A DNA stretch of 64,000 nt from Coprococcus sp. OM04-5BH (GTDB lineage Bacteria > Bacillota > Clostridia > Lachnospirales > Lachnospiraceae), in assembly GCF_003482105.1 (NCBI RefSeq), contig NZ_QULM01000001.1:186001-250000 (forward strand), given 5' to 3'. Below, piece after piece: positions 1-64,000 of this stretch (position 1 is its first letter; each line of letters opens with the position of its first letter). The position numbers and the translations under genes were made by a program. A model generated the notes under the pieces. That model did no database searches. It was not told where the DNA came from and saw only the letters and a list, made by a program, of their open reading frames with translations.

Positions 1-208
1 TCCTCAAATAGTAGGTCATAGCCAACTCTCCCATTTCGTGGGTCCCTCTCTATGACATATCGTCGGAGCCATGCATAATCACTCTCTTCGTTCGTGAAGG
101 CTCCTCCTCAAATAGTAGGTCATAGCCAACTCTCCCACTTCGTGGGTCCCTCTCTATGACATATCGTCGGAGCCATGCATAATCACTCTCTTCGTTCGTG
201 AAGGCTCC
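1..208. repeat. Tandem array 1: two 104-bp hairpin-forming units
   Basis: Two direct copies (1-104 and 105-208) differ at one visible base (T or C inside CCCAYTTCGTGGG). Each unit holds two inverted repeats: GTCATAG/CTATGAC with an inner CCCA/TGGG, and GGAGCC/GGCTCC with a short inner stem. A third copy starts at 209 (TCCTCAAA) and then diverges. The array may continue left of the window. The string ATATCGTCGG followed by the GGAGCC stem also occurs next to a different stem at 51405-51455, so this is one family with the repeats there. No ORF is credible here. Confidence 0.9.
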
Positions 209-418
209 TCCTCAAACATGGGCTTTGTGCCGGTAGCAAGGTCAAGCCTCATAACGAAAAATTCACTATGTATGTGCTTATACATTATATATGAACCGTG
301 CCACCACATACCGGTAAAAATGTTCAAAAAAATCAATATTTTATTCTTAAATGGCTGCCAATCAAATACAAAATCATGTATCCTGATTAGTGGATTTGAT
401 CCAAACATTTTTTTAACT
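209..418. other. Intergenic stretch after array 1
   Basis: This is the 3' flank of the dehydrogenase gene. At 217-253 there is an imperfect inverted repeat (ATGGGCTT / AAGCCTCAT) that may be a degenerate last unit of the array. The rest is AT-rich. I see no terminator with a clear T-run, no RNA gene and no ORF with a ribosome binding site. Confidence 0.5.
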
Positions 419-1474
419 TTAATCAAAAACCTTCTTAAGCACTTCGTCATTATAAAGGACTTCTTTTGCCTTATCCCTGTACTGCTGCTCATGGAGATAA
501 GTGTGTCTGTGCGGCTTGATGGATGGTGCCATATCTATAGCCGCAGCGAAATCCTCTCTCTTAAGATCAAGGGTACTTACATAATCCCAGAAGCCGGTCT
601 TCTCAAATATCGCATTTACCCTGACATATCTGTGATCCTGAACCACTGCCATAATGTATGTGGCAATGCCCACCTGGATGCCGTGAAGCTGCGGTTTCTC
701 AAGCATTTTATCCAGTGCATGGGATATGAGATGTTCACTGCCCGAGGTAGGTGTACTGCCGCCGGCGATCTCATTTGCAACTCCACTCATGGCAAGGGAG
801 TCTAACAGCTCCTTGAGGAACAGATCATCATGTATAGTTTCAAATGGTGTACGGACAAAGCTGTTCACAGCCTTCTTGGCGATCATAACAGCGAAGTCGT
901 TCATCTCGCTGTAGCCGTTGCTGGACTCAAATAACCAGTCATAGAGGGCTGTGATCTTTGACACCATGTCACCTATGCCTGAATATATGAACCTGTCCGG
1001 TGCACTCTTTATTATCTCCGTATCTGCAATGATACCGTATGCCATTCTTGCAGGCACTGAAGTTCTCCTGCCATTGACAATAAGGGAAGCACTGGCAGAG
1101 GAAAACCCATCAGATGATGAAGATGTAGGAATACTTATAAACGGAAGCTTTCTTAAATATGACGCATATTTCGCCGCGTCTATAACCTTTCCCCCACCGA
1201 TACCTACGATAGCCTGTGCCTTTGCATCTATGTTAAATGCCAGCTCAATAATGTCATTTATATTGACCGTATCCAACTCCCTGTATTCCAGAACCTTTAT
1301 ATCCTTCTCCTTAAGAGAGCCCATAACTCCCGCTCCGAACATGTCAATAAGTCCGTTTCCAAAATAAATAACTGCATTGTGCATACCTGCATTTGCAAGG
1401 TATGTGCCAAGATCATTAAGAGCCCCCTTTCCTATCTTAAGAATTGTTGGTATAGCAATATGACTTCCTGCCAT
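419..1474 (-). CDS. Iron-containing alcohol dehydrogenase family protein, glycerol-1-phosphate dehydrogenase-like (AraM/EgsA type)
   Basis: This 351-residue protein belongs to the dehydroquinate synthase/glycerol dehydrogenase fold. GIGGGK (91-96) is the NAD(P)-binding glycine stretch, and PTSSSSDGFSS (from 116) is typical of sn-glycerol-1-phosphate dehydrogenases. D169 in SGIGDMVSK, H248 and H252 in GSEHLISHALD, and H264 are the expected metal ligands. By family it would reduce dihydroxyacetone phosphate to glycerol-1-phosphate in the cytoplasm; related glycerol dehydrogenases are the alternative. A GGAGG ribosome binding site lies just before the ATG. It is transcribed alone, separated from the upstream operon by the terminator at 1568-1603. 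Confidence 0.8.
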   Translation of the reverse strand: MAGSHIAIPTILKIGKGALNDLGTYLANAGMHNAVIYFGNGLIDMFGAGVMGSLKEKDIKVLEYRELDTVNINDIIELAFNIDAKAQAIVGIGGGKVIDAAKYASYLRKLPFISIPTSSSSDGFSSASASLIVNGRRTSVPARMAYGIIADTEIIKSAPDRFIYSGIGDMVSKITALYDWLFESSNGYSEMNDFAVMIAKKAVNSFVRTPFETIHDDLFLKELLDSLAMSGVANEIAGGSTPTSGSEHLISHALDKMLEKPQLHGIQVGIATYIMAVVQDHRYVRVNAIFEKTGFWDYVSTLDLKREDFAAAIDMAPSIKPHRHTYLHEQQYRDKAKEVLYNDEVLKKVFD

Positions 1475-1567
1475 AATAATTTCCTCCCTTCCATATTACC
1501 CTGATACAGACACCATTATATCAGATATTACAGGTGCGTGGTGTCGATTTACACAAATTTATATATA

Positions 1568-1603
1568 CAAAAATTCCGGTGCACAAAACACCGGAATTTT
1601 TAT
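1568..1603 (-). terminator. Rho-independent terminator, symmetric
   Basis: A perfect stem (AATTCCGGTG / CACCGGAATT) with a 5-base loop is flanked by A-run and T-run on either side. It lies downstream of the ABC exporter/cell-wall-repeat ORF on the minus strand and can work in both directions. Confidence 0.85.
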
Positions 1604-1670
1604 TGCAGGGATACAGACAGCCACCAATGATGGTCTTTTCCCTTTTATATCAGAAAAGCAATCATAAACA

Positions 1671-1886
1671 TTATGCTCTGCTTACCTTTCTGCCATTTTT
1701 AACGTAATATCTGTGTCCATTTGTATATGTAACATAGCCTGTGTAACTGAAATCAACCTTACCGTTCTTCACATAGTACCATACATTGTTGTACTTGATC
1801 AGTGTCTCTGCTGCGAAATTGACCTTGCCATTCTCTACGAACCACCAGCTGTTATTATACTTTATATTCTGATAAATTTTATTCAC
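1671..1886 (-). CDS. Short orphan cell-wall-binding-repeat ORF overlapping the ABC exporter stop
   Basis: This 71-residue ORF begins with GTG inside the last codons of the ABC exporter (8-base overlap, AGTGAATAA). It is almost wholly two and a half repeats of the type YNNxWYYVKNGKVDF, the aromatic/glycine cell-wall-binding repeats seen in full surface proteins at 13421-15043 and 45416-46738. It has no signal peptide and no clear ribosome binding site of its own, so translation would depend on coupling. It is probably the tail of a lost surface-protein gene that was joined here by recombination. The alternative is a frameshifted C-terminal extension of the exporter, but that would place wall-binding repeats in the cytoplasm. 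Confidence 0.5.
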   Translation of the reverse strand: MNKIYQNIKYNNSWWFVENGKVNFAAETLIKYNNVWYYVKNGKVDFSYTGYVTYTNGHRYYVKNGRKVSRA

Positions 1887-4524
1887 TTCTGAGTGCTATG
1901 ACCGGATCCTTCTTGGCTGCCATCTTTGATGGTATAAGTCCACCGATCAATGTCAGGATCACACTGATGATAACCAGTGCAAGTCCACCCTTCCAAGGAA
2001 GTGATGAAACTCCCGGCACATTAATATACTTCTCAATAACCATACTTATAGGAATATTGATCAGCATGGTCACACCAATACCTATTATTCCGGAGAACAG
2101 ACCAATAATAAATGTCTCCGCATTAAATACTCGTGAGATATCCTTCTTTGAAGCACCGATACTTCGTAAGATACCGATCTCCTTTGTACGCTCTAACACT
2201 GATATATAGGTGATAATTCCTATCATGATAGATGAAACTATAAGGGAAATAGCCACAAATGCTATAAGTACATAGGTTATAGCATCGATGATCTTGGTCA
2301 CAGATGACAGCATAATACCGATATAATCTGTGTAGGTTATCTCCTTATCCGGATACTCGTCATTGTACTTGTCGATGAGCTCTGTAAGCTTATCCTTATC
2401 GGCAAATTCCGTACAGTACAGGCTGATGGACGCAGGCTTTGCCAGCTCACTGTAGCCAAGCATGGACATATTGTCATCATAGGTTGAGGTTGACTGGCTG
2501 AAATATCCGTATTGCTTTAACATGTCGAATATCTGGTCTTCTGTCATATCTGCAAACATCTGCTGCATTTCATCTGTCATCTGACCTGATGAAGCAAGCT
2601 CAGACATTATCTGATCCATATCCACATCGTCAATGGTGATCTCCTCACCATTCGCAAATGGAAGACCTGTGATCACATCCTTGTCAGGATCTGCAAGCTG
2701 ATCCTGAATGATCTCAGCCTTCTCGTTTTCTGTAACAATATACTCTGCAAGCTCTGAGGTGTATCCGATGTAGCCCGGCTGGATAGGTGCTGATGAAGCC
2801 TTCTCTGACTGTCTGATAACAGCGGAAACCTTGACCTCCATGCCATTATGAACAACATCATTCAGGAAATCCTCATCTGTGCTCATATCTGTGTATGTTC
2901 CGTCTTCATTCTTCTGGAAGAACTGTGTAGGAAGTACAATCTTGAACTTAAGTTTAAGAAGATCATCATAGGTAAATGTCATCTCCTCCATATCAGGAAC
3001 CTTACCGCCTGCCAGAACGTCTGCCACTATGTCACCGAGCTCCCTTGAGTCTCTGTAACCAAGGTTGTACAGGGCATAATCACTGATATCATTATTCTTA
3101 TCTACAACAAGGACTACCTCGTTCTTGTTCTCAGGCCAATGTCCTGCCAGCACATCGTACTGCTGTGACAACAGCTCCTGATTGTCCATCATCTGGGTCC
3201 ACATATCTGAAGAGTTCGAGCCATAGGTAAATGCTGACATAAGCCCTGAAACCGATTCCTGGGTGTCCATCATTCCACCAAAGCCCATATCATTCATAAG
3301 GGTACTTGGATTTACCTGCTTGATACCGCCCACTGCACTTTCATTGTATGCATATATTGGGGTGTCATAGGTATAGCTGATGTCACTGGTGAGATCCTTG
3401 AAGCCATTTGCCTCGTCCTCGATATATTCTTTAAAGGTCTCAAGATCGTTATCCTTGACCTCTGCCACCATGGAGATGAGCATATCTCCCATGATATCTC
3501 CGGAGTGTACCAGATCATCGTCGTGTTTTCTGGCTTCCTCGCCGCCGTTATTTCCGGTCATTTCCTTTATCATGTCGCCGTAATCCACGGCCTTCTTGGT
3601 TATCTGTATAGGATAAGACGCCAGCGTCTCCTCCTGAACATCATTTATATATCTCTGGAAACCTGATGACAGAGACAGGATCAGAGCTATTCCTATTATT
3701 CCTATACTTCCTGCAAATGCTGTCAGAAAAGTTCTTCCCTTCTTGGTCATAAGGTTGTTAAGACTCAATGAAAATGCTGTAAATACAGACATGGAAGTCT
3801 TTCTCGGCTTGTAATCTCCTTCTGCCTCCCTTGCCTCATCCTCATCTGAAAATGGATTTGAGTCATCTATTATATTACCGTCAAGAAGCTTTACTATTCT
3901 TGTGGAGTATGTCTCCGCAAGCTCCGGATTATGAGTTACCATTATGACAAGCTTGTCCTTGGCAATCTCCTTTAAAAGCTCCATAATCTGAATACTGGTT
4001 TCTGAGTCCAGGGCTCCTGTAGGCTCATCTGCCAGAAGTATATCCGGATTATTTATAAGGGCTCTGGCTATTGCAACACGCTGCATCTGTCCACCTGACA
4101 TCTGGTTAGGCTTCTTATGCATTTGATCTCCAAGACCTACCTTCTCCAGAACCTCCCTTGCTCTCTTTCTGCGTTCTGCCTTTGATACACCTGAAAGTGT
4201 AAGTGCCAGCTCAACATTTGAGAGAACTGACTGGTGTGGTATAAGATTGTAACTCTGGAATACAAAACCGATGGAATTGTTTCTGTAAGAATCCCAGTCC
4301 CTTGCCTTGAAGGACTTTGTTGATTTGCCATTGATCACCAGGTCTCCGCTGGTGTATTGATCCAGACCACCTACTATATTAAGAAGGGTAGTCTTACCAC
4401 ATCCCGACTGTCCCAGGATGGACACGAACTCATTTTTCCTGAAGTTTATGGATATGCACTTAAGAGCCTTCACAACTTCATCGCCGGTCCGGTAGTCTTT
4501 AACAATTTCTTTTAGCTGAAGCAT
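1879..4524 (-). CDS. MacB-like ABC transporter, fused ATPase and FtsX-type permease
   Basis: In this 881-residue fusion the ATPase comes first: Walker [10 protein letters not shown] (38-46), signature [10 protein letters not shown], Walker [13 protein letters not shown] and H-loop VMVTHNPE, all within the first 225 residues. One membrane segment follows near 263-285, then a long extracytoplasmic domain rich in Asp, Met and Gln (about 295-745), and three C-terminal membrane segments, the MacB/FtsX layout. Members of this class use ATP to drive a periplasm-like or wall-side domain and usually export peptides or resist antimicrobial peptides; the substrate is unknown. It has an AAGGAG-like site before the ATG and the 71-residue repeat ORF at its 3' end. 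Confidence 0.9.
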
Positions 4525-4904
4525 TCGCTGTCTCCTTTTTCTTAAATAAATACAAAACTATTATCCGCATATACCTGTCATTCATAAATCCACGTAGTTA
4601 TAATTTTCAAATGACAATCTATCATGCAAATGATACCACTTATATTTTTTCATTTCAATGTAAGCGACTTTTAATTTATAAATGTTTAATATAATGCACA
4701 TTTGCAGATTTTGTTTTATATCAAGGCGGCAGCCGTTCTTGATAATTCTTTTTGTTACCGGGGAAATCTTTTTAGTAAAAGCACTTTTATTTTATAGGTT
4801 TATAAGGTATAATTGTGGCAGAATGTGGTGAGGTGGGCAGCAAAATAATGTCTGCAATATCCCCTCATCTCAGAAAATTTAATAACAAATGGAGGACATT
4901 TACA
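4525..4904. other. Divergent intergenic region between the ABC exporter and fba
   Basis: This AT-rich region must carry promoters for both flanking genes. On the plus strand the fba leader (4826-4871) can fold using TGAGG/CCTCA and GCAG/CTGC pairs. A short inverted repeat (ATCAT gcaa ATGAT) lies near 4621-4634. I see no riboswitch class that I recognise. Confidence 0.4.
4785..4813 (+). promoter_or_regulatory. Candidate fba promoter
   Basis: A perfect TATAAT (4808-4813) lies about 92 bases before the fba ATG. The -35 position at 17-base spacing (4785-4790, TTTTAT) is poor, so only the -10 is convincing. Confidence 0.4.
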
Positions 4905-5774
4905 ATGTTAGTTTCAGCAACAGAAATGTTAAAGAAAGCCAAAGCTGGTCATTATGCAGTAGGTCAGTTCAACATCAACAACCTTGAGTGGACAAAGTCA
5001 ATCCTCTTAACAGCGCAGGAGCTTCAGTCACCTGTTATCTTAGGTGTATCAGAGGGTGCCGGCAAGTACATGACAGGATTCGGTACAGTAGCAGCTATGG
5101 TTAAGGCTATGGATGAGGAATTAGGAATTACAGTTCCTGTTGCTCTTCACTTAGATCACGGAACATACGAAGGATGTTACAAGTGTATCAAGGCTGGTTT
5201 CACATCAATCATGTTCGATGGTTCACACTATCCATTCGAGGAGAATCTTGCTAAGTCAACAGAGCTTGTTAATGTAGCTCATCAGCTTGGTCTCTCAATC
5301 GAGTGTGAAGTTGGTTCTATCGGTGGTGAAGAAGATGGTGTTATTGGTATGGGCGAGTGCGCAGATCCTGAAGAGTGCAAGACCATTGCAGATCTCGGTG
5401 TAGATATGCTTGCTGCAGGTATCGGTAACATCCATGGTAAGTATCCAGCAAACTGGAAGGGTCTTTCATTCGAGACACTTGACGCTATCCAGCAGAAGAC
5501 AGGCATCATGCCATTAGTTCTTCACGGTGGTACAGGTATCCCTGCTGACATGATCAAGAAGGCTATTGAACTTGGCGTTTCAAAGATCAATGTAAACACA
5601 GAGTGCCAGTTATCATTCCAGGAAGCTACAAGAAAGTACATCGAGGCTGGTAAGGATCTTGAAGGTAAGGGATTCGATCCTAGAAAGCTTCTTGCTCCAG
5701 GTGCTGAGGCAATTAAGGCTACAGTTAAGGAGAAGATGGAATTATTCGGATCAGTTGGTAAGGCTAACGACTAA
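4905..5774 (+). CDS. fba: Class II fructose-1,6-bisphosphate aldolase
   Basis: This 289-residue cytoplasmic enzyme cleaves fructose-1,6-bisphosphate to dihydroxyacetone phosphate and glyceraldehyde-3-phosphate. LHLDHG carries the catalytic Asp and a zinc His, GSIGGEEDG is the family loop, and VLHGGTGIP and NVNTECQ form the phosphate and metal site. The open frame extends 90 bases further upstream, but the ATG at 4905 is preceded by GGAGG at a normal distance and gives the usual family start (MLVSATEMLKKA). Codon choice is more biased than in the neighbours, as expected for a highly expressed glycolytic gene. It stands alone with its own terminator. Confidence 0.95.
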   Translation: MLVSATEMLKKAKAGHYAVGQFNINNLEWTKSILLTAQELQSPVILGVSEGAGKYMTGFGTVAAMVKAMDEELGITVPVALHLDHGTYEGCYKCIKAGFTSIMFDGSHYPFEENLAKSTELVNVAHQLGLSIECEVGSIGGEEDGVIGMGECADPEECKTIADLGVDMLAAGIGNIHGKYPANWKGLSFETLDAIQQKTGIMPLVLHGGTGIPADMIKKAIELGVSKINVNTECQLSFQEATRKYIEAGKDLEGKGFDPRKLLAPGAEAIKATVKEKMELFGSVGKAND

Positions 5775-5843
5775 TTAAATTTATCTGATCAAACATTCCG
5801 GCATCGGCATTCCATATATGTGGACGCGCCCTGATGTCAGATA

Positions 5844-5899
5844 AAAACAGGAGTCTGATATTCACAGATTTATTCCGTGATATCAGGCTCCTGTTTTTA
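5844..5899 (+). terminator. fba terminator
   Basis: A long stem (AAAACAGGAG..TGATAT / ATATCA..CTCCTGTTTT) ends in a T-run. A second inverted repeat, TTTATCTGA / TCAGATAAA (about 5779-5846), encloses the sequence just before it. Confidence 0.9.
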
Positions 5900-6024
5900 T
5901 AGATCAACTTTCATTTTTTAACCGGACATTTGTATCCGGGAAGATTTGTTCATTTTTAGTTATATGCACATTCTTCTTAACTTATCTGTATATTCTTCTT
6001 AACTGCTCTGTGTCCCGGTTAATA

Positions 6025-6699
6025 TCACTGGTCATCGCTGATATGTGTGATAAGCATCCAGATGATTCCCGACAGAACCAGTATTACCGATGCTGCAAGA
6101 TTTATATAGCCTCCGTACATAAGAATCATGCCCTCACTTCCTATCATGCCCTTGGCTATATCCATGGCTATCCACCAGCCTCCAAGGAATATAGAGACAA
6201 CAAGTTCAATGATCTCAAATACTAAATTGTTGACAAATGACGCCACCAGAACAACCACTGCCGCCGCGAGAAATGCATACAACGCTGTATCCGTAAGCTT
6301 TTCCAGGCCTTTGCTGTATGGCAGGAACAATGACACTGCAAATGCTATGCTGCCTATAATTCCAAAGAAATTCGGCATGTACGAAGCCACCGGCTTGTCT
6401 TCCTCTCTGTCTAAGACAATAGTCCTGCTCTCTCCGTCATAGTCATCCTCCGGCTGTCCCACCACAGGACAATCCTCAAGCCTTAAGGTCTGTGTGTCGT
6501 TTATGTCTTCTGGTATTTCCTCTTTGATCTTTCCCTTCTTCAACTGCTTATTGTAAGCTGCCATCTGCTTGTTATATTCCTCAAGCTGCTGCTCTCTTTC
6601 AAGCATTTTTCTCTTCATAACAGGAGTAAACAGCATGCCACAATACTCACAGGCTGTGGATTTATTATCTATCTCCTTGCCGCATTTTATACATTTCAT
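6025..6699 (-). CDS. Zinc-ribbon membrane protein of unknown function
   Basis: This 224-residue protein starts with a zinc ribbon (MKCIKCGKEID...CEYCG, two CxxC knuckles 11 residues apart). A charged, probably coiled segment (about 30-65) and an acidic linker follow, then about four hydrophobic segments from residue 110 to the end. This layout (zinc ribbon, linker, membrane domain) is common in uncharacterised Lachnospiraceae proteins, and I cannot assign a function. Its leader carries the TGATGTTCAAT motif shared with three other genes in the window. Confidence 0.75.
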   Translation of the reverse strand: MKCIKCGKEIDNKSTACEYCGMLFTPVMKRKMLEREQQLEEYNKQMAAYNKQLKKGKIKEEIPEDINDTQTLRLEDCPVVGQPEDDYDGESRTIVLDREEDKPVASYMPNFFGIIGSIAFAVSLFLPYSKGLEKLTDTALYAFLAAAVVVLVASFVNNLVFEIIELVVSIFLGGWWIAMDIAKGMIGSEGMILMYGGYINLAASVILVLSGIIWMLITHISDDQ

Positions 6700-6720
6700 T
6701 ATTTATCATGTCCTCCGTTT

Positions 6721-6750
6721 ATTGAACATCAGGCAATTTGTAATTTACCT
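6721..6750 (-). promoter_or_regulatory. Recurrent 5'-leader motif, copy 1
   Basis: Read on the minus strand this is AAATTACAAATTGCC then TGATGTTCAATAAA, 22 bases before the start codon of the zinc-ribbon gene. Related leaders precede the genes starting at 43612, 50660 and 59611. Confidence 0.5.
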
Positions 6751-6832
6751 CTTCCGGTAGTTCCCTTAAAGATACATTATAACATTATTCATGCTATTTA
6801 TCTGCAATTTTTTAATTTTGACATATTGTTTA

Positions 6833-6950
6833 AGTTTCTACTCTTAAGATATCCCCCTTATTTCCAGACTTCCCTTATGTTTCTGCTTTTTAAGTACTCT
6901 TCAATTTTTTACTTTTAAAGCACACCTTCAGCTTCTACTTTTTAAGATAT
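6833..6950. repeat. Four degenerate copies of a uvrA 3'-end motif
   Basis: Related strings (TTCTACTTTTTAAGATAT and variants) occur near 6833, 6879, 6905 and 6931 on the plus strand. The last one is the real end of uvrA, including its stop codon. The others lie downstream in non-coding sequence at spacings of about 46, 26 and 26 bases. Confidence 0.5.
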
Positions 6951-9778
6951 TTCTTAAGGTACTGACCTGTGTAGGACTTCTTACACTTGGCAACTTCCTC
7001 CGGAGTTCCCTGGACGATAACTGTTCCACCCTTGGCTCCACCTTCCGGCCCCATATCAATAATATAGTCCGCAGTCTTTATGACATCAAGGTTATGCTCA
7101 ATAACCACAACCGTATTTCCACCTTCACTTAATCTTCTGAGGATATCAACCAGTCTGTCCACGTCAGCAAAATGAAGTCCTGTGGTAGGTTCATCCAGTA
7201 TATATATGGTCTTTCCTGTGCCGCGTCTTGACAGCTCCGTTGCCAGCTTGATACGCTGTGCCTCACCACCTGACAGAGTTGTGGAGGGCTGACCAAGCTT
7301 TATATATCCAAGTCCCACATCCTTTAAGGTTGATATCTTCCTGAGGATCGAAGGTACATTTTCAAAGAACTCACAAGCCTCATCCACAGTCATATCAAGA
7401 ACATCAAATATGCTCTTGCCCTTATACTTAACCTCCAGAGTCTCACGATTGTATCTCTTGCCCTTACATACCTCGCAAGGGACATACACATCGGGGAGGA
7501 AATGCATTTCTATCTTGATGATACCATCGCCTTTACATGCCTCACATCTTCCGCCGGACACATTAAATGAAAACCTGCCCTTCTTGTAGCCCCTTGCCTT
7601 TGCGTCCTTTGTCCCGGCAAATAAATCTCTTATGAGATCAAAGGTTCCTGTATATGTGGCAGGGTTTGATCTTGGACTTCTTCCTATAGGTGACTGGTCA
7701 ATATTTATAACCTTATCAAGCTGGTCGTATCCTATTATATGGTCATGCTTTCCCGCCTTGACCCTGCTTCGGTTCAACCTCCTTGAAAGCTTCTTGTACA
7801 ATATTTCATTTACCAATGAGCTCTTTCCTGAACCTGACACTCCTGTAACACAAGTCATGACTCCCAGTGGGAAATCAACATCTATATGCTTAAGGTTATT
7901 CTCATATGCGTTCTTAACTGTGAGCCATCCTGTAGGCTTCCTGCGTTCCGCCGGAACCTCTATCTTCTTTCTTCCGCTTAAGTATGCACCGGTGATGGAA
8001 TTCTCACATTTCATTATCTCCTCGGCAGTTCCCTCGGCAATGACATATCCACCATTTTCCCCGGCTTCAGGTCCTATATCGATTATGTGGTCTGCCGCAC
8101 GCATGGTATCCTCATCATGCTCAACAACGATAAGGGTATTTCCAAGATCTCTCAACTCACAAAGAGCTGCGATCAGCTTGTCATTGTCCCTCTGATGAAG
8201 TCCGATACTCGGCTCATCCAGTATATAGGCAACGCCCACCAGTCCTGAACCTATCTGGGTTGCAAGCCTTATTCTCTGGGCTTCACCGCCTGAAAGGGTT
8301 CCTGTTGCCCGGTACAATGCCAGATAATCAAGTCCCACATTTATAAGGAAGTGAAGTCTTGATCTGATCTCCTTTAAAATGGCACTTCCTATAAGCTTCT
8401 GACGTTCATCCAGCTCCAGTCCATCCATGAATCTGCTAAGATCCTCTATGGACATCTCCGTAAGCTCTGAAATATTCTTGCCACCTACCGTAACCGCCAG
8501 AGCTGTAGGCTTAAGTCTCTTGCCATGACACTCCTCACATGGAGTGATGGTCATGAAAGTTTCGTATTCAGCCTTCATGGTCTCGCCGCCGGTTTCTCTG
8601 TATCTTCTCTCAACATTCTTCACAAGTCCCTCAAAGGTAATGTCGTAGACTCCTTCTCCACGCTGTCCCTTATAATGGACCTTCACCGGTCTTGAACCCT
8701 CGCCGTATATAAGCAGGTTCTTTATCTCATCGCTGTACTGGCAGAACGGAGTATCCAGCGAAAATCCATACTCTGCCGCCAGAGCACGAAGTATTGCATT
8801 TGAGAAGCTCTTGCCATCATTACAGGACTGCCATCCCATCACGACAATGGCACCCTCATTTATGGATAATTTGTCATCCGGTATCATAAGATCCGGGTCG
8901 AATCTCATCTTAAATCCCAGTCCCGCACAGCACGGACATGCGCCAAACGGATTGTTGAATGAGAAGCTTCTCGGCTCTATCTCATCAATGCTTATTCCAC
9001 AGTCAGGACATGAGAAACTGTCAGAGAAATTGATGACCCTGTTGTTGCCGTCTGTCTCCATGATCTCGATCTTCATAAGTCCCTCTGCCATCTTAAGGGC
9101 TGTCTCCACGGAATCTACAAGTCTGCGTTCAATGTCCGGTCTTATAACAAGACGGTCTATTACCACATCTATGTTGTGCTTCTTGTTTTTGTCAAGCTTG
9201 ATCTCCTCCGACAGCTCATACTGGCTGTCATCTATAACAACTCTCACGAAACCGCTTTTCTTGATCTGCTCCAGGAGCTTGACATGCTCTCCCTTTCTGC
9301 CCCTTACCACAGGTGCAAGTACCATAAATTTTGTCCTCTCAGGGAGCTTGACTATCTCATCTACCATCTGATCTACGGACTGACGGCTTATTACCTTGCC
9401 ACACTTCGGGCAGTGAGGTATTCCAACCCTTGCAAATAATAATCGGAAATAATCATATATCTCTGTAACTGTTCCCACTGTGGATCTCGGGTTCTTATTT
9501 GTAGATTTCTGATCTATGGATATGGCAGGTGACAGACCTTCTATCTTGTCCACATCAGGCTTCTCTGCCTGTCCTAAGAACTGTCTTGCGTAAGAAGACA
9601 GTGATTCCATGTATCTTCTCTGTCCCTCGGCATATATGGTGTCAAACGCCAGCGAAGATTTTCCCGAGCCTGAGAGTCCTGTGACAACTACAAATTTGTC
9701 CCTTGGTATCTTAAGGCTTATATTCTTAAGGTTGTGCTCCCTCGCTCCTTCTATTGTAATGTACTTTCTTTCGCTCAT
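6935..9778 (-). CDS. uvrA: Excinuclease ABC subunit A
   Basis: This 947-residue DNA damage sensor of nucleotide excision repair has two ABC modules, with Walker A motifs GLSGSGKSS and GVSGSGKSS, two LSGGEAQRI signatures and [16 protein letters not shown]alker B motifs. Zinc-binding Cys pairs include CEACKGDG...CEVCKGKR. An ATG 21 bases further upstream overlaps the uvrB stop (TAATG), but the AAGGAT site is placed correctly for the start chosen here, which gives the usual family opening. It follows uvrB directly in one operon. Family length is about 940-960 residues, so the gene is intact. Confidence 0.97.
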
Positions 9779-9798
9779 TTTCCTATCCTTCTTTAACA

Positions 9799-11787
9799 TT
9801 AATCCTTATCATAGTCCCTAAGGGCAACCTTCAGCTCTCTTATTCTGTCACGAAGCTCTGCTGCCGCCTCAAAGTTCAGGTCGGCTGCGGCAATGTTCAT
9901 GTTCTTGGTAAGCTTCTTTATCTCTGTCTCCAGTTCCTTTCTGGTCATGGATTCGATATCCTTCTTGTCGTTACGTGGAACATCCTCTGCCACCTCATTG
10001 CTTATGAGATCCCTGATCTCCTTGACAATGGTCTTTGGAGTTATGCCGTGCTCCTTGTTGTAAGCGTCCTGGATCTCACGTCTTCTTGCTGTCTCATCCA
10101 ATGCATATTTCATGGACTTGGTAATACTGTCCGCATACATTATAACGTGGCCCTCGCTGTTTCTGGCAGCTCGTCCTATGGTCTGTACCAGTGAGGTCTC
10201 AGATCTTAAGAAGCCCTCCTTGTCTGCGTCAAGAATAGCCACAAGGGTTATCTCCGGAATATCAAGTCCCTCTCTCAAGAGGTTTATGCCCACCAGAACG
10301 TCAAATACACCCATTCGCAGATCTCTCACTATCTCAACTCGTTCCATGGTATCTATGTCAGAGTGGAGATATTTGACCTTAACGCCATTTTCCCTCATAT
10401 AATCTGTAAGATCCTCTGCCATCCTCTTGGTAAGGGTAGTTACCAGTACCTTATTTCCCTTCTCGGTTTCCTTGAATACCTCTGTAAGAAGATCATCTAT
10501 CTGTCCCTCTACAGGTCTTACCTCCACCGGTGGATCTAAAAGTCCTGTAGGACGGATTATCTGCTCTACCCTTTTCATTTCATGTTCTTCTTCGTATTTT
10601 GAAGGTGTTGCAGACACGAACATAACCTGATCCAGCTTGCTCTCAAATTCCTGGAAATTGAGCGGTCTGTTATCCAGGGCAGACGGAAGCCTGAAGCCGT
10701 AATCCACCAGATTCATTTTCCTGGATCTGTCTCCTGCATACATACCTCCTACCTGGGGTATGGTTATATGAGATTCGTCCACAATAAGCAGAAAATCATC
10801 ACCGAAGAAATCCAACAGCGTGCTTGGTGTCTCCCCGGTCTCTCTGCCTGACAAAGGGCCTGAATAGTTCTCGATTCCCGAGCAAAATCCTGTCTCCCTC
10901 ATCATCTCTATATCAAAATTGGTTCTTTCTTCTATTCTCTGTGCCTCGATAAGCTTATCCTGTGACTTGAAATATCTGACCCGCTCTGCAAGCTCTGCCT
11001 CAATACGGGTAAGGGCTTTGTTAAGCTTCTCCTGACCTACTACATAATGGGACGCCGGGAATATACAGGTGAAATTCAGACTTCTCCTGACCTCCCCTGT
11101 AAGAGGGTCAAATTCGCATATCCTGTCAATCTCATCCCCGAAGAACTCTATCCTTATTCCGTCTTCAAATGTAGATACCGGCATGATCTCCAGCACGTCC
11201 CCCCTTACTCTGAAGGTTCCTCGCTGAAAATCCATATCGTTTCTTGAATACTGGATATCCGTAAGCTCGTCTATCACCATGTCCCTGTCTTTTATCATGC
11301 CCACACGGAATGACAACATCTGATTTCTGTACTCATCAGGATCACCGATACCGTATATACATGAAACCGAGGAAACAACTATTACGTCCTTCCTGTCTAT
11401 AAGGGCGGCTGTGGCACTGTGTCTCATCTTATCTATGTCGTCATTTATGGATGAGTCCTTGGCTATATAGGTATCCGTTGACGCCACATACGCCTCCGGC
11501 TGGTAGTAATCGTAGTAAGAAACGAAATATTCTACCGCGTTATGAGGAAAGAACTCTTTAAATTCCGAATACAACTGTGCCGCCAGAGTCTTATTATGGG
11601 CAAGCACCAGTGTTGGCTTATTAAGCTGTTTAATAACATTCGCCATGGTAAATGTCTTACCTGATCCGGTAACACCTAACAGTGTCTGGAACTGATTGCC
11701 TTCCTTAAATCCCTGCACCAGCTCTTCGATTGCCTGGGGCTGGTCACCGGTTGGCTCATATGGCGATACCAATTCAAAATGATCCAT
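9799..11787 (-). CDS. uvrB: Excinuclease ABC subunit B
   Basis: This 662-residue helicase-like subunit loads at damage and recruits Uvr[11 protein letters not shown] is the Walker A motif, [10 protein letters not shown] is the beta-hairpin region that clamps DNA, FVSATP and QTIGRAARN are helicase motifs, and the C-terminal UVR motif (about 625-658) binds UvrC. The ATG chosen has AGAGG nine bases upstream; a TTG three codons earlier is less likely. It is the first gene of uvrB-uvrA, with a candidate promoter and a LexA-like box between it and the preceding terminator. Confidence 0.97.
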
Positions 11788-11829
11788 ATATCTCAACCTC
11801 TAATTTATTATTAGTATTGTTGCTGATTT

Positions 11830-11858
11830 AGTATATCATTCATAATAAAAAAAGTACA
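11830..11858 (-). promoter_or_regulatory. Candidate uvrBA promoter
   Basis: On the minus strand TGTACT (-35) and TATACT (-10) lie 17 bases apart, about 43 bases before the uvrB ATG. The -35 overlaps the descending arm of the upstream terminator. Confidence 0.4.
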
Positions 11859-11888
11859 GAGCAAATCGAATGTTTGTTCTGTACTTTT
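11846..11888 (-). terminator. Terminator of the CAP/DUF2075 operon
   Basis: The stem AAAAGTACAGA / TCTGTACTTTT (with AACAAA/TTTG pairs) ends on the minus strand in a T7 run. It starts about 20 bases after the stop codon of the gene at 11909. Confidence 0.85.
11868..11879. promoter_or_regulatory. Possible LexA (SOS) box before uvrBA
   Basis: GAATGTTTGTTC (reverse GAACAAACATTC) is one base from the Gram-positive LexA consensus GAAC-N4-GTTC. It lies just upstream of the candidate uvrBA -35, inside the terminator loop and arm. Its position before a known SOS target supports it, but one mismatch leaves doubt. Confidence 0.35.
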
Positions 11889-11908
11889 AAGTTTCTTATT
11901 TTATTCAA

Positions 11909-13408
11909 TCAATATTTTTCCCTCTTCCCCTGCAGCACATTCATCAGTCCGGCATACACATCCGGATTTCCTTTCACAACGATAGCCAGGATCTCCTTTG
12001 CCTGGTTAAGATAGTGGAACAGGCTTCTTACATTAAAGACATTTGCCTTGTCTTTCGCTTCCAGGCTCCTGAGATATCCCTCCTCGTCATAGTAATAATG
12101 GTCATCCATAACCACCACCAGACTGTCCACTCCACCGGAAGGCTCCACATTTCTGCTGCCATAGGAATTTCCACCATCAGCCTTATACCAGTACCCTCGT
12201 CCTCTATAGTCTTCAAGAAGATTGGCAGCCTCACCATCATCATTTGCATAGACGACCTCTATATGAGGATATTCCTTAAGCCGTCTTCCGGCAGGAATAT
12301 GCATAATATTCTGAATAAATGATGACAGCTCTGCATTTGTGCGGATACGGTTAGTCAGACGGAATATCTGAATCCCCGGAAGTCCCTCGATCACATGAAG
12401 ATTGCCCCGGTCAAGCTCATAAGGCGAGATCATGTCCTCAGAATCACTGGAGAATATCACCGGCCGGTCACCGGCACACCTTAAGATAAATCTCAGCTTC
12501 TCCACAGACAGCAAATGTGCCTCATCCACCAACACGGCACTATACTCGGCAAATATGTCTTTCCCATCATGTATCACTTCTATCCCGTCATCCCCATCAT
12601 CCAAAAGCCTACTATCCGAAAGAAAATCTATCCTATGTAATCGCTCATGTAATATCTCCCATTTCTTTCCCGCCTCGCTGCAGTGTATCATACACACCTT
12701 ACGCCTGTCGGAAAGCCCCATTGCGATATCGTATAAAAGCAGGGTTTTTCCTGTTCCCGGAAGTCCCGTAAACAGAAAATATCCCGAATGTTCTGCTCTT
12801 ATTTTCCTCAGTATCTGCCGCCTTATATCCCTCTGCTGTGAGGTAAGAAAATATTCTTTATTCAGGAATTTCACCGGATCTGTAAGGGGCGATATAAGAT
12901 AATATTCCGCCTTGAACAGCTCTTCAATATCACCTTGATAATCCCTGCTGTCCCTGCCCAGGATATCGCACAGGCTTTCCCAGTCCGCCTCCACAATATG
13001 GTCATGATTTGTAAGGCGTACCAATCTGTTTTCACTGCTTATGTAAGTGTAGGAATATATGGGTCTGGTGAGAACTGACAGATAATACCTGTTCTGTATC
13101 AACTGCTTTTTTATCATTTCGTCGGACACCGCACCGCTCTTAAGCTCGATATTTACAATGTGCTCGTCCTTGATCTGGATCAGGTCAAATTCCTTTCCCA
13201 GTCTCGGTATCTGGAATGAATAGAAGAACCTGAGGGCAGACACCTTCTGCATGTGTAACTCAAGCTGTTTAACCAGTGCCCTCATACTGTCAAGCTCCCA
13301 TTCCCGAAGCCTCAGAAAATGTTCTCTGCCTGACAACTGCCGCTCCAGCTTCTGTAGCTGTTCCATATTCTGTTGTCTAGTGATCGCATAAACTGATACA
13401 GATTTCAT
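11909..13408 (-). CDS. PD-(D/E)xK nuclease-like domain fused to a DUF2075-type P-loop ATPase
   Basis: The 499-residue protein has a charged helical start (1-60), then EFD (73-75) and IELK (87-90) spaced like the D...ExK core of PD-(D/E)xK nucleases, with QxxxY-like residues near 102-108. The ATPase part has Walker A GLPGTGKT (215-222), Walker B VLVDEAH (292-298) and an LTNRIRTNAEL motif like the sensor Arg region of DUF2075. The C-terminal part keeps a NVRSLFHYLNQAKE stretch that aligns by eye with the DUF2075 end. Such nuclease-ATPase pairings are frequent in phage-defence and DNA-processing proteins; the function here is not known. It starts 12 bases after the CAP-domain gene and is probably cotranscribed with it. 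Confidence 0.65.
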   Translation of the reverse strand: MKSVSVYAITRQQNMEQLQKLERQLSGREHFLRLREWELDSMRALVKQLELHMQKVSALRFFYSFQIPRLGKEFDLIQIKDEHIVNIELKSGAVSDEMIKKQLIQNRYYLSVLTRPIYSYTYISSENRLVRLTNHDHIVEADWESLCDILGRDSRDYQGDIEELFKAEYYLISPLTDPVKFLNKEYFLTSQQRDIRRQILRKIRAEHSGYFLFTGLPGTGKTLLLYDIAMGLSDRRKVCMIHCSEAGKKWEILHERLHRIDFLSDSRLLDDGDDGIEVIHDGKDIFAEYSAVLVDEAHLLSVEKLRFILRCAGDRPVIFSSDSEDMISPYELDRGNLHVIEGLPGIQIFRLTNRIRTNAELSSFIQNIMHIPAGRRLKEYPHIEVVYANDDGEAANLLEDYRGRGYWYKADGGNSYGSRNVEPSGGVDSLVVVMDDHYYYDEEGYLRSLEAKDKANVFNVRSLFHYLNQAKEILAIVVKGNPDVYAGLMNVLQGKREKY

Positions 13409-13420
13409 TTCCTAACCTTA

Positions 13421-15043
13421 TTATCCAAAATTCTGAACGTAGTAATATGTGTAGTAGTTTGGATCGTCATCCCTGATAAATACTGAAATTCCTATGATTT
13501 TCCAATCGGAATCAAGCATGTTGGAATTATGTCCCGGAGAATTCTTCCAGCCTTCCATTACTGCGTCCGCACCTCTGTAACCGGCGGCAATATTCTCGCC
13601 GCCCATCTTACCGCTGGCGGTTAAACACATCTCACCGTTTGGTCTTGTGTGGCTGAAGGAATACGATATCTCGGCACTTCTCACATCTGCACACGCCATA
13701 AGATCCTCGTCAATGCTTAAAGCTGACAGTCCGTTCTGCCTTCTGTATGCATTAAGCATATCCACCAGCTCGTATGCCATTTCGTAATCATAATGTCCGT
13801 TTACTGTGGTGCTCCTGCCATTTCCAAGGTCGATCTTTATGCCTGTTTCTGTCTTGGTAACTACACCTGACGCGTTACAGTATATCCTTCTTCCGTCATT
13901 TGTGGTGTACCAGCCTGCCTTGTTTCCTCTCACGCCATTTGACATGAAGTAGTACACACGACTCATGATCTCAACAGTGTCATTCTTCACCTGCTTCATT
14001 GAAGTTCCGTCCCCGGTGTAGCAGGTTCTGCTGGAACCATAATATGCAACGGTTGACTTGCCAGCACTGTTTATGTTGAATATATTTCCTGATATTGTCT
14101 TCCAGCCTGAGCTTCCCTTGCCCCATTTGCCGTTGTTCCAACTGGTAAATGACCACACGCTGCCGCTCTTCGCCATCCTTGATGTTACATGGCTGCTGCT
14201 GCACACATACACATATTCTTTTGCACTGAGCTGCTTCCAGCCTGCTGTGGTAACTCTCGTGCCCGAAGCATCAAAATAATAGTATTTGTTGTTGTAAAGG
14301 GTACAGATGGAATTCTTGCGTCTCACCCATCTGCCCGCTGAATAGTCGTAGCACTTTCTGCCTGATGGATAGTATATTCTTGTGTTCTCACCGGCACTGT
14401 TGAAGAAATAATAGTTCTCCTTTATCTGTCTCCAGCGGCTGGTGACAATCTTGTAATCGCCGTTAAAAACAGCATTGTTGAACTCCTTGTATACCCATCT
14501 TGCCCCAGACTTCTCTGCAAATGCATTTATACCACCATCTGCTCCTCTGTACGCCATCTTTGAACCATTTACGGTATACCAGCCGGACTGCTTTTCCAGC
14601 TTGCCATTTCCATCAAATCTATAATACCTGTTATCCACCAGTCTAACCAGAGCATTCTTTCTCTGATCAAACTTTCCTGTTTTAGCATTATAATCAGAGC
14701 AGGTTCCCGCTGAAGGGTCATATATCCTTATTACCGCATACTTATTGCTTTCCTGCAGATAATATTCAACGCCGTCAAGCTCTACCCAGCCATCAAGATC
14801 CATCTTGCCATACTCGTCATAAAGGTAGTAATATGAGCCCTCTTTCACAAGCCCGGAGTATGATACGCTGCTCCTTGCCGCGTCGCCTGAAGTTGCTGTT
14901 ACCTGAGTTTCAACTGCCACCGGCTGTCCGCTGCCCTCCTTGGCAAATGTTACTCCTGAGAACAATGTAGAACTCATTATGGTAGCCGCTGTTGCCGCAT
15001 AAACAACGCCCTTTTTGGTCATTTGTATTATATTCTTTCTCAT
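13421..15043 (-). CDS. Secreted CAP-domain protein with cell-wall-binding-like repeats
   Basis: The 540-residue protein opens with a signal peptide (MRKN, hydrophobic stretch to about 34). Residues 60-400 hold long aromatic repeats in which GW, YYYFD and NGKxxxxxGW elements recur, like cell-wall-binding repeats. The last 130 residues form a CAP/SCP domain: FSHTRPNG, GGENIAAG and WKNSPGHNSNML are the family signatures with the conserved His residues. CAP domains in Gram-positive surface proteins are of uncertain activity. It would sit on the wall outside the cell. AAGGAG precedes the ATG. The DUF2075-type gene follows at 12 bases. Confidence 0.85.
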   Translation of the reverse strand: MRKNIIQMTKKGVVYAATAATIMSSTLFSGVTFAKEGSGQPVAVETQVTATSGDAARSSVSYSGLVKEGSYYYLYDEYGKMDLDGWVELDGVEYYLQESNKYAVIRIYDPSAGTCSDYNAKTGKFDQRKNALVRLVDNRYYRFDGNGKLEKQSGWYTVNGSKMAYRGADGGINAFAEKSGARWVYKEFNNAVFNGDYKIVTSRWRQIKENYYFFNSAGENTRIYYPSGRKCYDYSAGRWVRRKNSICTLYNNKYYYFDASGTRVTTAGWKQLSAKEYVYVCSSSHVTSRMAKSGSVWSFTSWNNGKWGKGSSGWKTISGNIFNINSAGKSTVAYYGSSRTCYTGDGTSMKQVKNDTVEIMSRVYYFMSNGVRGNKAGWYTTNDGRRIYCNASGVVTKTETGIKIDLGNGRSTTVNGHYDYEMAYELVDMLNAYRRQNGLSALSIDEDLMACADVRSAEISYSFSHTRPNGEMCLTASGKMGGENIAAGYRGADAVMEGWKNSPGHNSNMLDSDWKIIGISVFIRDDDPNYYTYYYVQNFG

Positions 15044-15307
15044 CAGATCCGCTCCTTTCGTCTTCGTAATATGTACGTTTTCTCTGATATAGTTTCACCT
15101 GTCATAAAAATCAATTTCACCAGGCAGCCACTATGTAAATTATACCTTATACGCAAATGAAAAGGAATGCGAAATTTTCTCATATTTTTTTCAAAACAGC
15201 ATAATTGTATGTAAATCCGTCATTATTTGTGATAGAATTACCTTGTTGTGTATTTTTTCGGATCTTCACAACTTTTAAATTTCCACATAAGGAAAGGTTA
15301 TGACGAA

Positions 15308-16507
15308 ATGAGTGCAATAGTAACATTAAAAAAAGGTGAAGGCCGCACCATAAAAGCAGGCGGAGCCTTTATTTACGACAACGAAATTGCTTCCATAATG
15401 GGAAGCTTCGAAAATGGGGACATTGTCATCATAAAAGACTTTGACGGATATCCCATGGGAAAGGGATTTATAAATACCAATTCCAGGATCACCGTCAGAA
15501 TGTTGACCCGCAACGAGGATCAGGAGATCGACGAAGAATTTTTCGCAAAACGTCTACAGGCCGCATGGGACTACCGCAAGAAAACTGTGGATACCAGCAG
15601 CTGTCGAATAGTCTTTGGCGAGGCTGATTTCCTGCCGGGAATAGTCATCGACAAATTTTCGGATGTACTGGTAGTTGAATCATTATCTCTCGGTATGGAT
15701 CGTGTTAAAACTTTGTTAATAAATCGTTTAAAAACTATCCTTAAGAATGATGGTATAATTATCAAGGGTGTATATGAGCGAAGTGATGCAAAGGTACGTC
15801 TCAATGAGGGAATGGAAAGATATAAGGGCTTCATCGGTGATGAATTCGACACCAATGTAGAGATCGTCGAGAATGGAGTCCGTTACATGGTTGATGTGAA
15901 GGATGGTCAGAAGACCGGCTTCTTCCTTGACCAGAAATATAACAGGCTGGCCATACAGAGATTATGTAAGGGAGCCAAGGTTCTTGACTGTTTTACACAT
16001 ACAGGATCATTTGCATTAAATGCCGGGATCGCGGGAGCAGCAAGCGTACTGGGAGTAGACGCTTCACAGCTTGCAGTTGATCAGGCAATTAAAAATGCTG
16101 AACTAAATAACCTCAGTGATACAGTTTCATTTAAGTGTGCTGACGTATTTGATCTTCTCCCGGAGCTGGAGAAGCAAGGCGAGAAGTTTGACGTGGTCAT
16201 TCTCGATCCGCCGGCATTCACCAAGTCAAGAAACTCTATTAAAAACGCCATAAAGGGATATCGTGAGATAAATCTTCGTGCAATGAAGCTTGTAAAGGAA
16301 GGTGGATTTCTTGCAACCTGTTCATGTTCACATTTTATGGATTATGAGCTGTTCACCAAAACCATCGGACAGGCAGCGGCAAATGTACGAAAGAGACTTC
16401 GTCAGGTCGAGTTCCGTACTCAGGCACCTGATCACCCTATATTATGGGCTGCAGACGAATCTTACTACTTGAAATTCTACATATTCCAGGTAGTGTCTGA
16501 ACATTAA
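15308..16507 (+). CDS. Class I rRNA methyltransferase, RlmI-like (PUA + SAM-dependent)
   Basis: This 399-residue protein has an N-terminal PUA-like RNA-binding part (about 1-75) and a C-terminal SAM domain with CFTHTGSFALNA (motif I region) and DPPAFTKSR (motif IV), the signature of the RlmI/YccW family that makes m5C in 23S rRNA. Target assignment follows from family only. The ATG at 15308 has GGAAAGG upstream. A three-codon ORF (ATG ACG AAA TGA, 15300-15311) overlaps the start and could be chance or weak coupling. The gene is monocistronic or leads into the next gene on the same strand. Confidence 0.88.
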   Translation: MSAIVTLKKGEGRTIKAGGAFIYDNEIASIMGSFENGDIVIIKDFDGYPMGKGFINTNSRITVRMLTRNEDQEIDEEFFAKRLQAAWDYRKKTVDTSSCRIVFGEADFLPGIVIDKFSDVLVVESLSLGMDRVKTLLINRLKTILKNDGIIIKGVYERSDAKVRLNEGMERYKGFIGDEFDTNVEIVENGVRYMVDVKDGQKTGFFLDQKYNRLAIQRLCKGAKVLDCFTHTGSFALNAGIAGAASVLGVDASQLAVDQAIKNAELNNLSDTVSFKCADVFDLLPELEKQGEKFDVVILDPPAFTKSRNSIKNAIKGYREINLRAMKLVKEGGFLATCSCSHFMDYELFTKTIGQAAANVRKRLRQVEFRTQAPDHPILWAADESYYLKFYIFQVVSEH

Positions 16508-16608
16508 ATAAAGATTTATAATTTAATATCAGTTGATACGGTATATTAAGTGCAAATATTTCACCTGCACTTTGGGGAGATATACTGAAAACCGGAGGGA
16601 TTACAACA

Positions 16609-17214
16609 ATGGATTTAATTCAACGCAACAAGGACGCATCTTATTTAAAATTCGATAAGTACGTGAATTATGATGACCCTGCTGTGAAAGCTAAGGCTTT
16701 TGAATTAACAAAGGGGTTAACTGAACCAATCGACAAAATTGAAAAGATTTATTATTTTGTGAGAGACGAGATTTATCACACATGGGACACAAAGGATGAT
16801 ATCATAACCATCTCAGCCTCAGATGTCCTTGAAAAGAAAACAGGAATGAGCTACGCAAAGGCAAATCTTCTTGCTGCACTTATGCGTGCAAATGGAATTT
16901 ATACAGGCTTCTGCTATCAGCGTATCAAGCATTTTTCTTCGTCAAACAAGCTGGCACTTCATGCTCTTAATGCAGTATATGAGCCAAACCTTAAAAGATG
17001 GGTCCGCCTTGATGCAAGAGGCAACAATTATGAATTTAACGCAGACTTCTCTTTAAATGAGAGAAACCTGGGATATAAGATCAGACCGGAGCTTGGAGAA
17101 TTTGAGTTCAACGATCTCATTGCAGTTCCACTGCCTTCAACAATGGCAGCACTGGAGCGTAACACCAATGCAATGTACATGTTCTTCAACGATCTGCCGG
17201 ATTATGATTCATAA
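16609..17214 (+). CDS. Transglutaminase-like protein with Ser in place of the catalytic Cys
   Basis: This 201-residue protein shows the transglutaminase-like core: GMSYAKANLLAALMRANGI (79-97), FCYQR, LHALNAVYE (H118) and RLDARGN (D135). In the family the first element normally reads G-x-C-x-x-K-A/S, with Cys as nucleophile; here it is Ser (S81), while the His and Asp are kept. It is cytoplasmic as far as the sequence shows (no signal peptide). It may be an inactive binding protein or a Ser-based variant. GGAGG precedes the ATG and a strong terminator follows. Confidence 0.75.
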   Translation: MDLIQRNKDASYLKFDKYVNYDDPAVKAKAFELTKGLTEPIDKIEKIYYFVRDEIYHTWDTKDDIITISASDVLEKKTGMSYAKANLLAALMRANGIYTGFCYQRIKHFSSSNKLALHALNAVYEPNLKRWVRLDARGNNYEFNADFSLNERNLGYKIRPELGEFEFNDLIAVPLPSTMAALERNTNAMYMFFNDLPDYDS

Positions 17215-17224
17215 AGTAGAAACC

Positions 17225-17262
17225 AAAAAATCAGCAGTCCGATATGAACTGCTGATTTTTTT
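17225..17262 (+). terminator. Terminator after the transglutaminase-like gene
   Basis: AAAATCAGCAG(TC) / (AA)CTGCTGATTTTTTT forms a strong stem with a T-run directly after the stop codon. Confidence 0.9.
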
Positions 17263-17301
17263 ATCTCTGCAAATGTAAAACCACGAATATTCTTCTGTCT
17301 T

Positions 17302-17397
17302 TTATTTAAGCCACTTCTTATCAGTATCCTCAACTATATAGCTTCTCACTATGGTCTTGCAGTCTTTGCACATATCGCAATGTATCTGTACTACCAT
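17302..17397 (-). CDS. Possible 31-residue small protein with CxxCxxC
   Basis: An ATG 15 bases after the stop of the broken gene upstream opens a 31-codon frame containing HCDMCKDC (CxxCxxC) and ending DKKWLK. There is no clear ribosome binding site. The composition looks protein-like rather than random, so it may be a small metal-binding protein or the remnant of a longer gene. I do not recognise a family. Confidence 0.3.
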   Translation of the reverse strand: MVVQIHCDMCKDCKTIVRSYIVEDTDKKWLK

Positions 17398-17412
17398 CTT
17401 GCGCTTTATGCT

Positions 17413-18369
17413 TTAATCTGAAATCTTACTACTTACTATCACATCGTTAAAAAATTTTATAAATTGACTTACTTGTTTCCCAGATACATTTTCCTTAAGT
17501 ATCTCTAACCCACATTCCAATAGTAAGTCGTCCATCATTTGCACATAATATGAAATCTTATGAACATCTTCATTTTCCATTTCAGCACAAGTACTGAATA
17601 TGCTGCCAGTCACAAGCTTATATTCATAAACATCCACTTTTCCGTATAGTCTTTTCCATGATGTCATAACATTGTCCCGGCTCATATCACAATCAAGCTC
17701 CGGTGCAATTCCCCAATATATACATGCAAGTACGTCACCATCATCTGCTACATATTTGTATAATTGATAAATCTCTGCACTTCCACCATCTTGAAAATCT
17801 ACCCACTTATCGTCCCATCGCGAGTTAATAACGATTTTCTTTTCATCCAATAACGAGATTGTTCTTTTGTCCTTTACCTTATAGGCTTTTTTACTCCCAT
17901 AATAACTCTCAGACGCTGCAAACACATCAATGACAGATTTCCCTATCTCTTCTGTATCTGTGTCCATAGGCAGAACAACTTCCTTAATAATTTCATCATA
18001 TGTTCCCTGATGTTTTTCTGATCTCTTCATTGAATAAACAATACACTGGTTACTTTCGGTTATGTTTATTCGCACATAATGGTTATTTTTCCAAAACGCA
18101 GTTTTGCTTTTATATCTGCTGTTTTTCTTCCACGCCGCATTAGCTTCTCTTTCCTTAGGATTTGCAGAAGATAATGGACTATTTCCGATATACTCCACTG
18201 CACGAAGCACACATTCTCCAATTTCTCTTGCATTAGCAGTATCCGGAATATTTTCGTACCAATCTGCCTAAACAGAATATCCTGCAACATGGTCAATTAT
18301 CGGGACAATTAATATACGCCCCTCTCCTTTATACAATGACACCAACAATGGATATGAATGAACTGACAT
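17413..18369 (-). pseudogene. Immunity-like protein gene (CdiI/DUF1436-like, tentative) broken by an in-frame TAG
   Basis: An ATG at 18369 with a perfect GAAGGAG site opens a frame starting MSVHSYPLLVSLYKGEG and reaching YSV, where codon 34 is TAG (18270-18268). The same frame then continues without a break through ADWYENIPDTANAREIG to a natural end at 17413, 318 codons in all. A GTG at 18210 could only restart the last 265 residues. Two stretches, NAREIGECVLRAV and TEEIGKSVIDVF, look like repeats of one motif, and the KKAFWKNN-type region resembles CdiI/DUF1436 immunity proteins; this similarity is from memory and weak. A single substitution (for example GAG to TAG) would explain the break. 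A sequencing error is also possible. Confidence 0.65.
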
Positions 18370-18422
18370 GTAAATATCTCCTTCTCATTTCGAAGTCTCA
18401 CACCGGGCTACCGCCATTCCTT

Positions 18423-19073
18423 CTATCCAAGCTTCTCCACATCACAAGGTCTTGCCACAATATGTGTTGCCCCGGCGCCACGGAACTCTTCTTCGCTGCC
18501 GTACCCATAGAGAACCCCCACCGTGTCAATTCCACAGGCTTTTCCGCCCTCTATGTCATAAAATCTGTCGCCAACCATTACCGCTGCCGACTTGTCGAAG
18601 CCATCAAGCTTCTGAAGCTTTTCCACCACGGCACTTATTATGAGCTTCTTCTCAGAGCCTGTACCGTCAGGATTACTGCCGACTACCACATCAAAATACG
18701 TTGAAAGGCCAAACTTATCAAGTATCCTTAAGGTCGGTTCCGTAGGCTTGCTGGTAGCCACCGCAAGGGTACAGCCCTTAGCCTTAAGGCTTTCAAGCAT
18801 GTCGTATACTCCGTCATAGACTTCATTTTCAAAAAGTCCCGTGACATTGTAACGCTCCCTGTACTTGGCTACCATCTTAAGTGCCATGTCGTTGTCCATG
18901 TTGAATTTATCTGTAAATGAATCATAAAGTGAAGGTCCGATAAAGCTTCTGAATACCGCCTCATCTGGATATGGAATACCTGCCCAGTCCAAAGCATATT
19001 TTATACAATTAAATATTCCCTTTTCTGACTTCGTCAAAGTTCCATCCAGGTCAAATAAGAAATATCTGTACAT
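18423..19073 (-). CDS. HAD-family hydrolase, phosphoglycolate phosphatase-like
   Basis: The 216-residue protein has the four HAD motifs: FDLDGTLT (nucleophile Asp near the start), VATSKP (motif II), EKKLI (Lys, motif III) and MVGDRFYDIEG (motif IV). The cap region suits the Gph/PgmB subfamily. Substrate is unknown; a small phosphorylated metabolite is likely. An ATG six codons upstream lacks a ribosome binding site, whereas GAGGGCAGG precedes the one chosen. It follows fabV by 30 bases and may be the last gene of the gdpP-rplI-dnaB-fabV transcript. Confidence 0.85.
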   Translation of the reverse strand: MYRYFLFDLDGTLTKSEKGIFNCIKYALDWAGIPYPDEAVFRSFIGPSLYDSFTDKFNMDNDMALKMVAKYRERYNVTGLFENEVYDGVYDMLESLKAKGCTLAVATSKPTEPTLRILDKFGLSTYFDVVVGSNPDGTGSEKKLIISAVVEKLQKLDGFDKSAAVMVGDRFYDIEGGKACGIDTVGVLYGYGSEEEFRGAGATHIVARPCDVEKLG

Positions 19074-19103
19074 TATCCTGCCCTCGTTCATTATATTTAT
19101 TAA

Positions 19104-20258
19104 CTACATAATATCCACATCTGCTGAGTAGTCCACACCGTCGATCTTGAAACCGAACATGTTGTAGAAGTCCTCCCAGTAGCCGTCTATATCAGCGATC
19201 TCCTTAACATTGTCATTTGAAACTGTATCCCAACGCTCGGCAACAACACTCTGAACATCGTCTCTCATCTCCCAGTCATCCATGCGGACAAATCCATTCT
19301 CATCAACCTGGCTGTCATCAAGGATCTTGTCCATGAAGAGTCTCTGCATTTGCTCAATACAGCCCTCATGAAGTCCCTTGTCCTTCATTACCTTGTAGAG
19401 AAGTGTAATGTAAAGAGGTACAATAGGAATGGCTGCACTTGACTGTGTTACCAGTGCCTTATTTATAGCAACCTTAGCCTTTATCTGTGGCCATCTCTCA
19501 TTTATAATGTCGCAGGACTTGTAGAGATCCTTCTTGGCCTGTCCGATAGAGCCCTCTGCATAGATAGGGAATGTGATCTTTGGACCTATGTATGAATAAG
19601 CAACTGTGATAACCTTGTCAGCAAGAACTCCTGCGTCGTTAAGCGCCTTCATCCAGTCTATCCAGTCCTCACCACCCATAACCTTTATTGTGGCATTTAT
19701 CTCTTCCTCTGTAGCTGATGAAATATGTGCTTCTGTGATGGTATTGTCCTTTAACACAAGAGTCTTATTTGAATATTCCTCACCTACAGTCTTAAGAACT
19801 GATGTGTATCTTGTGCCGTCAGGCATTGTCCTTCTTGGTGCTGCAAGACTGTACACGATCATATCTACCTTGCCCAGGTCTTCCTTGATGGTGTTGATAA
19901 CCTGCTCCTTAATCTCCACTGAGAATGCATCGCCGTTTATTGACTTGGCATAGAGACCATCCTTATGTGCCTGCTCCTCAAATGCTCTCGTATTGTAGAA
20001 GCCTGCTGACGCTGTACGACGTCCGTTTGACTCCTTCTCAAACATAACTCCGAGAGTATCTGCACCGTAACCATATGCCACAGAAATTCTTGAAGCAAGA
20101 CCATAACCTGTGGAAGCACCGATAACAAGTACCTTCTTAGGTCCCTCTGCCTTGCCCTTGCTCTTGACATATTCAATCTGGTTCTTAACATTTGCGGCAC
20201 ATCCTACGGGATGAGCTGTTGTACATATAAAATCTTTCACTCTTGGTTCTACTACCAT
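19104..20258 (-). CDS. fabV: FabV-type trans-2-enoyl-ACP/CoA reductase
   Basis: This 384-residue reductase of the FabV/Ter group uses NADH to saturate the trans-2 double bond. VIGASTGYGLAS is the nucleotide-binding loop, and the active-site Tyr and Lys are spaced Y-x8-K in PIYAEGSIGQAKK, which separates FabV from FabI. The opening EPRVKDFICTTAHP and the C-terminal GFKIDGVDYSADVD-like end are family typical. In Clostridia it serves fatty acid synthesis or crotonyl-CoA reduction; which one cannot be told here. AGAAGGAG precedes the ATG. It lies 41 bases after dnaB. Confidence 0.92.
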   Translation of the reverse strand: MVVEPRVKDFICTTAHPVGCAANVKNQIEYVKSKGKAEGPKKVLVIGASTGYGLASRISVAYGYGADTLGVMFEKESNGRRTASAGFYNTRAFEEQAHKDGLYAKSINGDAFSVEIKEQVINTIKEDLGKVDMIVYSLAAPRRTMPDGTRYTSVLKTVGEEYSNKTLVLKDNTITEAHISSATEEEINATIKVMGGEDWIDWMKALNDAGVLADKVITVAYSYIGPKITFPIYAEGSIGQAKKDLYKSCDIINERWPQIKAKVAINKALVTQSSAAIPIVPLYITLLYKVMKDKGLHEGCIEQMQRLFMDKILDDSQVDENGFVRMDDWEMRDDVQSVVAERWDTVSNDNVKEIADIDGYWEDFYNMFGFKIDGVDYSADVDIM

Positions 20259-20299
20259 TTTTGTTCTCCTTCTTACTTCATGTTCTATGTATGAGCCGT

Positions 20300-21631
20300 T
20301 TAGTGCTCTTTATTTGCAAATTTCGTGTAATCCTGAAGCCATACCAGTTCCACGGAACCTACGGAACCCTTTCTCTGTTTAGCTATGATTATATCCGCGA
20401 TTCCCTTCTTCTCGGTGTCCGGATTGTAGTAATCATCTCTGTAAATGAACATTACCACGTCGGCGTCCTGCTCTATGGCACCGGACTCTCGGAGATCCGC
20501 CAGCACAGGCTTGTGATCCGGTCTTGAGTCAACGGCTCGGTTAAGCTGTGACAGTGCGATAACAGGAACATCCAGCTCCCTTGCCAGAACCTTCAGGGAT
20601 CTCGACATGTCTGAGATAAACTGCTGTCTCGACTCCACATGCTTTGTGGTACTCATCAACTGCAGGTAATCGATTATAATAAGGCTGAGATCATTGTTCT
20701 GCTTCAGCTTACGACACTTTGAACGAAGATCCGCAATGGTGATGGCTGAATTGTCATCTATGAAAAGCGGTGCCTCTGCAATAGTCTCCGTACTGTCTGC
20801 GATCTTGTCCCACTCGTCCTCAGCAAGCTGTCCTGTCATGATCTTCTGGGAATTGACCAGCGAATCCATGGCTATCATTCTTGTTACAAGCTGTTCCTTT
20901 GACATCTCAAGACTGAATATTGCCGTGGTCTTCTTCTTCTTGACCGCAACCTCATGGGCGATATTAAGGACAAATGCTGTCTTACCCATGGCAGGTCTCG
21001 CTGCCACAAGAATAAGCTCTGAGCCATGAAGACCTGTAAGCATGTTATCCAGATCAATAAATCCTGTAGGGATACCGGTAACTCTGGTGTTCATCTTGGA
21101 AGCCGCCTCTATCTGGTCGATAACATCAATTATGATCTTGTCGATCTGGGTGAAATCACTTCCGCCGTTCCTCTCCTTTATAAGCTGGAACACTCCCTGT
21201 TCAGCCTTCTCAAGAAGTCCGTCCACATCATCTGTATCCAGATAACAATCCTTCTCTATATCTTCATTAAGTTTTATCATCTTACGAAGCAGTGACTTAT
21301 CAGCTACGATCTGAGCATAATATTTCGCATTTGCCGAGGTAGGAACAGAATCAAGTATATCGCCGATATATTTCATTCCGGCGATCTCCTCTGACACGTT
21401 ATTCTCCTTAAGTCTGTTGGACAGGGTTACTATATCAACAGGCTTGCCCTCTTTGAACAGTGCAGACATATGCTCAAACAGCAGTCCGTACTGGGCATTA
21501 TAGAAATCATCCTTGGTCAGCATATCATTCACAGTTGCTATGGCATCTCTGTCCATAAGCATTGAACCTATAACTGACTGCTCAGCCTCCATGTTATAAG
21601 GCTGCTTTTTTCTTATATAAGCGTCTTCCAT
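20300..21631 (-). CDS. dnaB: Replicative DNA helicase
   Basis: This 443-residue hexameric helicase unwinds DNA at the fork and binds DnaG. The N-terminal DnaG-interacting domain (EAEQSVIGSMLMD, about 14-115) is followed by a linker helix and the RecA-like core with Walker A AARPAMGKT, SLEMSKEQL, IIDYLQLM (Walker B) and SQLNRAVDSRPDHKP. The start overlaps the rplI stop by one base (TGATG), and AAGGA lies inside the rplI end, so the two are translationally coupled. Length matches the Firmicute DnaC/DnaB standard. Confidence 0.97.
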   Translation of the reverse strand: MEDAYIRKKQPYNMEAEQSVIGSMLMDRDAIATVNDMLTKDDFYNAQYGLLFEHMSALFKEGKPVDIVTLSNRLKENNVSEEIAGMKYIGDILDSVPTSANAKYYAQIVADKSLLRKMIKLNEDIEKDCYLDTDDVDGLLEKAEQGVFQLIKERNGGSDFTQIDKIIIDVIDQIEAASKMNTRVTGIPTGFIDLDNMLTGLHGSELILVAARPAMGKTAFVLNIAHEVAVKKKKTTAIFSLEMSKEQLVTRMIAMDSLVNSQKIMTGQLAEDEWDKIADSTETIAEAPLFIDDNSAITIADLRSKCRKLKQNNDLSLIIIDYLQLMSTTKHVESRQQFISDMSRSLKVLARELDVPVIALSQLNRAVDSRPDHKPVLADLRESGAIEQDADVVMFIYRDDYYNPDTEKKGIADIIIAKQRKGSVGSVELVWLQDYTKFANKEH

Positions 21632-22083
21632 CAGGCTTTTCCTTCAACTACATTTACTCTCAGCTCGCCCTGCACCTCAGGATGGAGCTTTATCTTTACT
21701 GAAAATGATCCAAGAGACTTGAATGGCTCCTTCAACACGATCTTCTTCTTGTCAATATCATGGTGGAGCTGTGTCTTGATAGCCTCAGCTATTTCCTTTG
21801 AGGAAACTGAACCGAAGGCTCTTCCGCCCTCGCCTACCTTAATGGCAACCTCAACCTTCTCCTCCTCAAGCTGCTTTGCAAGAGCCTTTGCTGCCGCAAG
21901 GTTCTCTGCTGCCACCTTAGCCTCATGAGCCTTTTTTAACTTGTAATCATTTAAGTTGGCTGGTGTTGCCTCCATTCCAAGCTTTCTTGGGATTATATAA
22001 TTTCTTGCATGTCCGTCACTGACATTTACCATATCACCCTTCTTACCAAGGGCTTTAACATCCTGAAGTAATATTACTTTCAT
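21631..22083 (-). CDS. rplI: 50S ribosomal protein bL9
   Basis: The 150-residue protein has the standard bL9 opening [17 protein letters not shown] and the rRNA-binding [12 protein letters not shown], a long connecting helix ([20 protein letters not shown]) and the C-terminal domain with GRAFGSVS. It stretches from the base of the L1 stalk. It sits between gdpP (one base gap) and dnaB (one base overlap), the conserved Firmicute order. Confidence 0.98.
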
Positions 22084-22084
22084 C

Positions 22085-24172
22085 TTAAAGATCTCCTTCC
22101 TTGTACATCTCTTCCAATATCTGAATCAGCTTCAGCTTGACTGTTGCTGTTGTGGAATTCTTAAATACTGCCGCAGCGATATTTGCATGACCGCCACCGC
22201 CCATTTTCTCCATTATTATCTGGACATTTACATCATCTATGGACCTTGCACTGACCTTAACGTCATTTCCCATCTGTGCAACTACAAATGAAGCACGCAC
22301 ACCGGCGATGTTAAGCAGCTCATTTGCAATCTTGGCAACCATTACGACAGGTGACTCAGGTCCATCCTTAGGCTCATACACCGAGACTGCGAATGCTCCA
22401 AGGATCATCTCTGCGTTTCTTACACCGTCAGCCCTCTGTCTGTAGGTCTCGATATCACTTCTGAACATCTTCCTTACACGCATAACATCGGCACCGCTTC
22501 GCCTTAAGTATGCTGCTGCCTCGAAGGTTCTTACACCGGTCTTTGTAAGGAAATTGTCTGTGTCTATAAGTATTCCTGCATACATTGCGTCTGCCTCTGA
22601 CGGACGGAGCTTGATCTTCTCGTCCATGTACTGAAGCATTTCCGCCAGCATCTCGCAGGCGGATGAAGCATAAGGCTCCACGTAGGAAAGTGTTGCCTTT
22701 GCTATGACGTTCTTGCCCTGTCTGTGATGGTCGAATACAACCACCGTCTTGGCAATGCCTATAAGCTCCTCACACTCGGTGATAGCCGGATTGTTTACAT
22801 CAACTACAACAAGCATTGTCTCCGGTCGGATAAGCTCCAGAGCCTGGCTGCTGTCTATTATCATATCCGACGGGTAAACACCGTTTCCTGTGAAATTACC
22901 AAATATAGGACTTATGGCTGAGGATACTTCATTTATAACGATATGAGCCGGCTTGTTCATGGCTGTTACCATTCTGTACACGCCTATGGCCGAGCCAAAT
23001 GCATCCATATCCGGATCCTGATGTGCCATTATTATTACATCTTCCTTTGTTTCAAGAAGCTCACGGAACGCCAGAGTCTTAACTCTCGCCTTTACCCTTG
23101 TGGACTTCTCTGTTCCCTGGCTCTTGCCACCGTAATATGTTATCCTGTCTGCTGACTTAAGTACAGCCTGGTCACCTCCACGACCAAGGGCAAGCTCCAT
23201 TGCAGACCTGGCAGCCTCGAAGTTTTCTATGAAGCTGTTGTAATCTGTTCCAAGACTTATACTTAGGGTAAGAGGAAGGTCATTTCCGATATTGATGGCC
23301 TTAACCTCATCAAGCAGTGCGAATTTATTCTCCTTAAGCTGCGGAAGATACTTCTGAGGCATTACAAACATGTATTTGTCCTTCTCAAGGGCCTTAACGA
23401 TGGCGTCAACATTCGCCATGTACTTGTTTATCTTTCTGTCCACCAGAGCGATAAGAAGTGAATGTCTTACTTCCTCAAGATCATCAAATATCTCATCATA
23501 GTTGTCAATATAGATGAGACCTGCCACCAGCTTCTGCTCTGTGTTCTCCTTCTTAATCGCATTTATCTCAGTCATGTCAAACATATAGAAAGCAATATAC
23601 TCATCACTGGTATCCTGTTTCTTGGCTTCGCCCTCCTGAGATGCCCTGTTGTCTCCGATCTCCTCAAGACTCTCATTGTTGGTATTGATCTTTACTGTCT
23701 TTATCTCTGCACGATATTCCTTGTCATCATACTCGATATCAAGGTCATTCACGGTGTCTCCCTGAGGAAGCATGTCAAGCTCTATCCCCTCAAACACCTG
23801 CATTATATTACTCCTTAGAAGCTTTCTCTTACTGGTTCCGGTTATGCGTGAGAAATCATCATTTACCCACATGAACTTGCCCTTTTTATTAAGAAGAGCA
23901 TATGGTATAGGGAACTCTTTTAACAGCTCCTTCTGAACCTTTCCATGTTCCATGGCAAATTCAAAGAATGCCTCATCTATGGTGGATCTGTACCGGAAAT
24001 ATGCCATTCCTATAACCGCGATGTAGATAAGGGTACATGCACCTGCGATCACCCCCGGGAATACATCTATAGCAAGAATACATCCTGTCATGATCAAAAA
24101 TACCGGTATAAGCACCAGAGGTATCTTCAAATATGTCTCATATCTGCTGTCTATCTGTTGTCTTGTATTCAT
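22085..24172 (-). CDS. gdpP: GdpP-type cyclic-di-AMP phosphodiesterase
   Basis: This 695-residue membrane protein has two N-terminal membrane segments (about 15-55), a PAS-like domain (about 80-170, with an unusual charged insertion around 170-190), a degenerate GGDEF-like domain (about 215-350) and the catalytic DHH-DHHA1 part. [23 protein letters not shown] and GILIDTDNF supply the metal ligands, and [11 protein letters not shown] is the DHHA1 motif. It hydrolyses c-di-AMP to pApA and thus influences wall and osmotic homeostasis. It is first in gdpP-rplI-dnaB with an extended -10 promoter upstream. Confidence 0.93.
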
Positions 24173-24217
24173 ATCTGTGAAATCTCCTTCTCACTATGTA
24201 TACGCATAGATATTGAT

Positions 24218-24226
24218 ATTATAACA
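24218..24226 (-). promoter_or_regulatory. Extended -10 promoter for the gdpP operon
   Basis: On the minus strand TGTTATAAT forms an extended -10 about 46 bases before the gdpP ATG. The -35 position is not convincing. A small inverted repeat (TATGCGTATACATA) lies in the leader. Confidence 0.5.
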
Positions 24227-24267
24227 TTTGGCAAGAGAAAATACTATTATTAAACAATAAAAATTCC

Positions 24268-25098
24268 TCACATGTACATCATTATGCTCACGGAGAAAAC
24301 TCCCTTCTCCGCCGTCACATCCATGACCCCCGAGTGAGACCTTACTATCCTTCCCACACTCTTAAGTCCCAGTCCATGCCGGGCTCCTGCTCTGCTCTCC
24401 TTGGTGGTGACAAACCCATTATCTCCCCTTATCACGTCACCCAGATAGCTGTTTTTAACAAGGATATAGAGAGCCCCCTTGTGATAAAATATCTTGACCT
24501 CTATCCAGGGCCGTTTACCTGCAACATCATCTGGCAGGTCTACATTCTGCCACCCTGCAGCATCATCTGGCAGGGCTGCATTTTTCTCTCCCACCATGTC
24601 CTTCACTGCCCTCAGTGCATTTTCAAAAAGATTTCCTATAACGGTGTTGAATTCCTGTCTCCCATAATCCCAGTCCTTTGGAAGCTGTATATCACAGACA
24701 ACCGCCGCCCCTAGCCTCCTGGCTCTGGCTATAAAGATATCCACCACACTGCTTATGCCTGCGTACTCTGTTACATTTCTCTTTCTGGTATCCTCCACCA
24801 TTTCCCTGACGCCCTCCAGATAATGAAGCACCTGATTTCTGGAACCACAGTATGCCAGTCTTTCGATCTCATTTATATGATGGATGAAGTCATGCCTTAC
24901 TATACTCATCTCCGCCTGAAGCTCCACATTATCCTTAAGCTCCCGGCGGTAATCCTCCACATTATCCTTAAGGTCATGATTACTCTGCCTCAATTCCCGG
25001 TTCTTCATCTTCATCCGTAATATATGCATGATGAAACAGCAATCAAGAAGCATATTGGCATATAATATCATCCACCAGCCGCACCCCATTGCTATCAT
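24268..25098 (-). CDS. GHKL-type sensor histidine kinase (AgrC-like)
   Basis: This 276-residue kinase has one short N-terminal membrane segment (about 5-27), a coiled coil rich in NDL and KDNV (35-62), and the H-box VRHDFIHHI. The GHKL ATPase has NLFENALRA (N-box), DNGFVTTK and HGLGLKSVGRIV (G-box). It lacks the multi-span sensor domain of classic AgrC, so it may sense within the membrane or cytoplasm. An insertion with a repeated LPDD-A element lies between the N-box and D-box. It overlaps the response regulator gene by four bases (ATGA) and is its obvious partner. Confidence 0.9.
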   Translation of the reverse strand: MIAMGCGWWMILYANMLLDCCFIMHILRMKMKNRELRQSNHDLKDNVEDYRRELKDNVELQAEMSIVRHDFIHHINEIERLAYCGSRNQVLHYLEGVREMVEDTRKRNVTEYAGISSVVDIFIARARRLGAAVVCDIQLPKDWDYGRQEFNTVIGNLFENALRAVKDMVGEKNAALPDDAAGWQNVDLPDDVAGKRPWIEVKIFYHKGALYILVKNSYLGDVIRGDNGFVTTKESRAGARHGLGLKSVGRIVRSHSGVMDVTAEKGVFSVSIMMYM

Positions 25099-25880
25099 CG
25101 TACCTCCCTTCCGGAAGGCAGTATTTCTGTATTTCCCGGTTCGTCCAGTCCGGTAGTCAGTCTGCCTGCACTTCTCAGTTCGTCTGCCATAAGCTGCCGC
25201 TTAAAGGCACTGCGTCTGGAACGGCTCACCGGCAGAGTGATCTCATTTGTCATTGTAACCTGCCCCGCCCTATTAAATTTTATGTGTTCTCTGTTGATTA
25301 TATAGGATTTGTGGATATGGCTGAATGAACCGGGAAGCCTCACAAGGGAGTCCTCCAGTCTGCCATAATACCTGTAGATCAGTTTGTCCACAGTATAGAC
25401 TTTGACGATCTTCCGATCACTTTCAAAATAGATAATATCTCCGAAACGTATATTAAAGCTGCCCTCCCTGTTCCGGACGGGAAAGCACTGCCTGTCCTCA
25501 AGATAGTAATTGTATGAATCACATATAGTACTCACCAATTCCATCCGTCCCAGTGGCTTCACAAGAAACCTCATGGGTCTTACAGCAAATAACTCCATGG
25601 TCCTGCCAACATCCGATGAAATATATGCTATCTGTAATGTCCTGCACTTCATCATCCTTATGATGCTTCCGATCTCCACTCCGTCAATATCCGGCAGCAT
25701 TATATCTAAAAAAAGCAGATCCATTAAATGGCCCTGCTGCAAATACTTTATTAAATCTCTCCCCGAATAAAAGACCTCTATATCAACCCTGTTACCGAAC
25801 TGGCAGCATATGCTTGCTATCTCTGTCTCAAGCATACTGCAGGTTGACAGCTCATCATCACAAATCCCAATAAAAAACAC
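25095..25880 (-). CDS. LytTR-family response regulator
   Basis: The 261-residue regulator has a receiver domain (CDDE acidic pair near 8-10, LFLDIMLPDIDG with the phospho-Asp, and the Lys in FLVKPLG) and a C-terminal LytTR DNA-binding domain (RFGDIIYFES, GRLEDSLVRLPGSFSHIHKSYIIN). Such pairs control bacteriocin, peptide-signal or surface genes; the target here is unknown. It is cotranscribed with the XRE regulator upstream and the kinase downstream. Confidence 0.92.
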   Translation of the reverse strand: MFFIGICDDELSTCSMLETEIASICCQFGNRVDIEVFYSGRDLIKYLQQGHLMDLLFLDIMLPDIDGVEIGSIIRMMKCRTLQIAYISSDVGRTMELFAVRPMRFLVKPLGRMELVSTICDSYNYYLEDRQCFPVRNREGSFNIRFGDIIYFESDRKIVKVYTVDKLIYRYYGRLEDSLVRLPGSFSHIHKSYIINREHIKFNRAGQVTMTNEITLPVSRSRRSAFKRQLMADELRSAGRLTTGLDEPGNTEILPSGREVR

Positions 25881-25934
25881 TTTTTCTCCCCCTAATAGTA
25901 TCCGGGATCGTGATGTCTTACATATCAGTACAGA

Positions 25935-26207
25935 CTATTGTTCCTCCCTGCTATTCAGCATATGCATTTCTAACAACCTTGTTTCCTCTACTCCAAGAGC
26001 ATCTGATATATTAAACAACACGTCCATGGACATTCCTCTTACAATATTCGGAGCCTCGATGGCTGCAAGATGCTCTCTGCTTATATTCAGCTGCTCTGCA
26101 AGATCGCTCTGGGTCATACCTCTCATCTTTCTGTAATAAGCAATATTCAATCCAAGGATCCTGTATTTTTGTTTTACTCTGTAATTTTCTGAATTAGTGC
26201 TATCCAT
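25935..26207 (-). CDS. XRE-family helix-turn-helix regulator
   Basis: This 90-residue DNA-binding protein has a single HTH_3 domain: LGLNIAYYRKMRGMTQSDLAEQLNISREHLAAIE, then a dimerising tail. The frame is open further upstream, but GGAGGAG just before the ATG at 26207 fixes the start. It lies 54 bases before the LytTR regulator and probably forms one operon with it and the kinase. Confidence 0.88.
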   Translation of the reverse strand: MDSTNSENYRVKQKYRILGLNIAYYRKMRGMTQSDLAEQLNISREHLAAIEAPNIVRGMSMDVLFNISDALGVEETRLLEMHMLNSREEQ

Positions 26208-26296
26208 ACGTTTCTCCTCCATAGATGAAATTCTACAAAGATTGTTACCCGACATAAACAGGTTTACAGATAACTTTTGTAATTCTCCAGATAACG

Positions 26297-26335
26297 CACA
26301 AGAGAGCCGCAGTAATCGGCTGCAGCTCTCTTGTG
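26297..26335. repeat. Long inverted repeat upstream of the XRE operon
   Basis: Sixteen-base arms (CACAAGAGAGCCGCAG / CTGCAGCTCTCTTGTG) pair with one G-T wobble around a 7-base loop. No T-run follows on either strand, so it is not a standard terminator. It lies 90 bases before the XRE gene and 130 bases after the last glycosyltransferase. It could be an operator, an RNA processing site or a weak terminator. Confidence 0.7.
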
Positions 26336-26463
26336 TTAAAGACAATTCATGGAATAATACACCATATCCATATCCTCAGATACCGTGATGTGTCCCTGTC
26401 CTCATCTATATATATTATATTTTCATGCAAATAATCTTCATACGTCATTCAGGTTATACTGAA

Positions 26464-27420
26464 TTACTTCTCTCCAATAAGCTCAAGGTAATCAGCATAC
26501 TCACCCTTGTTATAGAAATAGCTCTCCGGCTTTCCCTTTATACCAAGGCTTTCAAACCACTCATCCACCAGCTTCTCCCTTAACATTGTATGGGTCGGCT
26601 CTGCCAGTGTCCTCAGGTTCCACAATGAGAAGTGCAGGGCATAATTGATATAATCCTGCTCCAGCTCCCAGTATATGTTCTCAGCCACAAGCCTGTCCCT
26701 CAAGGCTGTCAGTGCGTCGTAGAAGCAATGCCATGACTTCTCCCTCGTAACAGACAATGACTCCTTGCCACCACGTCTCTGGTGGGCAAGCACCTTATCA
26801 TTTACAGTGATCTTCTTGGCAAGAACCAATGCGGAGAATACAAACAACAGGTCATTTGTAGTACGCTGCTCCTGGAAGTACAGATCATGTGCCTTGACAA
26901 ATTCTGTCCTGTATAACTTGTCCCATGCCCAACCTACAAATACCTTGAATACATTGTCTGTAAGCTCTCTGTGGGTAAATGGCATATACGGTGGCACATG
27001 CTTTTTATTAAGCACCCACGGATTTCTGATGAACTCATCCTTGTCCATGTAATAGGTATCAGATCCAAATACCACAAAGTCTGCATTTACTTCCTCAATG
27101 CTCTTCAATGCTTCCTCCACCATGTCCGGCTCGAAGAAATCATCGGAATCAAGGAACAGGAGATACTCTCCCTTTGCAGCACGGAGTCCTGTATTTCTCG
27201 CAGCACCGGCTCCGGCATTTTTTTGTTCAATAAGGACTATCCTGTCGTCTTTCTCTGCCCAACGTCTGCATACATCTATGGATCCATCATTCGACTCGTC
27301 ATCCACAAGTATTATCTCTATATTCTTTTCTGTCTGTGCACATACGCTCTCAATACATTTATCAAGGTACTTCACCACGTTGTACACAGGAATTATTATT
27401 GACACTTTCTTAGAATACAT
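26464..27420 (-). CDS. Family 2 glycosyltransferase (type A, copy 1)
   Basis: The 318-residue protein has the GT-A nucleotide-sugar fold: VSIIIPVYNVVKYLDKC at the start, DDESNDGS, GAGAARNTGL and LDSDDFF (DxD metal site) within the first 105 residues. The C-terminal part carries GWAWDKLY, FQEQRTTNDLLFVFSAL and HQRRGG. It closely resembles the gene at 30859-31806 (roughly two-thirds identical by eye). It has no membrane anchor. It is last in the polysaccharide operon, one base after its upstream neighbour. Confidence 0.9.
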   Translation of the reverse strand: MYSKKVSIIIPVYNVVKYLDKCIESVCAQTEKNIEIILVDDESNDGSIDVCRRWAEKDDRIVLIEQKNAGAGAARNTGLRAAKGEYLLFLDSDDFFEPDMVEEALKSIEEVNADFVVFGSDTYYMDKDEFIRNPWVLNKKHVPPYMPFTHRELTDNVFKVFVGWAWDKLYRTEFVKAHDLYFQEQRTTNDLLFVFSALVLAKKITVNDKVLAHQRRGGKESLSVTREKSWHCFYDALTALRDRLVAENIYWELEQDYINYALHFSLWNLRTLAEPTHTMLREKLVDEWFESLGIKGKPESYFYNKGEYADYLELIGEK

Positions 27421-27421
27421 A

Positions 27422-28486
27422 CTACCTGCCCTTTCTCAAAGACATAACCTTCAATATGCCACGTTTAACAGGCTTCGGAATATAAGGAACGATCTTTCTG
27501 AAGAACTTCGCCGAACGAAGGGTATCATAGTAGCTGTTCACATTCTTTATCAGGCTGTTGATCTTGTTCCATTCCAGCTCGCTGAACACATCCTTGCTCA
27601 GCTCGCCCTTATCCCTTGCACGCTTAAATTCCAACTGCATACGGGTCAGGTATTCCTTCTTGTACTCATCCCCGATTCTCTGGAAGGTGAACATATAGTT
27701 CATATATTTCTTGTACCAGTAAACATATTTGAACTTCTCCCATACCTCTCTGTCACGCATGAGAAGTGCCCTGATATAGTCATGCTCAATGTTCATGCAG
27801 TATACCTTGGTCTTACTCATAACAGAGGAATTAGGATTATCTCTTCTGTTTCTGTAATATGGCTTGTCAACGATCATGGCTCTTCTTGCATATGCAAATG
27901 TCTGGAAGAAGAAACCATTGTCCTGAAATGAGGCTCCCGGTGTCTCATTGTGTCTTATATGAAACTCCTCTATGAAAGCTCTCTTATATATTCCGGTCCA
28001 GGTATTCAATGTGAACTTCACACACATAGGATCATCACATGGATGAAGAATTATGTTGTACTTATTGAAGTTCTTGCCTATCTTCTCAAGGGTAAGATTT
28101 TCCTCACCATTTTCATTCCTGGTAAATCTGTAGAAATCCGCCTTAACGAAATCCAGATCATTCTTCACAGCTATATCATAAAGTTCACCGTACATCTCAG
28201 GTACTACATAATCATCAGGCTCAAGTATACCGATATACTCGCCTGTAGCTGCGTCAAGTCCCTTGTTCATAGCCTTGCCGTAACCGCCGTTAGGGCCTGT
28301 GATCACCACTATCCTGTTATCACGGGCTTCATATTCTCTTATAATGTCAAGAGAAGAATCTGTAGAGCCGTCATTTACACATATGATCTCTATATCAGAA
28401 AGGGTCTGTCCGCATACGCTGTCCAGAGCTTCTCTTAAATAATTTTCCACATTAAATATTGGAAGGATTACAGAAACCTTAGCCAT
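27422..28486 (-). CDS. Family 2 glycosyltransferase (type B, copy 1)
   Basis: This 354-residue GT2 enzyme starts VSVILPIFNVENYLREAL, has DGSTDSSLDI, GPNGGYGKAMNKGLDAATG and the variant metal motif EPDDYV. Its C-terminal part includes RHNETPGASFQDNGFFFQT and PYYRNRRDNPNSSV, all shared with the gene at 29695-30825. The acceptor is unknown; a cell-surface polysaccharide is likely from the neighbouring ugd and glf. A basic end (KPVKRGILKVMSLRKGR) may contact the membrane. Confidence 0.9.
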   Translation of the reverse strand: MAKVSVILPIFNVENYLREALDSVCGQTLSDIEIICVNDGSTDSSLDIIREYEARDNRIVVITGPNGGYGKAMNKGLDAATGEYIGILEPDDYVVPEMYGELYDIAVKNDLDFVKADFYRFTRNENGEENLTLEKIGKNFNKYNIILHPCDDPMCVKFTLNTWTGIYKRAFIEEFHIRHNETPGASFQDNGFFFQTFAYARRAMIVDKPYYRNRRDNPNSSVMSKTKVYCMNIEHDYIRALLMRDREVWEKFKYVYWYKKYMNYMFTFQRIGDEYKKEYLTRMQLEFKRARDKGELSKDVFSELEWNKINSLIKNVNSYYDTLRSAKFFRKIVPYIPKPVKRGILKVMSLRKGR

Positions 28487-28522
28487 ATAAAATACTCCTT
28501 AACAAAACGTCAGCCCGGTTTA

Positions 28523-29620
28523 TTACTTAATAGCCTCTGCTGCCTTAAGTGCTGATTCTATTACCTTATCCATATCGTAATACTTGTACTCTGCAAGACG
28601 TCCGCCGAATACTACATCTGCCTCTTTCTCGCCAAGCTCCTGATACTTCTTATAAAGAGCAGCATTCTTCTCATCATTTACAGGGTAGTAAGGCTCCATG
28701 CCCTCTGTCCACTCTGTTGAGTATTCCTTTGAAATTACAGTCTTAGGCTGTGTTCCAAATTCAAAATGCTTGTGCTCGATAATTCTTGTATATGGTGTCT
28801 CTCTGTCCGTATAGTTCATAACAGCAACACCCTGATAGTTCTCCTTGTCAAGAACCTCTGTCTCAAATCTTACGGTTCTGTACTCAAGCTTGCCGAGGCT
28901 GTAGCCGAAGTACTCATCTATAGGACCTGTATAAACAATGGTCTCTCCAAGCTCGTCGTAGTGTGCCTTGTTCTCAAGATAATCAACGCCTGTCTCAATG
29001 TCACAGCCCTCAAAGAGCTTGTCAATGATAACATTATAGCCTCCGATAGGGATACCCTGATACAGATCGTTAAAGTAGTTGTTGTCATATATAAATCTTA
29101 CAGGAAGTCTCTTGATTATGAACGCAGGAAGATCCTTGCAGTCTCTTCCCCACTGCTTCTCTGTGTAGCCCTTAACAAGCTTCTCGTATATATCAGTTCC
29201 CACAAGGCTGATGGCCTGCTCCTCAAGGTTCTTAGGCTCACCTGTTATAACCTTCTTCTGCTCATCGATTATAGCCTTTGCCTCTTCAGGTGTGGATATT
29301 CCCCACATCTTGCTGAAGGTGTTCATGTTGAACGGAAGGTTGTATGTTTCACCCTTGTAATTTGCAACAGGGCTGTTTGTATATCTGTTAAACTCACAGA
29401 GACTGTTTACATAGTCCCATATCTTTCTATTGCTGGTATGGAAGATATGGGCGCCATACTTGTGGACATGTATTCCTTCCACGTCCTCACAGTACACATT
29501 TCCACCTATGTGGTCTCTCTTCTCCACAACCAGTACTGACTTTCCTTTTTTTCTTGCCTCATAGGCATATACACCGGAAAATAATCCGCTTCCTACCATT
29601 ACATAATCGTATTTCTTCAT
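28523..29620 (-). CDS. glf: UDP-galactopyranose mutase
   Basis: This 365-residue flavoenzyme interconverts UDP-galactopyranose and UDP-galactofuranose. VGSGLFSGVYAYEA is the FAD-binding loop, RDHIGGN follows, and YGAHIFHTSN, YTEKQWGRDCKDLP, IPIGGYN and GPIDEYF are family signatures. Length and motifs match a complete bacterial Glf. Its presence implies that the operon product contains galactofuranose. Confidence 0.97.
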   Translation of the reverse strand: MKKYDYVMVGSGLFSGVYAYEARKKGKSVLVVEKRDHIGGNVYCEDVEGIHVHKYGAHIFHTSNRKIWDYVNSLCEFNRYTNSPVANYKGETYNLPFNMNTFSKMWGISTPEEAKAIIDEQKKVITGEPKNLEEQAISLVGTDIYEKLVKGYTEKQWGRDCKDLPAFIIKRLPVRFIYDNNYFNDLYQGIPIGGYNVIIDKLFEGCDIETGVDYLENKAHYDELGETIVYTGPIDEYFGYSLGKLEYRTVRFETEVLDKENYQGVAVMNYTDRETPYTRIIEHKHFEFGTQPKTVISKEYSTEWTEGMEPYYPVNDEKNAALYKKYQELGEKEADVVFGGRLAEYKYYDMDKVIESALKAAEAIK

Positions 29621-29694
29621 GTGTTTGTACTCCTTCTTCTTACATCAGCAATCTATAGTCTGCTTCAGCTCTTAAGCATTAAACATCAAATGTC

Positions 29695-30825
29695 TTATTT
29701 ATTTCTTTTAACTCTTCTCTTAATGGCACATGGAACCTTCATGATGGCACGTCCAACCTTGTAGGTTGTAGAGCCCTTAATGTCATTAAGCTCTCTTTTT
29801 GCTGATGAAAGCTCCTTCTGAAGCTTCTTCGCGTCTCCATTACCGCTGTTTAAAACATAGAGAGTATAATAATCGTCAGGATTATCCATGATTATTGTGA
29901 GTCTGCTCCACTCAAGAGGACTGAAGGTCTCCTGGCTGAACTCACCCTGTGAATATGCACGCTTGAACTCCTTGCTCATTCTGTGCACATACTCTCTCTT
30001 AAACTCATCACCAATTCTGTTTATTGTGAATATGCAGTTCTGGTATTTCTTCCAGCTATACATATCCTTAAATGTCTCCCATATTTCCTTATCCTTCATA
30101 AGGTAATCCTTGATGAAGTCGTACTCAACATTTACACAGTAAACCTTCTCCCTGTTCTTTACGGAAGAATTTGGGTTATCCCTTCTGTTTCTGTAGTAAG
30201 GCTTGTTGATTATCATGGCTCTCTCTGCACGGACTGTTGTCTGGAAGAAGAAGCCGTTATCCTGGAATGAAGCTCCGGGAGTCTCATTGTGTCTGATGTG
30301 GTACTTCTCCAACATGGCCCTCTTATATATACCGCTCCAGGTGTTCATAACAAACTTTATGAGACTTGGATCCTGGTTTGGATGAAGCAACTCGCCATAT
30401 CTCTCCTTCTTAGAATCAAGAGGAACATAAGTCATGCTCATGTCACCCTTCTCATTTCTTCCAAATCTGTAGAAGTCAGCCTTTACAATGTCAAGATCCT
30501 TCTCCTTTGCAATATTATAGAGATCCTCAAACATTGTAAGAGCCACATAATCGTCAGGCTCAACTATACCAACATACTCTCCTGTAGCAGCATCAAGACC
30601 CTTGTTCATAGCCTTGCCATAACCGCCGTTAGGACCTGTGATGACTACAATCCTGTCATCCTTTGCTGCATATTCATTTATAATATCAAGTGAATCATCT
30701 GTAGAACCATCATTTACACAGATTATCTCTATATCCTTTAATGTCTGTCTGACAACACTGTCAAGACACTCGTGCAGATACTCAGACACGTTATATATAG
30801 GTAAAATAATCGAAACCTTACTCAT
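29695..30825 (-). CDS. Family 2 glycosyltransferase (type B, copy 2)
   Basis: This 376-residue GT2 enzyme (VSIILPIYNVSEYLHEC, DGSTDDSLDI, GPNGGYGKAMNKGL, EPDDYV) is a clear paralogue of the gene at 27422-28486 and shares RHNETPGASFQDNG and YYRNRRDNPNSSV. Its C-terminal end adds a coiled stretch (AKKLQKELSSAKRELNDIKG) and a basic tail (KRRVKRNK) that copy 1 lacks. It lies 33 bases after type A copy 2. Confidence 0.9.
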   Translation of the reverse strand: MSKVSIILPIYNVSEYLHECLDSVVRQTLKDIEIICVNDGSTDDSLDIINEYAAKDDRIVVITGPNGGYGKAMNKGLDAATGEYVGIVEPDDYVALTMFEDLYNIAKEKDLDIVKADFYRFGRNEKGDMSMTYVPLDSKKERYGELLHPNQDPSLIKFVMNTWSGIYKRAMLEKYHIRHNETPGASFQDNGFFFQTTVRAERAMIINKPYYRNRRDNPNSSVKNREKVYCVNVEYDFIKDYLMKDKEIWETFKDMYSWKKYQNCIFTINRIGDEFKREYVHRMSKEFKRAYSQGEFSQETFSPLEWSRLTIIMDNPDDYYTLYVLNSGNGDAKKLQKELSSAKRELNDIKGSTTYKVGRAIMKVPCAIKRRVKRNK

Positions 30826-30858
30826 TCCCCATTGCTCCTTTGTACATATTCTAATTCC

Positions 30859-31806
30859 TTATAATTTCATCAATGCCGCATACTGTTCATATTCCTTCTT
30901 ATTGTAGAAATATGACGCCGGCTTACCCTTTATACCTAATTCTTCAAACCACTCTTCCTTGAGCTTCTTCTCAAGCATTGTATGAGTAGGTTCAGCCAGG
31001 GAATTAAGATTCCACAGCGAAAAATGCAGCGCATAATTCACATAGTCCTTCTCAAGCTCCCAGTAAATATCTTCCTTTACAAGTCTTGCCTTAAGTGCCT
31101 TTAATGCCTCATAGAAGCACTGCCATGACTTCTCTCTGGTCACTGAGAGTGAAGCACCGCCGCCTCGTCTCTGATGAGCCAGAACTCTGTCATTTATGGC
31201 TATCCTCTTGGCCACCACCAGTGCAGAGAATACAAACAGCATATCATTTGATGTTCTCTGTTCCTGGAACCACAGGTCATGCTCAAGCACAAACTGTCTG
31301 TTGTAGAGCTTGTCCCATGCCCAGCCTACAAATGTCTTAAATACATTGTCTGTAAGCTGTCTGTATGAAAATGGCATATATGGTGGAATATCCTTCTTTC
31401 TGAGTACCCATGGGACCTCCACAAATTTCTGGGTGTCCATATGATACTGGTCTGAATTAAATACCACGAAATCTGCCTTGTACTTCTCAGCCTTATTGTA
31501 TGCCTCCTCCAGCATATCCGGCTCAAAGAAATCATCAGAATCAAGGAATGAAAGGTAATCTCCCGTAGCATTCCTTAATCCGTTGTTTCTTGCAGCACCG
31601 GCACCGCCATTTGCCTGCTTTATGATCTTTATTCTATTGTCCTGTGCCGCATATTCCTCAAGGATGGACAGAGAGCTGTCGGTGGAACCATCGTCCACAC
31701 AGATTATCTCTATATCCTTAAGTGTCTGCTTTAACACACTTTCTATACACTGTCTCAGATAATCTTCCACATTATAAACCGGAATAACTACTGATACCTT
31801 AGCCAT
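30859..31806 (-). CDS. Family 2 glycosyltransferase (type A, copy 2)
   Basis: This 315-residue GT2 enzyme (VSVVIPVYNVEDYLRQC, DDGSTDSSLSI, GGAGAARNNGL, LDSDDFF) is a paralogue of the gene at 26464-27420 and shares NVFKTFVGWAWDKLY, FQEQRTSND and the HQRRGG element. The open frame runs 17 codons further upstream, but AGGAGG precedes the ATG at 31806. It follows ugd in the operon. Confidence 0.9.
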   Translation of the reverse strand: MAKVSVVIPVYNVEDYLRQCIESVLKQTLKDIEIICVDDGSTDSSLSILEEYAAQDNRIKIIKQANGGAGAARNNGLRNATGDYLSFLDSDDFFEPDMLEEAYNKAEKYKADFVVFNSDQYHMDTQKFVEVPWVLRKKDIPPYMPFSYRQLTDNVFKTFVGWAWDKLYNRQFVLEHDLWFQEQRTSNDMLFVFSALVVAKRIAINDRVLAHQRRGGGASLSVTREKSWQCFYEALKALKARLVKEDIYWELEKDYVNYALHFSLWNLNSLAEPTHTMLEKKLKEEWFEELGIKGKPASYFYNKKEYEQYAALMKL

Positions 31807-31890
31807 GGTAACCTCCTGCCGTGAAACCTGAACAAACCTTACCGGTCTGTCAATCATCCGTATACCGATCCTATATCAGGGACTTTTTAA

Positions 31891-33132
31891 TTAGTCCCTT
31901 GTGTATAAGTCTCTTGTGTATACCTTATCCTCAACGTCATCAAGCTCATCTGCCATTCTGTTGGCAATGATAACATCACTCACCTTCTTGAACTCATCAA
32001 GATCTCTGATGACCTTGCTTCCGAAGAATACATCCTCCTTAAGTGTTGGCTCGAATATAACGACCTCAACACCCTTGGCCTTGATCCTCTTCATAACGCC
32101 CTGGATAGAGCTCTGACGGAAGTTATCGGAATTTGCCTTCATTGTAAGTCTGTAGATACCGATGACACAATCCTTGCCAGGTGTGCCGTCTCTTCCTGAT
32201 GTGCCTGTTCCGTAGTAACCTGCCTTCTCAAGAACTCTCTCTGCAACGAAATCCTTTCTTGTTCTGTTAGACTCAACGATAGCACCCATTATATTGTTAG
32301 GAACATCATTGTAATTTGCCAGAAGCTGCTTTGTATCCTTCGGCAGACAATATCCGCCATATCCAAATGAAGGGTTGTTGTAGTGTGAACCGATTCTTGG
32401 GTCAAGACATACACCATCGATGATAGACTTTGTATCGAGTCCCTTCATCTCTGCATAAGTATCAAGCTCATTGAAGAATGAAACTCTCATGGCAAGGTAA
32501 GTATTTGCAAATAACTTAACAGCCTCAGCCTCTGTTGCTGATGGGAACAGTGTATCAATGTTCTCCTTGATGGCTCCCTGCTTTAACAGCTCTGCAAATG
32601 TCACTGCCTTATCCCTAAGATCTTCTCTCTCCTTAGGTACACCTACGATTATTCTTGAAGGATAGAGGTTGTCGTATAAAGCTCTTCCTTCGCGAAGGAA
32701 CTCAGGTGAGAATACGATATTCATATCAGGGTATCTCTTGCACAGTCCCTCTGTGTATCCTACAGGAACTGTGGACTTTACTACTATAACTGCGTTCTTA
32801 TTAACCTCTGAAACCAGGTCGATTACCGCCTCAACAGATGAAGTGTCAAAATAATTCTTCTTAGGATCATAGTTTGTAGGTGTTGAGATTATTACATAAT
32901 CTGCGTCACTGTATGCACTCTTTCCGTCTGTTGTTGCTGTAAGATCAAGATCCTTTGTTGCCAGATACTCCTCGATCTCCTTATCTACGATAGGAGACTT
33001 TCTGGCGTTGAGCATTGCAACCTTCTCCTCGATTATATCTACTGCAGTAACCTTGTTGTTCTGTGAAAGAAGTACAGAATTTGAAAGGCCTACATAACCT
33101 GTTCCCGCAACTGCGATCTTATACTGTTTCAT
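31891..33132 (-). CDS. ugd: UDP-glucose 6-dehydrogenase family protein
   Basis: This 413-residue enzyme oxidises UDP-glucose (or a related UDP-sugar) to the uronic acid. [10 protein letters not shown] is the NAD loop, STPTNYD and [10 protein letters not shown] follow, FSPEFLREG and the [12 protein letters not shown] loop carry the catalytic Cys. The C-terminus reads [10 protein letters not shown], where a 15-base tandem duplication repeats YTRD. It supplies UDP-glucuronate for the polysaccharide. Substrate preference within the family cannot be fixed from sequence alone. Confidence 0.93.
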
Positions 33133-33190
33133 CGTTTCATTCCTCTTTTCATTAATAGTATATTATCAGTATTAGTTAATTTGCTTCAAT

Positions 33191-34198
33191 TTATTGATTT
33201 CTCTTTACCAGCTTATATACAAGATATCCCACCGGCAGGATATTGTAGCCTGTCCGTCTCAACATCCATATGGACTTCTTGCTCACCGCATTATATACAT
33301 CCGGATATCTGTCAAGAAGCATTTTGTCAAATGTGATCATCTCCTGCTTTATGCCTTTTTTATTCCCAAGGCTTATATATATCTGGAACTGGTTCTCCAC
33401 TATCTTGGAGATACCCATTGCAAGATAAGTCCTGATACTCTCAGGCGCATCACTGCAGCCGTCATAAAACTTAAGCAGACTCTCAATAACCTTCATATGG
33501 TTATCTCTGTTCTTCTGCATACTCCTTATGCTTACGCTCTGCCCTGATCTTCCCAGCCTGTAGCTTGTAACATAAGGCTCGTAAAAAGCCACCTTACGAG
33601 CATAAGCCATCGGGAACAGGGTATACTCAAAGTCATCGTAATACCTGAGACTGTCCAGATAGATATTGTGTCCCAGATAAAACTCCCTTTTAAAGGTTAT
33701 GGCGTGGATCCTTATAAGTTCTGTCTCCGCAGCCACCTTTTCCCAGAGAATTTCCTTCCTTGCATATCTATCATCACTTATACATGGTCTCTTGTCAATA
33801 ACTTTAAAGCTTCCGTCTGCAACGCACAGGAAACTATTGGCAACCACATCCACATCATGTTCCTCTAAGAACCTGACAAATCCTTTTATTTCAGTAAGAT
33901 TCATCCAATCATCGGAATCCACCACATGGAAATACTTTCCGGCAACATACTTAACTCCATGATTGATTGCCGATCCATGTCCTCCGTTTTCCTTATTGCA
34001 CAGCTTGAACATATAAGGATACTTCTCAACATAGGATTCAACCATTTTTTCTGTCCCGTCTGTGGAGCCATCATTTACAATTATGATCTCCAGCTTCTTT
34101 CTGGTCTCTGCGTCTGCCCTGACAAATGGTGAGAGACATCTTTCTATATAGTCCTCAGAATTATAAGCAGGCACAATAACTGATAAAATCTTATCCAT
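33191..34198 (-). CDS. Family 2 glycosyltransferase (first gene of the operon)
   Basis: This 335-residue GT2 enzyme (LSVIVPAYNSEDYIERC, DGSTDGTEKM, GGHGSAINHG, VDSDDWMN) belongs to a different subgroup from the type A and B paralogues. Its C-terminal half (YYDDFEYTLFPMAYARKVAFYEPYVTSYRLGRSGQSVS) suits capsule or wall-polysaccharide transferases. It lies 58 bases before ugd and after the pgi terminator, so the operon promoter should lie between 34199 and 34285. Confidence 0.88.
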   Translation of the reverse strand: MDKILSVIVPAYNSEDYIERCLSPFVRADAETRKKLEIIIVNDGSTDGTEKMVESYVEKYPYMFKLCNKENGGHGSAINHGVKYVAGKYFHVVDSDDWMNLTEIKGFVRFLEEHDVDVVANSFLCVADGSFKVIDKRPCISDDRYARKEILWEKVAAETELIRIHAITFKREFYLGHNIYLDSLRYYDDFEYTLFPMAYARKVAFYEPYVTSYRLGRSGQSVSIRSMQKNRDNHMKVIESLLKFYDGCSDAPESIRTYLAMGISKIVENQFQIYISLGNKKGIKQEMITFDKMLLDRYPDVYNAVSKKSIWMLRRTGYNILPVGYLVYKLVKRNQ

Positions 34199-34285
34199 TA
34201 TAAATCATGCTCCTTTGAAAAGCCCAATATCACTTCATTATATAATAGTTTCAATATAGTGTCAACGAAGGGAATTTTTATAAAC

Positions 34286-34350
34286 TAAAACAGGATTACC
34301 TGTCAATTTCGTCATATAATATGATTTTGACACATAATCCTGTTTTTAAC
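34286..34350 (-). terminator. pgi terminator
   Basis: AAAACAGGATTA / TAATCCTGTTTTT arms enclose a second pair (TGTCAA / TTGACA). A T-containing tract follows on both strands. It separates pgi from the polysaccharide operon. Confidence 0.75.
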
Positions 34351-34385
34351 TACTATCTTTAAATATCTTTAATAATATTTTAAAT

Positions 34386-35741
34386 TTACTTGTTGATTCT
34401 TGCCAGGAGTTTCTTGCCTAACTCTTCGCTGCCCGGCTTGCCAAGTAATGCAAACATGTTCTTCTTGTAGCTCTCAACACCCGGCTGGTTGAATGGATTT
34501 ACACCAAGTACATATCCACTTACACCACATGCGAACTCAAATGTGTAGAACAGCTCGCCAAGTGTGAACTCGTCAATTCTGTCTATATCGATCTGGATGA
34601 TAGGTATTCCGCCATCTGCATGTGCAAGGATGGTTCCGTTCATTGCACTCTTATTTGCAAAGTCAACCGTCTTACCTGCAAGGTAGTTAAGTCCGTCAAG
34701 ATCTGAGTCCTCAGCCTCCATAACGATCTCGCATGTTGGGTTCTTAACATTGATAACAGTCTCAAAGTGGTTCTGTGAACCCTGCTGGATGAACTGTCCA
34801 AGTGAGTGAAGATCTGTTGTGAAGTCTGTAGCTGTTGGGAATAAGCCCTTGCCATCCTTACCCTCACTCTCTCCGTATAACTGCTTCCACCACTCTGATA
34901 CATAGTGGAGTGCAGGCTCGAAGTTAGCTAAGATCTCTATTGACTTACCCTTGTTGTATAAGATATTTCTTACTGCTGCATACTTCATTGCGTCTGACTC
35001 GTCAAAGTCCTGTGCAAGGCAATCCTCTCTTGCTGAAGCAGCACCTTCCATAAGCTTATCAATGTCAGCTCCGCTTACTGCGATAGGAAGAAGACCAACG
35101 GCCGTAAGAACTGAGAAACGTCCTCCGACATCATCAGGAACTACAAATGTCTCATAGCCTTCCTCTGTTGCAAGAGTCTTTAATGCTCCCTTTGCCTTAT
35201 CGGTAGTTGCATATATTCTCTTGGCAGCCTCTTCCTTGCCATACTTCTCAACAAGCTTCTTCTTGAAGATTCTTGCTGCGATACCAGGCTCTGTTGTTGT
35301 ACCTGACTTTGAGATGATGTTGATAGAGAAGTCTCTGTCGCCGATCACCTGAAGAAGGTGAGCCATGTATGTGCTGCTGATATTGCTTCCTGCATAATAG
35401 ATCTCAGGAGTCTTTCTGATCTCCTTGCTTACTGAGTTATAAAAGCTATGTCTTAAAGCTTCGATAGCTGCTCTTGCGCCAAGGTATGAACCACCGATAC
35501 CGATTACTACTAATACATCTGAATCAGCCTGGATCTTAGCTGCAGCCTTTTTAATTCTGGCAAACTCTTCCTTATCATAGTCAACCGGAAGATCAATCCA
35601 ACCAAGGAAGTCATTTCCTTCACCTGTCTTATTTACGAGAGTTGCCTTTGCTGCTGTAACACACTCGTTCATAGCGGCAATCTCTTCTGCTGTAGCCATA
35701 GATGCAGCATTCTTAAAATCGAAACTTACTGTCTTTGCCAT
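34386..35741 (-). CDS. pgi: Glucose-6-phosphate isomerase
   Basis: This 451-residue glycolytic enzyme interconverts glucose-6- and fructose-6-phosphate. [19 protein letters not shown] and [10 protein letters not shown] are the sugar-phosphate (SIS) motifs, [25 protein letters not shown] and [10 protein letters not shown] follow. Size fits the Gram-positive class. An upstream extension of 24 codons is open, but AAGGAGAT precedes the ATG at 35741. Monocistronic, with its own terminator. Confidence 0.97.
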
Positions 35742-35876
35742 TTGTCCTATCTCCTTTGTATTTTTATTATAATAATTTTTTACAATTAATATAAACAATA
35801 CGCATGCATTCATGCATATTAAATTCGACAGCTTTCATTTTATCAAATGAAAACTTTATTATCAACTGTTTATTTC

Positions 35877-36902
35877 CTATTTGGTAAACATTTCGTCAAG
35901 AGAAGGAAATCTGTACCCCCGGGTTTCCAGATCCGTAAGAACCGTATCAAGAGCTTCCGCATTCGAAGATGACACATTATGCATAAGCACAAACGCACCA
36001 TTATGATGATATTTTTTGAAATGATCTATAACATAGGAAGCACCGGGCTGCTTGTTCACATCGTAGTCCAGATACGCAATACTCCAGAAAATAGTTCTGT
36101 AACCCAAGTCAGAAGCAAGTTGTAATAACTGCTCACTGTACTCTCCACTCGGCGGTCTGAAATACAGATCCATGTCGTAGCCCGTAGCTTCCTTCATATA
36201 TTCTTCACAATCCCGCAATTCCTTTATCTGTTTTTCCACAGAGATCTCCGGCATGGACGGATGTGTAACCGTGTGATTTCCCACCTGATGGCCTTCCTCT
36301 TTCATTCTCTTTACAATCTCGGCATTGTCCCTAATATAGGTCTGGGTGACAAAGAAACACGCCTTTGCATTGTGCTTCTTTAACATATCAAGAATCTGCT
36401 CCGTGTAACCATTTTCATAGCCGCAGTCAAAAGTGAAATACATGACCTTTTCCGTCTCATCTACATCTCTGTCCACATAGTAGCCCTCATATTTCTCTAT
36501 AGGTATCTGATCATCACAGCCGCTCTGTCCGTGATCAGAATTTCTTTTTATGTACCAGGAATATTTCTTGTGGGACAGACTGTCATAGTCCCTGTAATCC
36601 TGGATATCCTTCCGGGGCAGTGCCTCAGTTGAAGTCTCCCCCTCGTCCCCTGACGTGACGTCATCTCCGTCTCTGTCACTGTCAGTACATGTGGCAGTGC
36701 TGTTATCACCCCGATGGTTCCCGTTTCCACATCCCGCAAGACAGCTTATAAGCCATACCACAAGAAGTATCACCACCAATGCAATACCAACACCCACAAA
36801 ATATGTGTCTCTCCCGGGTTTTATACCGGCACCATGTCTGGTGACCACCACATATTTATTTAAACGTCTGCCTATACTTCTGCTTAATGATTTTCCTTTC
36901 AA
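35877..36902 (-). CDS. PdaA-like polysaccharide deacetylase, membrane anchored
   Basis: This 341-residue protein has a basic N-terminus, one membrane segment (about 36-58, ending SCLAGCG), a low-complexity acidic linker (60-95) and a NodB-type deacetylase domain. FTFDCGYENGYT replaces the usual TFDDG, a change typical of PdaA, which makes muramic delta-lactam in spore cortex; HTVTHPSM carries the two zinc His residues and FRPPSGEYSE is motif 3. The start is TTG with only a weak ribosome binding site; no ATG is in frame upstream before a stop. It suggests cortex synthesis and spore formation. Confidence 0.85.
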   Translation of the reverse strand: MKGKSLSRSIGRRLNKYVVVTRHGAGIKPGRDTYFVGVGIALVVILLVVWLISCLAGCGNGNHRGDNSTATCTDSDRDGDDVTSGDEGETSTEALPRKDIQDYRDYDSLSHKKYSWYIKRNSDHGQSGCDDQIPIEKYEGYYVDRDVDETEKVMYFTFDCGYENGYTEQILDMLKKHNAKACFFVTQTYIRDNAEIVKRMKEEGHQVGNHTVTHPSMPEISVEKQIKELRDCEEYMKEATGYDMDLYFRPPSGEYSEQLLQLASDLGYRTIFWSIAYLDYDVNKQPGASYVIDHFKKYHHNGAFVLMHNVSSSNAEALDTVLTDLETRGYRFPSLDEMFTK

Positions 36903-37046
36903 CTTATTTCTCTTTAAATTATTCTCTTTATTACATATTCATCACTACCTTCTTTTATACCTGCCAAATGTACATGTTTCTGTATTTGCCGGATCACTGC
37001 CTGTCCCTGCCATATCCGGCGATCATTTGCAAATAAAACATTCCGG

Positions 37047-37793
37047 TCATCCGATGATACCCGACAAAAGCTGCTCAAACAGTTCGTCGTTTATCTCCGT
37101 TCCCGCCGCCTTTCTGTCCTTCCACTTCGCTACCTCCTCACGGTCAACATTGTTGGAGTCTGTTTCCGCCCTTGCCTTGGCGTCCACCTGATGAACCCTG
37201 TCATCCTCCGTCATGTCTATGGTCTCGCATGCCTCCTCGTCAGTCTTGACAAATACACTGTCCACGGTTCTGTCCCGTTTTCTGTATCTCTTCACAGCTA
37301 CATTTGTAATGTAATTAGACAGCTCCGAATCCAGTATATCCTTTCTTATGCTGTAATCCGTAAGCCTCTCCACCACAAGCATCGATGTTACCGTAACCGT
37401 ACACGCCATCATATTAAGCAGGGTCTCATTAAATCCCGTCCCATGGTAATAATTGTACAACCCTGAGAATACCGTCATGCCAAGTGCCATGGTTATAAGC
37501 GACCTGGCAAATGATGACAGCAGCCCAACAGATACATGTCCTATCTTAAGGCGGTCCGTATAGGTTCTTACCCAGGATCTTGCGTCTGCAATATGTACAT
37601 CCAGTACACACATGTCACCGAACTTCTTTCTTATATCCATAAGCGGTCTCTTTCTGGTTGCCTCCATATTCTTCGCCCCTCTGACGAGCCCCTTCATATA
37701 TCCATTTACCACAAGCCGTATCGCAATACCTAACACTCCCGTGGCAGATATTATGTATAAAAATAAATTATGATTTAAAATATTATCCAACAT
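37047..37793 (-). CDS. Membrane protein of unknown function
   Basis: The 248-residue protein has about three hydrophobic segments (8-30, about 90-112 and 125-142) and a charged C-terminal half of about 100 residues that is probably cytoplasmic and partly helical. I recognise no catalytic motif. The long Asp/Glu/Lys/Arg-rich tail (DMTEDDRVHQVDAKARAE) is the only clear feature. It stands 144 bases before pdaA on the same strand. Confidence 0.7.
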   Translation of the reverse strand: MLDNILNHNLFLYIISATGVLGIAIRLVVNGYMKGLVRGAKNMEATRKRPLMDIRKKFGDMCVLDVHIADARSWVRTYTDRLKIGHVSVGLLSSFARSLITMALGMTVFSGLYNYYHGTGFNETLLNMMACTVTVTSMLVVERLTDYSIRKDILDSELSNYITNVAVKRYRKRDRTVDSVFVKTDEEACETIDMTEDDRVHQVDAKARAETDSNNVDREEVAKWKDRKAAGTEINDELFEQLLSGIIG

Positions 37794-37930
37794 ACAATAT
37801 CCTCCTTTATAATTCTGACCATTTTAAAATATAGTTTTGCGCATATACTATATATAATTTCCTTTCGGGCACTTATCTTTTGTTAGGATAATTATATGTG
37901 TGAAGTTTTTTATTTATCAACATTTTTCAA

Positions 37931-37960
37931 TAGACAAATATCGCTAATTAGTGATATATT
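37931..37960 (+). promoter_or_regulatory. Candidate promoter with internal operator for TSCPD-murG
   Basis: TAGACA (-35, 37931-37936) and TATATT (-10, 37955-37960) lie 18 bases apart. The spacer is almost entirely a 20-base palindrome (37938-37957, core CTAATTAG, flanks ATATC/GATAT), with a single mismatched pair. A palindrome between -35 and -10 is the classic place for a repressor. Confidence 0.45.
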
Positions 37961-38059
37961 TTGTATATTATAAAGGGAGCGCAAGAGATGAACCCTTTGT
38001 TTCAAAATAAAAAATCACATATTTACATACGGACAAATATAAAAAAGCGAGGTACTGAT

Positions 38060-38311
38060 ATGAATTACAAGACAAAAGGAACATGTTCCATGGAAATTTC
38101 ATTTGATGTTGTTGAGGACACTGTACACAACGTACATTTTGTAGGCGGCTGCAACGGCAATACGCAGGGTGTTTCAAAGCTTGTTGAAGGCATGAAGGTT
38201 GATGATGTCATTGACAGACTTGAAGGTATAAAATGCGGTCCAAGACCTACCTCCTGTCCTGACCAGCTTGCAAAGGCTCTTAAGCAGTACAAAGAACAGA
38301 AGCTCGCGTAA
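38060..38311 (+). CDS. TSCPD-domain protein
   Basis: The 83-residue protein matches the short TSCPD family (TIGR03905-like): CSMEISFDVVEDT, VGGCNGNTQGVSKLVEG, IDRLEGIKCGPRPTSCPDQLA. The same Cys-containing domain occurs at the C-terminus of class II ribonucleotide reductases, but the stand-alone protein has no established function. GAGGT precedes the ATG. It lies 23 bases upstream of murG, probably in one transcript. Confidence 0.9.
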   Translation: MNYKTKGTCSMEISFDVVEDTVHNVHFVGGCNGNTQGVSKLVEGMKVDDVIDRLEGIKCGPRPTSCPDQLAKALKQYKEQKLA

Positions 38312-38334
38312 CAATATAGGGAGGCAATAGCAAT

Positions 38335-39402
38335 ATGAAGAGAATAGTACTCACCGGCGGCGGAACTGCCGGTCACGTAACGCCTAATATAGCACTGATT
38401 CCTGAGCTTAAAGCTGCCGGATATGACATCCAGTATATAGGATCATATGATGGCATGGAGAAAAAGCTTATAGAGGATATGGGAATATCTTATCACGGCA
38501 TATCTTCAGGTAAGTTAAGAAGATATTTCAGCATGAAGAACTTTTCTGATCCCTTCCGTGTACTTAAGGGAATGTCTGAAGCAAAAAAACTTATGAAGGA
38601 GCTTAAGCCTGATGTAGTATTTTCAAAGGGTGGTTTCGTAACCGTACCTGTAGTATTTGCAGCCCACAGCAGACATATACCCGTCATCATTCACGAGTCC
38701 GATATGACACCGGGTCTGGCAAATAAGCTTGCGCTGCCAAAGGCTTCAAGAGTATGCTGCAACTTCCCTGAAACCAAGGCTCTGTTCCCTGAGGGAAAGG
38801 CTATTGTAACCGGAACTCCTATCCGAAAAGAACTGTTCTCCGGAGATTCAGCATTCGCCCTGACCTTCTGTGGTTTCACAGACATGAAGCCGGTAATGCT
38901 CATAATCGGCGGTAGTACAGGAAGCGTAGCCATCAACAACTGTATAAGAGAAAATCTTGACGCCATACTTGAGAAGTTTAATGTGATCCACCTGTGCGGA
39001 AAAGGAAATCTTGATGAGTCCCTTAAGAATAAGAAGGGTTATGTACAGTATGAATATATTAAGAAGGAGCTTGCAAGTCTCCTGGCTTTAAGCGATATTG
39101 TTGTATCCCGTGCCGGTGCAAATGCAATATGTGAGCTTCTTGCACTGAGAAAACCGAATATTCTCATTCCGCTGTCGGCCGCAGCAAGCCGTGGTGATCA
39201 GATATTAAATGCTGAGTCATTTAAGAAGAGCGGTTACAGCTATGTAATAGAAGAGGAAAACCTCAACAAGGAAACTCTTCTTAAGGGCATTTCTTATGTT
39301 TATGAACATAAGAATGAATATATAGAGACTATGAACAAGAGCGAACTTGCGGATTCTACAGGCATAATAATGAATATGATAAATGAGCTTGCCGGGAATT
39401 AA
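38335..39402 (+). CDS. murG: UDP-GlcNAc:undecaprenyl-PP-MurNAc-pentapeptide GlcNAc transferase
   Basis: The 355-residue GT28 enzyme forms lipid II on the inner membrane face. [11 protein letters not shown] is the N-terminal glycine loop; [31 protein letters not shown] and [14 protein letters not shown] are family signatures. The HESD (rather than HEQN) form marks the second MurG class common in Clostridia. It is not in a dcw cluster, so this may be a stand-alone or additional copy. Confidence 0.93.
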
Positions 39403-39416
39403 TCAAAATAGAGCAT

Positions 39417-39450
39417 AAAAAAACTCATCCTTACGGATGAGTTTTTTATT
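39417..39450 (+). terminator. Bidirectional terminator between murG and tetR
   Basis: AAAAAACTCATCC / GGATGAGTTTTTT with a short loop ends in T-runs on both strands and separates the convergent genes. Confidence 0.9.
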
Positions 39451-39459
39451 GACCAGATC

Positions 39460-40020
39460 TTATTCAGTAAAACCGTACTTCTCTGTTGACTGAACAAAGT
39501 ACCTCTTAACTGCCTCTAATGCTTCTGTCTCGTCGAAATCTGTATATCCAAGAGTTACAAGCATACCATAGGCAACAACACAGTTGAACAGGTTCTTGCT
39601 TACCTTTCCTGCTGCCTTGCCCTTTAAACCATACTCTTTATTAAGCTCAACAAATGTCTCTCTGCCATAATCGTTGAAGGCCTTTTTTCCAAGCTCCTGA
39701 TGATCAATGTAATAATACTTGAACAGCATCGGCTCATAAGCTGCGAGCTTCACAATTCCCAGATAATAGTTACTGTAGGTGAGCTTCTTATACTTCTTCT
39801 CAGCTTCTCCGAGTATCTCCTGATATCTCTCTGCCGCCAGCTTTCTGGCAATCTTCTTAACCTGATCCATATCTTTGAAATTGACATATATTGGCTGAGT
39901 AGAACAATTCATTTCTCTAGCAAGGCTTCTTGCATTGAGATTCTCATAGCCATACTTTCTGAATACTGCGAAAGCACCGTCGATAATGGATTCTTTCATA
40001 ATTGTTTTTGTTTTTGACAT
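39460..40020 (-). CDS. TetR-family transcriptional regulator
   Basis: The 186-residue protein has an N-terminal HTH (IIDGAFAVFRKYGYENLNARSLAREM and TQPIYVNFKDMDQ, about 10-55) and an all-helical ligand or dimer domain rich in Tyr and Lys. Target genes are unknown. AGAGG precedes the ATG at 40020. It faces murG across a shared terminator; the palindrome before TSCPD-murG is one possible target, but this is speculation. Confidence 0.85.
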   Translation of the reverse strand: MSKTKTIMKESIIDGAFAVFRKYGYENLNARSLAREMNCSTQPIYVNFKDMDQVKKIARKLAAERYQEILGEAEKKYKKLTYSNYYLGIVKLAAYEPMLFKYYYIDHQELGKKAFNDYGRETFVELNKEYGLKGKAAGKVSKNLFNCVVAYGMLVTLGYTDFDETEALEAVKRYFVQSTEKYGFTE

Positions 40021-40242
40021 ATTCAACCTCTTTCTATACAACCATATATCGTATCTGTCTCTTATACTCCATGTAAGCCGCACTATGACAATACCAGCTT
40101 GAGAAAATGGTATCCTTTTACTTTCACTTTGTCAATATGCATTTCTCATTATTTGAACTTAACCAACCTGTTTTAAACAAATTCTGCCGATTTTCATACG
40201 AAATCTTCCAGAACCATATACAACCGACTTCAGTCAAATCAA

Positions 40243-40707
40243 CTAAGAAGCTCTGGCAATCCTTCCATATATAGCCTTGCATTTATCTTTGTCTGTAATC
40301 ACTTCACCACCAATATTAATGGTAATGTCAACATTCTTATCTTTTCTTACGGAAAATGTAATCTTTATAGGTTTCTCTGTATATACATTATCATATCCAT
40401 CTCCTGTAAGATTGATATTAATCTTGGAACCATAGAATGTAACAACCCATGTATCTGTGGCTCCCTCCTCATAGTACCACGCTGTACTCTTGCAAGCCTT
40501 CTCAAGACCATCGCCGAAAGTAACATCTGTATCCGGCATCTTGATAGCCTTTATCTTATCCACATGTGTCTTGGCATCATCATCAAAGTGGTACTGTATC
40601 ATTCCCTTAATATACATCTGAGAAGTTTCAGGAAGAACAAAATACACACCTGCCAGGATTGCACCTGCAATAATAATAGCGATAATAACCTTAATTATCT
40701 TGTTCAT
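40243..40707 (-). CDS. Membrane-anchored extracytoplasmic protein of unknown function
   Basis: The 154-residue protein has a single N-terminal hydrophobic anchor (NKIIKVIIAIIIAGAILAGVYF) and an outside domain of about 125 residues dominated by beta-type alternation (SKININLTGDGYDNVYTEKPIKITF). No lipobox Cys is present. AGGTGG precedes the ATG at 40707; a GTG four codons earlier is less likely. It follows the HD gene by 35 bases. Confidence 0.65.
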   Translation of the reverse strand: MNKIIKVIIAIIIAGAILAGVYFVLPETSQMYIKGMIQYHFDDDAKTHVDKIKAIKMPDTDVTFGDGLEKACKSTAWYYEEGATDTWVVTFYGSKININLTGDGYDNVYTEKPIKITFSVRKDKNVDITINIGGEVITDKDKCKAIYGRIARAS

Positions 40708-40742
40708 AATTTCACCCACCTATATTCTCTTAACTATTTTAT

Positions 40743-41333
40743 TTAGAACAATTCCTTTTCCAGTTGGAATATAAATTCTTCTATGAGCTGCATGCGCTTG
40801 TTATACTCAACCCGGCCTGCGTCAGTCTTACAACGCTTTATCTTAGGCTTATTGATCCTGTAAAAATTCTTAATCCTGTAATATGCTCTCTTGTAACTCG
40901 CTTCGTCTTCCTGAGCTGTTGCCATGGCATCCCATAAAATGCCTACAGCCCCAACCTCGTCTAACAAGTCAGCATCCATCACGATCCTGCACTCCAGAGA
41001 CAACTCTGCCTCTGTATCCTTATCGGAATGCATCATTATGATTTCTCCGATCTTGGCAATCTTCTCCGGATCTACGCCCAGGCTGTCGAGATAATCAACA
41101 GCAATCTCTGCTCCGACCTCGCCATGCGGTCTGACTTCGTCCCAGCCAATATCGTGGAGTAATGCGGCAAGAACTATTATATCCAGGTCGCCCCCAAGTT
41201 TTGACTGAAGTTTAATAGCCCAACGATAAACCCTCATAGTATGCTCAAACCTGCTTCTGAACGGATAGTTTGGTGGTCTGCCGTTCTCGGCGGTCTGTTT
41301 TCTAACAAACTCTATTACTTCCGCATAATTCAT
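40743..41333 (-). CDS. HD-domain hydrolase
   Basis: This 196-residue protein carries an HD phosphohydrolase domain: H31 (RFEHTMRVYRW), the HD pair H60-D61 (LLHDIGWDE), H in MMHSDKD and the final Asp in DADLLDEVG. The substrate is unknown; nucleotide or phosphorylated small molecules are usual. A basic C-terminal helix region follows. It lies downstream of ffs on the same strand. Confidence 0.85.
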   Translation of the reverse strand: MNYAEVIEFVRKQTAENGRPPNYPFRSRFEHTMRVYRWAIKLQSKLGGDLDIIVLAALLHDIGWDEVRPHGEVGAEIAVDYLDSLGVDPEKIAKIGEIIMMHSDKDTEAELSLECRIVMDADLLDEVGAVGILWDAMATAQEDEASYKRAYYRIKNFYRINKPKIKRCKTDAGRVEYNKRMQLIEEFIFQLEKELF

Positions 41334-41528
41334 CTTTAAAGTCGCCCCTTGAACCTATATTGGTGTTACTTCTCAATCATGTCAAATCTTCCATGACCTT
41401 TTCTCTGTTGTTAAAATTTACTAAACACTAACAGAAAGTATCATGTCCTATCATAACATCATTTGTGTTTTTTTACTATTATTTTTTTCATTTTTTATGA
41501 ATTATTTACTGCATTTTTTTGAAATATA

Positions 41529-41803
41529 AAAATCCATGCGGTCTTATCTCGAAAAGCTATCATAAACGTTACCTCAGCAGTTAACTCAGCCCAGGCACCC
41601 TCACGGCACACAGGAGATTCCTCTTAGTGCTGCTACGTCTCCGTCCTGACACGGTTCGAAGAGTCCTGTTGCGCAAGACCCAGACATCAACATCACTTAC
41701 TTAGGGCAGCTCTACAATAGACATCCCTCAAAAAGACCATCACCCCCGCTATAGCGGATTGCAGGTACAGGGCGCCGCTACCTCCCCGGTTGCATGGAAA
41801 CTT
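41529..41803 (-). ncRNA. ffs: Signal recognition particle RNA, large Gram-positive type
   Basis: On the minus strand the 5' part reads GGGGAGGTAGCGGCGCCCTG then TACCTGCAATCCGCTATAG, the Alu-domain signature. Near the 3' side TGTCAGG-ACG-GAGA-CGT-AGCAGC is the Ffh-binding domain IV with a GNRA tetraloop (GAGA). The termini pair (TCCATGC with GCATGGA). Length is about 275 bases, as in Bacillus and Clostridium. It follows tadA, a conserved Firmicute neighbour, but dnaX does not follow; an HD gene does. Exact ends are estimated from pairing. Confidence 0.95.
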
Positions 41804-41833
41804 TGAAAACATATTAAATTAAATTACCTATGA

Positions 41834-41862
41834 ATTATATAAGACAGATCAAAAACCGTCAA
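41834..41862 (-). promoter_or_regulatory. ffs promoter
   Basis: On the minus strand TTGACG (41857-41862) and TATAAT (41834-41839) are exactly 17 bases apart. The -35 overlaps the tadA stop codon. The start would fall about 25 bases before the predicted mature 5' end. Confidence 0.85.
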
Positions 41863-42461
41863 CCTTTTTTTCCTGCAGAAACATCTGCCTCTTCCTCCGC
41901 CGACATATCAGTCTTTTTCACCATCTGACACATCGATCTTTTCACCGGCTGACATACCAATCTTTTTTCATCGTCCGGCTTCTTTCCTATGCGTCCGGCT
42001 CTCAGGTCCGCGAAGAAGCTCTTCATAAGTGCACTGCACTCGTCCTCCATGACATTGTAGACAGTTTTAACCTGATGATTGAACTGCTTCATGTCCAGGA
42101 GATTGATTATGGATCCGGCACAGCCTGCTTTTTTATTCATACATCCTATGACCACCTCCGGTATCCTTGCCTGAACGATGGCTCCGGCACACATCTGGCA
42201 GGGTTCAAGAGTAACGTACATAACACATTCCTCAAGTCTCCAGTCCCCAAGCTTCCTTGACGCCTGCTCAATGGCAAGTATCTCAGCATGGGCAAGGGTG
42301 GTCTTCTTAAGATTTCTCTTATTATAGCCACGGGCTATTATCCTGCCCTCATGGACTATTACACAGCCTATTGGCACATCTCCGTTCTCATAGGCATGTA
42401 ACGCCTGTGCGTAAGCTTTCTTCATGTATTTTATATGCTCCGGATTATTATTATCGTCCAT
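41859..42461 (-). CDS. tadA: tRNA-specific adenosine deaminase
   Basis: This 200-residue enzyme converts A34 to inosine in tRNA-Arg(ACG). HAEILAIEQA carries the zinc His and catalytic Glu, and PCQMCAGAIVQARI the two zinc Cys; GCMNKKAGCAGSIINLL is TadA specific. The body ends near residue 160; the last 40 residues are an unusual extension built from an imperfect 24-base repeat (VCQPVKRS, MCQMVKKTD, MSAEEEAD). The ffs promoter overlaps its stop codon. Confidence 0.95.
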   Translation of the reverse strand: MDDNNNPEHIKYMKKAYAQALHAYENGDVPIGCVIVHEGRIIARGYNKRNLKKTTLAHAEILAIEQASRKLGDWRLEECVMYVTLEPCQMCAGAIVQARIPEVVIGCMNKKAGCAGSIINLLDMKQFNHQVKTVYNVMEDECSALMKSFFADLRAGRIGKKPDDEKRLVCQPVKRSMCQMVKKTDMSAEEEADVSAGKKG

Positions 42462-42496
42462 ATCTTATATTTCCTCTCTCGTGTATGCTCCGGCGG

Positions 42497-43612
42497 TCAC
42501 ACAGCCACATCTGTGACCCAGTAACCGAACCTGCCGGTCTTTCTGTCATTTTTATCAGCCATGATGAACCTGCCAAATCCAAATATATCCGCCAGGTATT
42601 TCTCCCTTGAGCTGTATATTCCCGGCACTCCGATCACATATCGTTTATCATTCATATTGTTCTGGTCAAAAACGAGCCTGCCAAGCAGTATGTACCTGTA
42701 GCTGTAATAGCCATGGGTCAGAAAACTGTTGATCCCCAGCTTCCAATTATTCATATCCAGAAGCCCTATGTCATTAGGAGTGATCTTTACACAATTAAGC
42801 ACTGCCGAATCTCCGGTATCCCCGGTAAAAAATGTAGGCACGATATCCGGCAGTTTATCCTTAGTATTCATAAGTCTCTCCACCGCAGAGATCCTGTTGT
42901 CCATGTCCATCTGTGCCATATTCACAGAAGTCATGTTGTCAAGCACAGTCCCAGCCATGTCTGGGGCAGCCCCTCCATGTTCGACAACCTCTTCATGTCG
43001 CAGTTTCTCCGCCGCCACTATGTGATCATCATCTTTTATTTGCTCCGAACCGCTCTGAGCCATTTCACTGTGTACTATGTCACCACGATCTGCATGTCCC
43101 GGTATTGGCACATCCTCATGTCCTACATGCTCAGGTGCCGGCATATCCTCATGGTTTGCATGCTCAGATGCCGGCATGTCCTCATATCTCGGTGCCGTGT
43201 AATCACAATTATTGTCCGTCCAGGAGGAGCAGAATATATCGGAGCCGTCATCCCGGCATATATATATTCCGTTGAACGCCATCACCGGTCTGTGACTTCC
43301 CCCTATATTGTCCCAGGCGTCCAGGAACTGCCCGGTACCTCTTCCTCTGCTCATGCACATCTTTCCGATATACTGTAGCTTAGGTATGTAGACGATATTT
43401 GCCCGTGCCGGTCCCTCGCTCCCCATGTTCTGGGTCTCCATATAAAGGTACACATTGTAACAGGATCTTGAAGAATCCATTATGTCCCGAAGCCCTATGT
43501 TTATGCTGCATCTGTCCCCATCCCTTGAAACCTTTGCAAAACCTGCGTTGTCACACTTTTTTCCGTTGTGATATCTATATATATATGAAATAAATCTGTT
43601 CCAGTTGATCAT
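42497..43612 (-). CDS. DUF6128-like protein with internal repeats
   Basis: This 371-residue protein opens NWNRFISYIYRYHNGKKCDNAGFAKV and ends with a YWVTDV-type motif, which I recall as the DUF6128 layout of Lachnospiraceae; function unknown. The middle (about 140-185) is a degenerate 11-residue repeat (EDMPASEHANH, EDMPAPEHVGH, EDVPIPGHADR) and a low-complexity spacer rich in Met, Asp and His. No membrane segment or signal peptide is visible. Its leader has the recurrent TGATGYTCAATGAAAGG motif. Confidence 0.65.
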   Translation of the reverse strand: MINWNRFISYIYRYHNGKKCDNAGFAKVSRDGDRCSINIGLRDIMDSSRSCYNVYLYMETQNMGSEGPARANIVYIPKLQYIGKMCMSRGRGTGQFLDAWDNIGGSHRPVMAFNGIYICRDDGSDIFCSSWTDNNCDYTAPRYEDMPASEHANHEDMPAPEHVGHEDVPIPGHADRGDIVHSEMAQSGSEQIKDDDHIVAAEKLRHEEVVEHGGAAPDMAGTVLDNMTSVNMAQMDMDNRISAVERLMNTKDKLPDIVPTFFTGDTGDSAVLNCVKITPNDIGLLDMNNWKLGINSFLTHGYYSYRYILLGRLVFDQNNMNDKRYVIGVPGIYSSREKYLADIFGFGRFIMADKNDRKTGRFGYWVTDVAV

Positions 43613-43627
43613 AAATTATCTCCCTTT

Positions 43628-43653
43628 CATTGAGCATCAGTCCATCTAAAATC
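43628..43653 (-). promoter_or_regulatory. Recurrent 5'-leader motif, copy 2
   Basis: On the minus strand AGATTTTAGATGGAC then TGATGCTCAATG lies 16 bases before the start of the DUF6128-like gene and runs into its AAAGGGAG ribosome binding site. Confidence 0.5.
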
Positions 43654-43730
43654 TATATAAAATAGCTCTCTATATATAGATAATATATGACCCGGGGGAC
43701 TTTATATTCCCTGAAACATTTCGCGATTAT

Positions 43731-44606
43731 TTACTTTTCGGGACAGTTTTCTCCCAACATATTGCTTAACCTGGCAAATTCCTCAAGCCCCAGATTCTCT
43801 CCACGTATATTTTCATTTAACCCCATGGCAGCCAGAGCCTTTCTAACATCCTCCTTAGTGAAGTCCAGCTCACCGGAATTGGCGATACCGTTCTGCAGGG
43901 TCTTTCTCCTCTGGCTGAAGGACGCCCTGATAAGCTTGAACATAAGCCTGTCATCGCAAACCTGTACCGGCGGCTCATTATATCTTGTGAGCCTTATGAC
44001 CGCAGATCCTACATTAGGTCTCGGAATAAAGCAATTAGGAGGAACATTTGCAGCAATATAAGGCTTTGCATAGTAGGCAACCGCCAGTGACAGTGCGCCA
44101 TAGTCCTTAGTTCCCGGTCCTGCCTGCATTCTCTCGGCAACCTCTTTCTGCACCATTACCGTTATGCTGAGCAGCGGCACATGCTGTTCAAACAGTCCCA
44201 TAATTATAGGGGTTGTAATGTAGTAGGGAAGATTTGCAACAACCTTCAAAGGTCTGCCGCCATTTTCCTCTTCCACGATCCTGTTAATGTCAACCTTGAG
44301 GATATCATCATTTATAATTGTAACATTGTCGTACTCACTTAAGGTCTCTCCCAGGATAGGGATAAGATTTTTGTCTATCTCCACTGCAAATACTCTTCCG
44401 GCCCTCTCTGCCAGATATTGGGTCATGGTTCCTATTCCCGGACCGATCTCCAGTACTGTGTCCTCCCTGGTTATATCTGCTGCCGCAATGATCTTATTTA
44501 TCACATGCTCGTCTATCAGGAAATTCTGTCCAAATCTCTTCTGAAATGCAAATTCATATTTTTTTATGGTTTCTATGGTTACCTGTGGATCACTTAATTT
44601 TCTCAT
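43731..44606 (-). CDS. ksgA: 16S rRNA A1518/A1519 dimethyltransferase
   Basis: This 291-residue RsmA/KsgA protein dimethylates two adjacent adenines in helix 45 during 30S maturation. KRFGQNFLID is the family opening, LEIGPGIGTMT binds SAM, and NLPYYITTPI is the catalytic NLPY motif. The C-terminal helical domain (PNVGSAVIRL, FSQRRKTLQN) is complete. It starts 21 bases after tatD and is the last gene of that operon. Confidence 0.96.
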   Translation of the reverse strand: MRKLSDPQVTIETIKKYEFAFQKRFGQNFLIDEHVINKIIAAADITREDTVLEIGPGIGTMTQYLAERAGRVFAVEIDKNLIPILGETLSEYDNVTIINDDILKVDINRIVEEENGGRPLKVVANLPYYITTPIIMGLFEQHVPLLSITVMVQKEVAERMQAGPGTKDYGALSLAVAYYAKPYIAANVPPNCFIPRPNVGSAVIRLTRYNEPPVQVCDDRLMFKLIRASFSQRRKTLQNGIANSGELDFTKEDVRKALAAMGLNENIRGENLGLEEFARLSNMLGENCPEK

Positions 44607-44627
44607 ACATCTTCCTATCTTATAGTT

Positions 44628-45392
44628 TTATTTTATCCTGTACAAAGCCTTGCCGTTTGCAAATGTCTGTTCATACACCTCTGAAATGTCTACTCCCTTA
44701 ATAGCTGCAATCTCCTCTGCTATATATGGAATGTAAAGGGCACTGTTTCGTTTTCCTCTCATAGGCACCGGTGCAAGGTATGGGGAGTCGGTCTCCAGCA
44801 CCAGTCTGTCAAGAGGTGCATACTCAACAACCTCCTTGAGCTTCCTGCTGTTCTTGAAGGTTACAACACCGCCTATGCCAAGATAATATCCCATGTCAAG
44901 ATACTCTCTTGCCATTTCTGTCTCATAGGAGAAACAGTGGATGACACCGCCCTCAATATCACCGTGAGCTTTAAGTATGTTAAGGGTGTCTGCTGCCGCG
45001 TCCCTGCTGTGTATCACCACCGGAAGCTTCACCCCGGCCGCCAGCTCAAGCTGTCTCTCAAACCACTTTATCTGTTCTTCCTTGTTGTCCTTGCCGTAGT
45101 AGTAATCAAGTCCGATCTCACCTATTGCCTTAACCTTGTCAAGGCGGGACATTGCAAGCAGCTCCTCCATGTCAGCCTCGGTAAGTCCCTCAAGCTCGCT
45201 TGGATGAACCCCCACCGCCGCATAGACAAAGGGATATTTCTCCGCCAGCTTACAGGAATTTCTTGAGCTTGTCATATCCGCTCCGATATTCATAACAAGC
45301 TCTACTCCTTCCTCCCTAAACCTGGCAAATAATTCTTCTCTGTCCTCATCAAATTTCTCATCATCATAATGACCATGGGTCTCAAATATCAT
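44628..45392 (-). CDS. tatD: TatD-family metal-dependent deoxyribonuclease
   Basis: This 254-residue TIM-barrel hydrolase has the metal set ETHGHYDD (start), GEIGLDYYY, VIHSRDA, VIHCFSY and ETDSPYLAP. The usual opening Asp-x-His-x-His is present as Thr-His-Gly-His. Members act as 3'-5' exonucleases on damaged DNA and RNA ends. The frame runs 80 codons further upstream into the neighbouring gene, but GAGGT sits before the ATG at 45392. It is placed between a surface protein gene and ksgA. Confidence 0.93.
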   Translation of the reverse strand: MIFETHGHYDDEKFDEDREELFARFREEGVELVMNIGADMTSSRNSCKLAEKYPFVYAAVGVHPSELEGLTEADMEELLAMSRLDKVKAIGEIGLDYYYGKDNKEEQIKWFERQLELAAGVKLPVVIHSRDAAADTLNILKAHGDIEGGVIHCFSYETEMAREYLDMGYYLGIGGVVTFKNSRKLKEVVEYAPLDRLVLETDSPYLAPVPMRGKRNSALYIPYIAEEIAAIKGVDISEVYEQTFANGKALYRIK

Positions 45393-45415
45393 TTTTATAT
45401 ACCTCGGTTTATGTA

Positions 45416-46738
45416 TTATTTTGTTATAACCTTTCCCTTTACCACACGAAAGCCTCGTCCGCCTATTATTACATTTCCGGTGAAGCCTGACTGGAGCTTG
45501 CCGTTCTTCACATAATAGGAGCTTCCGCCGTGTCTTACTATTCCCTCGTAATAGAATAATATCTTGCCGTTTACTGCGTAGTACCAGGCTCCGGTGGTAT
45601 GCCTTGCAAGTCCCTTGAAGGAACTCTGCCATCTGCCGTTTTCAATATAATACCATGCTCCTGAACTATGCTTTACAAAGCCCTTGTACGAGGACTGCAT
45701 TTTACCCTTTGCCACGTAATACCAGGCTCCTGAGCTATGCTTCACAAGACCTGTCATGGTTGTTGACATCTTACCGTTTGCCACATAGTACCAGGTTCCT
45801 GAGCTGTGCTTCACAAGGCCTGTGTACCCGAAATCTATCACACCGTTTCTTACATAATACCATGAACCGGAGCTGTGCTTTACCAGCCCTACATAGTCTG
45901 TGTCAACCTTATTGTCCACATAATATGACCATACGCCGTCAACCTTTATCAATCCTTCCTTTGAACGATACACCTGACAGTCACTGTCAGCATAAACCTT
46001 AATGCCCTCCTTACAGTAGCTTACATCTATGTATTTGAATTCATTTCCCCTGCACCAAAGCTCGTAAAGGGAAGTATTTGCTGTAACATCAAGGCTGTTA
46101 AGCCCGATATCGTTACAGCTTAGGACCTCCAGCTTGCTGTTGCTCTTCACATTTAAGACCTCAAGTCCTGTGTTGCTGCAGTCAAATTTCTTTAATTCAC
46201 TGTTCTTTGACACATCTATATAAGAAATATCCGTGTTGCTCACGTCCAGCTCCTGAAGACCGGCAAACAGGTCAAGTCCCTGTACCTCTTCTATCCCGCT
46301 TACGTCACTTACATCTATGGCCTTAACCTCTGAAAGCTCGGCAGAGTCAAAATATCCGTTTCCGTCCTTATCAAAGTTCTCCTTAAGATACCCGGCAAAT
46401 TCCTCATCACCGAAGTGTGCCGCATCAATGATTATACCGGACGCCTGAACCTGAGACATATCATCCTCAACAATCAGACTTTCATCACCTATTGCATCGG
46501 TCTTGGCAGTTATACCTTCATCACAGTTTGCATCGGTCTCCGCTGCCGTACTTTCACTGTCGGTTATGCTCTCTTCCGCATATACTCCGTTTAAACCGTT
46601 TCCTGAAAATGCTGCCCCGGAGATTACGCAGCCTGCTATGGCACCTGCCACCAACATCTTGTTCCAGTTGGATCTGTTGATGTTTATTCTGTTGTTATCT
46701 GCTTTATCTTTATTTATATTATTTTCGTTTCTGATCAT
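45416..46738 (-). CDS. Secreted cell-wall-repeat protein with leucine-rich-like and EF-hand-like parts
   Basis: The 440-residue protein starts with a long signal peptide (membrane stretch near 35-55). An FDKDGNGYFDSAEL element (about 125-140) looks like an EF-hand or dockerin-type calcium loop. Next come about six leucine-rich-like turns of 20 residues (LQELDVSNTDISYIDVS, LKKFDCSNTGLEVLNV). The last 150 residues are six to seven 22-residue repeats of the type GLVKHSSGSWYYVxNGK. It probably attaches to the wall outside the cell. AAAGGA precedes the ATG at 46738. tatD follows at 23 bases. Confidence 0.85.
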   Translation of the reverse strand: MIRNENNINKDKADNNRININRSNWNKMLVAGAIAGCVISGAAFSGNGLNGVYAEESITDSESTAAETDANCDEGITAKTDAIGDESLIVEDDMSQVQASGIIIDAAHFGDEEFAGYLKENFDKDGNGYFDSAELSEVKAIDVSDVSGIEEVQGLDLFAGLQELDVSNTDISYIDVSKNSELKKFDCSNTGLEVLNVKSNSKLEVLSCNDIGLNSLDVTANTSLYELWCRGNEFKYIDVSYCKEGIKVYADSDCQVYRSKEGLIKVDGVWSYYVDNKVDTDYVGLVKHSSGSWYYVRNGVIDFGYTGLVKHSSGTWYYVANGKMSTTMTGLVKHSSGAWYYVAKGKMQSSYKGFVKHSSGAWYYIENGRWQSSFKGLARHTTGAWYYAVNGKILFYYEGIVRHGGSSYYVKNGKLQSGFTGNVIIGGRGFRVVKGKVITK

Positions 46739-47094
46739 GATAAAATTCCTTTCACCCATATATGCTCTATAAATATGGCCTTCATTCCTATTGTATAGAT
46801 TTCCCCGGGAAAAACAAGAAAAAAATGTCCCCGGCAACTGCACCATGGCTTTTCACTCACACATATATCCACGCTCAAATACCTTTTTTTAACCACTCAA
46901 AGGCAAATATTAAGATGTCTTAATATTTTTATAAGAATTTTAACAAGTATTTTTATAAATACTAAATTATTTGAACACAATTTGTACACAAATAATCTGT
47001 ATAGTAATCATTGTAAAGAGTTTTTCATTTATTTGAATCCTCTCTCCCCTCATTTTTTTATACGCAGTGGTGTTGTTGAAACCATTGCACATAC
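46739..47094. other. AT-rich intergenic region with possible small RNA start
   Basis: This region lies between divergent genes and contains no credible ORF. A perfect palindrome (46906-46927) and promoter-like strings are present, for example TTGTAC then TAATCA 17 bases later near 46987-47015 on the plus strand. The terminator at 47095-47137 has no gene before it on that strand. Confidence 0.4.
46906..46927. promoter_or_regulatory. Perfect 10-bp palindrome upstream of the cell-wall-repeat gene
   Basis: AATATTAAGA and TCTTAATATT are separated by two bases, 168 bases before the start of the minus-strand surface protein gene. It resembles a repressor or activator site but no regulator is known. 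Confidence 0.4.
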
Positions 47095-47137
47095 AAAAAG
47101 GCGATAAATCTTTCCCCGGTTTATCGTCCTTTTTTTG
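47095..47137 (+). terminator. Strong terminator with no upstream gene
   Basis: AAAAAGGCGATAAA / TTTATCGTCCTTTTTTT forms a 9-bp core stem with flanking A-T pairs and a T-run on the plus strand. The nearest plus-strand gene begins 460 bases further on, and the gene to the left is on the minus strand and starts at 46738. A short transcript ending here is the simplest explanation. Confidence 0.8.
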
Positions 47138-47542
47138 TTATGGCAACGAGCCAAGTACGACATGCTTGCATGATCGGATTTGGCGACTGCTAATCAGCGG
47201 ATAAAACTTGCAAAGCGTGTTTTATCGCTGTTATGACAACGAGCCAAGTACGATATGCTTGCATGATCGGATTTGGCGACTGCTAATCAGCGGATAAAAC
47301 TTGCAAAGCGTGTTTTATCGCTGTTATGACAACGAGCCAAGTACGATATGCTTGCATGATCGGATTTGGCGACTGCTAATCAGCGGATAAAACTTGCAAA
47401 GCGTGTTTTATCGCTGTTATGACAACGAGCCAAGTACGATATGCTTGCATGATCGGATTTGGCGACTGCTAATCAGCGGATAAAACTTGCAAAGCGTGTT
47501 TTATCGCTGTTATGGCAACGAGCCAAGTACCACATGCTTGCG
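47137..47542. repeat. Tandem array 2: four 93-bp units plus a partial fifth
   Basis: Units start at 47137, 47230, 47323 and 47416; a partial copy runs from 47509. Each unit has two inverted repeats: GCCAA...TTGGC with inner CGAT-ATGC/GCAT-ATCG, and CAGCGgATAAAAC / GTTTTATCGCTG. The three inner units are identical as far as I can see (TTATGACAAC, CGATATGC), while the first and the last partial copy share TTATGGCAAC and differ at the loop. This suggests that the inner units spread from one variant. Confidence 0.95.
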
Positions 47543-47566
47543 TTTTCTTAACAATAGAAGTATACT
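47538..47566 (+). promoter_or_regulatory. Aminotransferase promoter partly inside the last repeat copy
   Basis: TTGCGT (47538-47543) and TATACT (47561-47566) lie 17 bases apart, 35 bases before the ATG. The -35 is made from the CTTGCATG part of the repeat, where the copy breaks off. Confidence 0.55.
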
Positions 47567-47600
47567 TTTTCTAACATTTACATAAAGGAGAGGACGCACA

Positions 47601-48788
47601 ATGATTTCAAAAAAATATGCAGCAATGACCAAGAACACATCCATAATAAGAGAATTTGCCCAGTACGCCGGCAGACGAGCTGCCGAGATAGGTGCTGAGA
47701 ATGTATATAATTTCACCATAGGAAACCCATCCGTACCTACAAGGCCAGAATTTACAGAAGCTATGTTAAGGATCATCAAGGAAACAGATCCTGTAGCCCT
47801 TCACGGATACAGCCCTACACTTACTATCCCATCTGTAAGACAGGCAGTTGCTGACTCCCTCAACAGAAGATTCGGCATGAACTACAAGCTAGAGGATATC
47901 TTCATGACATCTGGTGCCGCCGGGGCCCTTGCACACGCTATCAGATGTGTAACAGAGCCGGGAGATGAGGTAATTACATTTGCCCCTTACTTCCCTGAAT
48001 ACATACCATATGTAGACGGAACCGGAGCAGTCCTTAAGGTTGTACCTGCGGACATCACCTCATTCCAGATCAACTTCGATGCTTTCGAGGAGATGTTGAA
48101 CCCTAATGTACAGGCTATACTTATCAATTCTCCTAACAACCCATCAGGTATTGTTTACTCAACAGAGACCATCACAAGACTTGCCCAGATTCTAAAGGAT
48201 AAGCAGGAAGAGTACGGTCATGATATTTATATCATCTCCGACGAGCCTTACAGAGAGATTGTATTTGCAGGAACCGATTCACCTTTCATATCAAAGTTCT
48301 ACGACAACAGTATCTGCTGTTACTCATTCAGCAAGTCCCTTTCACTTCCTGGCGAAAGAATAGGCTACGTTGCCGTAAATCCTGCCTGCAAGGACGCAGA
48401 GCTTATAATCAACATGTGCGGTCAGGTTTCAAGATTTACAGGCCACAACTGCCCTGCCAGCCTTATACAGCTTGCAGTTGCTGAGGTTCTTGACCTTACA
48501 TCCGATCTTTCAATATACGAGAAGAACAAGAACATCCTCTACAAGGAGCTTACAGCCATGGGTTACGAGTGTGTTGAGCCGGGCGGAACCTTCTACATGT
48601 TCCCTAAGACTCCTATCGCCGATGCAAATGAGTTCTGTAACATGACAGCCCACGAGCTTGACCTTATACTTGTTCCGGGTGACAGCTTCATGTGTCCGGG
48701 ACATATGAGATTGGCTTACTGTACAACAACGGAAATGGTTGAAAGAGCTCTTCCTCGTTTCGAGAAGGCTATCAGGATGTGCAAGTAA
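47601..48788 (+). CDS. Pyridoxal-phosphate-dependent class I aminotransferase
   Basis: The 395-residue fold-type I aminotransferase has TIGNPSVPT, GYSPTLTIPSVRQA, TSGAAGALAHAIR (PLP phosphate loop), INSPNNPSGIVY and SDEPYREI. The PLP Lys is in YSFSKSLSLPGERIGY and the substrate Arg in MRLAYC. It is closest in style to aspartate/aromatic aminotransferases, with the amino donor undetermined. AAAGGAGAGG precedes the ATG. maf follows at 13 bases. Confidence 0.92.
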   Translation: MISKKYAAMTKNTSIIREFAQYAGRRAAEIGAENVYNFTIGNPSVPTRPEFTEAMLRIIKETDPVALHGYSPTLTIPSVRQAVADSLNRRFGMNYKLEDIFMTSGAAGALAHAIRCVTEPGDEVITFAPYFPEYIPYVDGTGAVLKVVPADITSFQINFDAFEEMLNPNVQAILINSPNNPSGIVYSTETITRLAQILKDKQEEYGHDIYIISDEPYREIVFAGTDSPFISKFYDNSICCYSFSKSLSLPGERIGYVAVNPACKDAELIINMCGQVSRFTGHNCPASLIQLAVAEVLDLTSDLSIYEKNKNILYKELTAMGYECVEPGGTFYMFPKTPIADANEFCNMTAHELDLILVPGDSFMCPGHMRLAYCTTTEMVERALPRFEKAIRMCK

Positions 48789-48801
48789 AAGGACAGATAT
48801 T

Positions 48802-49449
48802 ATGATAACAAATATACCTATAATACTGGGATCCGGCTCTCCGAGACGCAGGGAGCTGCTGTCCCAGGGCGGATATAAATACATAGTTATAAAGAGCATG
48901 TGTGACGAGAACACCGAAGTCCTTGCGCCATCAGAATATGTCATGACACTGGCGAAGAGAAAGGCGGATGACGTATTTGCAAGGATAACAGTGGACAGAT
49001 CACTGTTACTTAATGATCCTGATGCGGTCTCCACCTTCGGTCCCCTGACTTCTGATACACCATTTATTGTTATCGGTGCCGATACAGTTGTTTCATTAAA
49101 CGGCCGTATCCTCGGGAAGCCCCATGACCATAATGACGCATACAACACCTTAAGCAGCCTCTCCGGTCAGACCCACAACGTGTATACCGGTGTGAGCATT
49201 GCTTATTTTGACGGACACAGCGGGCACAGCAGGACCTTCTATGAAAGCACTCAGGTCACATTCTATCCTATGACACCGGAGGAGATCTCCTGGTACATAT
49301 CAACAGGTGATGTGGATGACAAAGCCGGAAGCTATGGCATCCAGACCCAGGGTGGTCTGTTCATCAAAAAAATAGAAGGAGACTACAACAATGTGGTAGG
49401 TCTCCCTCTTTCCAGGCTTTATCACGAGCTGAACGCTCTCATTAATTAA
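48802..49449 (+). CDS. maf: Maf-family nucleoside triphosphate pyrophosphatase
   Basis: This 215-residue house-cleaning enzyme hydrolyses dTTP/UTP or modified NTPs. LGSGSPRRRELLSQ, IGADTVVSLNGRILGKP, YTGVSIAYFDG and DDKAGSYGIQTQGGLFI match the family in order; NVVGLPLSRL ends it. Two small insertions (near 70 and 150) lengthen it over the usual 190 residues. AAAAGGA precedes the ATG at 48802. Its stop overlaps the pncB stop on the other strand by a few bases. Confidence 0.93.
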   Translation: MITNIPIILGSGSPRRRELLSQGGYKYIVIKSMCDENTEVLAPSEYVMTLAKRKADDVFARITVDRSLLLNDPDAVSTFGPLTSDTPFIVIGADTVVSLNGRILGKPHDHNDAYNTLSSLSGQTHNVYTGVSIAYFDGHSGHSRTFYESTQVTFYPMTPEEISWYISTGDVDDKAGSYGIQTQGGLFIKKIEGDYNNVVGLPLSRLYHELNALIN

Positions 49450-50660
49450 TTTGCTGTATTATTATCATTCTCCATACGCCACTTGATACATCTGTTGAGA
49501 TAGTGTACATAATCGGGATTTTTGCACATTCCCTTTCCCGGCGTATCTGAGATCTTCGCCACATCCATGCCGTTGCAGGCTGTGGTCTTCATTACTATAT
49601 TAAGAGGTGGTTCGTCGGTATCATTGGAGATATATGTTCCTATACCGAATGCCACCTTTATCTTTCCTACAAAATAATCATGTATGGCTGAGGCCTTCTC
49701 GAAGTCCAGGTTATCACTGAACAACAGGGTCTTGGTTCTGGCATCTATTCCAAGCTTCTCATAGTGAGCTATCATTTTATTTCCCCATTCATACGGATCT
49801 CCGCTGTCATGCCTTACACCGCTGAACAGTGTGGCATAGGTAAGCTGGAAGTCCTTAAGAAAGCAATCTGTGGTTATGGCATCTGTGAGGGCTGTACCAT
49901 TTAACACGCCGTACTCCTTAACCCATGCATCAAGAGAATACCAGTTGGAGTAAGCGGGATTATGCTTGTGATTTCCCTGTCCCACGCACATTATCCACTC
50001 ATGAGCCATGGTTCCAACAGGTGTAAGCCCGAACTTCTTCGCCAGGTACACATTACTTGTACCTACGAACTTGGAAGCAGGGTAACTGTGCTCAGCCAGT
50101 ACCTTTACCGCCATCTCCTGTGCTTCGGCAGAGAGCCTTCTTCTGAGACCGAACTCACTGAAAGCCCCAAGATTAAGCTCACCTGTGGTGACTCTTCTTA
50201 TCTTCTCGTTCAGCCTGTCTTCAAATGACTTCTTAAGCCTGTCATAATTGTAGTTCATCCTGAAGTAAACCTCATTGACTATGGCAAGGGTAGGTATCTC
50301 GTACATTGATGTGTTGAGCCATGTGCCCTTTGTCTCTATGGCAAGTCCGCACTCAGCGTCTTTTGTGATCTCGAAATCCTCGAATCTCGGCTTCCACAGT
50401 CTTAAAAAATCCACATAAGAGCCCTTGATCCACTTTATACCGTCCAGATACTCCAGCTCTTCCTCTGTGAAATTAAGTTTACAGTAGAGCTTTATCTGTC
50501 TTATTATCTCATCTACCATTTCATCAGTAAAATGCACATCTGTATTCCTGCACTTGAAACTCCAGGTGGTCTTATACTCACTGAACTGGTGATATATAGC
50601 CTGTCCCATACTGAATTTGTACATATCTGTCTCAAGCAGACTTGTTATAATCTGATGCAT
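49446..50660 (-). CDS. pncB: Nicotinate phosphoribosyltransferase
   Basis: This 404-residue enzyme makes nicotinate mononucleotide from nicotinate and PRPP for NAD salvage. LLETDMYKFSMGQAIYHQF is the family opening, SEFGLRRRLS and GTSNVYLAKKFGL follow, and TMAHEWIM holds the phosphorylated His; GVRHDSGDPYEW and FGIGTYISND complete the PRPP site. GGAGG precedes the ATG. Its leader carries the recurrent TGATGTTCAA motif and directly upstream lies the 83-bp repeat array. Confidence 0.96.
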   Translation of the reverse strand: MHQIITSLLETDMYKFSMGQAIYHQFSEYKTTWSFKCRNTDVHFTDEMVDEIIRQIKLYCKLNFTEEELEYLDGIKWIKGSYVDFLRLWKPRFEDFEITKDAECGLAIETKGTWLNTSMYEIPTLAIVNEVYFRMNYNYDRLKKSFEDRLNEKIRRVTTGELNLGAFSEFGLRRRLSAEAQEMAVKVLAEHSYPASKFVGTSNVYLAKKFGLTPVGTMAHEWIMCVGQGNHKHNPAYSNWYSLDAWVKEYGVLNGTALTDAITTDCFLKDFQLTYATLFSGVRHDSGDPYEWGNKMIAHYEKLGIDARTKTLLFSDNLDFEKASAIHDYFVGKIKVAFGIGTYISNDTDEPPLNIVMKTTACNGMDVAKISDTPGKGMCKNPDYVHYLNRCIKWRMENDNNTAN

Positions 50661-50675
50661 AACTGTTCCTCCATC

Positions 50676-50706
50676 ATTTGAACATCAGCCCATTTAAAAT
50701 TTGCCT
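50676..50706 (-). promoter_or_regulatory. Recurrent 5'-leader motif, copy 3
   Basis: On the minus strand GGCAAATTTTAAATGGGC then TGATGTTCAAATGA lies 16 bases before the pncB start and leads into its GGAGG site. Confidence 0.5.
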
Positions 50707-50732
50707 TCATAGGTATTGCCCCCTCCCATTAT

Positions 50733-51460
50733 GGGTAACGCCCCCTCGTTTACACTCGGCGGCAAGTCGATTGTGCCATTCAAATATGCGTTTTCAACGC
50801 ATGGGCACAATCTCTGGGTAACGCCCCCTCGTTTACACTCGGCGGCAGGTCGATTGTGCCATTCAAATATGCGTTTTCAACGCATGGGCACAATCTCTGG
50901 GTAACGCCCCCTCGTTTACACTCGGCGGCAGGTCGATTGTGCCATTCAAATATGCGTTTTCAACGCATGGGCACAATCTCTGGGTAACGCCCCCTCGTTT
51001 ACACTCGGCGGCAGGTCGATTGTGCCATTCAAATATGCGTTTTCAACGCATGGGCACAATCTCTGGGTAACGCCCCCTCGTTTACACTCGGCGGCAGGTC
51101 GATTGTGCCATTCAAATATGCGTTTTCAACGCATGGGCACAATCTCTGGGTAACGCCCCCTCGTTTACACTCGGCGGCAGGTCGATTGTGCCATTCAAAT
51201 ATGCGTTTTCAACGCATGGGCACAATCTCTGGGTAACGCCCCCTCGTTTACACTCGGCGGCAGGTCGATTGTGCCATTCAAATATGCGTTTTCAACGCAT
51301 GGGCACAATCTCTGGGTAACGCCCCCTCGTTTACACTCGGCGGCAGGTCGATTGTGCCATTCAAATATGCGTTTTCAACGCATGGGCACAATCTCTCGGC
51401 GGCATATCGTCGGTACCATTTTATATGCATCTACGATGCATGGGTACCTCCTCTCGGCAA
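50733..51460. repeat. Tandem array 3: eight 83-bp units plus a divergent terminal half-unit
   Basis: Units start at 50733, 50816, 50899, 50982, 51065, 51148, 51231 and 51314, and differ visibly only in the first (GGCAAGTCG instead of GGCAGGTCG). Each contains the hairpin GATTGTGCC..ATGCGTT-TTC-AACGCAT..GGCACAATC and a GC-rich GCCCCC / GGCGGC pair. From 51397 a half-unit with GGCATATCGTCGGTACC and ATGCAT/ATGCAT, GGTACC/GGTACC arms ends the array. The stem is different but the fold is preserved. Confidence 0.96.
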
Positions 51461-51475
51461 AGGGCTGACGCTGCA

Positions 51476-51502
51476 TGTCAAGTTTTCATATAAAACTTGA
51501 CA
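51476..51502. repeat. Perfect 11-bp inverted repeat after array 3
   Basis: TGTCAAGTTTT and AAAACTTGACA surround a 5-base loop, 75 bases after the degV stop. There is no T-run on the minus strand, so it is not a standard terminator. A GGGATATCCC palindrome lies a little further right (near 51517). Confidence 0.7.
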
Positions 51503-51575
51503 CAACTGATCGAACATCAACGGGATATCCCACTGAGGGTATTCGTCTTATGTATCTTATTTTTCGGATCACTTT

Positions 51576-52451
51576 CTACAGATCGTCCCTCACGGTAAAT
51601 ATCACACCGACAACCTTCTCACCGGCATTGGAAGCAATCTCTGCTCCTATCTGGAAATAATCTGTAGGGCCGTATCCCATCTTCTCTGTCATCTTTGCTT
51701 CAAGCTCATCGCGGCATACTGTATCCATGCCATACACAAGCTGATATGATGAACCCGGCTTAATATCTGCCATGGTCATCTCCACTATCTTTGAGACAAG
51801 CTTCTTCTCGCCACGGCACTTGGCTGCTGTTGCTATGGTATTGTCACATATCCTCATAACAGGCTTCACGCCCAGCGCGTCACCCACCAGTGCTGCCGCT
51901 GTAGGTATACGTCCTGACTTGGCAGCATACTTAAGATTATATATACCGAAATAAATCCTTCTCTTACCAAGTATGTCCTTAAGGTAGGCATTTATACTGT
52001 CAATATCTTCTCCCGCCTTCACCATACGGGCTGCCTCCATAACCGGATAGCCGTACATTCCTGTGTATCCGATACCGTCATAGCAGTAGATATTGAATCT
52101 GCCCTTTGCCTCCGGCACTTCATCATAGAAGTCCTCTATAGCCATCACGGAATTGTTATATGTGGCTGAACCTTCCTTGTTTATACTTACATATACAATG
52201 TCAGTGTAACCTTCCTCATAAAATCTCTTGTAAACCTCACAGAAGCTATAGCTTGTGATCTGGGAGGTCTTAGGAATCTCGTCATATCTGTGCATAAGCT
52301 CATAAAATCCCGCATTGTCGAAATCCACTCTGCTGGTAAATTCCCTGTTGCCTATTACCACTGAAAATGAAAGTATCTCTATATCCAGTTCCTTCTCTAT
52401 CTCCGGAAGTATATCACTTGCCGAGTCAGTTATAATCTTGATCTTGCTCAT
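51576..52451 (-). CDS. DegV-family fatty-acid-binding protein
   Basis: The 291-residue protein has the two-domain DegV fold: IITDSASDI at the start, FTSRVDFDNAGFYELM, KTSQITSYSF, VYVSINKEGSATYNNS and YAAKSGRI. Family members (FakB) hold a fatty acid for the kinase FakA; no fakA is in view. It is followed on its 3' side by array 3. The ribosome binding site is modest. Confidence 0.92.
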   Translation of the reverse strand: MSKIKIITDSASDILPEIEKELDIEILSFSVVIGNREFTSRVDFDNAGFYELMHRYDEIPKTSQITSYSFCEVYKRFYEEGYTDIVYVSINKEGSATYNNSVMAIEDFYDEVPEAKGRFNIYCYDGIGYTGMYGYPVMEAARMVKAGEDIDSINAYLKDILGKRRIYFGIYNLKYAAKSGRIPTAAALVGDALGVKPVMRICDNTIATAAKCRGEKKLVSKIVEMTMADIKPGSSYQLVYGMDTVCRDELEAKMTEKMGYGPTDYFQIGAEIASNAGEKVVGVIFTVRDDL

Positions 52452-52605
52452 AAGGTAAAACCTCTTCTTCCTCTATTTTCTAAAATATATACAAATTTCA
52501 TCATAATTAAGGATAAGTGTAATGTCAATAATTTTTGCTGTTTTTAGGATTTCTTTATACTTACACCCAACAGCCTGCATACAGTCCTCAGAATAATAAT
52601 AAACA

Positions 52606-52634
52606 TTGTAATAATCCTATTTTTTTTGTATAAT
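52606..52634 (+). promoter_or_regulatory. malQ operon promoter
   Basis: TTGTAA (52606-52611) and TATAAT (52629-52634) are 17 bases apart and 70 bases before the malQ ATG. The leader holds a small ATTGTG / CACAAT inverted repeat. Confidence 0.7.
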
Positions 52635-52704
52635 ATACAATGATTGTGTGTTTCTGCAGGCAATTGCACAATAGAAACGCCATAACATAAGAGAGGAAAA
52701 AAAT

Positions 52705-54240
52705 ATGCTGGAAAACAATGTTGAACAAAAGCCTAAGAGGTATGCCGGAATTCTGTGCCATCCCACATCATTTCCGGGTAGATACGGTATAGGCGATTTA
52801 GGCAAGGGTGCCTACGATTTCATAGACTTCCTGAAGAAATCCAAGATCAACCTGTGGCAGGTTCTTCCGCTTGGACATACTGGCTTTGGAGACTCTCCAT
52901 ATCAGCCTTTCTCTGCCTTTGCAGGTCAGCCTCTTATCATAGATCTTGAAGAGCTGATGGAGTTTGGACTTCTTACCGAAGATGACTTCGAAGATATGCC
53001 GGAATGGAACCCTGAAAAGGTTTCCTACGGAGATCTCATTCCGTTTAAGACAGAGATGTTAAGAACAGCCTTTGAGAGATTTGCAGATAAGGACTATGAG
53101 GACAAGATGTCCGCTGACAAGAAGATCATGACAGAGTACAGAGCCTTCGTGAAGAACACATTTTGGCTGGCAGATTATGCACTGTTCATGGCAGGCAAGG
53201 ACTACCATAAGGGTATGCCATGGTACATGTGGGAGGATACACTCAAGGCTCCTACCGCTGCCCAGAAGACAAAATGGATCAAAGAGCTTAAGACAGATAT
53301 TGAGTACTACGAGTTCATACAGTTCCTGTTCCACAGACAGTGGACCGCTCTCAAGGAATATGCAAATGAAAATGGCATCAGCATAGTAGGTGACGCTCCT
53401 ATCTTCCTTGCATGGGACAGTGCCGATGTATGGTGCAACCAAGATCTGTTCCTGCTGGACTCAAAGGGCTATCCAACAGAGGTTGCCGGAGTTCCACCTG
53501 ATTATTTCTCAGCTACCGGACAGTTATGGGGCAATCCGCTCTACAACTGGAAGAAGCACAAGGATACAGGCTATGCATGGTGGATAGAGCGTGTGAAATA
53601 CCAGCTCACCATCACAGATTTCTTAAGGATCGACCACTTCCGTGGCTTCGACAAGTACTGGGCTATCCCTTACGGTGAGGAAACTGCCGTAAACGGTAAA
53701 TGGAAGAAGGCTCCGGGAAGAGATTTCTTCAAACATCTGGAGGCTGCCTTAGGTAAAGACATGCACATTATCGCAGAGGATCTGGGGGAGATCGACGAGC
53801 CTGTTATCAAGCTCCGTGACGCCTTCAATCTTCCGGGCATGAAGATACTCCAGTTTGGATTTGAGAATATCAACGACAATGATTTCCTGCCACACAATTT
53901 CATAAAAAACTGTGTATGCTATACAGGAACTCACGACAACGATACAACCCTTGGATGGTACACAAAGGTACATGAGGCTGCCAAGGATAAGCTCAGAAGA
54001 TACTACAGCACAGACGCCAGCGATATATGCTGGGTTATGATCCGCGCCTGCTTCGGTTCCGTTGCAAATATGGCCATCGTGCCAATGCAGGATGTTCTGT
54101 GTCTGGGTTCTGAGGCAAGACTCAACACCCCTGGTGTAGGTGAAGGTAACTGGGCATGGCGTTTCAAAAAGGATGTCTTAAGTGACCATCTGGCTGCAAG
54201 GCTTGCGGAGACAGTAAACCTCTACGGCAGAGACCAGTAA
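52705..54240 (+). CDS. malQ: 4-alpha-glucanotransferase
   Basis: The 511-residue GH77 amylomaltase transfers maltosyl units between glucans in maltodextrin or glycogen metabolism. LWQVLPLGHTGFGDSPYQ is the family opening, GDAPIFLAWDSADVW, LRIDHFRGFDKYWAIP (catalytic Asp), IAEDLGEI (acid Glu) and TGTHDNDTTLGW follow in order. It is cytoplasmic and complete. GAGAGG precedes the ATG. plsC begins 12 bases later, so the lipid gene is probably cotranscribed. Confidence 0.97.
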   Translation: MLENNVEQKPKRYAGILCHPTSFPGRYGIGDLGKGAYDFIDFLKKSKINLWQVLPLGHTGFGDSPYQPFSAFAGQPLIIDLEELMEFGLLTEDDFEDMPEWNPEKVSYGDLIPFKTEMLRTAFERFADKDYEDKMSADKKIMTEYRAFVKNTFWLADYALFMAGKDYHKGMPWYMWEDTLKAPTAAQKTKWIKELKTDIEYYEFIQFLFHRQWTALKEYANENGISIVGDAPIFLAWDSADVWCNQDLFLLDSKGYPTEVAGVPPDYFSATGQLWGNPLYNWKKHKDTGYAWWIERVKYQLTITDFLRIDHFRGFDKYWAIPYGEETAVNGKWKKAPGRDFFKHLEAALGKDMHIIAEDLGEIDEPVIKLRDAFNLPGMKILQFGFENINDNDFLPHNFIKNCVCYTGTHDNDTTLGWYTKVHEAAKDKLRRYYSTDASDICWVMIRACFGSVANMAIVPMQDVLCLGSEARLNTPGVGEGNWAWRFKKDVLSDHLAARLAETVNLYGRDQ

Positions 54241-54252
54241 AAGGAGTTATAT

Positions 54253-54996
54253 ATGAGAACAATTATTGCGGCAATACCTGCCATACTGGGTATAATCCTC
54301 TGCTTCCCATATCATCTGTACATCAGTCATGTGGCGAAGAAGGATCCTCAGAAGGCATATTTAAAGGCATACGGACTTGTACGCAGATTTTTTAGTATGG
54401 TCCTGTTCCTGTCAGGCTGCAAGATGACAGTTATAGGCAAGGAGAAGCTCCCCAGGGATGAGGCTGTCCTATTCGTAGGAAACCACCGGGGACTGTTCGA
54501 CATCCTGTGCTGCCACAACGCTTTCGGTGTTCCCCTGGCATTCATGTCCAAGGACAACATCAAGAAGGTGCCTTTACTCACCCATTACATGGATGACATG
54601 GGCTGTACATACCTTGACAGAACAGACATCAAGAAAGGACTTGAGACAATTCTCCAGTCTGCCGACGTAGTGAAATCAGGACAATCCATGATGATATTTC
54701 CTGAGGGAACAAGAAACAAAGGTGAAGAGCTGCTTCCATTCAAAGACGGTGCATATAAGATCGCCCAGAAGGCGGGCGTCAAGATCGTCCCTGTATCCAT
54801 ATGTGGAACAGACAAGATGATGGAAGCAAATAAACACCATCTTATACATGGTCATAAGGTTGTGATCGAGATCTGCGACCCTATCTCCATAACAGGTATC
54901 ACACCAAAGGAAAGGAAAGCGGTGCTTGAAACAATACCTGGCATTATTCAGAGTGCGAGAGACAAAAATCTTCCTCTGACAGAGAAAAAGAAGTAA
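54253..54996 (+). CDS. plsC: 1-acyl-sn-glycerol-3-phosphate acyltransferase
   Basis: The 247-residue PlsC-type enzyme forms phosphatidic acid at the membrane. An N-terminal hydrophobic stretch (about 5-25) precedes NHRGLFD (catalytic NHx4D), LDRTDIKKG and FPEGTRNKG. It sits between malQ and an uncharacterised membrane-anchored basic protein. AAGGAG precedes the ATG. Confidence 0.93.
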   Translation: MRTIIAAIPAILGIILCFPYHLYISHVAKKDPQKAYLKAYGLVRRFFSMVLFLSGCKMTVIGKEKLPRDEAVLFVGNHRGLFDILCCHNAFGVPLAFMSKDNIKKVPLLTHYMDDMGCTYLDRTDIKKGLETILQSADVVKSGQSMMIFPEGTRNKGEELLPFKDGAYKIAQKAGVKIVPVSICGTDKMMEANKHHLIHGHKVVIEICDPISITGITPKERKAVLETIPGIIQSARDKNLPLTEKKK

Positions 54997-55017
54997 ATTT
55001 TTAGGAGGACACAAATT

Positions 55018-55584
55018 ATGAAATGGTGGATAATCATGCTCATTATCGTGGCTGTTGCCATGATCATCATGGGTGTGCTGTACTTCATAGGCAAACGTCT
55101 TCAGAAGAAACAGCAGGTCCAGAAGGACGCCATAAGAGAACAGGCTCAGAAAGTTACAATGTTGGTTATTGATAAAAAAATGCTGCCAATGAAGGACGCG
55201 GGACTACCTAAGATGGTAATGCAGCAGACCCCTAAGCGTTACCAGAAGGCCAAGCTTCCTATCGTAAAGGCTAAGATCGGTCCACAGATCATGAACCTTA
55301 TCTGTGACGACGGAATTTACGATGTAATGCCTGTAAGAGGCGAGGTTAAAGCCATGGTTTCAGGTATATATATCACTGAAGTTAAGAACGTCCGTGGTAA
55401 GATCGTAGAAAATCCAAAAGAGAAGAAGTCTCTTGGATCAAAAATGCGTGCAAAGCAGCGTAAGTACCAGAACATGTACAACGAAGAGGTTAAGGCTCAA
55501 GAGTTAAGCAAGGAAGAGAAGGCTGCTGCCAAGGCTAAAGCAAAGAAAGAAAAGGAAAGGGCAAAGAAGATCCAGAATTTATGA
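55018..55584 (+). CDS. Membrane-anchored basic protein of unknown function
   Basis: The 188-residue protein has one N-terminal membrane segment (WWIIMLIIVAVAMIIMGVLYFIG) and a mainly beta middle (PKRYQKAKLPIVKAKIGPQIMNLICDDGIYDVMP). It ends in an Ala/Lys/Glu-rich coiled tail (about 140-188, KEEKAAAKAKAKKEKERAKK). The neighbours plsC and CPBP protease suggest an envelope role, but none is established. AGGAGG precedes the ATG. Confidence 0.75.
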   Translation: MKWWIIMLIIVAVAMIIMGVLYFIGKRLQKKQQVQKDAIREQAQKVTMLVIDKKMLPMKDAGLPKMVMQQTPKRYQKAKLPIVKAKIGPQIMNLICDDGIYDVMPVRGEVKAMVSGIYITEVKNVRGKIVENPKEKKSLGSKMRAKQRKYQNMYNEEVKAQELSKEEKAAAKAKAKKEKERAKKIQNL

Positions 55585-56462
55585 TGAAGTACAGATTTAA
55601 CGTTGCTATGTTCATATATATGTGTCTTGTTCCTGTGGCATGTATCATGCTCCAGGCTATCTCAAGCGCACTCGTATACAGTATATGTAACGACAGCAGC
55701 ACTCATCTGACACCATACATATCTTTTCTTGCCTATGCCTTATACATAGCTCTGTTCGGATACGGCTACTACAAACTGGTGAAGCCTGTGGATATATCTG
55801 ACGACAGACATAAGCATAAGCTTTTATTATTCGAAGGAGAACCTGTCATGGTTCCCCTTCGTTTTTTTGCCATTATAATGTGCGGCTTCCTGTTCCAGGC
55901 ATTTGTCACAGGAATATTATACTGTATCCAGTACAACTTCCCACATGTCCTGGATGACTACAACAGAATGGTTGCCGACAATTTCGCTGCAGATAACGGT
56001 TTTCTCCAGATCCTTACCGTCATCCTCCTTGCCCCTGTAGGTGAAGAACTGGCGTTTCGAGGCCTTGGACTGGCATTTGCATTTAATATATTTTCCCCTA
56101 AGACCTTTGATTTCACCCTTAAGCCGGAGGAAATGTTAAGGCTATGGAACGGAGAGAAGAAAGACAAAAAAATAACTGCTCCAAAGCTTGTAGCAGTTAT
56201 CTTCACAGCACTTTTATTCGGTGCCTACCACGCCAATGTGGTCCAGTTCTGTTATGCATTTCCAATGGGCATAATATTTGCTCTTATGGCAATATGGTCA
56301 AACTCCATCCTGCCATCCATAATACTTCACATATCTATAAATACCTTCTCATACCTTATGCCGGACATTATGTTCAACACACCGGTGACCGCATATATCA
56401 CCGTGGCAACCTCATTTGTGCTTCTGGCCATTGCATTAAGGCAATCATATAGAGCACTTTAA
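55581..56462 (+). CDS. CPBP-family intramembrane metalloprotease
   Basis: The 293-residue multi-span protein has the Abi/CPBP motifs: GEELAFRG (E155, E156, R160) and FGAYHANVVQF (H217), with a later His/Asn in HISINTF. Members cleave membrane substrates or protect from self-made bacteriocins. The substrate here is unknown. It overlaps the previous gene by four bases (ATGA) and is the last gene of the malQ transcript. Confidence 0.9.
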   Translation: MMKYRFNVAMFIYMCLVPVACIMLQAISSALVYSICNDSSTHLTPYISFLAYALYIALFGYGYYKLVKPVDISDDRHKHKLLLFEGEPVMVPLRFFAIIMCGFLFQAFVTGILYCIQYNFPHVLDDYNRMVADNFAADNGFLQILTVILLAPVGEELAFRGLGLAFAFNIFSPKTFDFTLKPEEMLRLWNGEKKDKKITAPKLVAVIFTALLFGAYHANVVQFCYAFPMGIIFALMAIWSNSILPSIILHISINTFSYLMPDIMFNTPVTAYITVATSFVLLAIALRQSYRAL

Positions 56463-56486
56463 TTTCACAAAGGCTGTTGATCTACC

Positions 56487-57125
56487 CTACAATCCCAGGA
56501 AGCCCTTTGACAGGTGGTACACGATCACCTTCTCATCATGATCCTTCTCATAGTTTGAGAGCTTTATGAACTTCTTCTGTATGAACATCTTGCTTTCTCT
56601 TATGACCCGGAGATACTGATATGTCGGATAATAAACCAGCAGATTTATATCTCTTGGATGTGCCTTCGCCGACTCCATGATCTTTTCTATTACTTCCCTG
56701 AACACTTCATGGGAAAATGGGTTAAAGAAATAAAAGTAGTTGTCCTCCGGGGAGATCTGGTAGTCAAGAGCACTTACATTGTAGAACTTCATTCTGTCCT
56801 CCTGCTCGAGGAAGGTTCCCTGATAGCCCTTTACATTCTCCATAAGCTTTCCGTATATATCTGCATTTCCCTCTATACCGGTAGTCTTGCAGTAATGACG
56901 GTTATTTGCATAGAAAAGTACTCTGCCCAGACCGCAGCCATAGTCCACAAGTGTATCCTCCGGCTCCATGGGAACCTCATTAAACAGCTTCACCAGATCC
57001 TTATAATATGTAGCCTGATACAGGCTGTCCCCTGTCTCGTCAAGCTTCTGCTCAATATCCTCCACCATATCCTCCATAGTCCTTATGCAGAGGAAATCAT
57101 CAAACTGTTTGTCGTATTTATCCAT
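56487..57125 (-). CDS. SAM-dependent methyltransferase (class I)
   Basis: The 212-residue protein has LVDYGCGLGRVLFYA (SAM loop, about 60-75) and IEGNADIY (motif II). The residue set FYFFNPFSHEVFREV replaces a standard NPPY, so DNA or RNA N-methylation is unlikely; a small molecule or protein substrate fits better. It stands alone. AAGGGAAT precedes the ATG. Confidence 0.8.
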   Translation of the reverse strand: MDKYDKQFDDFLCIRTMEDMVEDIEQKLDETGDSLYQATYYKDLVKLFNEVPMEPEDTLVDYGCGLGRVLFYANNRHYCKTTGIEGNADIYGKLMENVKGYQGTFLEQEDRMKFYNVSALDYQISPEDNYFYFFNPFSHEVFREVIEKIMESAKAHPRDINLLVYYPTYQYLRVIRESKMFIQKKFIKLSNYEKDHDEKVIVYHLSKGFLGL

Positions 57126-57158
57126 ATAAATTCCCTTCTCTTAAACATCCGGCAAACG

Positions 57159-57253
57159 GACATCATTACAATAAATAGAGCAGCAACCATTTAAAATTGC
57201 CTACGGCAAGGGTTGCTGCAGCGTAACGATGTCAGAGACATCATTACAATAAA
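57159..57253. repeat. Solitary hairpin element between direct repeats
   Basis: The 17-base string GACATCATTACAATAAA occurs at 57159-57175 and 57237-57253, 78 bases apart. Between the copies lies GCAGCAACC-ATTTAAAA-TTGCC-TAC-GGCAA-G-GGTTGCTGC. Its layout (CC then ATTT, inner stem, GG at the right arm) matches the arrays at 1-208 and 50733-51460, although the stem bases differ. A second small hairpin GATGTC-AGA-GACATC ends it. Confidence 0.75.
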
Positions 57254-57262
57254 CAAAATTTC

Positions 57263-57300
57263 AGCCCTTCAAATACATTATAATTGAAGGGCTTTCATTT
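57263..57300 (-). terminator. Terminator after DUF1934
   Basis: AGCCCTTCAA / TTGAAGGGCT surround an 11-base loop. A moderately T-rich tract follows on both strands. It ends the ddl-DUF1934 transcript. Confidence 0.65.
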
Positions 57301-57318
57301 TCAAGTATTCCAATATAT

Positions 57319-57744
57319 CTACAGATATGTAACTTCAAGTGCCAAGCTGCTCTTGGTTATATAATCCATCTTATAGTCTATAAGATAGTCAATATCCACC
57401 TTCACACCCTTGTCATGCTCATTAACCTTATAGCTTTTTGTTGTTATGAACATATTCACCGGACCTACCGGAGTATCATAGTAAACAGACGCGCTCTTGC
57501 CCTTGACGAATTCCATCATGGTGCTTACAGGTCCTTTCTTAACCATATTCATACTCTTTTTATTAAACTTCAGAAGATTTTTCGCCGGCTCATCCTCACC
57601 TTCAAAGTATTCATCATACTTCACATAGCACATGTCATCCTTAACATAGTACTGCCCGGTGGTCTCCAGCTCAACTACCTCCGGCTCTGCTGCGTCAGGA
57701 AGCTCCCTGACTCCCACAAGCCTTATCTTAACATCCTTTATCAT
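57319..57744 (-). CDS. DUF1934 family protein
   Basis: This 141-residue protein matches the DUF1934 (YwiB-like) beta-barrel family: ELETTGQYYVKDDMCYVKYDE, KNLLKF, SVYYDTPVGPVNMFITTKSY and VDIDYLIDYKM. The biochemical role is unknown. It overlaps ddl by four bases (ATGA) and is cotranscribed. Confidence 0.85.
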   Translation of the reverse strand: MIKDVKIRLVGVRELPDAAEPEVVELETTGQYYVKDDMCYVKYDEYFEGEDEPAKNLLKFNKKSMNMVKKGPVSTMMEFVKGKSASVYYDTPVGPVNMFITTKSYKVNEHDKGVKVDIDYLIDYKMDYITKSSLALEVTYL

Positions 57745-58802
57745 CTTTCTGTTGCCATTTCTATTAAAGTGCTTACCAAAGTTTCTATATCATATCCCTC
57801 TGCGTCCCAGAGCATTGGATACATACTGATGGATGTGAAGCCCGGAAGTGTATTTATCTCGTTAAATACAACCCTGTTGGTTTCATTTTCAAGGAAGAAA
57901 TCAACTCTTGAAAGACCAAAGCCGTCAAGGGCATTGAATATCCTTACAGCCTTCTGCTGTATCTCTGCTTCCTTCTCCTCAGGAATATCAGCTCCGATAA
58001 CTGTCTTACTGTCTGCATTATTGTACTTCGCGTCAAAATCATAGAAATCTGCTGAGGCTGCTGCCAGGATCTCTCCTACGCATGAAGCCTTGGTATTCTT
58101 GCCATATCCAAGTACTCCGCACTCAAGCTCTCTTCCTACGATAGTTTCCTCCACAAGGATCTTGCTGTCATACTTCACAGCCTCATCCAGTGCATCCCTA
58201 AGCTCTTCTCTGTTGTGTGCCTTTGACACACCCTTTGATGAACCTGCCTTAGACGGCTTTACAAATACAGGATATGGAACTCCTGCCTCAACTCTGTCCA
58301 TGGCAGCCTCGATATCATCAAAATCATCGGCAAGAACAGGAACGAACTTAGCCTGATCCACATCTCCAAGGTGATCAACGATAACCTTTGTGAAGAACTT
58401 ATCCATTGACGCCGCTGACGCCATAACTCCACAGCCCACATAAGGTATGTGTGCCATTTCAAATAATCCCTGTATTGTACCGTCCTCACCAAACATTCCG
58501 TGAAGTACAGGGAAAATAACATCTATAGTCTTAGAGATTATACCCTCCTCTGATCTCAGTAACAATTCTCTTGATGTATCAGGTGACAGGATTGCTGATA
58601 CCTTACTGTTCTCCCAGCTTCCGTCTGCAATACTGTCGATACTGTCAGCAAGAAGCCATCTTCCATCCTTTGTAATACCCACAAGTGTCATATTGTATTT
58701 CTCCAGATCACATGCCTTTGCAACGGTCTGTACTGATACACAGCTTACATCATGCTCTGATGAGCGTCCTCCGAAGATTACTAATAATTCCTTCTTAGCC
58801 AT
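57741..58802 (-). CDS. ddl: D-alanine--D-alanine ligase
   Basis: The 353-residue ATP-grasp enzyme makes D-Ala-D-Ala for the peptidoglycan pentapeptide. FGGRSSEHDVSCVS is the N-terminal motif, VFPVLHGMFGEDGTIQG and PYVGCGVMASAASMDK follow, FVKPSKAGSSKGVSK binds ATP and RVDFFLE...EINTLPGFTSISMYP completes the metal and D-Ala site. AAGGAGC precedes the ATG after a few A residues. Confidence 0.97.
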   Translation of the reverse strand: MAKKELLVIFGGRSSEHDVSCVSVQTVAKACDLEKYNMTLVGITKDGRWLLADSIDSIADGSWENSKVSAILSPDTSRELLLRSEEGIISKTIDVIFPVLHGMFGEDGTIQGLFEMAHIPYVGCGVMASAASMDKFFTKVIVDHLGDVDQAKFVPVLADDFDDIEAAMDRVEAGVPYPVFVKPSKAGSSKGVSKAHNREELRDALDEAVKYDSKILVEETIVGRELECGVLGYGKNTKASCVGEILAAASADFYDFDAKYNNADSKTVIGADIPEEKEAEIQQKAVRIFNALDGFGLSRVDFFLENETNRVVFNEINTLPGFTSISMYPMLWDAEGYDIETLVSTLIEMATER

Positions 58803-58963
58803 TTTTACAAGCTCCTTTTAATTATGGTATATTCATCCGGCTTACCTGCCTAAACTGCCTTGGATTATACCACAATAGGGAAAAATATACAATAAAGTTC
58901 CTTTTCTGTTCCATCACTGTCCTGATTTATAACATCCAGGAAACTGTCAATAGTATATCAAGG

Positions 58964-59611
58964 CTATTTCGACAGCACAAGCTTTAACATAAGTGTTTCA
59001 TAGTAGCCCGCCTCATACTGAATACCATTTACACTGCACGCCGGCATGTACTTATACTCGAATACCGGCTTACACTCTACGTTTATACCGTACTCTATTG
59101 CATATTCTTCTGCACTTTTTGCAAGATACTCGAACTTCATTATAAGTGTCTTTCTCATTTCATCCTTGGTAAGCCTATCCTGATAATCCGTACCAAGCTC
59201 TGATGCAAGGCAGGTCATAACATATTCCCTTGCCCCGCTGCAGAACTGTCTGTAATCGTCTCCCAGTCCCAGATCCCCATCCTCAGCCAGAACCCTTATC
59301 ATTATGGCCTTCTTCTGCTCTAACTGCTTGATCTCTTCCGGGTCTGCGGTCTCCTCATATCTCACCTCGCTGTCAAGAATATCCTGAAGTCCCGCAATCT
59401 CATCTATATTATCATAGTAGGAAGAAACCTCGGCACTGTCCACACCATTTGCACTGTTCACACTATTTATACTGCCCACTGTCTCTGCCATTTTATTTTT
59501 CAGATCATCATAGACTTTTTTTCCATAACTTATCTGTCCCACCAGGGCACCACCCACAACCCCGAACAAAACCCCCAATATACCGGCTCTTATCATTCTC
59601 CACATAATCAC
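58964..59611 (-). CDS. Membrane-anchored protein of unknown function
   Basis: The 215-residue protein has an N-terminal hydrophobic segment (IRAGILGVLFGVVGGALVGQI) and a glutamate-rich soluble part of about 180 residues, predicted helical (KQLEQKKAIMIRVLAEDGDLGLGDD). I recognise no family. The outer or inner location of the soluble part cannot be decided. Its leader has the recurrent TGATGTTCAATGAAAGGA motif. Confidence 0.65.
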   Translation of the reverse strand: MIMWRMIRAGILGVLFGVVGGALVGQISYGKKVYDDLKNKMAETVGSINSVNSANGVDSAEVSSYYDNIDEIAGLQDILDSEVRYEETADPEEIKQLEQKKAIMIRVLAEDGDLGLGDDYRQFCSGAREYVMTCLASELGTDYQDRLTKDEMRKTLIMKFEYLAKSAEEYAIEYGINVECKPVFEYKYMPACSVNGIQYEAGYYETLMLKLVLSK

Positions 59612-59621
59612 AGCTTCCTTT

Positions 59622-59645
59622 CATTGAACATCAATCTTTTCTAAA
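59622..59645 (-). promoter_or_regulatory. Recurrent 5'-leader motif, copy 4
   Basis: On the minus strand TAGAAAAGAT then TGATGTTCAATGA sits 11 bases before the start of the gene at 59611 and joins its AAAGGAAG site. It is the copy closest to the start codon. Confidence 0.5.
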
Positions 59646-59722
59646 CCTGACCATCGGCAAATGTATGCCATAGCTTTTCCTCGACATATAAAATGCCGGA
59701 TTTTAACTCTCGGCCTTTTCTG

Positions 59723-61348
59723 TCAGTCGTTCTTTATTGCTGCCACGACTCTTCCCTCATAGTGGCTCTCAAGATACTCCCTTATTCCAGAGTCCCCTGC
59801 CTTCTCCTTAAGGTTACTGCACACCACAAGCTTCATATAATTCTTAGGTATAGCCTTTAGTGCCTCGGAGACCGCGTAGTCTACATCATTCTCGGAAGCC
59901 ACTACGATATATTCAATATGGCTCATATCAAGACTTCTCACATGCCCCCTGTTGTACTTCTCCACCGCACTGTTGATACTCTTACTGGTGGTTTCATATA
60001 CCGACTCTTTCACCAATCTGTTCTCAGAGTCATCAAGCTCCTCAGATACAAATGTCAGTGCGTACTCATCGCCCTTCTTATCTATCTCGATAACTCTCAG
60101 ATAATCCACCTGCTCCACTGATTTACCGCCGCAGCCGGTAAACACCAGTGCCATACACACCGTCAACACACAAACCATAAATACTGTCAGTATGGATGAT
60201 GCCATGCCTCTCATGTCCGGCCTGTCTCTCACGGCTATCCATGGTATCAGTACAGACATGGGAAGATCTATGATTCCCAGGTATACCAGAAACAGGTAAG
60301 AAATCTTTATGTCAAAATTATTCCCGGATATCTCCAGAACTATCCACAATCCTACTATCAATAAAAGCGGTACCCAGCCAGCCTTCTTCTTGTTGTTCGC
60401 GGTCATTTCAGTGTCGTTCACGCCTTCACCCCTCCAATCCATGCTTTCCCTTATGAACAACAGGAAGGATGAAATGATCCCTATACACCACACAACCGTA
60501 AGATACATGAACAGTGCCGAAAGGTTTGTGCTCCTGCTTCCCGGCAGGATAAGTGCCGATACTATATTTAGTGGTGTCTTTGTGCCGTTTGCCAGGCTTT
60601 CCTGTCCCAGAAGATTTATCACCAAAAGAGATACAATTATCCCGGAAATAACAGGTATTATCAGGCTGTTTCTGACATATCTTTTCAGTCCACCCCTGCT
60701 TCTGTAGCCTATAAACATAATTGCTTCACCTATACAAAAGACAAAAAAACACCCGTACCCTTGCTTTATTGCCTGGATTATTGCGATGCACAGACCGTTT
60801 TCACGGCTCATGGACATCATTGCCAAAATGTCATTTTCCCCTTTATATTCTGTTGTCAGGATGATTTCTATAACTACAACTCCTATACAGATCGCCATAA
60901 GGGGAAATACCACCGAGCTAAAGCTGTGAAACGCCTTCTTTCCCTTCACAGCCAGATACACAGCCAGAAAAAATACAGCCAACATACCGGGATATACGAG
61001 GCTTTTATTTTCAAACATATGATTTAAGAGTTTTTTCAGGATGTACATTAAAAATGCAGCTTTTATGACACTTCTCGTCACATTATTCCAACAAATAAGT
61101 GATTTAATTCTGTTTTTTACTTTTTTGTTGTTATTTTTCTTTTCTGAAAGTTCTATTTTTTCAAGGTTTTTATACACAATATGTTGTATGCTCACATAAA
61201 TCAACGCGAAGCATAGCATTGATAAAAGTGATATAATTAACCAATTTCCATGATTTTTGCCAAAGAAAATGAGAAAAAAATATATTGTCAGAGGAAAAGC
61301 CGCCGCAAATCCTAACCCAAGAGTTGCTTTGTTTCTAAAATAGCTCAC
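59723..61348 (-). CDS. Spore germination protein: GerAB permease fused to a truncated GerAC
   Basis: Residues 1-380 of this 541-residue protein are a ten-segment GerAB-type APC permease (FRNKATLGLGFAAAFPL at the start, later NLSALFMYLTVVWCIG). An eleventh membrane segment (387-404) then ends in LVFTGCGG, a lipobox-like Cys at 406. The remaining 135 residues read like the first domain of GerAC (VDYLRVIEIDKKGDEYALTFVSEE, SINSAVEKYNRG). Normal GerAC is a separate lipoprotein of about 370 residues, so the fusion keeps only its first part. It overlaps gerAA by four bases and no other gerAC is visible nearby. Germinant receptors act in the spore inner membrane. Confidence 0.85.
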   Translation of the reverse strand: MSYFRNKATLGLGFAAAFPLTIYFFLIFFGKNHGNWLIISLLSMLCFALIYVSIQHIVYKNLEKIELSEKKNNNKKVKNRIKSLICWNNVTRSVIKAAFLMYILKKLLNHMFENKSLVYPGMLAVFFLAVYLAVKGKKAFHSFSSVVFPLMAICIGVVVIEIILTTEYKGENDILAMMSMSRENGLCIAIIQAIKQGYGCFFVFCIGEAIMFIGYRSRGGLKRYVRNSLIIPVISGIIVSLLVINLLGQESLANGTKTPLNIVSALILPGSRSTNLSALFMYLTVVWCIGIISSFLLFIRESMDWRGEGVNDTEMTANNKKKAGWVPLLLIVGLWIVLEISGNNFDIKISYLFLVYLGIIDLPMSVLIPWIAVRDRPDMRGMASSILTVFMVCVLTVCMALVFTGCGGKSVEQVDYLRVIEIDKKGDEYALTFVSEELDDSENRLVKESVYETTSKSINSAVEKYNRGHVRSLDMSHIEYIVVASENDVDYAVSEALKAIPKNYMKLVVCSNLKEKAGDSGIREYLESHYEGRVVAAIKND

Positions 61349-62892
61349 TTACTACCTCCCTTTGACCGTCTACGCAGTCTGACCCGTTGACGCCTGTCTG
61401 CGAATTCCGGTCTGAAAAACATAGAGATGATAGGAGCACGAAGAACGAAATCCTTGTACGCCTGAGTGTCACATCTGTCAGATATAAGAGGGGACAGGTA
61501 AGGTACACCGAAGCTCTCAATACCGGACAGATAAACAATGAGGAACATCATAAGAATGTAACAGCCGAATATACCAAACAGTGCACCGAATATTATGGCG
61601 ACAAATTTAAACAATCTGAATATAGAAGCAAAGGCTTCATTGGGAATTGCAAATGAAGCTATGGCAGTGAGGGCAACAACGATCACCACAATGGTAGATA
61701 CAATCCCAGCTTCTACAGCAGCCTGCCCCACAATAAGCCCCCCAACAACACCAATGGTATTTCCAAGCTTTTCAGGAAGCCTTATACCTGCCTCCCGAAG
61801 AAGCTCAAACAAAAGCTCCATAATAAGGACCTCCACTACAATAGGAAAGGAAAGATTGCTTCGGGCATTTGCAATGGCATATAAAAGCTTGTCCGGAAGC
61901 ATTTCCCTTTCAAAGCAGGTGAGGGCAATATATATACCCGGTAGAAATATGGCTATAAATGCCGCCGCATATCTGATGATCCTGGCAAATACCGCCACAG
62001 GCCACCTGTTGTAATAATCATCGGCAGTCTGGAACAGTGTATTCATAGTGGCAGGAACAAGCAGTACCTCAGGGGAATTATCGCAGACTATGGCTACTCT
62101 TCCGTCAGCAATAGCTGCCGCCGCCTTATCCGGTCTGGTGGTTGACTGGAATACGGGAAAGGGATTATACCACTTCTTCTCCATCAGATGTTCCGCCATG
62201 GCACTGTCGTAGATAGCGTCTATCTCATAGGCAGATATCCTCTCCCTTATACCATCAAGAAGCTCTTTTTCTGCCAGATCTTCTATATACATAAGGGCAT
62301 AATCCGTCCTGCTTCTTCTTCCTATAACTCCCTGCTCCACCTTAAGTCCTGTATCCCTTATCCTTCGCCTTATGAGGGCAGTGCTGGTACGAAAGCCTTC
62401 ATTAAAGCTGTCTCTGGCACCTCTCATTCCACTCTCCACACTACTTTCATCTATTCCACGAAGGGGAAACTTCTTGGTGGATACTATAAGAGCCTCTGTT
62501 GCCCCGGATACAAATACTGCCGTGTCCCCCTTCATGGCCGCCCACACAGCATTGTCAAAATTATCTTCCTTTGTTATATCCGCCGTCTGGGCACCGTATT
62601 CCCATATAAGGTTCATAAGATCCGGCGAAACATTGTCACGCCACTCCCAGGTAAGGGGCTTTATTATGGTCTCCGATACAAACTCATTGTTGCAGAGTCC
62701 GTCTATATACAGAATATAAATATCTCCCTCGCCCCCTGCCATAGGAAGATGGAGCTTTTTCTTAACCACATCCCCGCAGCCGGAGAATATACCCTCGATT
62801 CTGGCTACATTCTCCCGGATATCCTTACTTATATATAGAGAGCCTCCGTCTATGGAGCTTATATCTTTATTTTTCCGGATCGACGTTTCCAT
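61345..62892 (-). CDS. gerAA: Spore germination receptor subunit GerAA
   Basis: The 515-residue protein begins with a soluble domain (about 1-300) containing the family strings YIDGLCNNEFVSETIIKPL and FPLRGIDESSVESGMRGARD. The second half has the membrane part with AIADGRVAIVCDNSPEVLLVP, DDYYNRWP and four to five segments ending SPLISDR. The subunit forms oligomers that respond to nutrients and let ions leave the spore. AAGGAGG precedes the ATG. The fused gerAB/C follows with a 4-base overlap. Confidence 0.95.
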   Translation of the reverse strand: METSIRKNKDISSIDGGSLYISKDIRENVARIEGIFSGCGDVVKKKLHLPMAGGEGDIYILYIDGLCNNEFVSETIIKPLTWEWRDNVSPDLMNLIWEYGAQTADITKEDNFDNAVWAAMKGDTAVFVSGATEALIVSTKKFPLRGIDESSVESGMRGARDSFNEGFRTSTALIRRRIRDTGLKVEQGVIGRRSRTDYALMYIEDLAEKELLDGIRERISAYEIDAIYDSAMAEHLMEKKWYNPFPVFQSTTRPDKAAAAIADGRVAIVCDNSPEVLLVPATMNTLFQTADDYYNRWPVAVFARIIRYAAAFIAIFLPGIYIALTCFEREMLPDKLLYAIANARSNLSFPIVVEVLIMELLFELLREAGIRLPEKLGNTIGVVGGLIVGQAAVEAGIVSTIVVIVVALTAIASFAIPNEAFASIFRLFKFVAIIFGALFGIFGCYILMMFLIVYLSGIESFGVPYLSPLISDRCDTQAYKDFVLRAPIISMFFRPEFADRRQRVRLRRRSKGGSK

Positions 62893-62912
62893 ATGAAGCC
62901 TCCTTACATTAA

Positions 62913-62952
62913 AATTAAAAAACAGATACTAAATCCTAAATTTAGTATCTGT
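62913..62952 (-). terminator. gntR terminator just before gerAA
   Basis: ACAGATACTAAAT / ATTTAGTATCTGT with a 5-base loop is followed on the minus strand by T6 and more T/A. Its T-run ends only about 20 bases before the gerAA ATG, which also contains the ribosome binding site. Confidence 0.88.
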
Positions 62953-62991
62953 CTTTAAATATTTTTTATTCTGTTATTAAACTTTTTATTC

Positions 62992-63654
62992 TCACTGGCT
63001 TATATTCTTTATTACTGTCTGTTCCTGATCGTATATATGCTGTCTTATAAGCTGCTTTGCCAGCTCCTTGTCTCCCGTAAGAACAACATTGGTTATTGCC
63101 TCATGCTCTTTCACCAGCTTATCATGATAATCAAAGTCTCTAACATACTCAACTCTGTATCTGTACACCTGCTCACGAAGATTCTGGGCAAGATTTACAA
63201 GTCTTGAATTGTTGGTAGCCTCGAATATTACATCATGAAAAGCTTCGTCGCTCTCTACAATAGCCGGAACCTGCTTGGAATTAACAGCCTCCTTGAATAG
63301 AACACAGGCTTCCTGTAATTTTTCTCTGCCTTCTTCAGTAATCCTGTCACAGGCAAGTCCTACTGCCAGCTCCTCCAGAGCCATTCTTATCTCAAGAGCA
63401 TCGCACAGATCTTTTTCTGTGATCTTTGCCACCTCTACGCCTCGTCTCGGCACTACTACCACGAGACCCTCAAGCTCCAACATTCTTATGGCCTCTCTGA
63501 CAGGAGTTCTGCTGACTCCCAGTTTATTTGCAAGGGGTACTTCCAGCAGCCTTTCCCCCGGTTCAAACTCACCATGGACTATGGCGTCCCTCAAAGCCCT
63601 GAACACAACCTCTCTTAAAGGAAGATAACTACTCATATCCAGTTTTAATTCCAT
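62992..63654 (-). CDS. GntR-family regulator, FadR/FCD type
   Basis: The 220-residue regulator has an N-terminal winged HTH (LREVVFRALRDAIVHGEFEPGERL, LGVSRTPVREAIRMLELEGLV) and a C-terminal FCD domain with metal-binding residues (ALEIRMALEELA, SDEAFHDVIFEATNN, EHEAITNVV). The ligand is unknown. It follows ispE by 28 bases, an order I recall from other Clostridia. Confidence 0.92.
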   Translation of the reverse strand: MELKLDMSSYLPLREVVFRALRDAIVHGEFEPGERLLEVPLANKLGVSRTPVREAIRMLELEGLVVVVPRRGVEVAKITEKDLCDALEIRMALEELAVGLACDRITEEGREKLQEACVLFKEAVNSKQVPAIVESDEAFHDVIFEATNNSRLVNLAQNLREQVYRYRVEYVRDFDYHDKLVKEHEAITNVVLTGDKELAKQLIRQHIYDQEQTVIKNISQ

Positions 63655-63682
63655 CCTACGTTTTCCTCCTTAGAACACTTAC

Positions 63683-64000
63683 CTAAACATTATACGGCTT
63701 CACAAGGAATATCTGCTTTGCCTGGTCATTTTCCTTTATATATCTTACCGTATCCATTGCTTTAGCTTTATCATCATATATTCCGAACACAGTAGGTCCG
63801 CTTCCTGTCATCATGGCATTCAACGCGCCTCTGTCCTTCATGGCTGCCTCAAGGATATCTATCTCCTCATGCTTTCCTGCGGTCACCGGTTCAAGGACAT
63901 TTCCCATTCTGTCCGTAACACCCTTAAGGTCACCTGCTTTAATGGCTTCCACCATGCCGTCAATATCCGGATGTAATGTATGCTCATCAAGCACCAGTCC
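63683..64000 (-). CDS. ispE: 4-diphosphocytidyl-2-C-methyl-D-erythritol kinase, C-terminal part
   Basis: Only about the last 106 codons lie in the window; the frame runs off the right edge. HPDIDGMVEAIKAGD, and MMTGSGPTVFGIYDD (the GHMP kinase motif 3) identify the end of IspE, the ATP-dependent kinase of the non-mevalonate isoprenoid pathway. The stop is followed at 28 bases by the GntR regulator. Confidence 0.85.
   Translation of the reverse strand, partial: GLVLDEHTLHPDIDGMVEAIKAGDLKGVTDRMGNVLEPVTAGKHEEIDILEAAMKDRGALNAMMTGSGPTVFGIYDDKAKAMDTVRYIKENDQAKQIFLVKPYNV

Follow-up and report, generated by a model that had tools for sequence, protein, structure and literature searches.

GA-cis, a structured RNA motif of Coprococcus and its relatives, as a probable modular mobile element at ribosome-binding sites

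The GA-cis motif (Rfam RF02987) reportedly stems from the 2017 work on '224 candidate structured RNAs', and its name implies cis-regulation. Among small dispersed repeats, the BOX elements of Streptococcus pneumoniae are presented, in the available part of their description, as composite intergenic repeats (boxA, boxB and boxC) with variable tandem middle modules and nested insertions, which are transcribed into hairpins, linked to ISSpn2 ends and thought to be parasitic (PMC3049150). The stems of the CGTC-tagged REPs measure 8-9 bp, their first two pairs being made up of A and T; these repeats mostly occur as head-to-head pairs and are dispersed with no dedicated transposase known, and the accessible portion of the source names five other phyla and makes no mention of Firmicutes (PMC3733652).

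As far as the available text on BOX allows a comparison, GA-cis shares with it a modular plan (the sole feature compared) and nested insertion, but the modules of GA-cis differ and it sits at Shine-Dalgarno sequences. GA-cis is also dispersed in the manner of the CGTC-tagged REPs and, like them, has no known dedicated transposase; on the other strand its main helix P1 is likewise palindromic and bears CGTC at one of its ends. In contrast to the stems set out in the accessible portion of that source, however, the GA-cis stem starts with G-C pairs and carries a bulge. Small dispersed hairpins with a bulge are common to GA-cis and the REP/RAYT system as covered in the excerpt available (PMC8266576), but GA-cis is without the GTAG tag and without a flanking RAYT gene in the loci scanned. 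The elements described below are the same as RF02987 in sequence and in two-hairpin structure. To the cis-regulation implied by the family name we add traits of a mobile repeat: copies apparently inserted into Shine-Dalgarno sequences and, at matched sites, found in some genomes but not in others, P2 hairpins that can be exchanged or nested, arrays and solo remnants. We consider GA-cis likely to be a non-autonomous mobile element, miniature and modular, of the BOX/REP kind found at ribosome-binding sites. As far as we have searched, in a literature with most subscription journals outside it, such behaviour has not been described.

GA-cis copies in the window and their neighbours

Scanning the window, that is, the whole 64-kb stretch of Coprococcus sp. 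OM04-5BH DNA under analysis, against Rfam yielded seven non-overlapping RF02987 matches, all on the (-) strand, with scores of 36.8-77.9 bits (gathering cut-off 34.7 bits). Array 1 accounts for two of them and array 3 for four, and the seventh is at 51381-51455; alternate overlapping array units are absent from the seven matches listed. Array 1 (6-215, (-) strand) consists of two 104-base units (39.2 and 36.8 bits), whose second hairpin is of the type termed B (GTCATAG...CTATGAC), common to relatives. Array 3 (50730-51397, (-) strand) has eight 83-base units, four of which scored 77.0-77.9 bits; Tandem Repeats Finder placed it at 50732-51396, with 8.0 copies of 83 bases and 99% matches. Each unit combines P1 (GATTGTGCC/GGCACAATC) with a P2 of type A. 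Adjoining the array is the 5' part of a further copy (51395-51455, (-) strand, RF02987 45.2 bits), in which P1 arms at 51443-51448 and 51412-51417 are followed by the 5' half of P2 (TGCCGCCGAG). From this side GGTACCGACGATATGCCGCCGAG at 51395-51417 runs into array 3, and at the opposite end stands GGGAGGGGGCAATACC (50712-50727, (-) strand), which would supply the tail of the same copy and the 3' half of its P2. With sequences of an outer copy thus read at both ends of array 3, an older GA-cis copy appears to carry this array within its P2 loop.

The preliminary description, from which the (-) strand and the second hairpin of this motif already held in Rfam were missing, had joined four stem pairs into a single hairpin family and noted a common sequence before some of them. 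All four pairs are present in the sequence, with the left GGTACC arm off by one (correctly 51412-51417, pairing with 51443-51448), and the common sequence CATATCGTCGG was confirmed three times in the window, preceding both array-1 stems and the 51.4-kb stem. A single family holds for array 1, array 3 and the 51.4-kb element, which are RF02987 matches, but not for the fourth member, the hairpin at 57 kb (57180-57219). The latter gave no match in a scan of the whole window with E up to 10. When 601 bases were searched with filters off, it scored 13.9 bits over positions 8-44 of 85 in our own model, comparable to two matches within coding sequences of the same window (15.1 and 13.8 bits), and the base of its stem is without the G.A motif. 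Its membership in GA-cis is unproved, the score being at the level of chance matches. This hairpin sits between co-directional genes, with a 17-base direct repeat GACATCATTACAATAAA at both sides (57161-57253); on the (-) strand GATGTC...GACATC and GTTAC stand ahead of it, resembling a worn array unit.

Downstream of array 3 lies a nicotinate phosphoribosyltransferase (NAPRT) gene (49446-50660, (-) strand; NF003704, 480.3 bits; TIGR01514, 409.5 bits), whose ribosome-binding site and start codon (GATGGAGGAACAGTTATG) are at 50658-50675 on the (-) strand and whose best match is 85% identical in a Clostridiales MAG, followed by many Lachnospiraceae. The upstream gene is co-directional and belongs to the DegV family (51576-52451, (-) strand; TIGR00762, 204.9 bits). 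The GA-cis copies of the window are at least 50 nt away from a gene start, and an empty counterpart site for them was not found. Twelve of the 80 NAPRT loci, picked for the presence of GA-cis in their genomes, gave no GA-cis match, so the element is not tied to the NAPRT gene. A derivation of the gene start in the window from the element was also considered, but the likeness between them (common GGAGG.AC and ATGCATC) is too short for this claim. Elsewhere in the window, another tandem array with a 93-base period (47136-47541, 4.4 copies, 98% matches) stands ahead of an aminotransferase gene and had no Rfam match when 46850-51600 was scanned with E up to 0.1, and a Bacterial large SRP RNA lies at 41534-41797 on the (-) strand (183.6 bits).

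Fold, covariation and exchangeable modules

GA-cis was detected in 12 of 40 genomes reached via NAPRT loci and in at least 29 of 195 relatives of G014 (at least 27 above the cut-off), as opposed to 0 of 14 control genomes. Copies are scattered through the genome, with a maximum of 22 in one genome. Plasmids and phages gave no match to one 102-base query, nor did viral contigs in one exact 25-base scan. The copy set analysed below comprises 137 of the matches listed, with their surroundings, from 20 genomes; 130 of these are at or above the cut-off.

The earlier proposal that paired bases change on both sides was borne out for three of the four elements. In a MAFFT alignment of 63 copies (A1), two of them from the window, which served as the basis of covariance model R1, 86.1% of the cells were paired compared with 37.7-46.9% when the partner was shifted by 1-3 columns, and both-sided change was seen in 18 of 21 pairs. 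The covariation score was 0.324 against 0.127 in shuffles that leave the relatedness of the copies in place, and none of 500 shuffles matched the observed value in any of five measures. A second alignment of 106 distinct rows (A2), fitted to the model structure and therefore favouring structure by construction, had 93.6% of cells paired and 20 of 21 pairs with both-sided change, again with 0 of 500 shuffles as high. Of 135 distinct copies, 106 have two successive G.A oppositions beside the main P1 helix (three more yielded no 5-pair helix), and the positions that separate the two G.A tandems co-vary, G with C, GG with CC and CT with AG. In the window, array 1 and the 51.4-kb copy have this usual form, whereas the standard helix of array 3 is longer, with the outer G.A pair closing it. 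Compensated differences in P1 or P2 were also found between genomes at one and the same junction (L151/L155, L085/L086 and L147/L161/L163), indicating that the folding was kept in place, via selection or palindrome correction. Selection on structure, which the preliminary description had put forward, is accordingly likely but unproved, since palindrome correction in replication also gives both-sided change.

The plan of P1 is constant, whereas three or more kinds of P2 occur. One is type A (GCCGCCGA...GAGGGGGC); type B (GTCAT...ATGAC), which encloses a further hairpin, is found in array 1 of the window and in relatives, and G148 has a plain hairpin (GCCACGATTT...). Type B is nested within type A in L117, L156, L157 and L160, in the position that array 3 would occupy in the older copy of the window. 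The cores of G148 (L182-L190) are embedded in a longer element whose inverted ends (ACTCGAGCGGAGTAAAAAAATGATACATCTG...) are imperfect, exceed every shuffle and are clear in 5 of 11 copies of the longer form; these longer elements are located between genes of all orientations. No terminal inverted repeats were seen in the short GA-cis form.

Occupied sites, empty sites and the Shine-Dalgarno sequence

Comparison of related genomes showed that GA-cis copies are dispersed and are present or absent at matched gene junctions. In G024, five copies with identical cores stand ahead of five different genes. At flgK-flgL, where the flanks of G024 and its sister G030 match at 94% identity across 1431 and 630 bases, TATAGGAGGAACCATTATG occurs once in G030 and twice around the element in G024. 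The same holds for AGGAGGAA at a trpC-like gene and for AGGAG at an esterase-like gene, and the target direct repeats at the three sites are 5, 8 and 19 bases long. At the trpC-like and esterase-like sites, the left core is followed by bases of the element and the right core by native ones. Among the genomes listed for further junctions, whose gene order may differ in distant relatives, copies were present at trmL in G014 (two units) and G018 out of 20, with a remnant in G019 and a repeat of 16-17 bases, at thyA-dhfR in 2 of 20, at an aldolase gene in 1 of 9, at flgL in 1 of 11 (with a remnant in G011), at the L127 gene in 1 of 7 (one of the seven stops short of the gene start) and at a peroxidase-like gene in 1 of 4. 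Near-identical dispersed copies, matched sites without a copy and a target direct repeat are features of MITEs in the wide sense, and all three are found here. Shrunken remnants of GA-cis include L216 at trmL (TGAGGGGGCGTCACCCG) and L375 at flgL (TAGGGGGCATTACATTAG).

The first arm of a copy resembles its own downstream flank more than it does other flanks (mean score 8.84; best of 5000 permutations 7.78), and 28 of 125 own pairs fell within the top 5% of all pairs, longer direct repeats being a minority. The agreement of arms with downstream repeats, together with the 16-17-base repeat at trmL, had once favoured the idea that the target is copied into P1 on insertion; this idea was weakened, and then set aside, because the five identical copies carry one arm into different targets.

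The setting of the copies was judged by a simple ORF caller. Between two co-directional ORFs lie 73 of the 137 copies, 33 are in other or incomplete intergenic positions and 31 overlap a called ORF, part of these overlaps being doubtful owing to frames open at contig ends. A start codon follows within 45 nt at 87 of 125 copies compared with 19 of 125 on the antisense side taken as a control, and its distance is 12-20 nt in 51 of the 87; the other 38 copies have no start codon within this range. A Shine-Dalgarno core was found near the 3' end of 67 of 129 copies (3 of 130 in the control), with 62 of 129 lacking it there, and at both ends of 55 of 130. Of 128 leading copies, 97 have a co-directional upstream stop codon nearby, which in 46 of the 97 ends within element bases 1-8; stops at or near the element start are TAG in 34 of 50 compared with 116 of 557 in the background. 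Comparison of the sites places a copy within a gene's Shine-Dalgarno sequence, with AGGAG or a longer stretch on both sides. This position fits both the upstream stop, often found in the first bases of the copy, and the ribosome-binding site retained downstream.

The genes downstream of the copies share no function. A survey of 70 of the 87 downstream proteins (the 17 omitted were mostly the same junction in another genome) gave matches to 130 Pfam families, the commonest of which has three members, and this absence of a theme argues against a ligand-type switch. P1 contains a Shine-Dalgarno sequence, and 61 distinct copies have an AUG there as well. Translation of a leader peptide from this AUG was rejected, as its frame is hardly more open (37 of 61) than another frame (34 of 61).

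There are 41 occurrences of the sequence GGAGGAACCATTATG, spread over 10 of 40 genomes, and these ten belong to the 16 with GA-cis; it is absent from the 24 genomes without GA-cis, and the reversed control gave no occurrence. Thirteen of its places lie beyond the listed copies. Ten of them provide an ORF (60-501 residues) with its start and ribosome-binding site in the absence of an element, and the other three comprise one place after an array, one after a P2-like remnant and one internally deleted copy. The solo sites carry the first arm of the element as the predicted ribosome-binding site of the gene. At two of them, L421 and L405, the first codons match the element loop (ATGCGAAGC and ATGCGAAGAATTCAG, respectively), from which we infer that these starts are deletion scars; in part, the solo sites could also be targets chosen by likeness.

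Proposed mobility and competing explanations

As transcript or single strand, copies fold into a pair of hairpins, P1 and P2, the second of which can be exchanged. In the proposed mechanism, some enzyme would insert the element, duplicating its Shine-Dalgarno target. Arrays would grow via unequal exchange between direct repeats, and copies would be lost by deletion, which may leave the AGGAGG...ATG of the element as a new gene start. Between the degV-type and NAPRT genes of the window, the eight-unit array appears to have been taken up by the P2 loop of an older copy.

A search of Y1 transposase genes in 40 genomes and of the flanks scanned found no mobilising enzyme for GA-cis. Y1 transposase genes are present in 25 of the 40 genomes, and RAYT-like genes (longer Y1 genes, sorted by length and score) in 12 of 16 genomes with GA-cis compared with 3 of 24 others, uncorrected for kinship. 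Searching with R1 near transposase genes revealed one copy, 0.7 kb from a RAYT-like match in G019, and no others in the 30 and 20 loci scanned. G024, with its five identical cores, has IS200-type matches only, and G030 and G001 have none. RAYT and IS200 were rejected as mobilisers on the basis of this single nearby copy, the differing RAYT flanks and the matches in these three genomes. The RAYT-like genes (L339, L343, L348 and others) are flanked by palindromes of their own (e.g. GAGCCCTA...TAGGGCTC), unlike GA-cis.

Several observations speak against mobility: the failure of this search to find an enzyme, the copies with no start codon within 45 nt or no core at the 3' end, the minority of longer direct repeats, and the distance of the window's own copies from the gene start with no empty site for them. 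In addition, a clean deletion between direct repeats can likewise produce an empty site, and copies kept at one junction in several genomes with compensated stems fit function as well. A rival reading makes GA-cis a cis-regulatory RNA leader, which would sense something or couple the translation of two genes and would have been spread by duplication and kept by selection. The strand-specific position before genes, the strong covariation, the compensated stems at shared junctions and the Shine-Dalgarno sequence and AUG within P1 would all suit such a leader, but we regard it as unlikely given 70 downstream genes without a functional theme, close relatives without a copy at the same junction, the swapping of P2 for unrelated hairpins, a G148 subfamily lying between genes of all orientations and an internal AUG frame with no sign of a leader peptide.

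A different question is whether the both-sided changes arise from mutation, with template switching correcting imperfect palindromes without selection. The arms are near-perfect in old as in young copies, and arms and direct repeats swap sequence (the L155 arm equals its downstream repeat, that of L151 does not), as such correction would predict; it should, however, convert G.A oppositions to standard pairs, whereas two in a row are kept in most copies, as are the second hairpin and the bulge in the 3' strand of P1, which makes this origin doubtful. For array 3, units that are 99% alike with no gene inside would be expected of an ordinary tandem repeat produced by slippage with no tie to mobility, a highly improbable origin for a unit that is dispersed, alone or in pairs, in related genomes. 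The preferred reading, a mobile element at ribosome-binding sites, might be extended by treating the 3' arm of P1 as a guide that pairs with the target Shine-Dalgarno sequence, with tandem G.A for the GAGGA core and standard pairs elsewhere. This extension is quite unlikely; if true, P1 of an inserted copy would be the guide-target duplex, arm changes would retarget variants, and lost copies would leave an element-derived ribosome-binding site and first codons.

If GA-cis is mobile, a family filed as regulatory RNA would be a mobile repeat and covariation alone would be no proof of a regulatory role, which would bear on the interpretation of other orphan RNA motifs. An element that inserts at ribosome-binding sites and leaves the genes on either side readable would offer repeats a direct route to rewrite translation signals, and its remnants may turn into gene starts. 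GA-cis would also represent a natural model of evolutionarily kept tandem G.A pairs.
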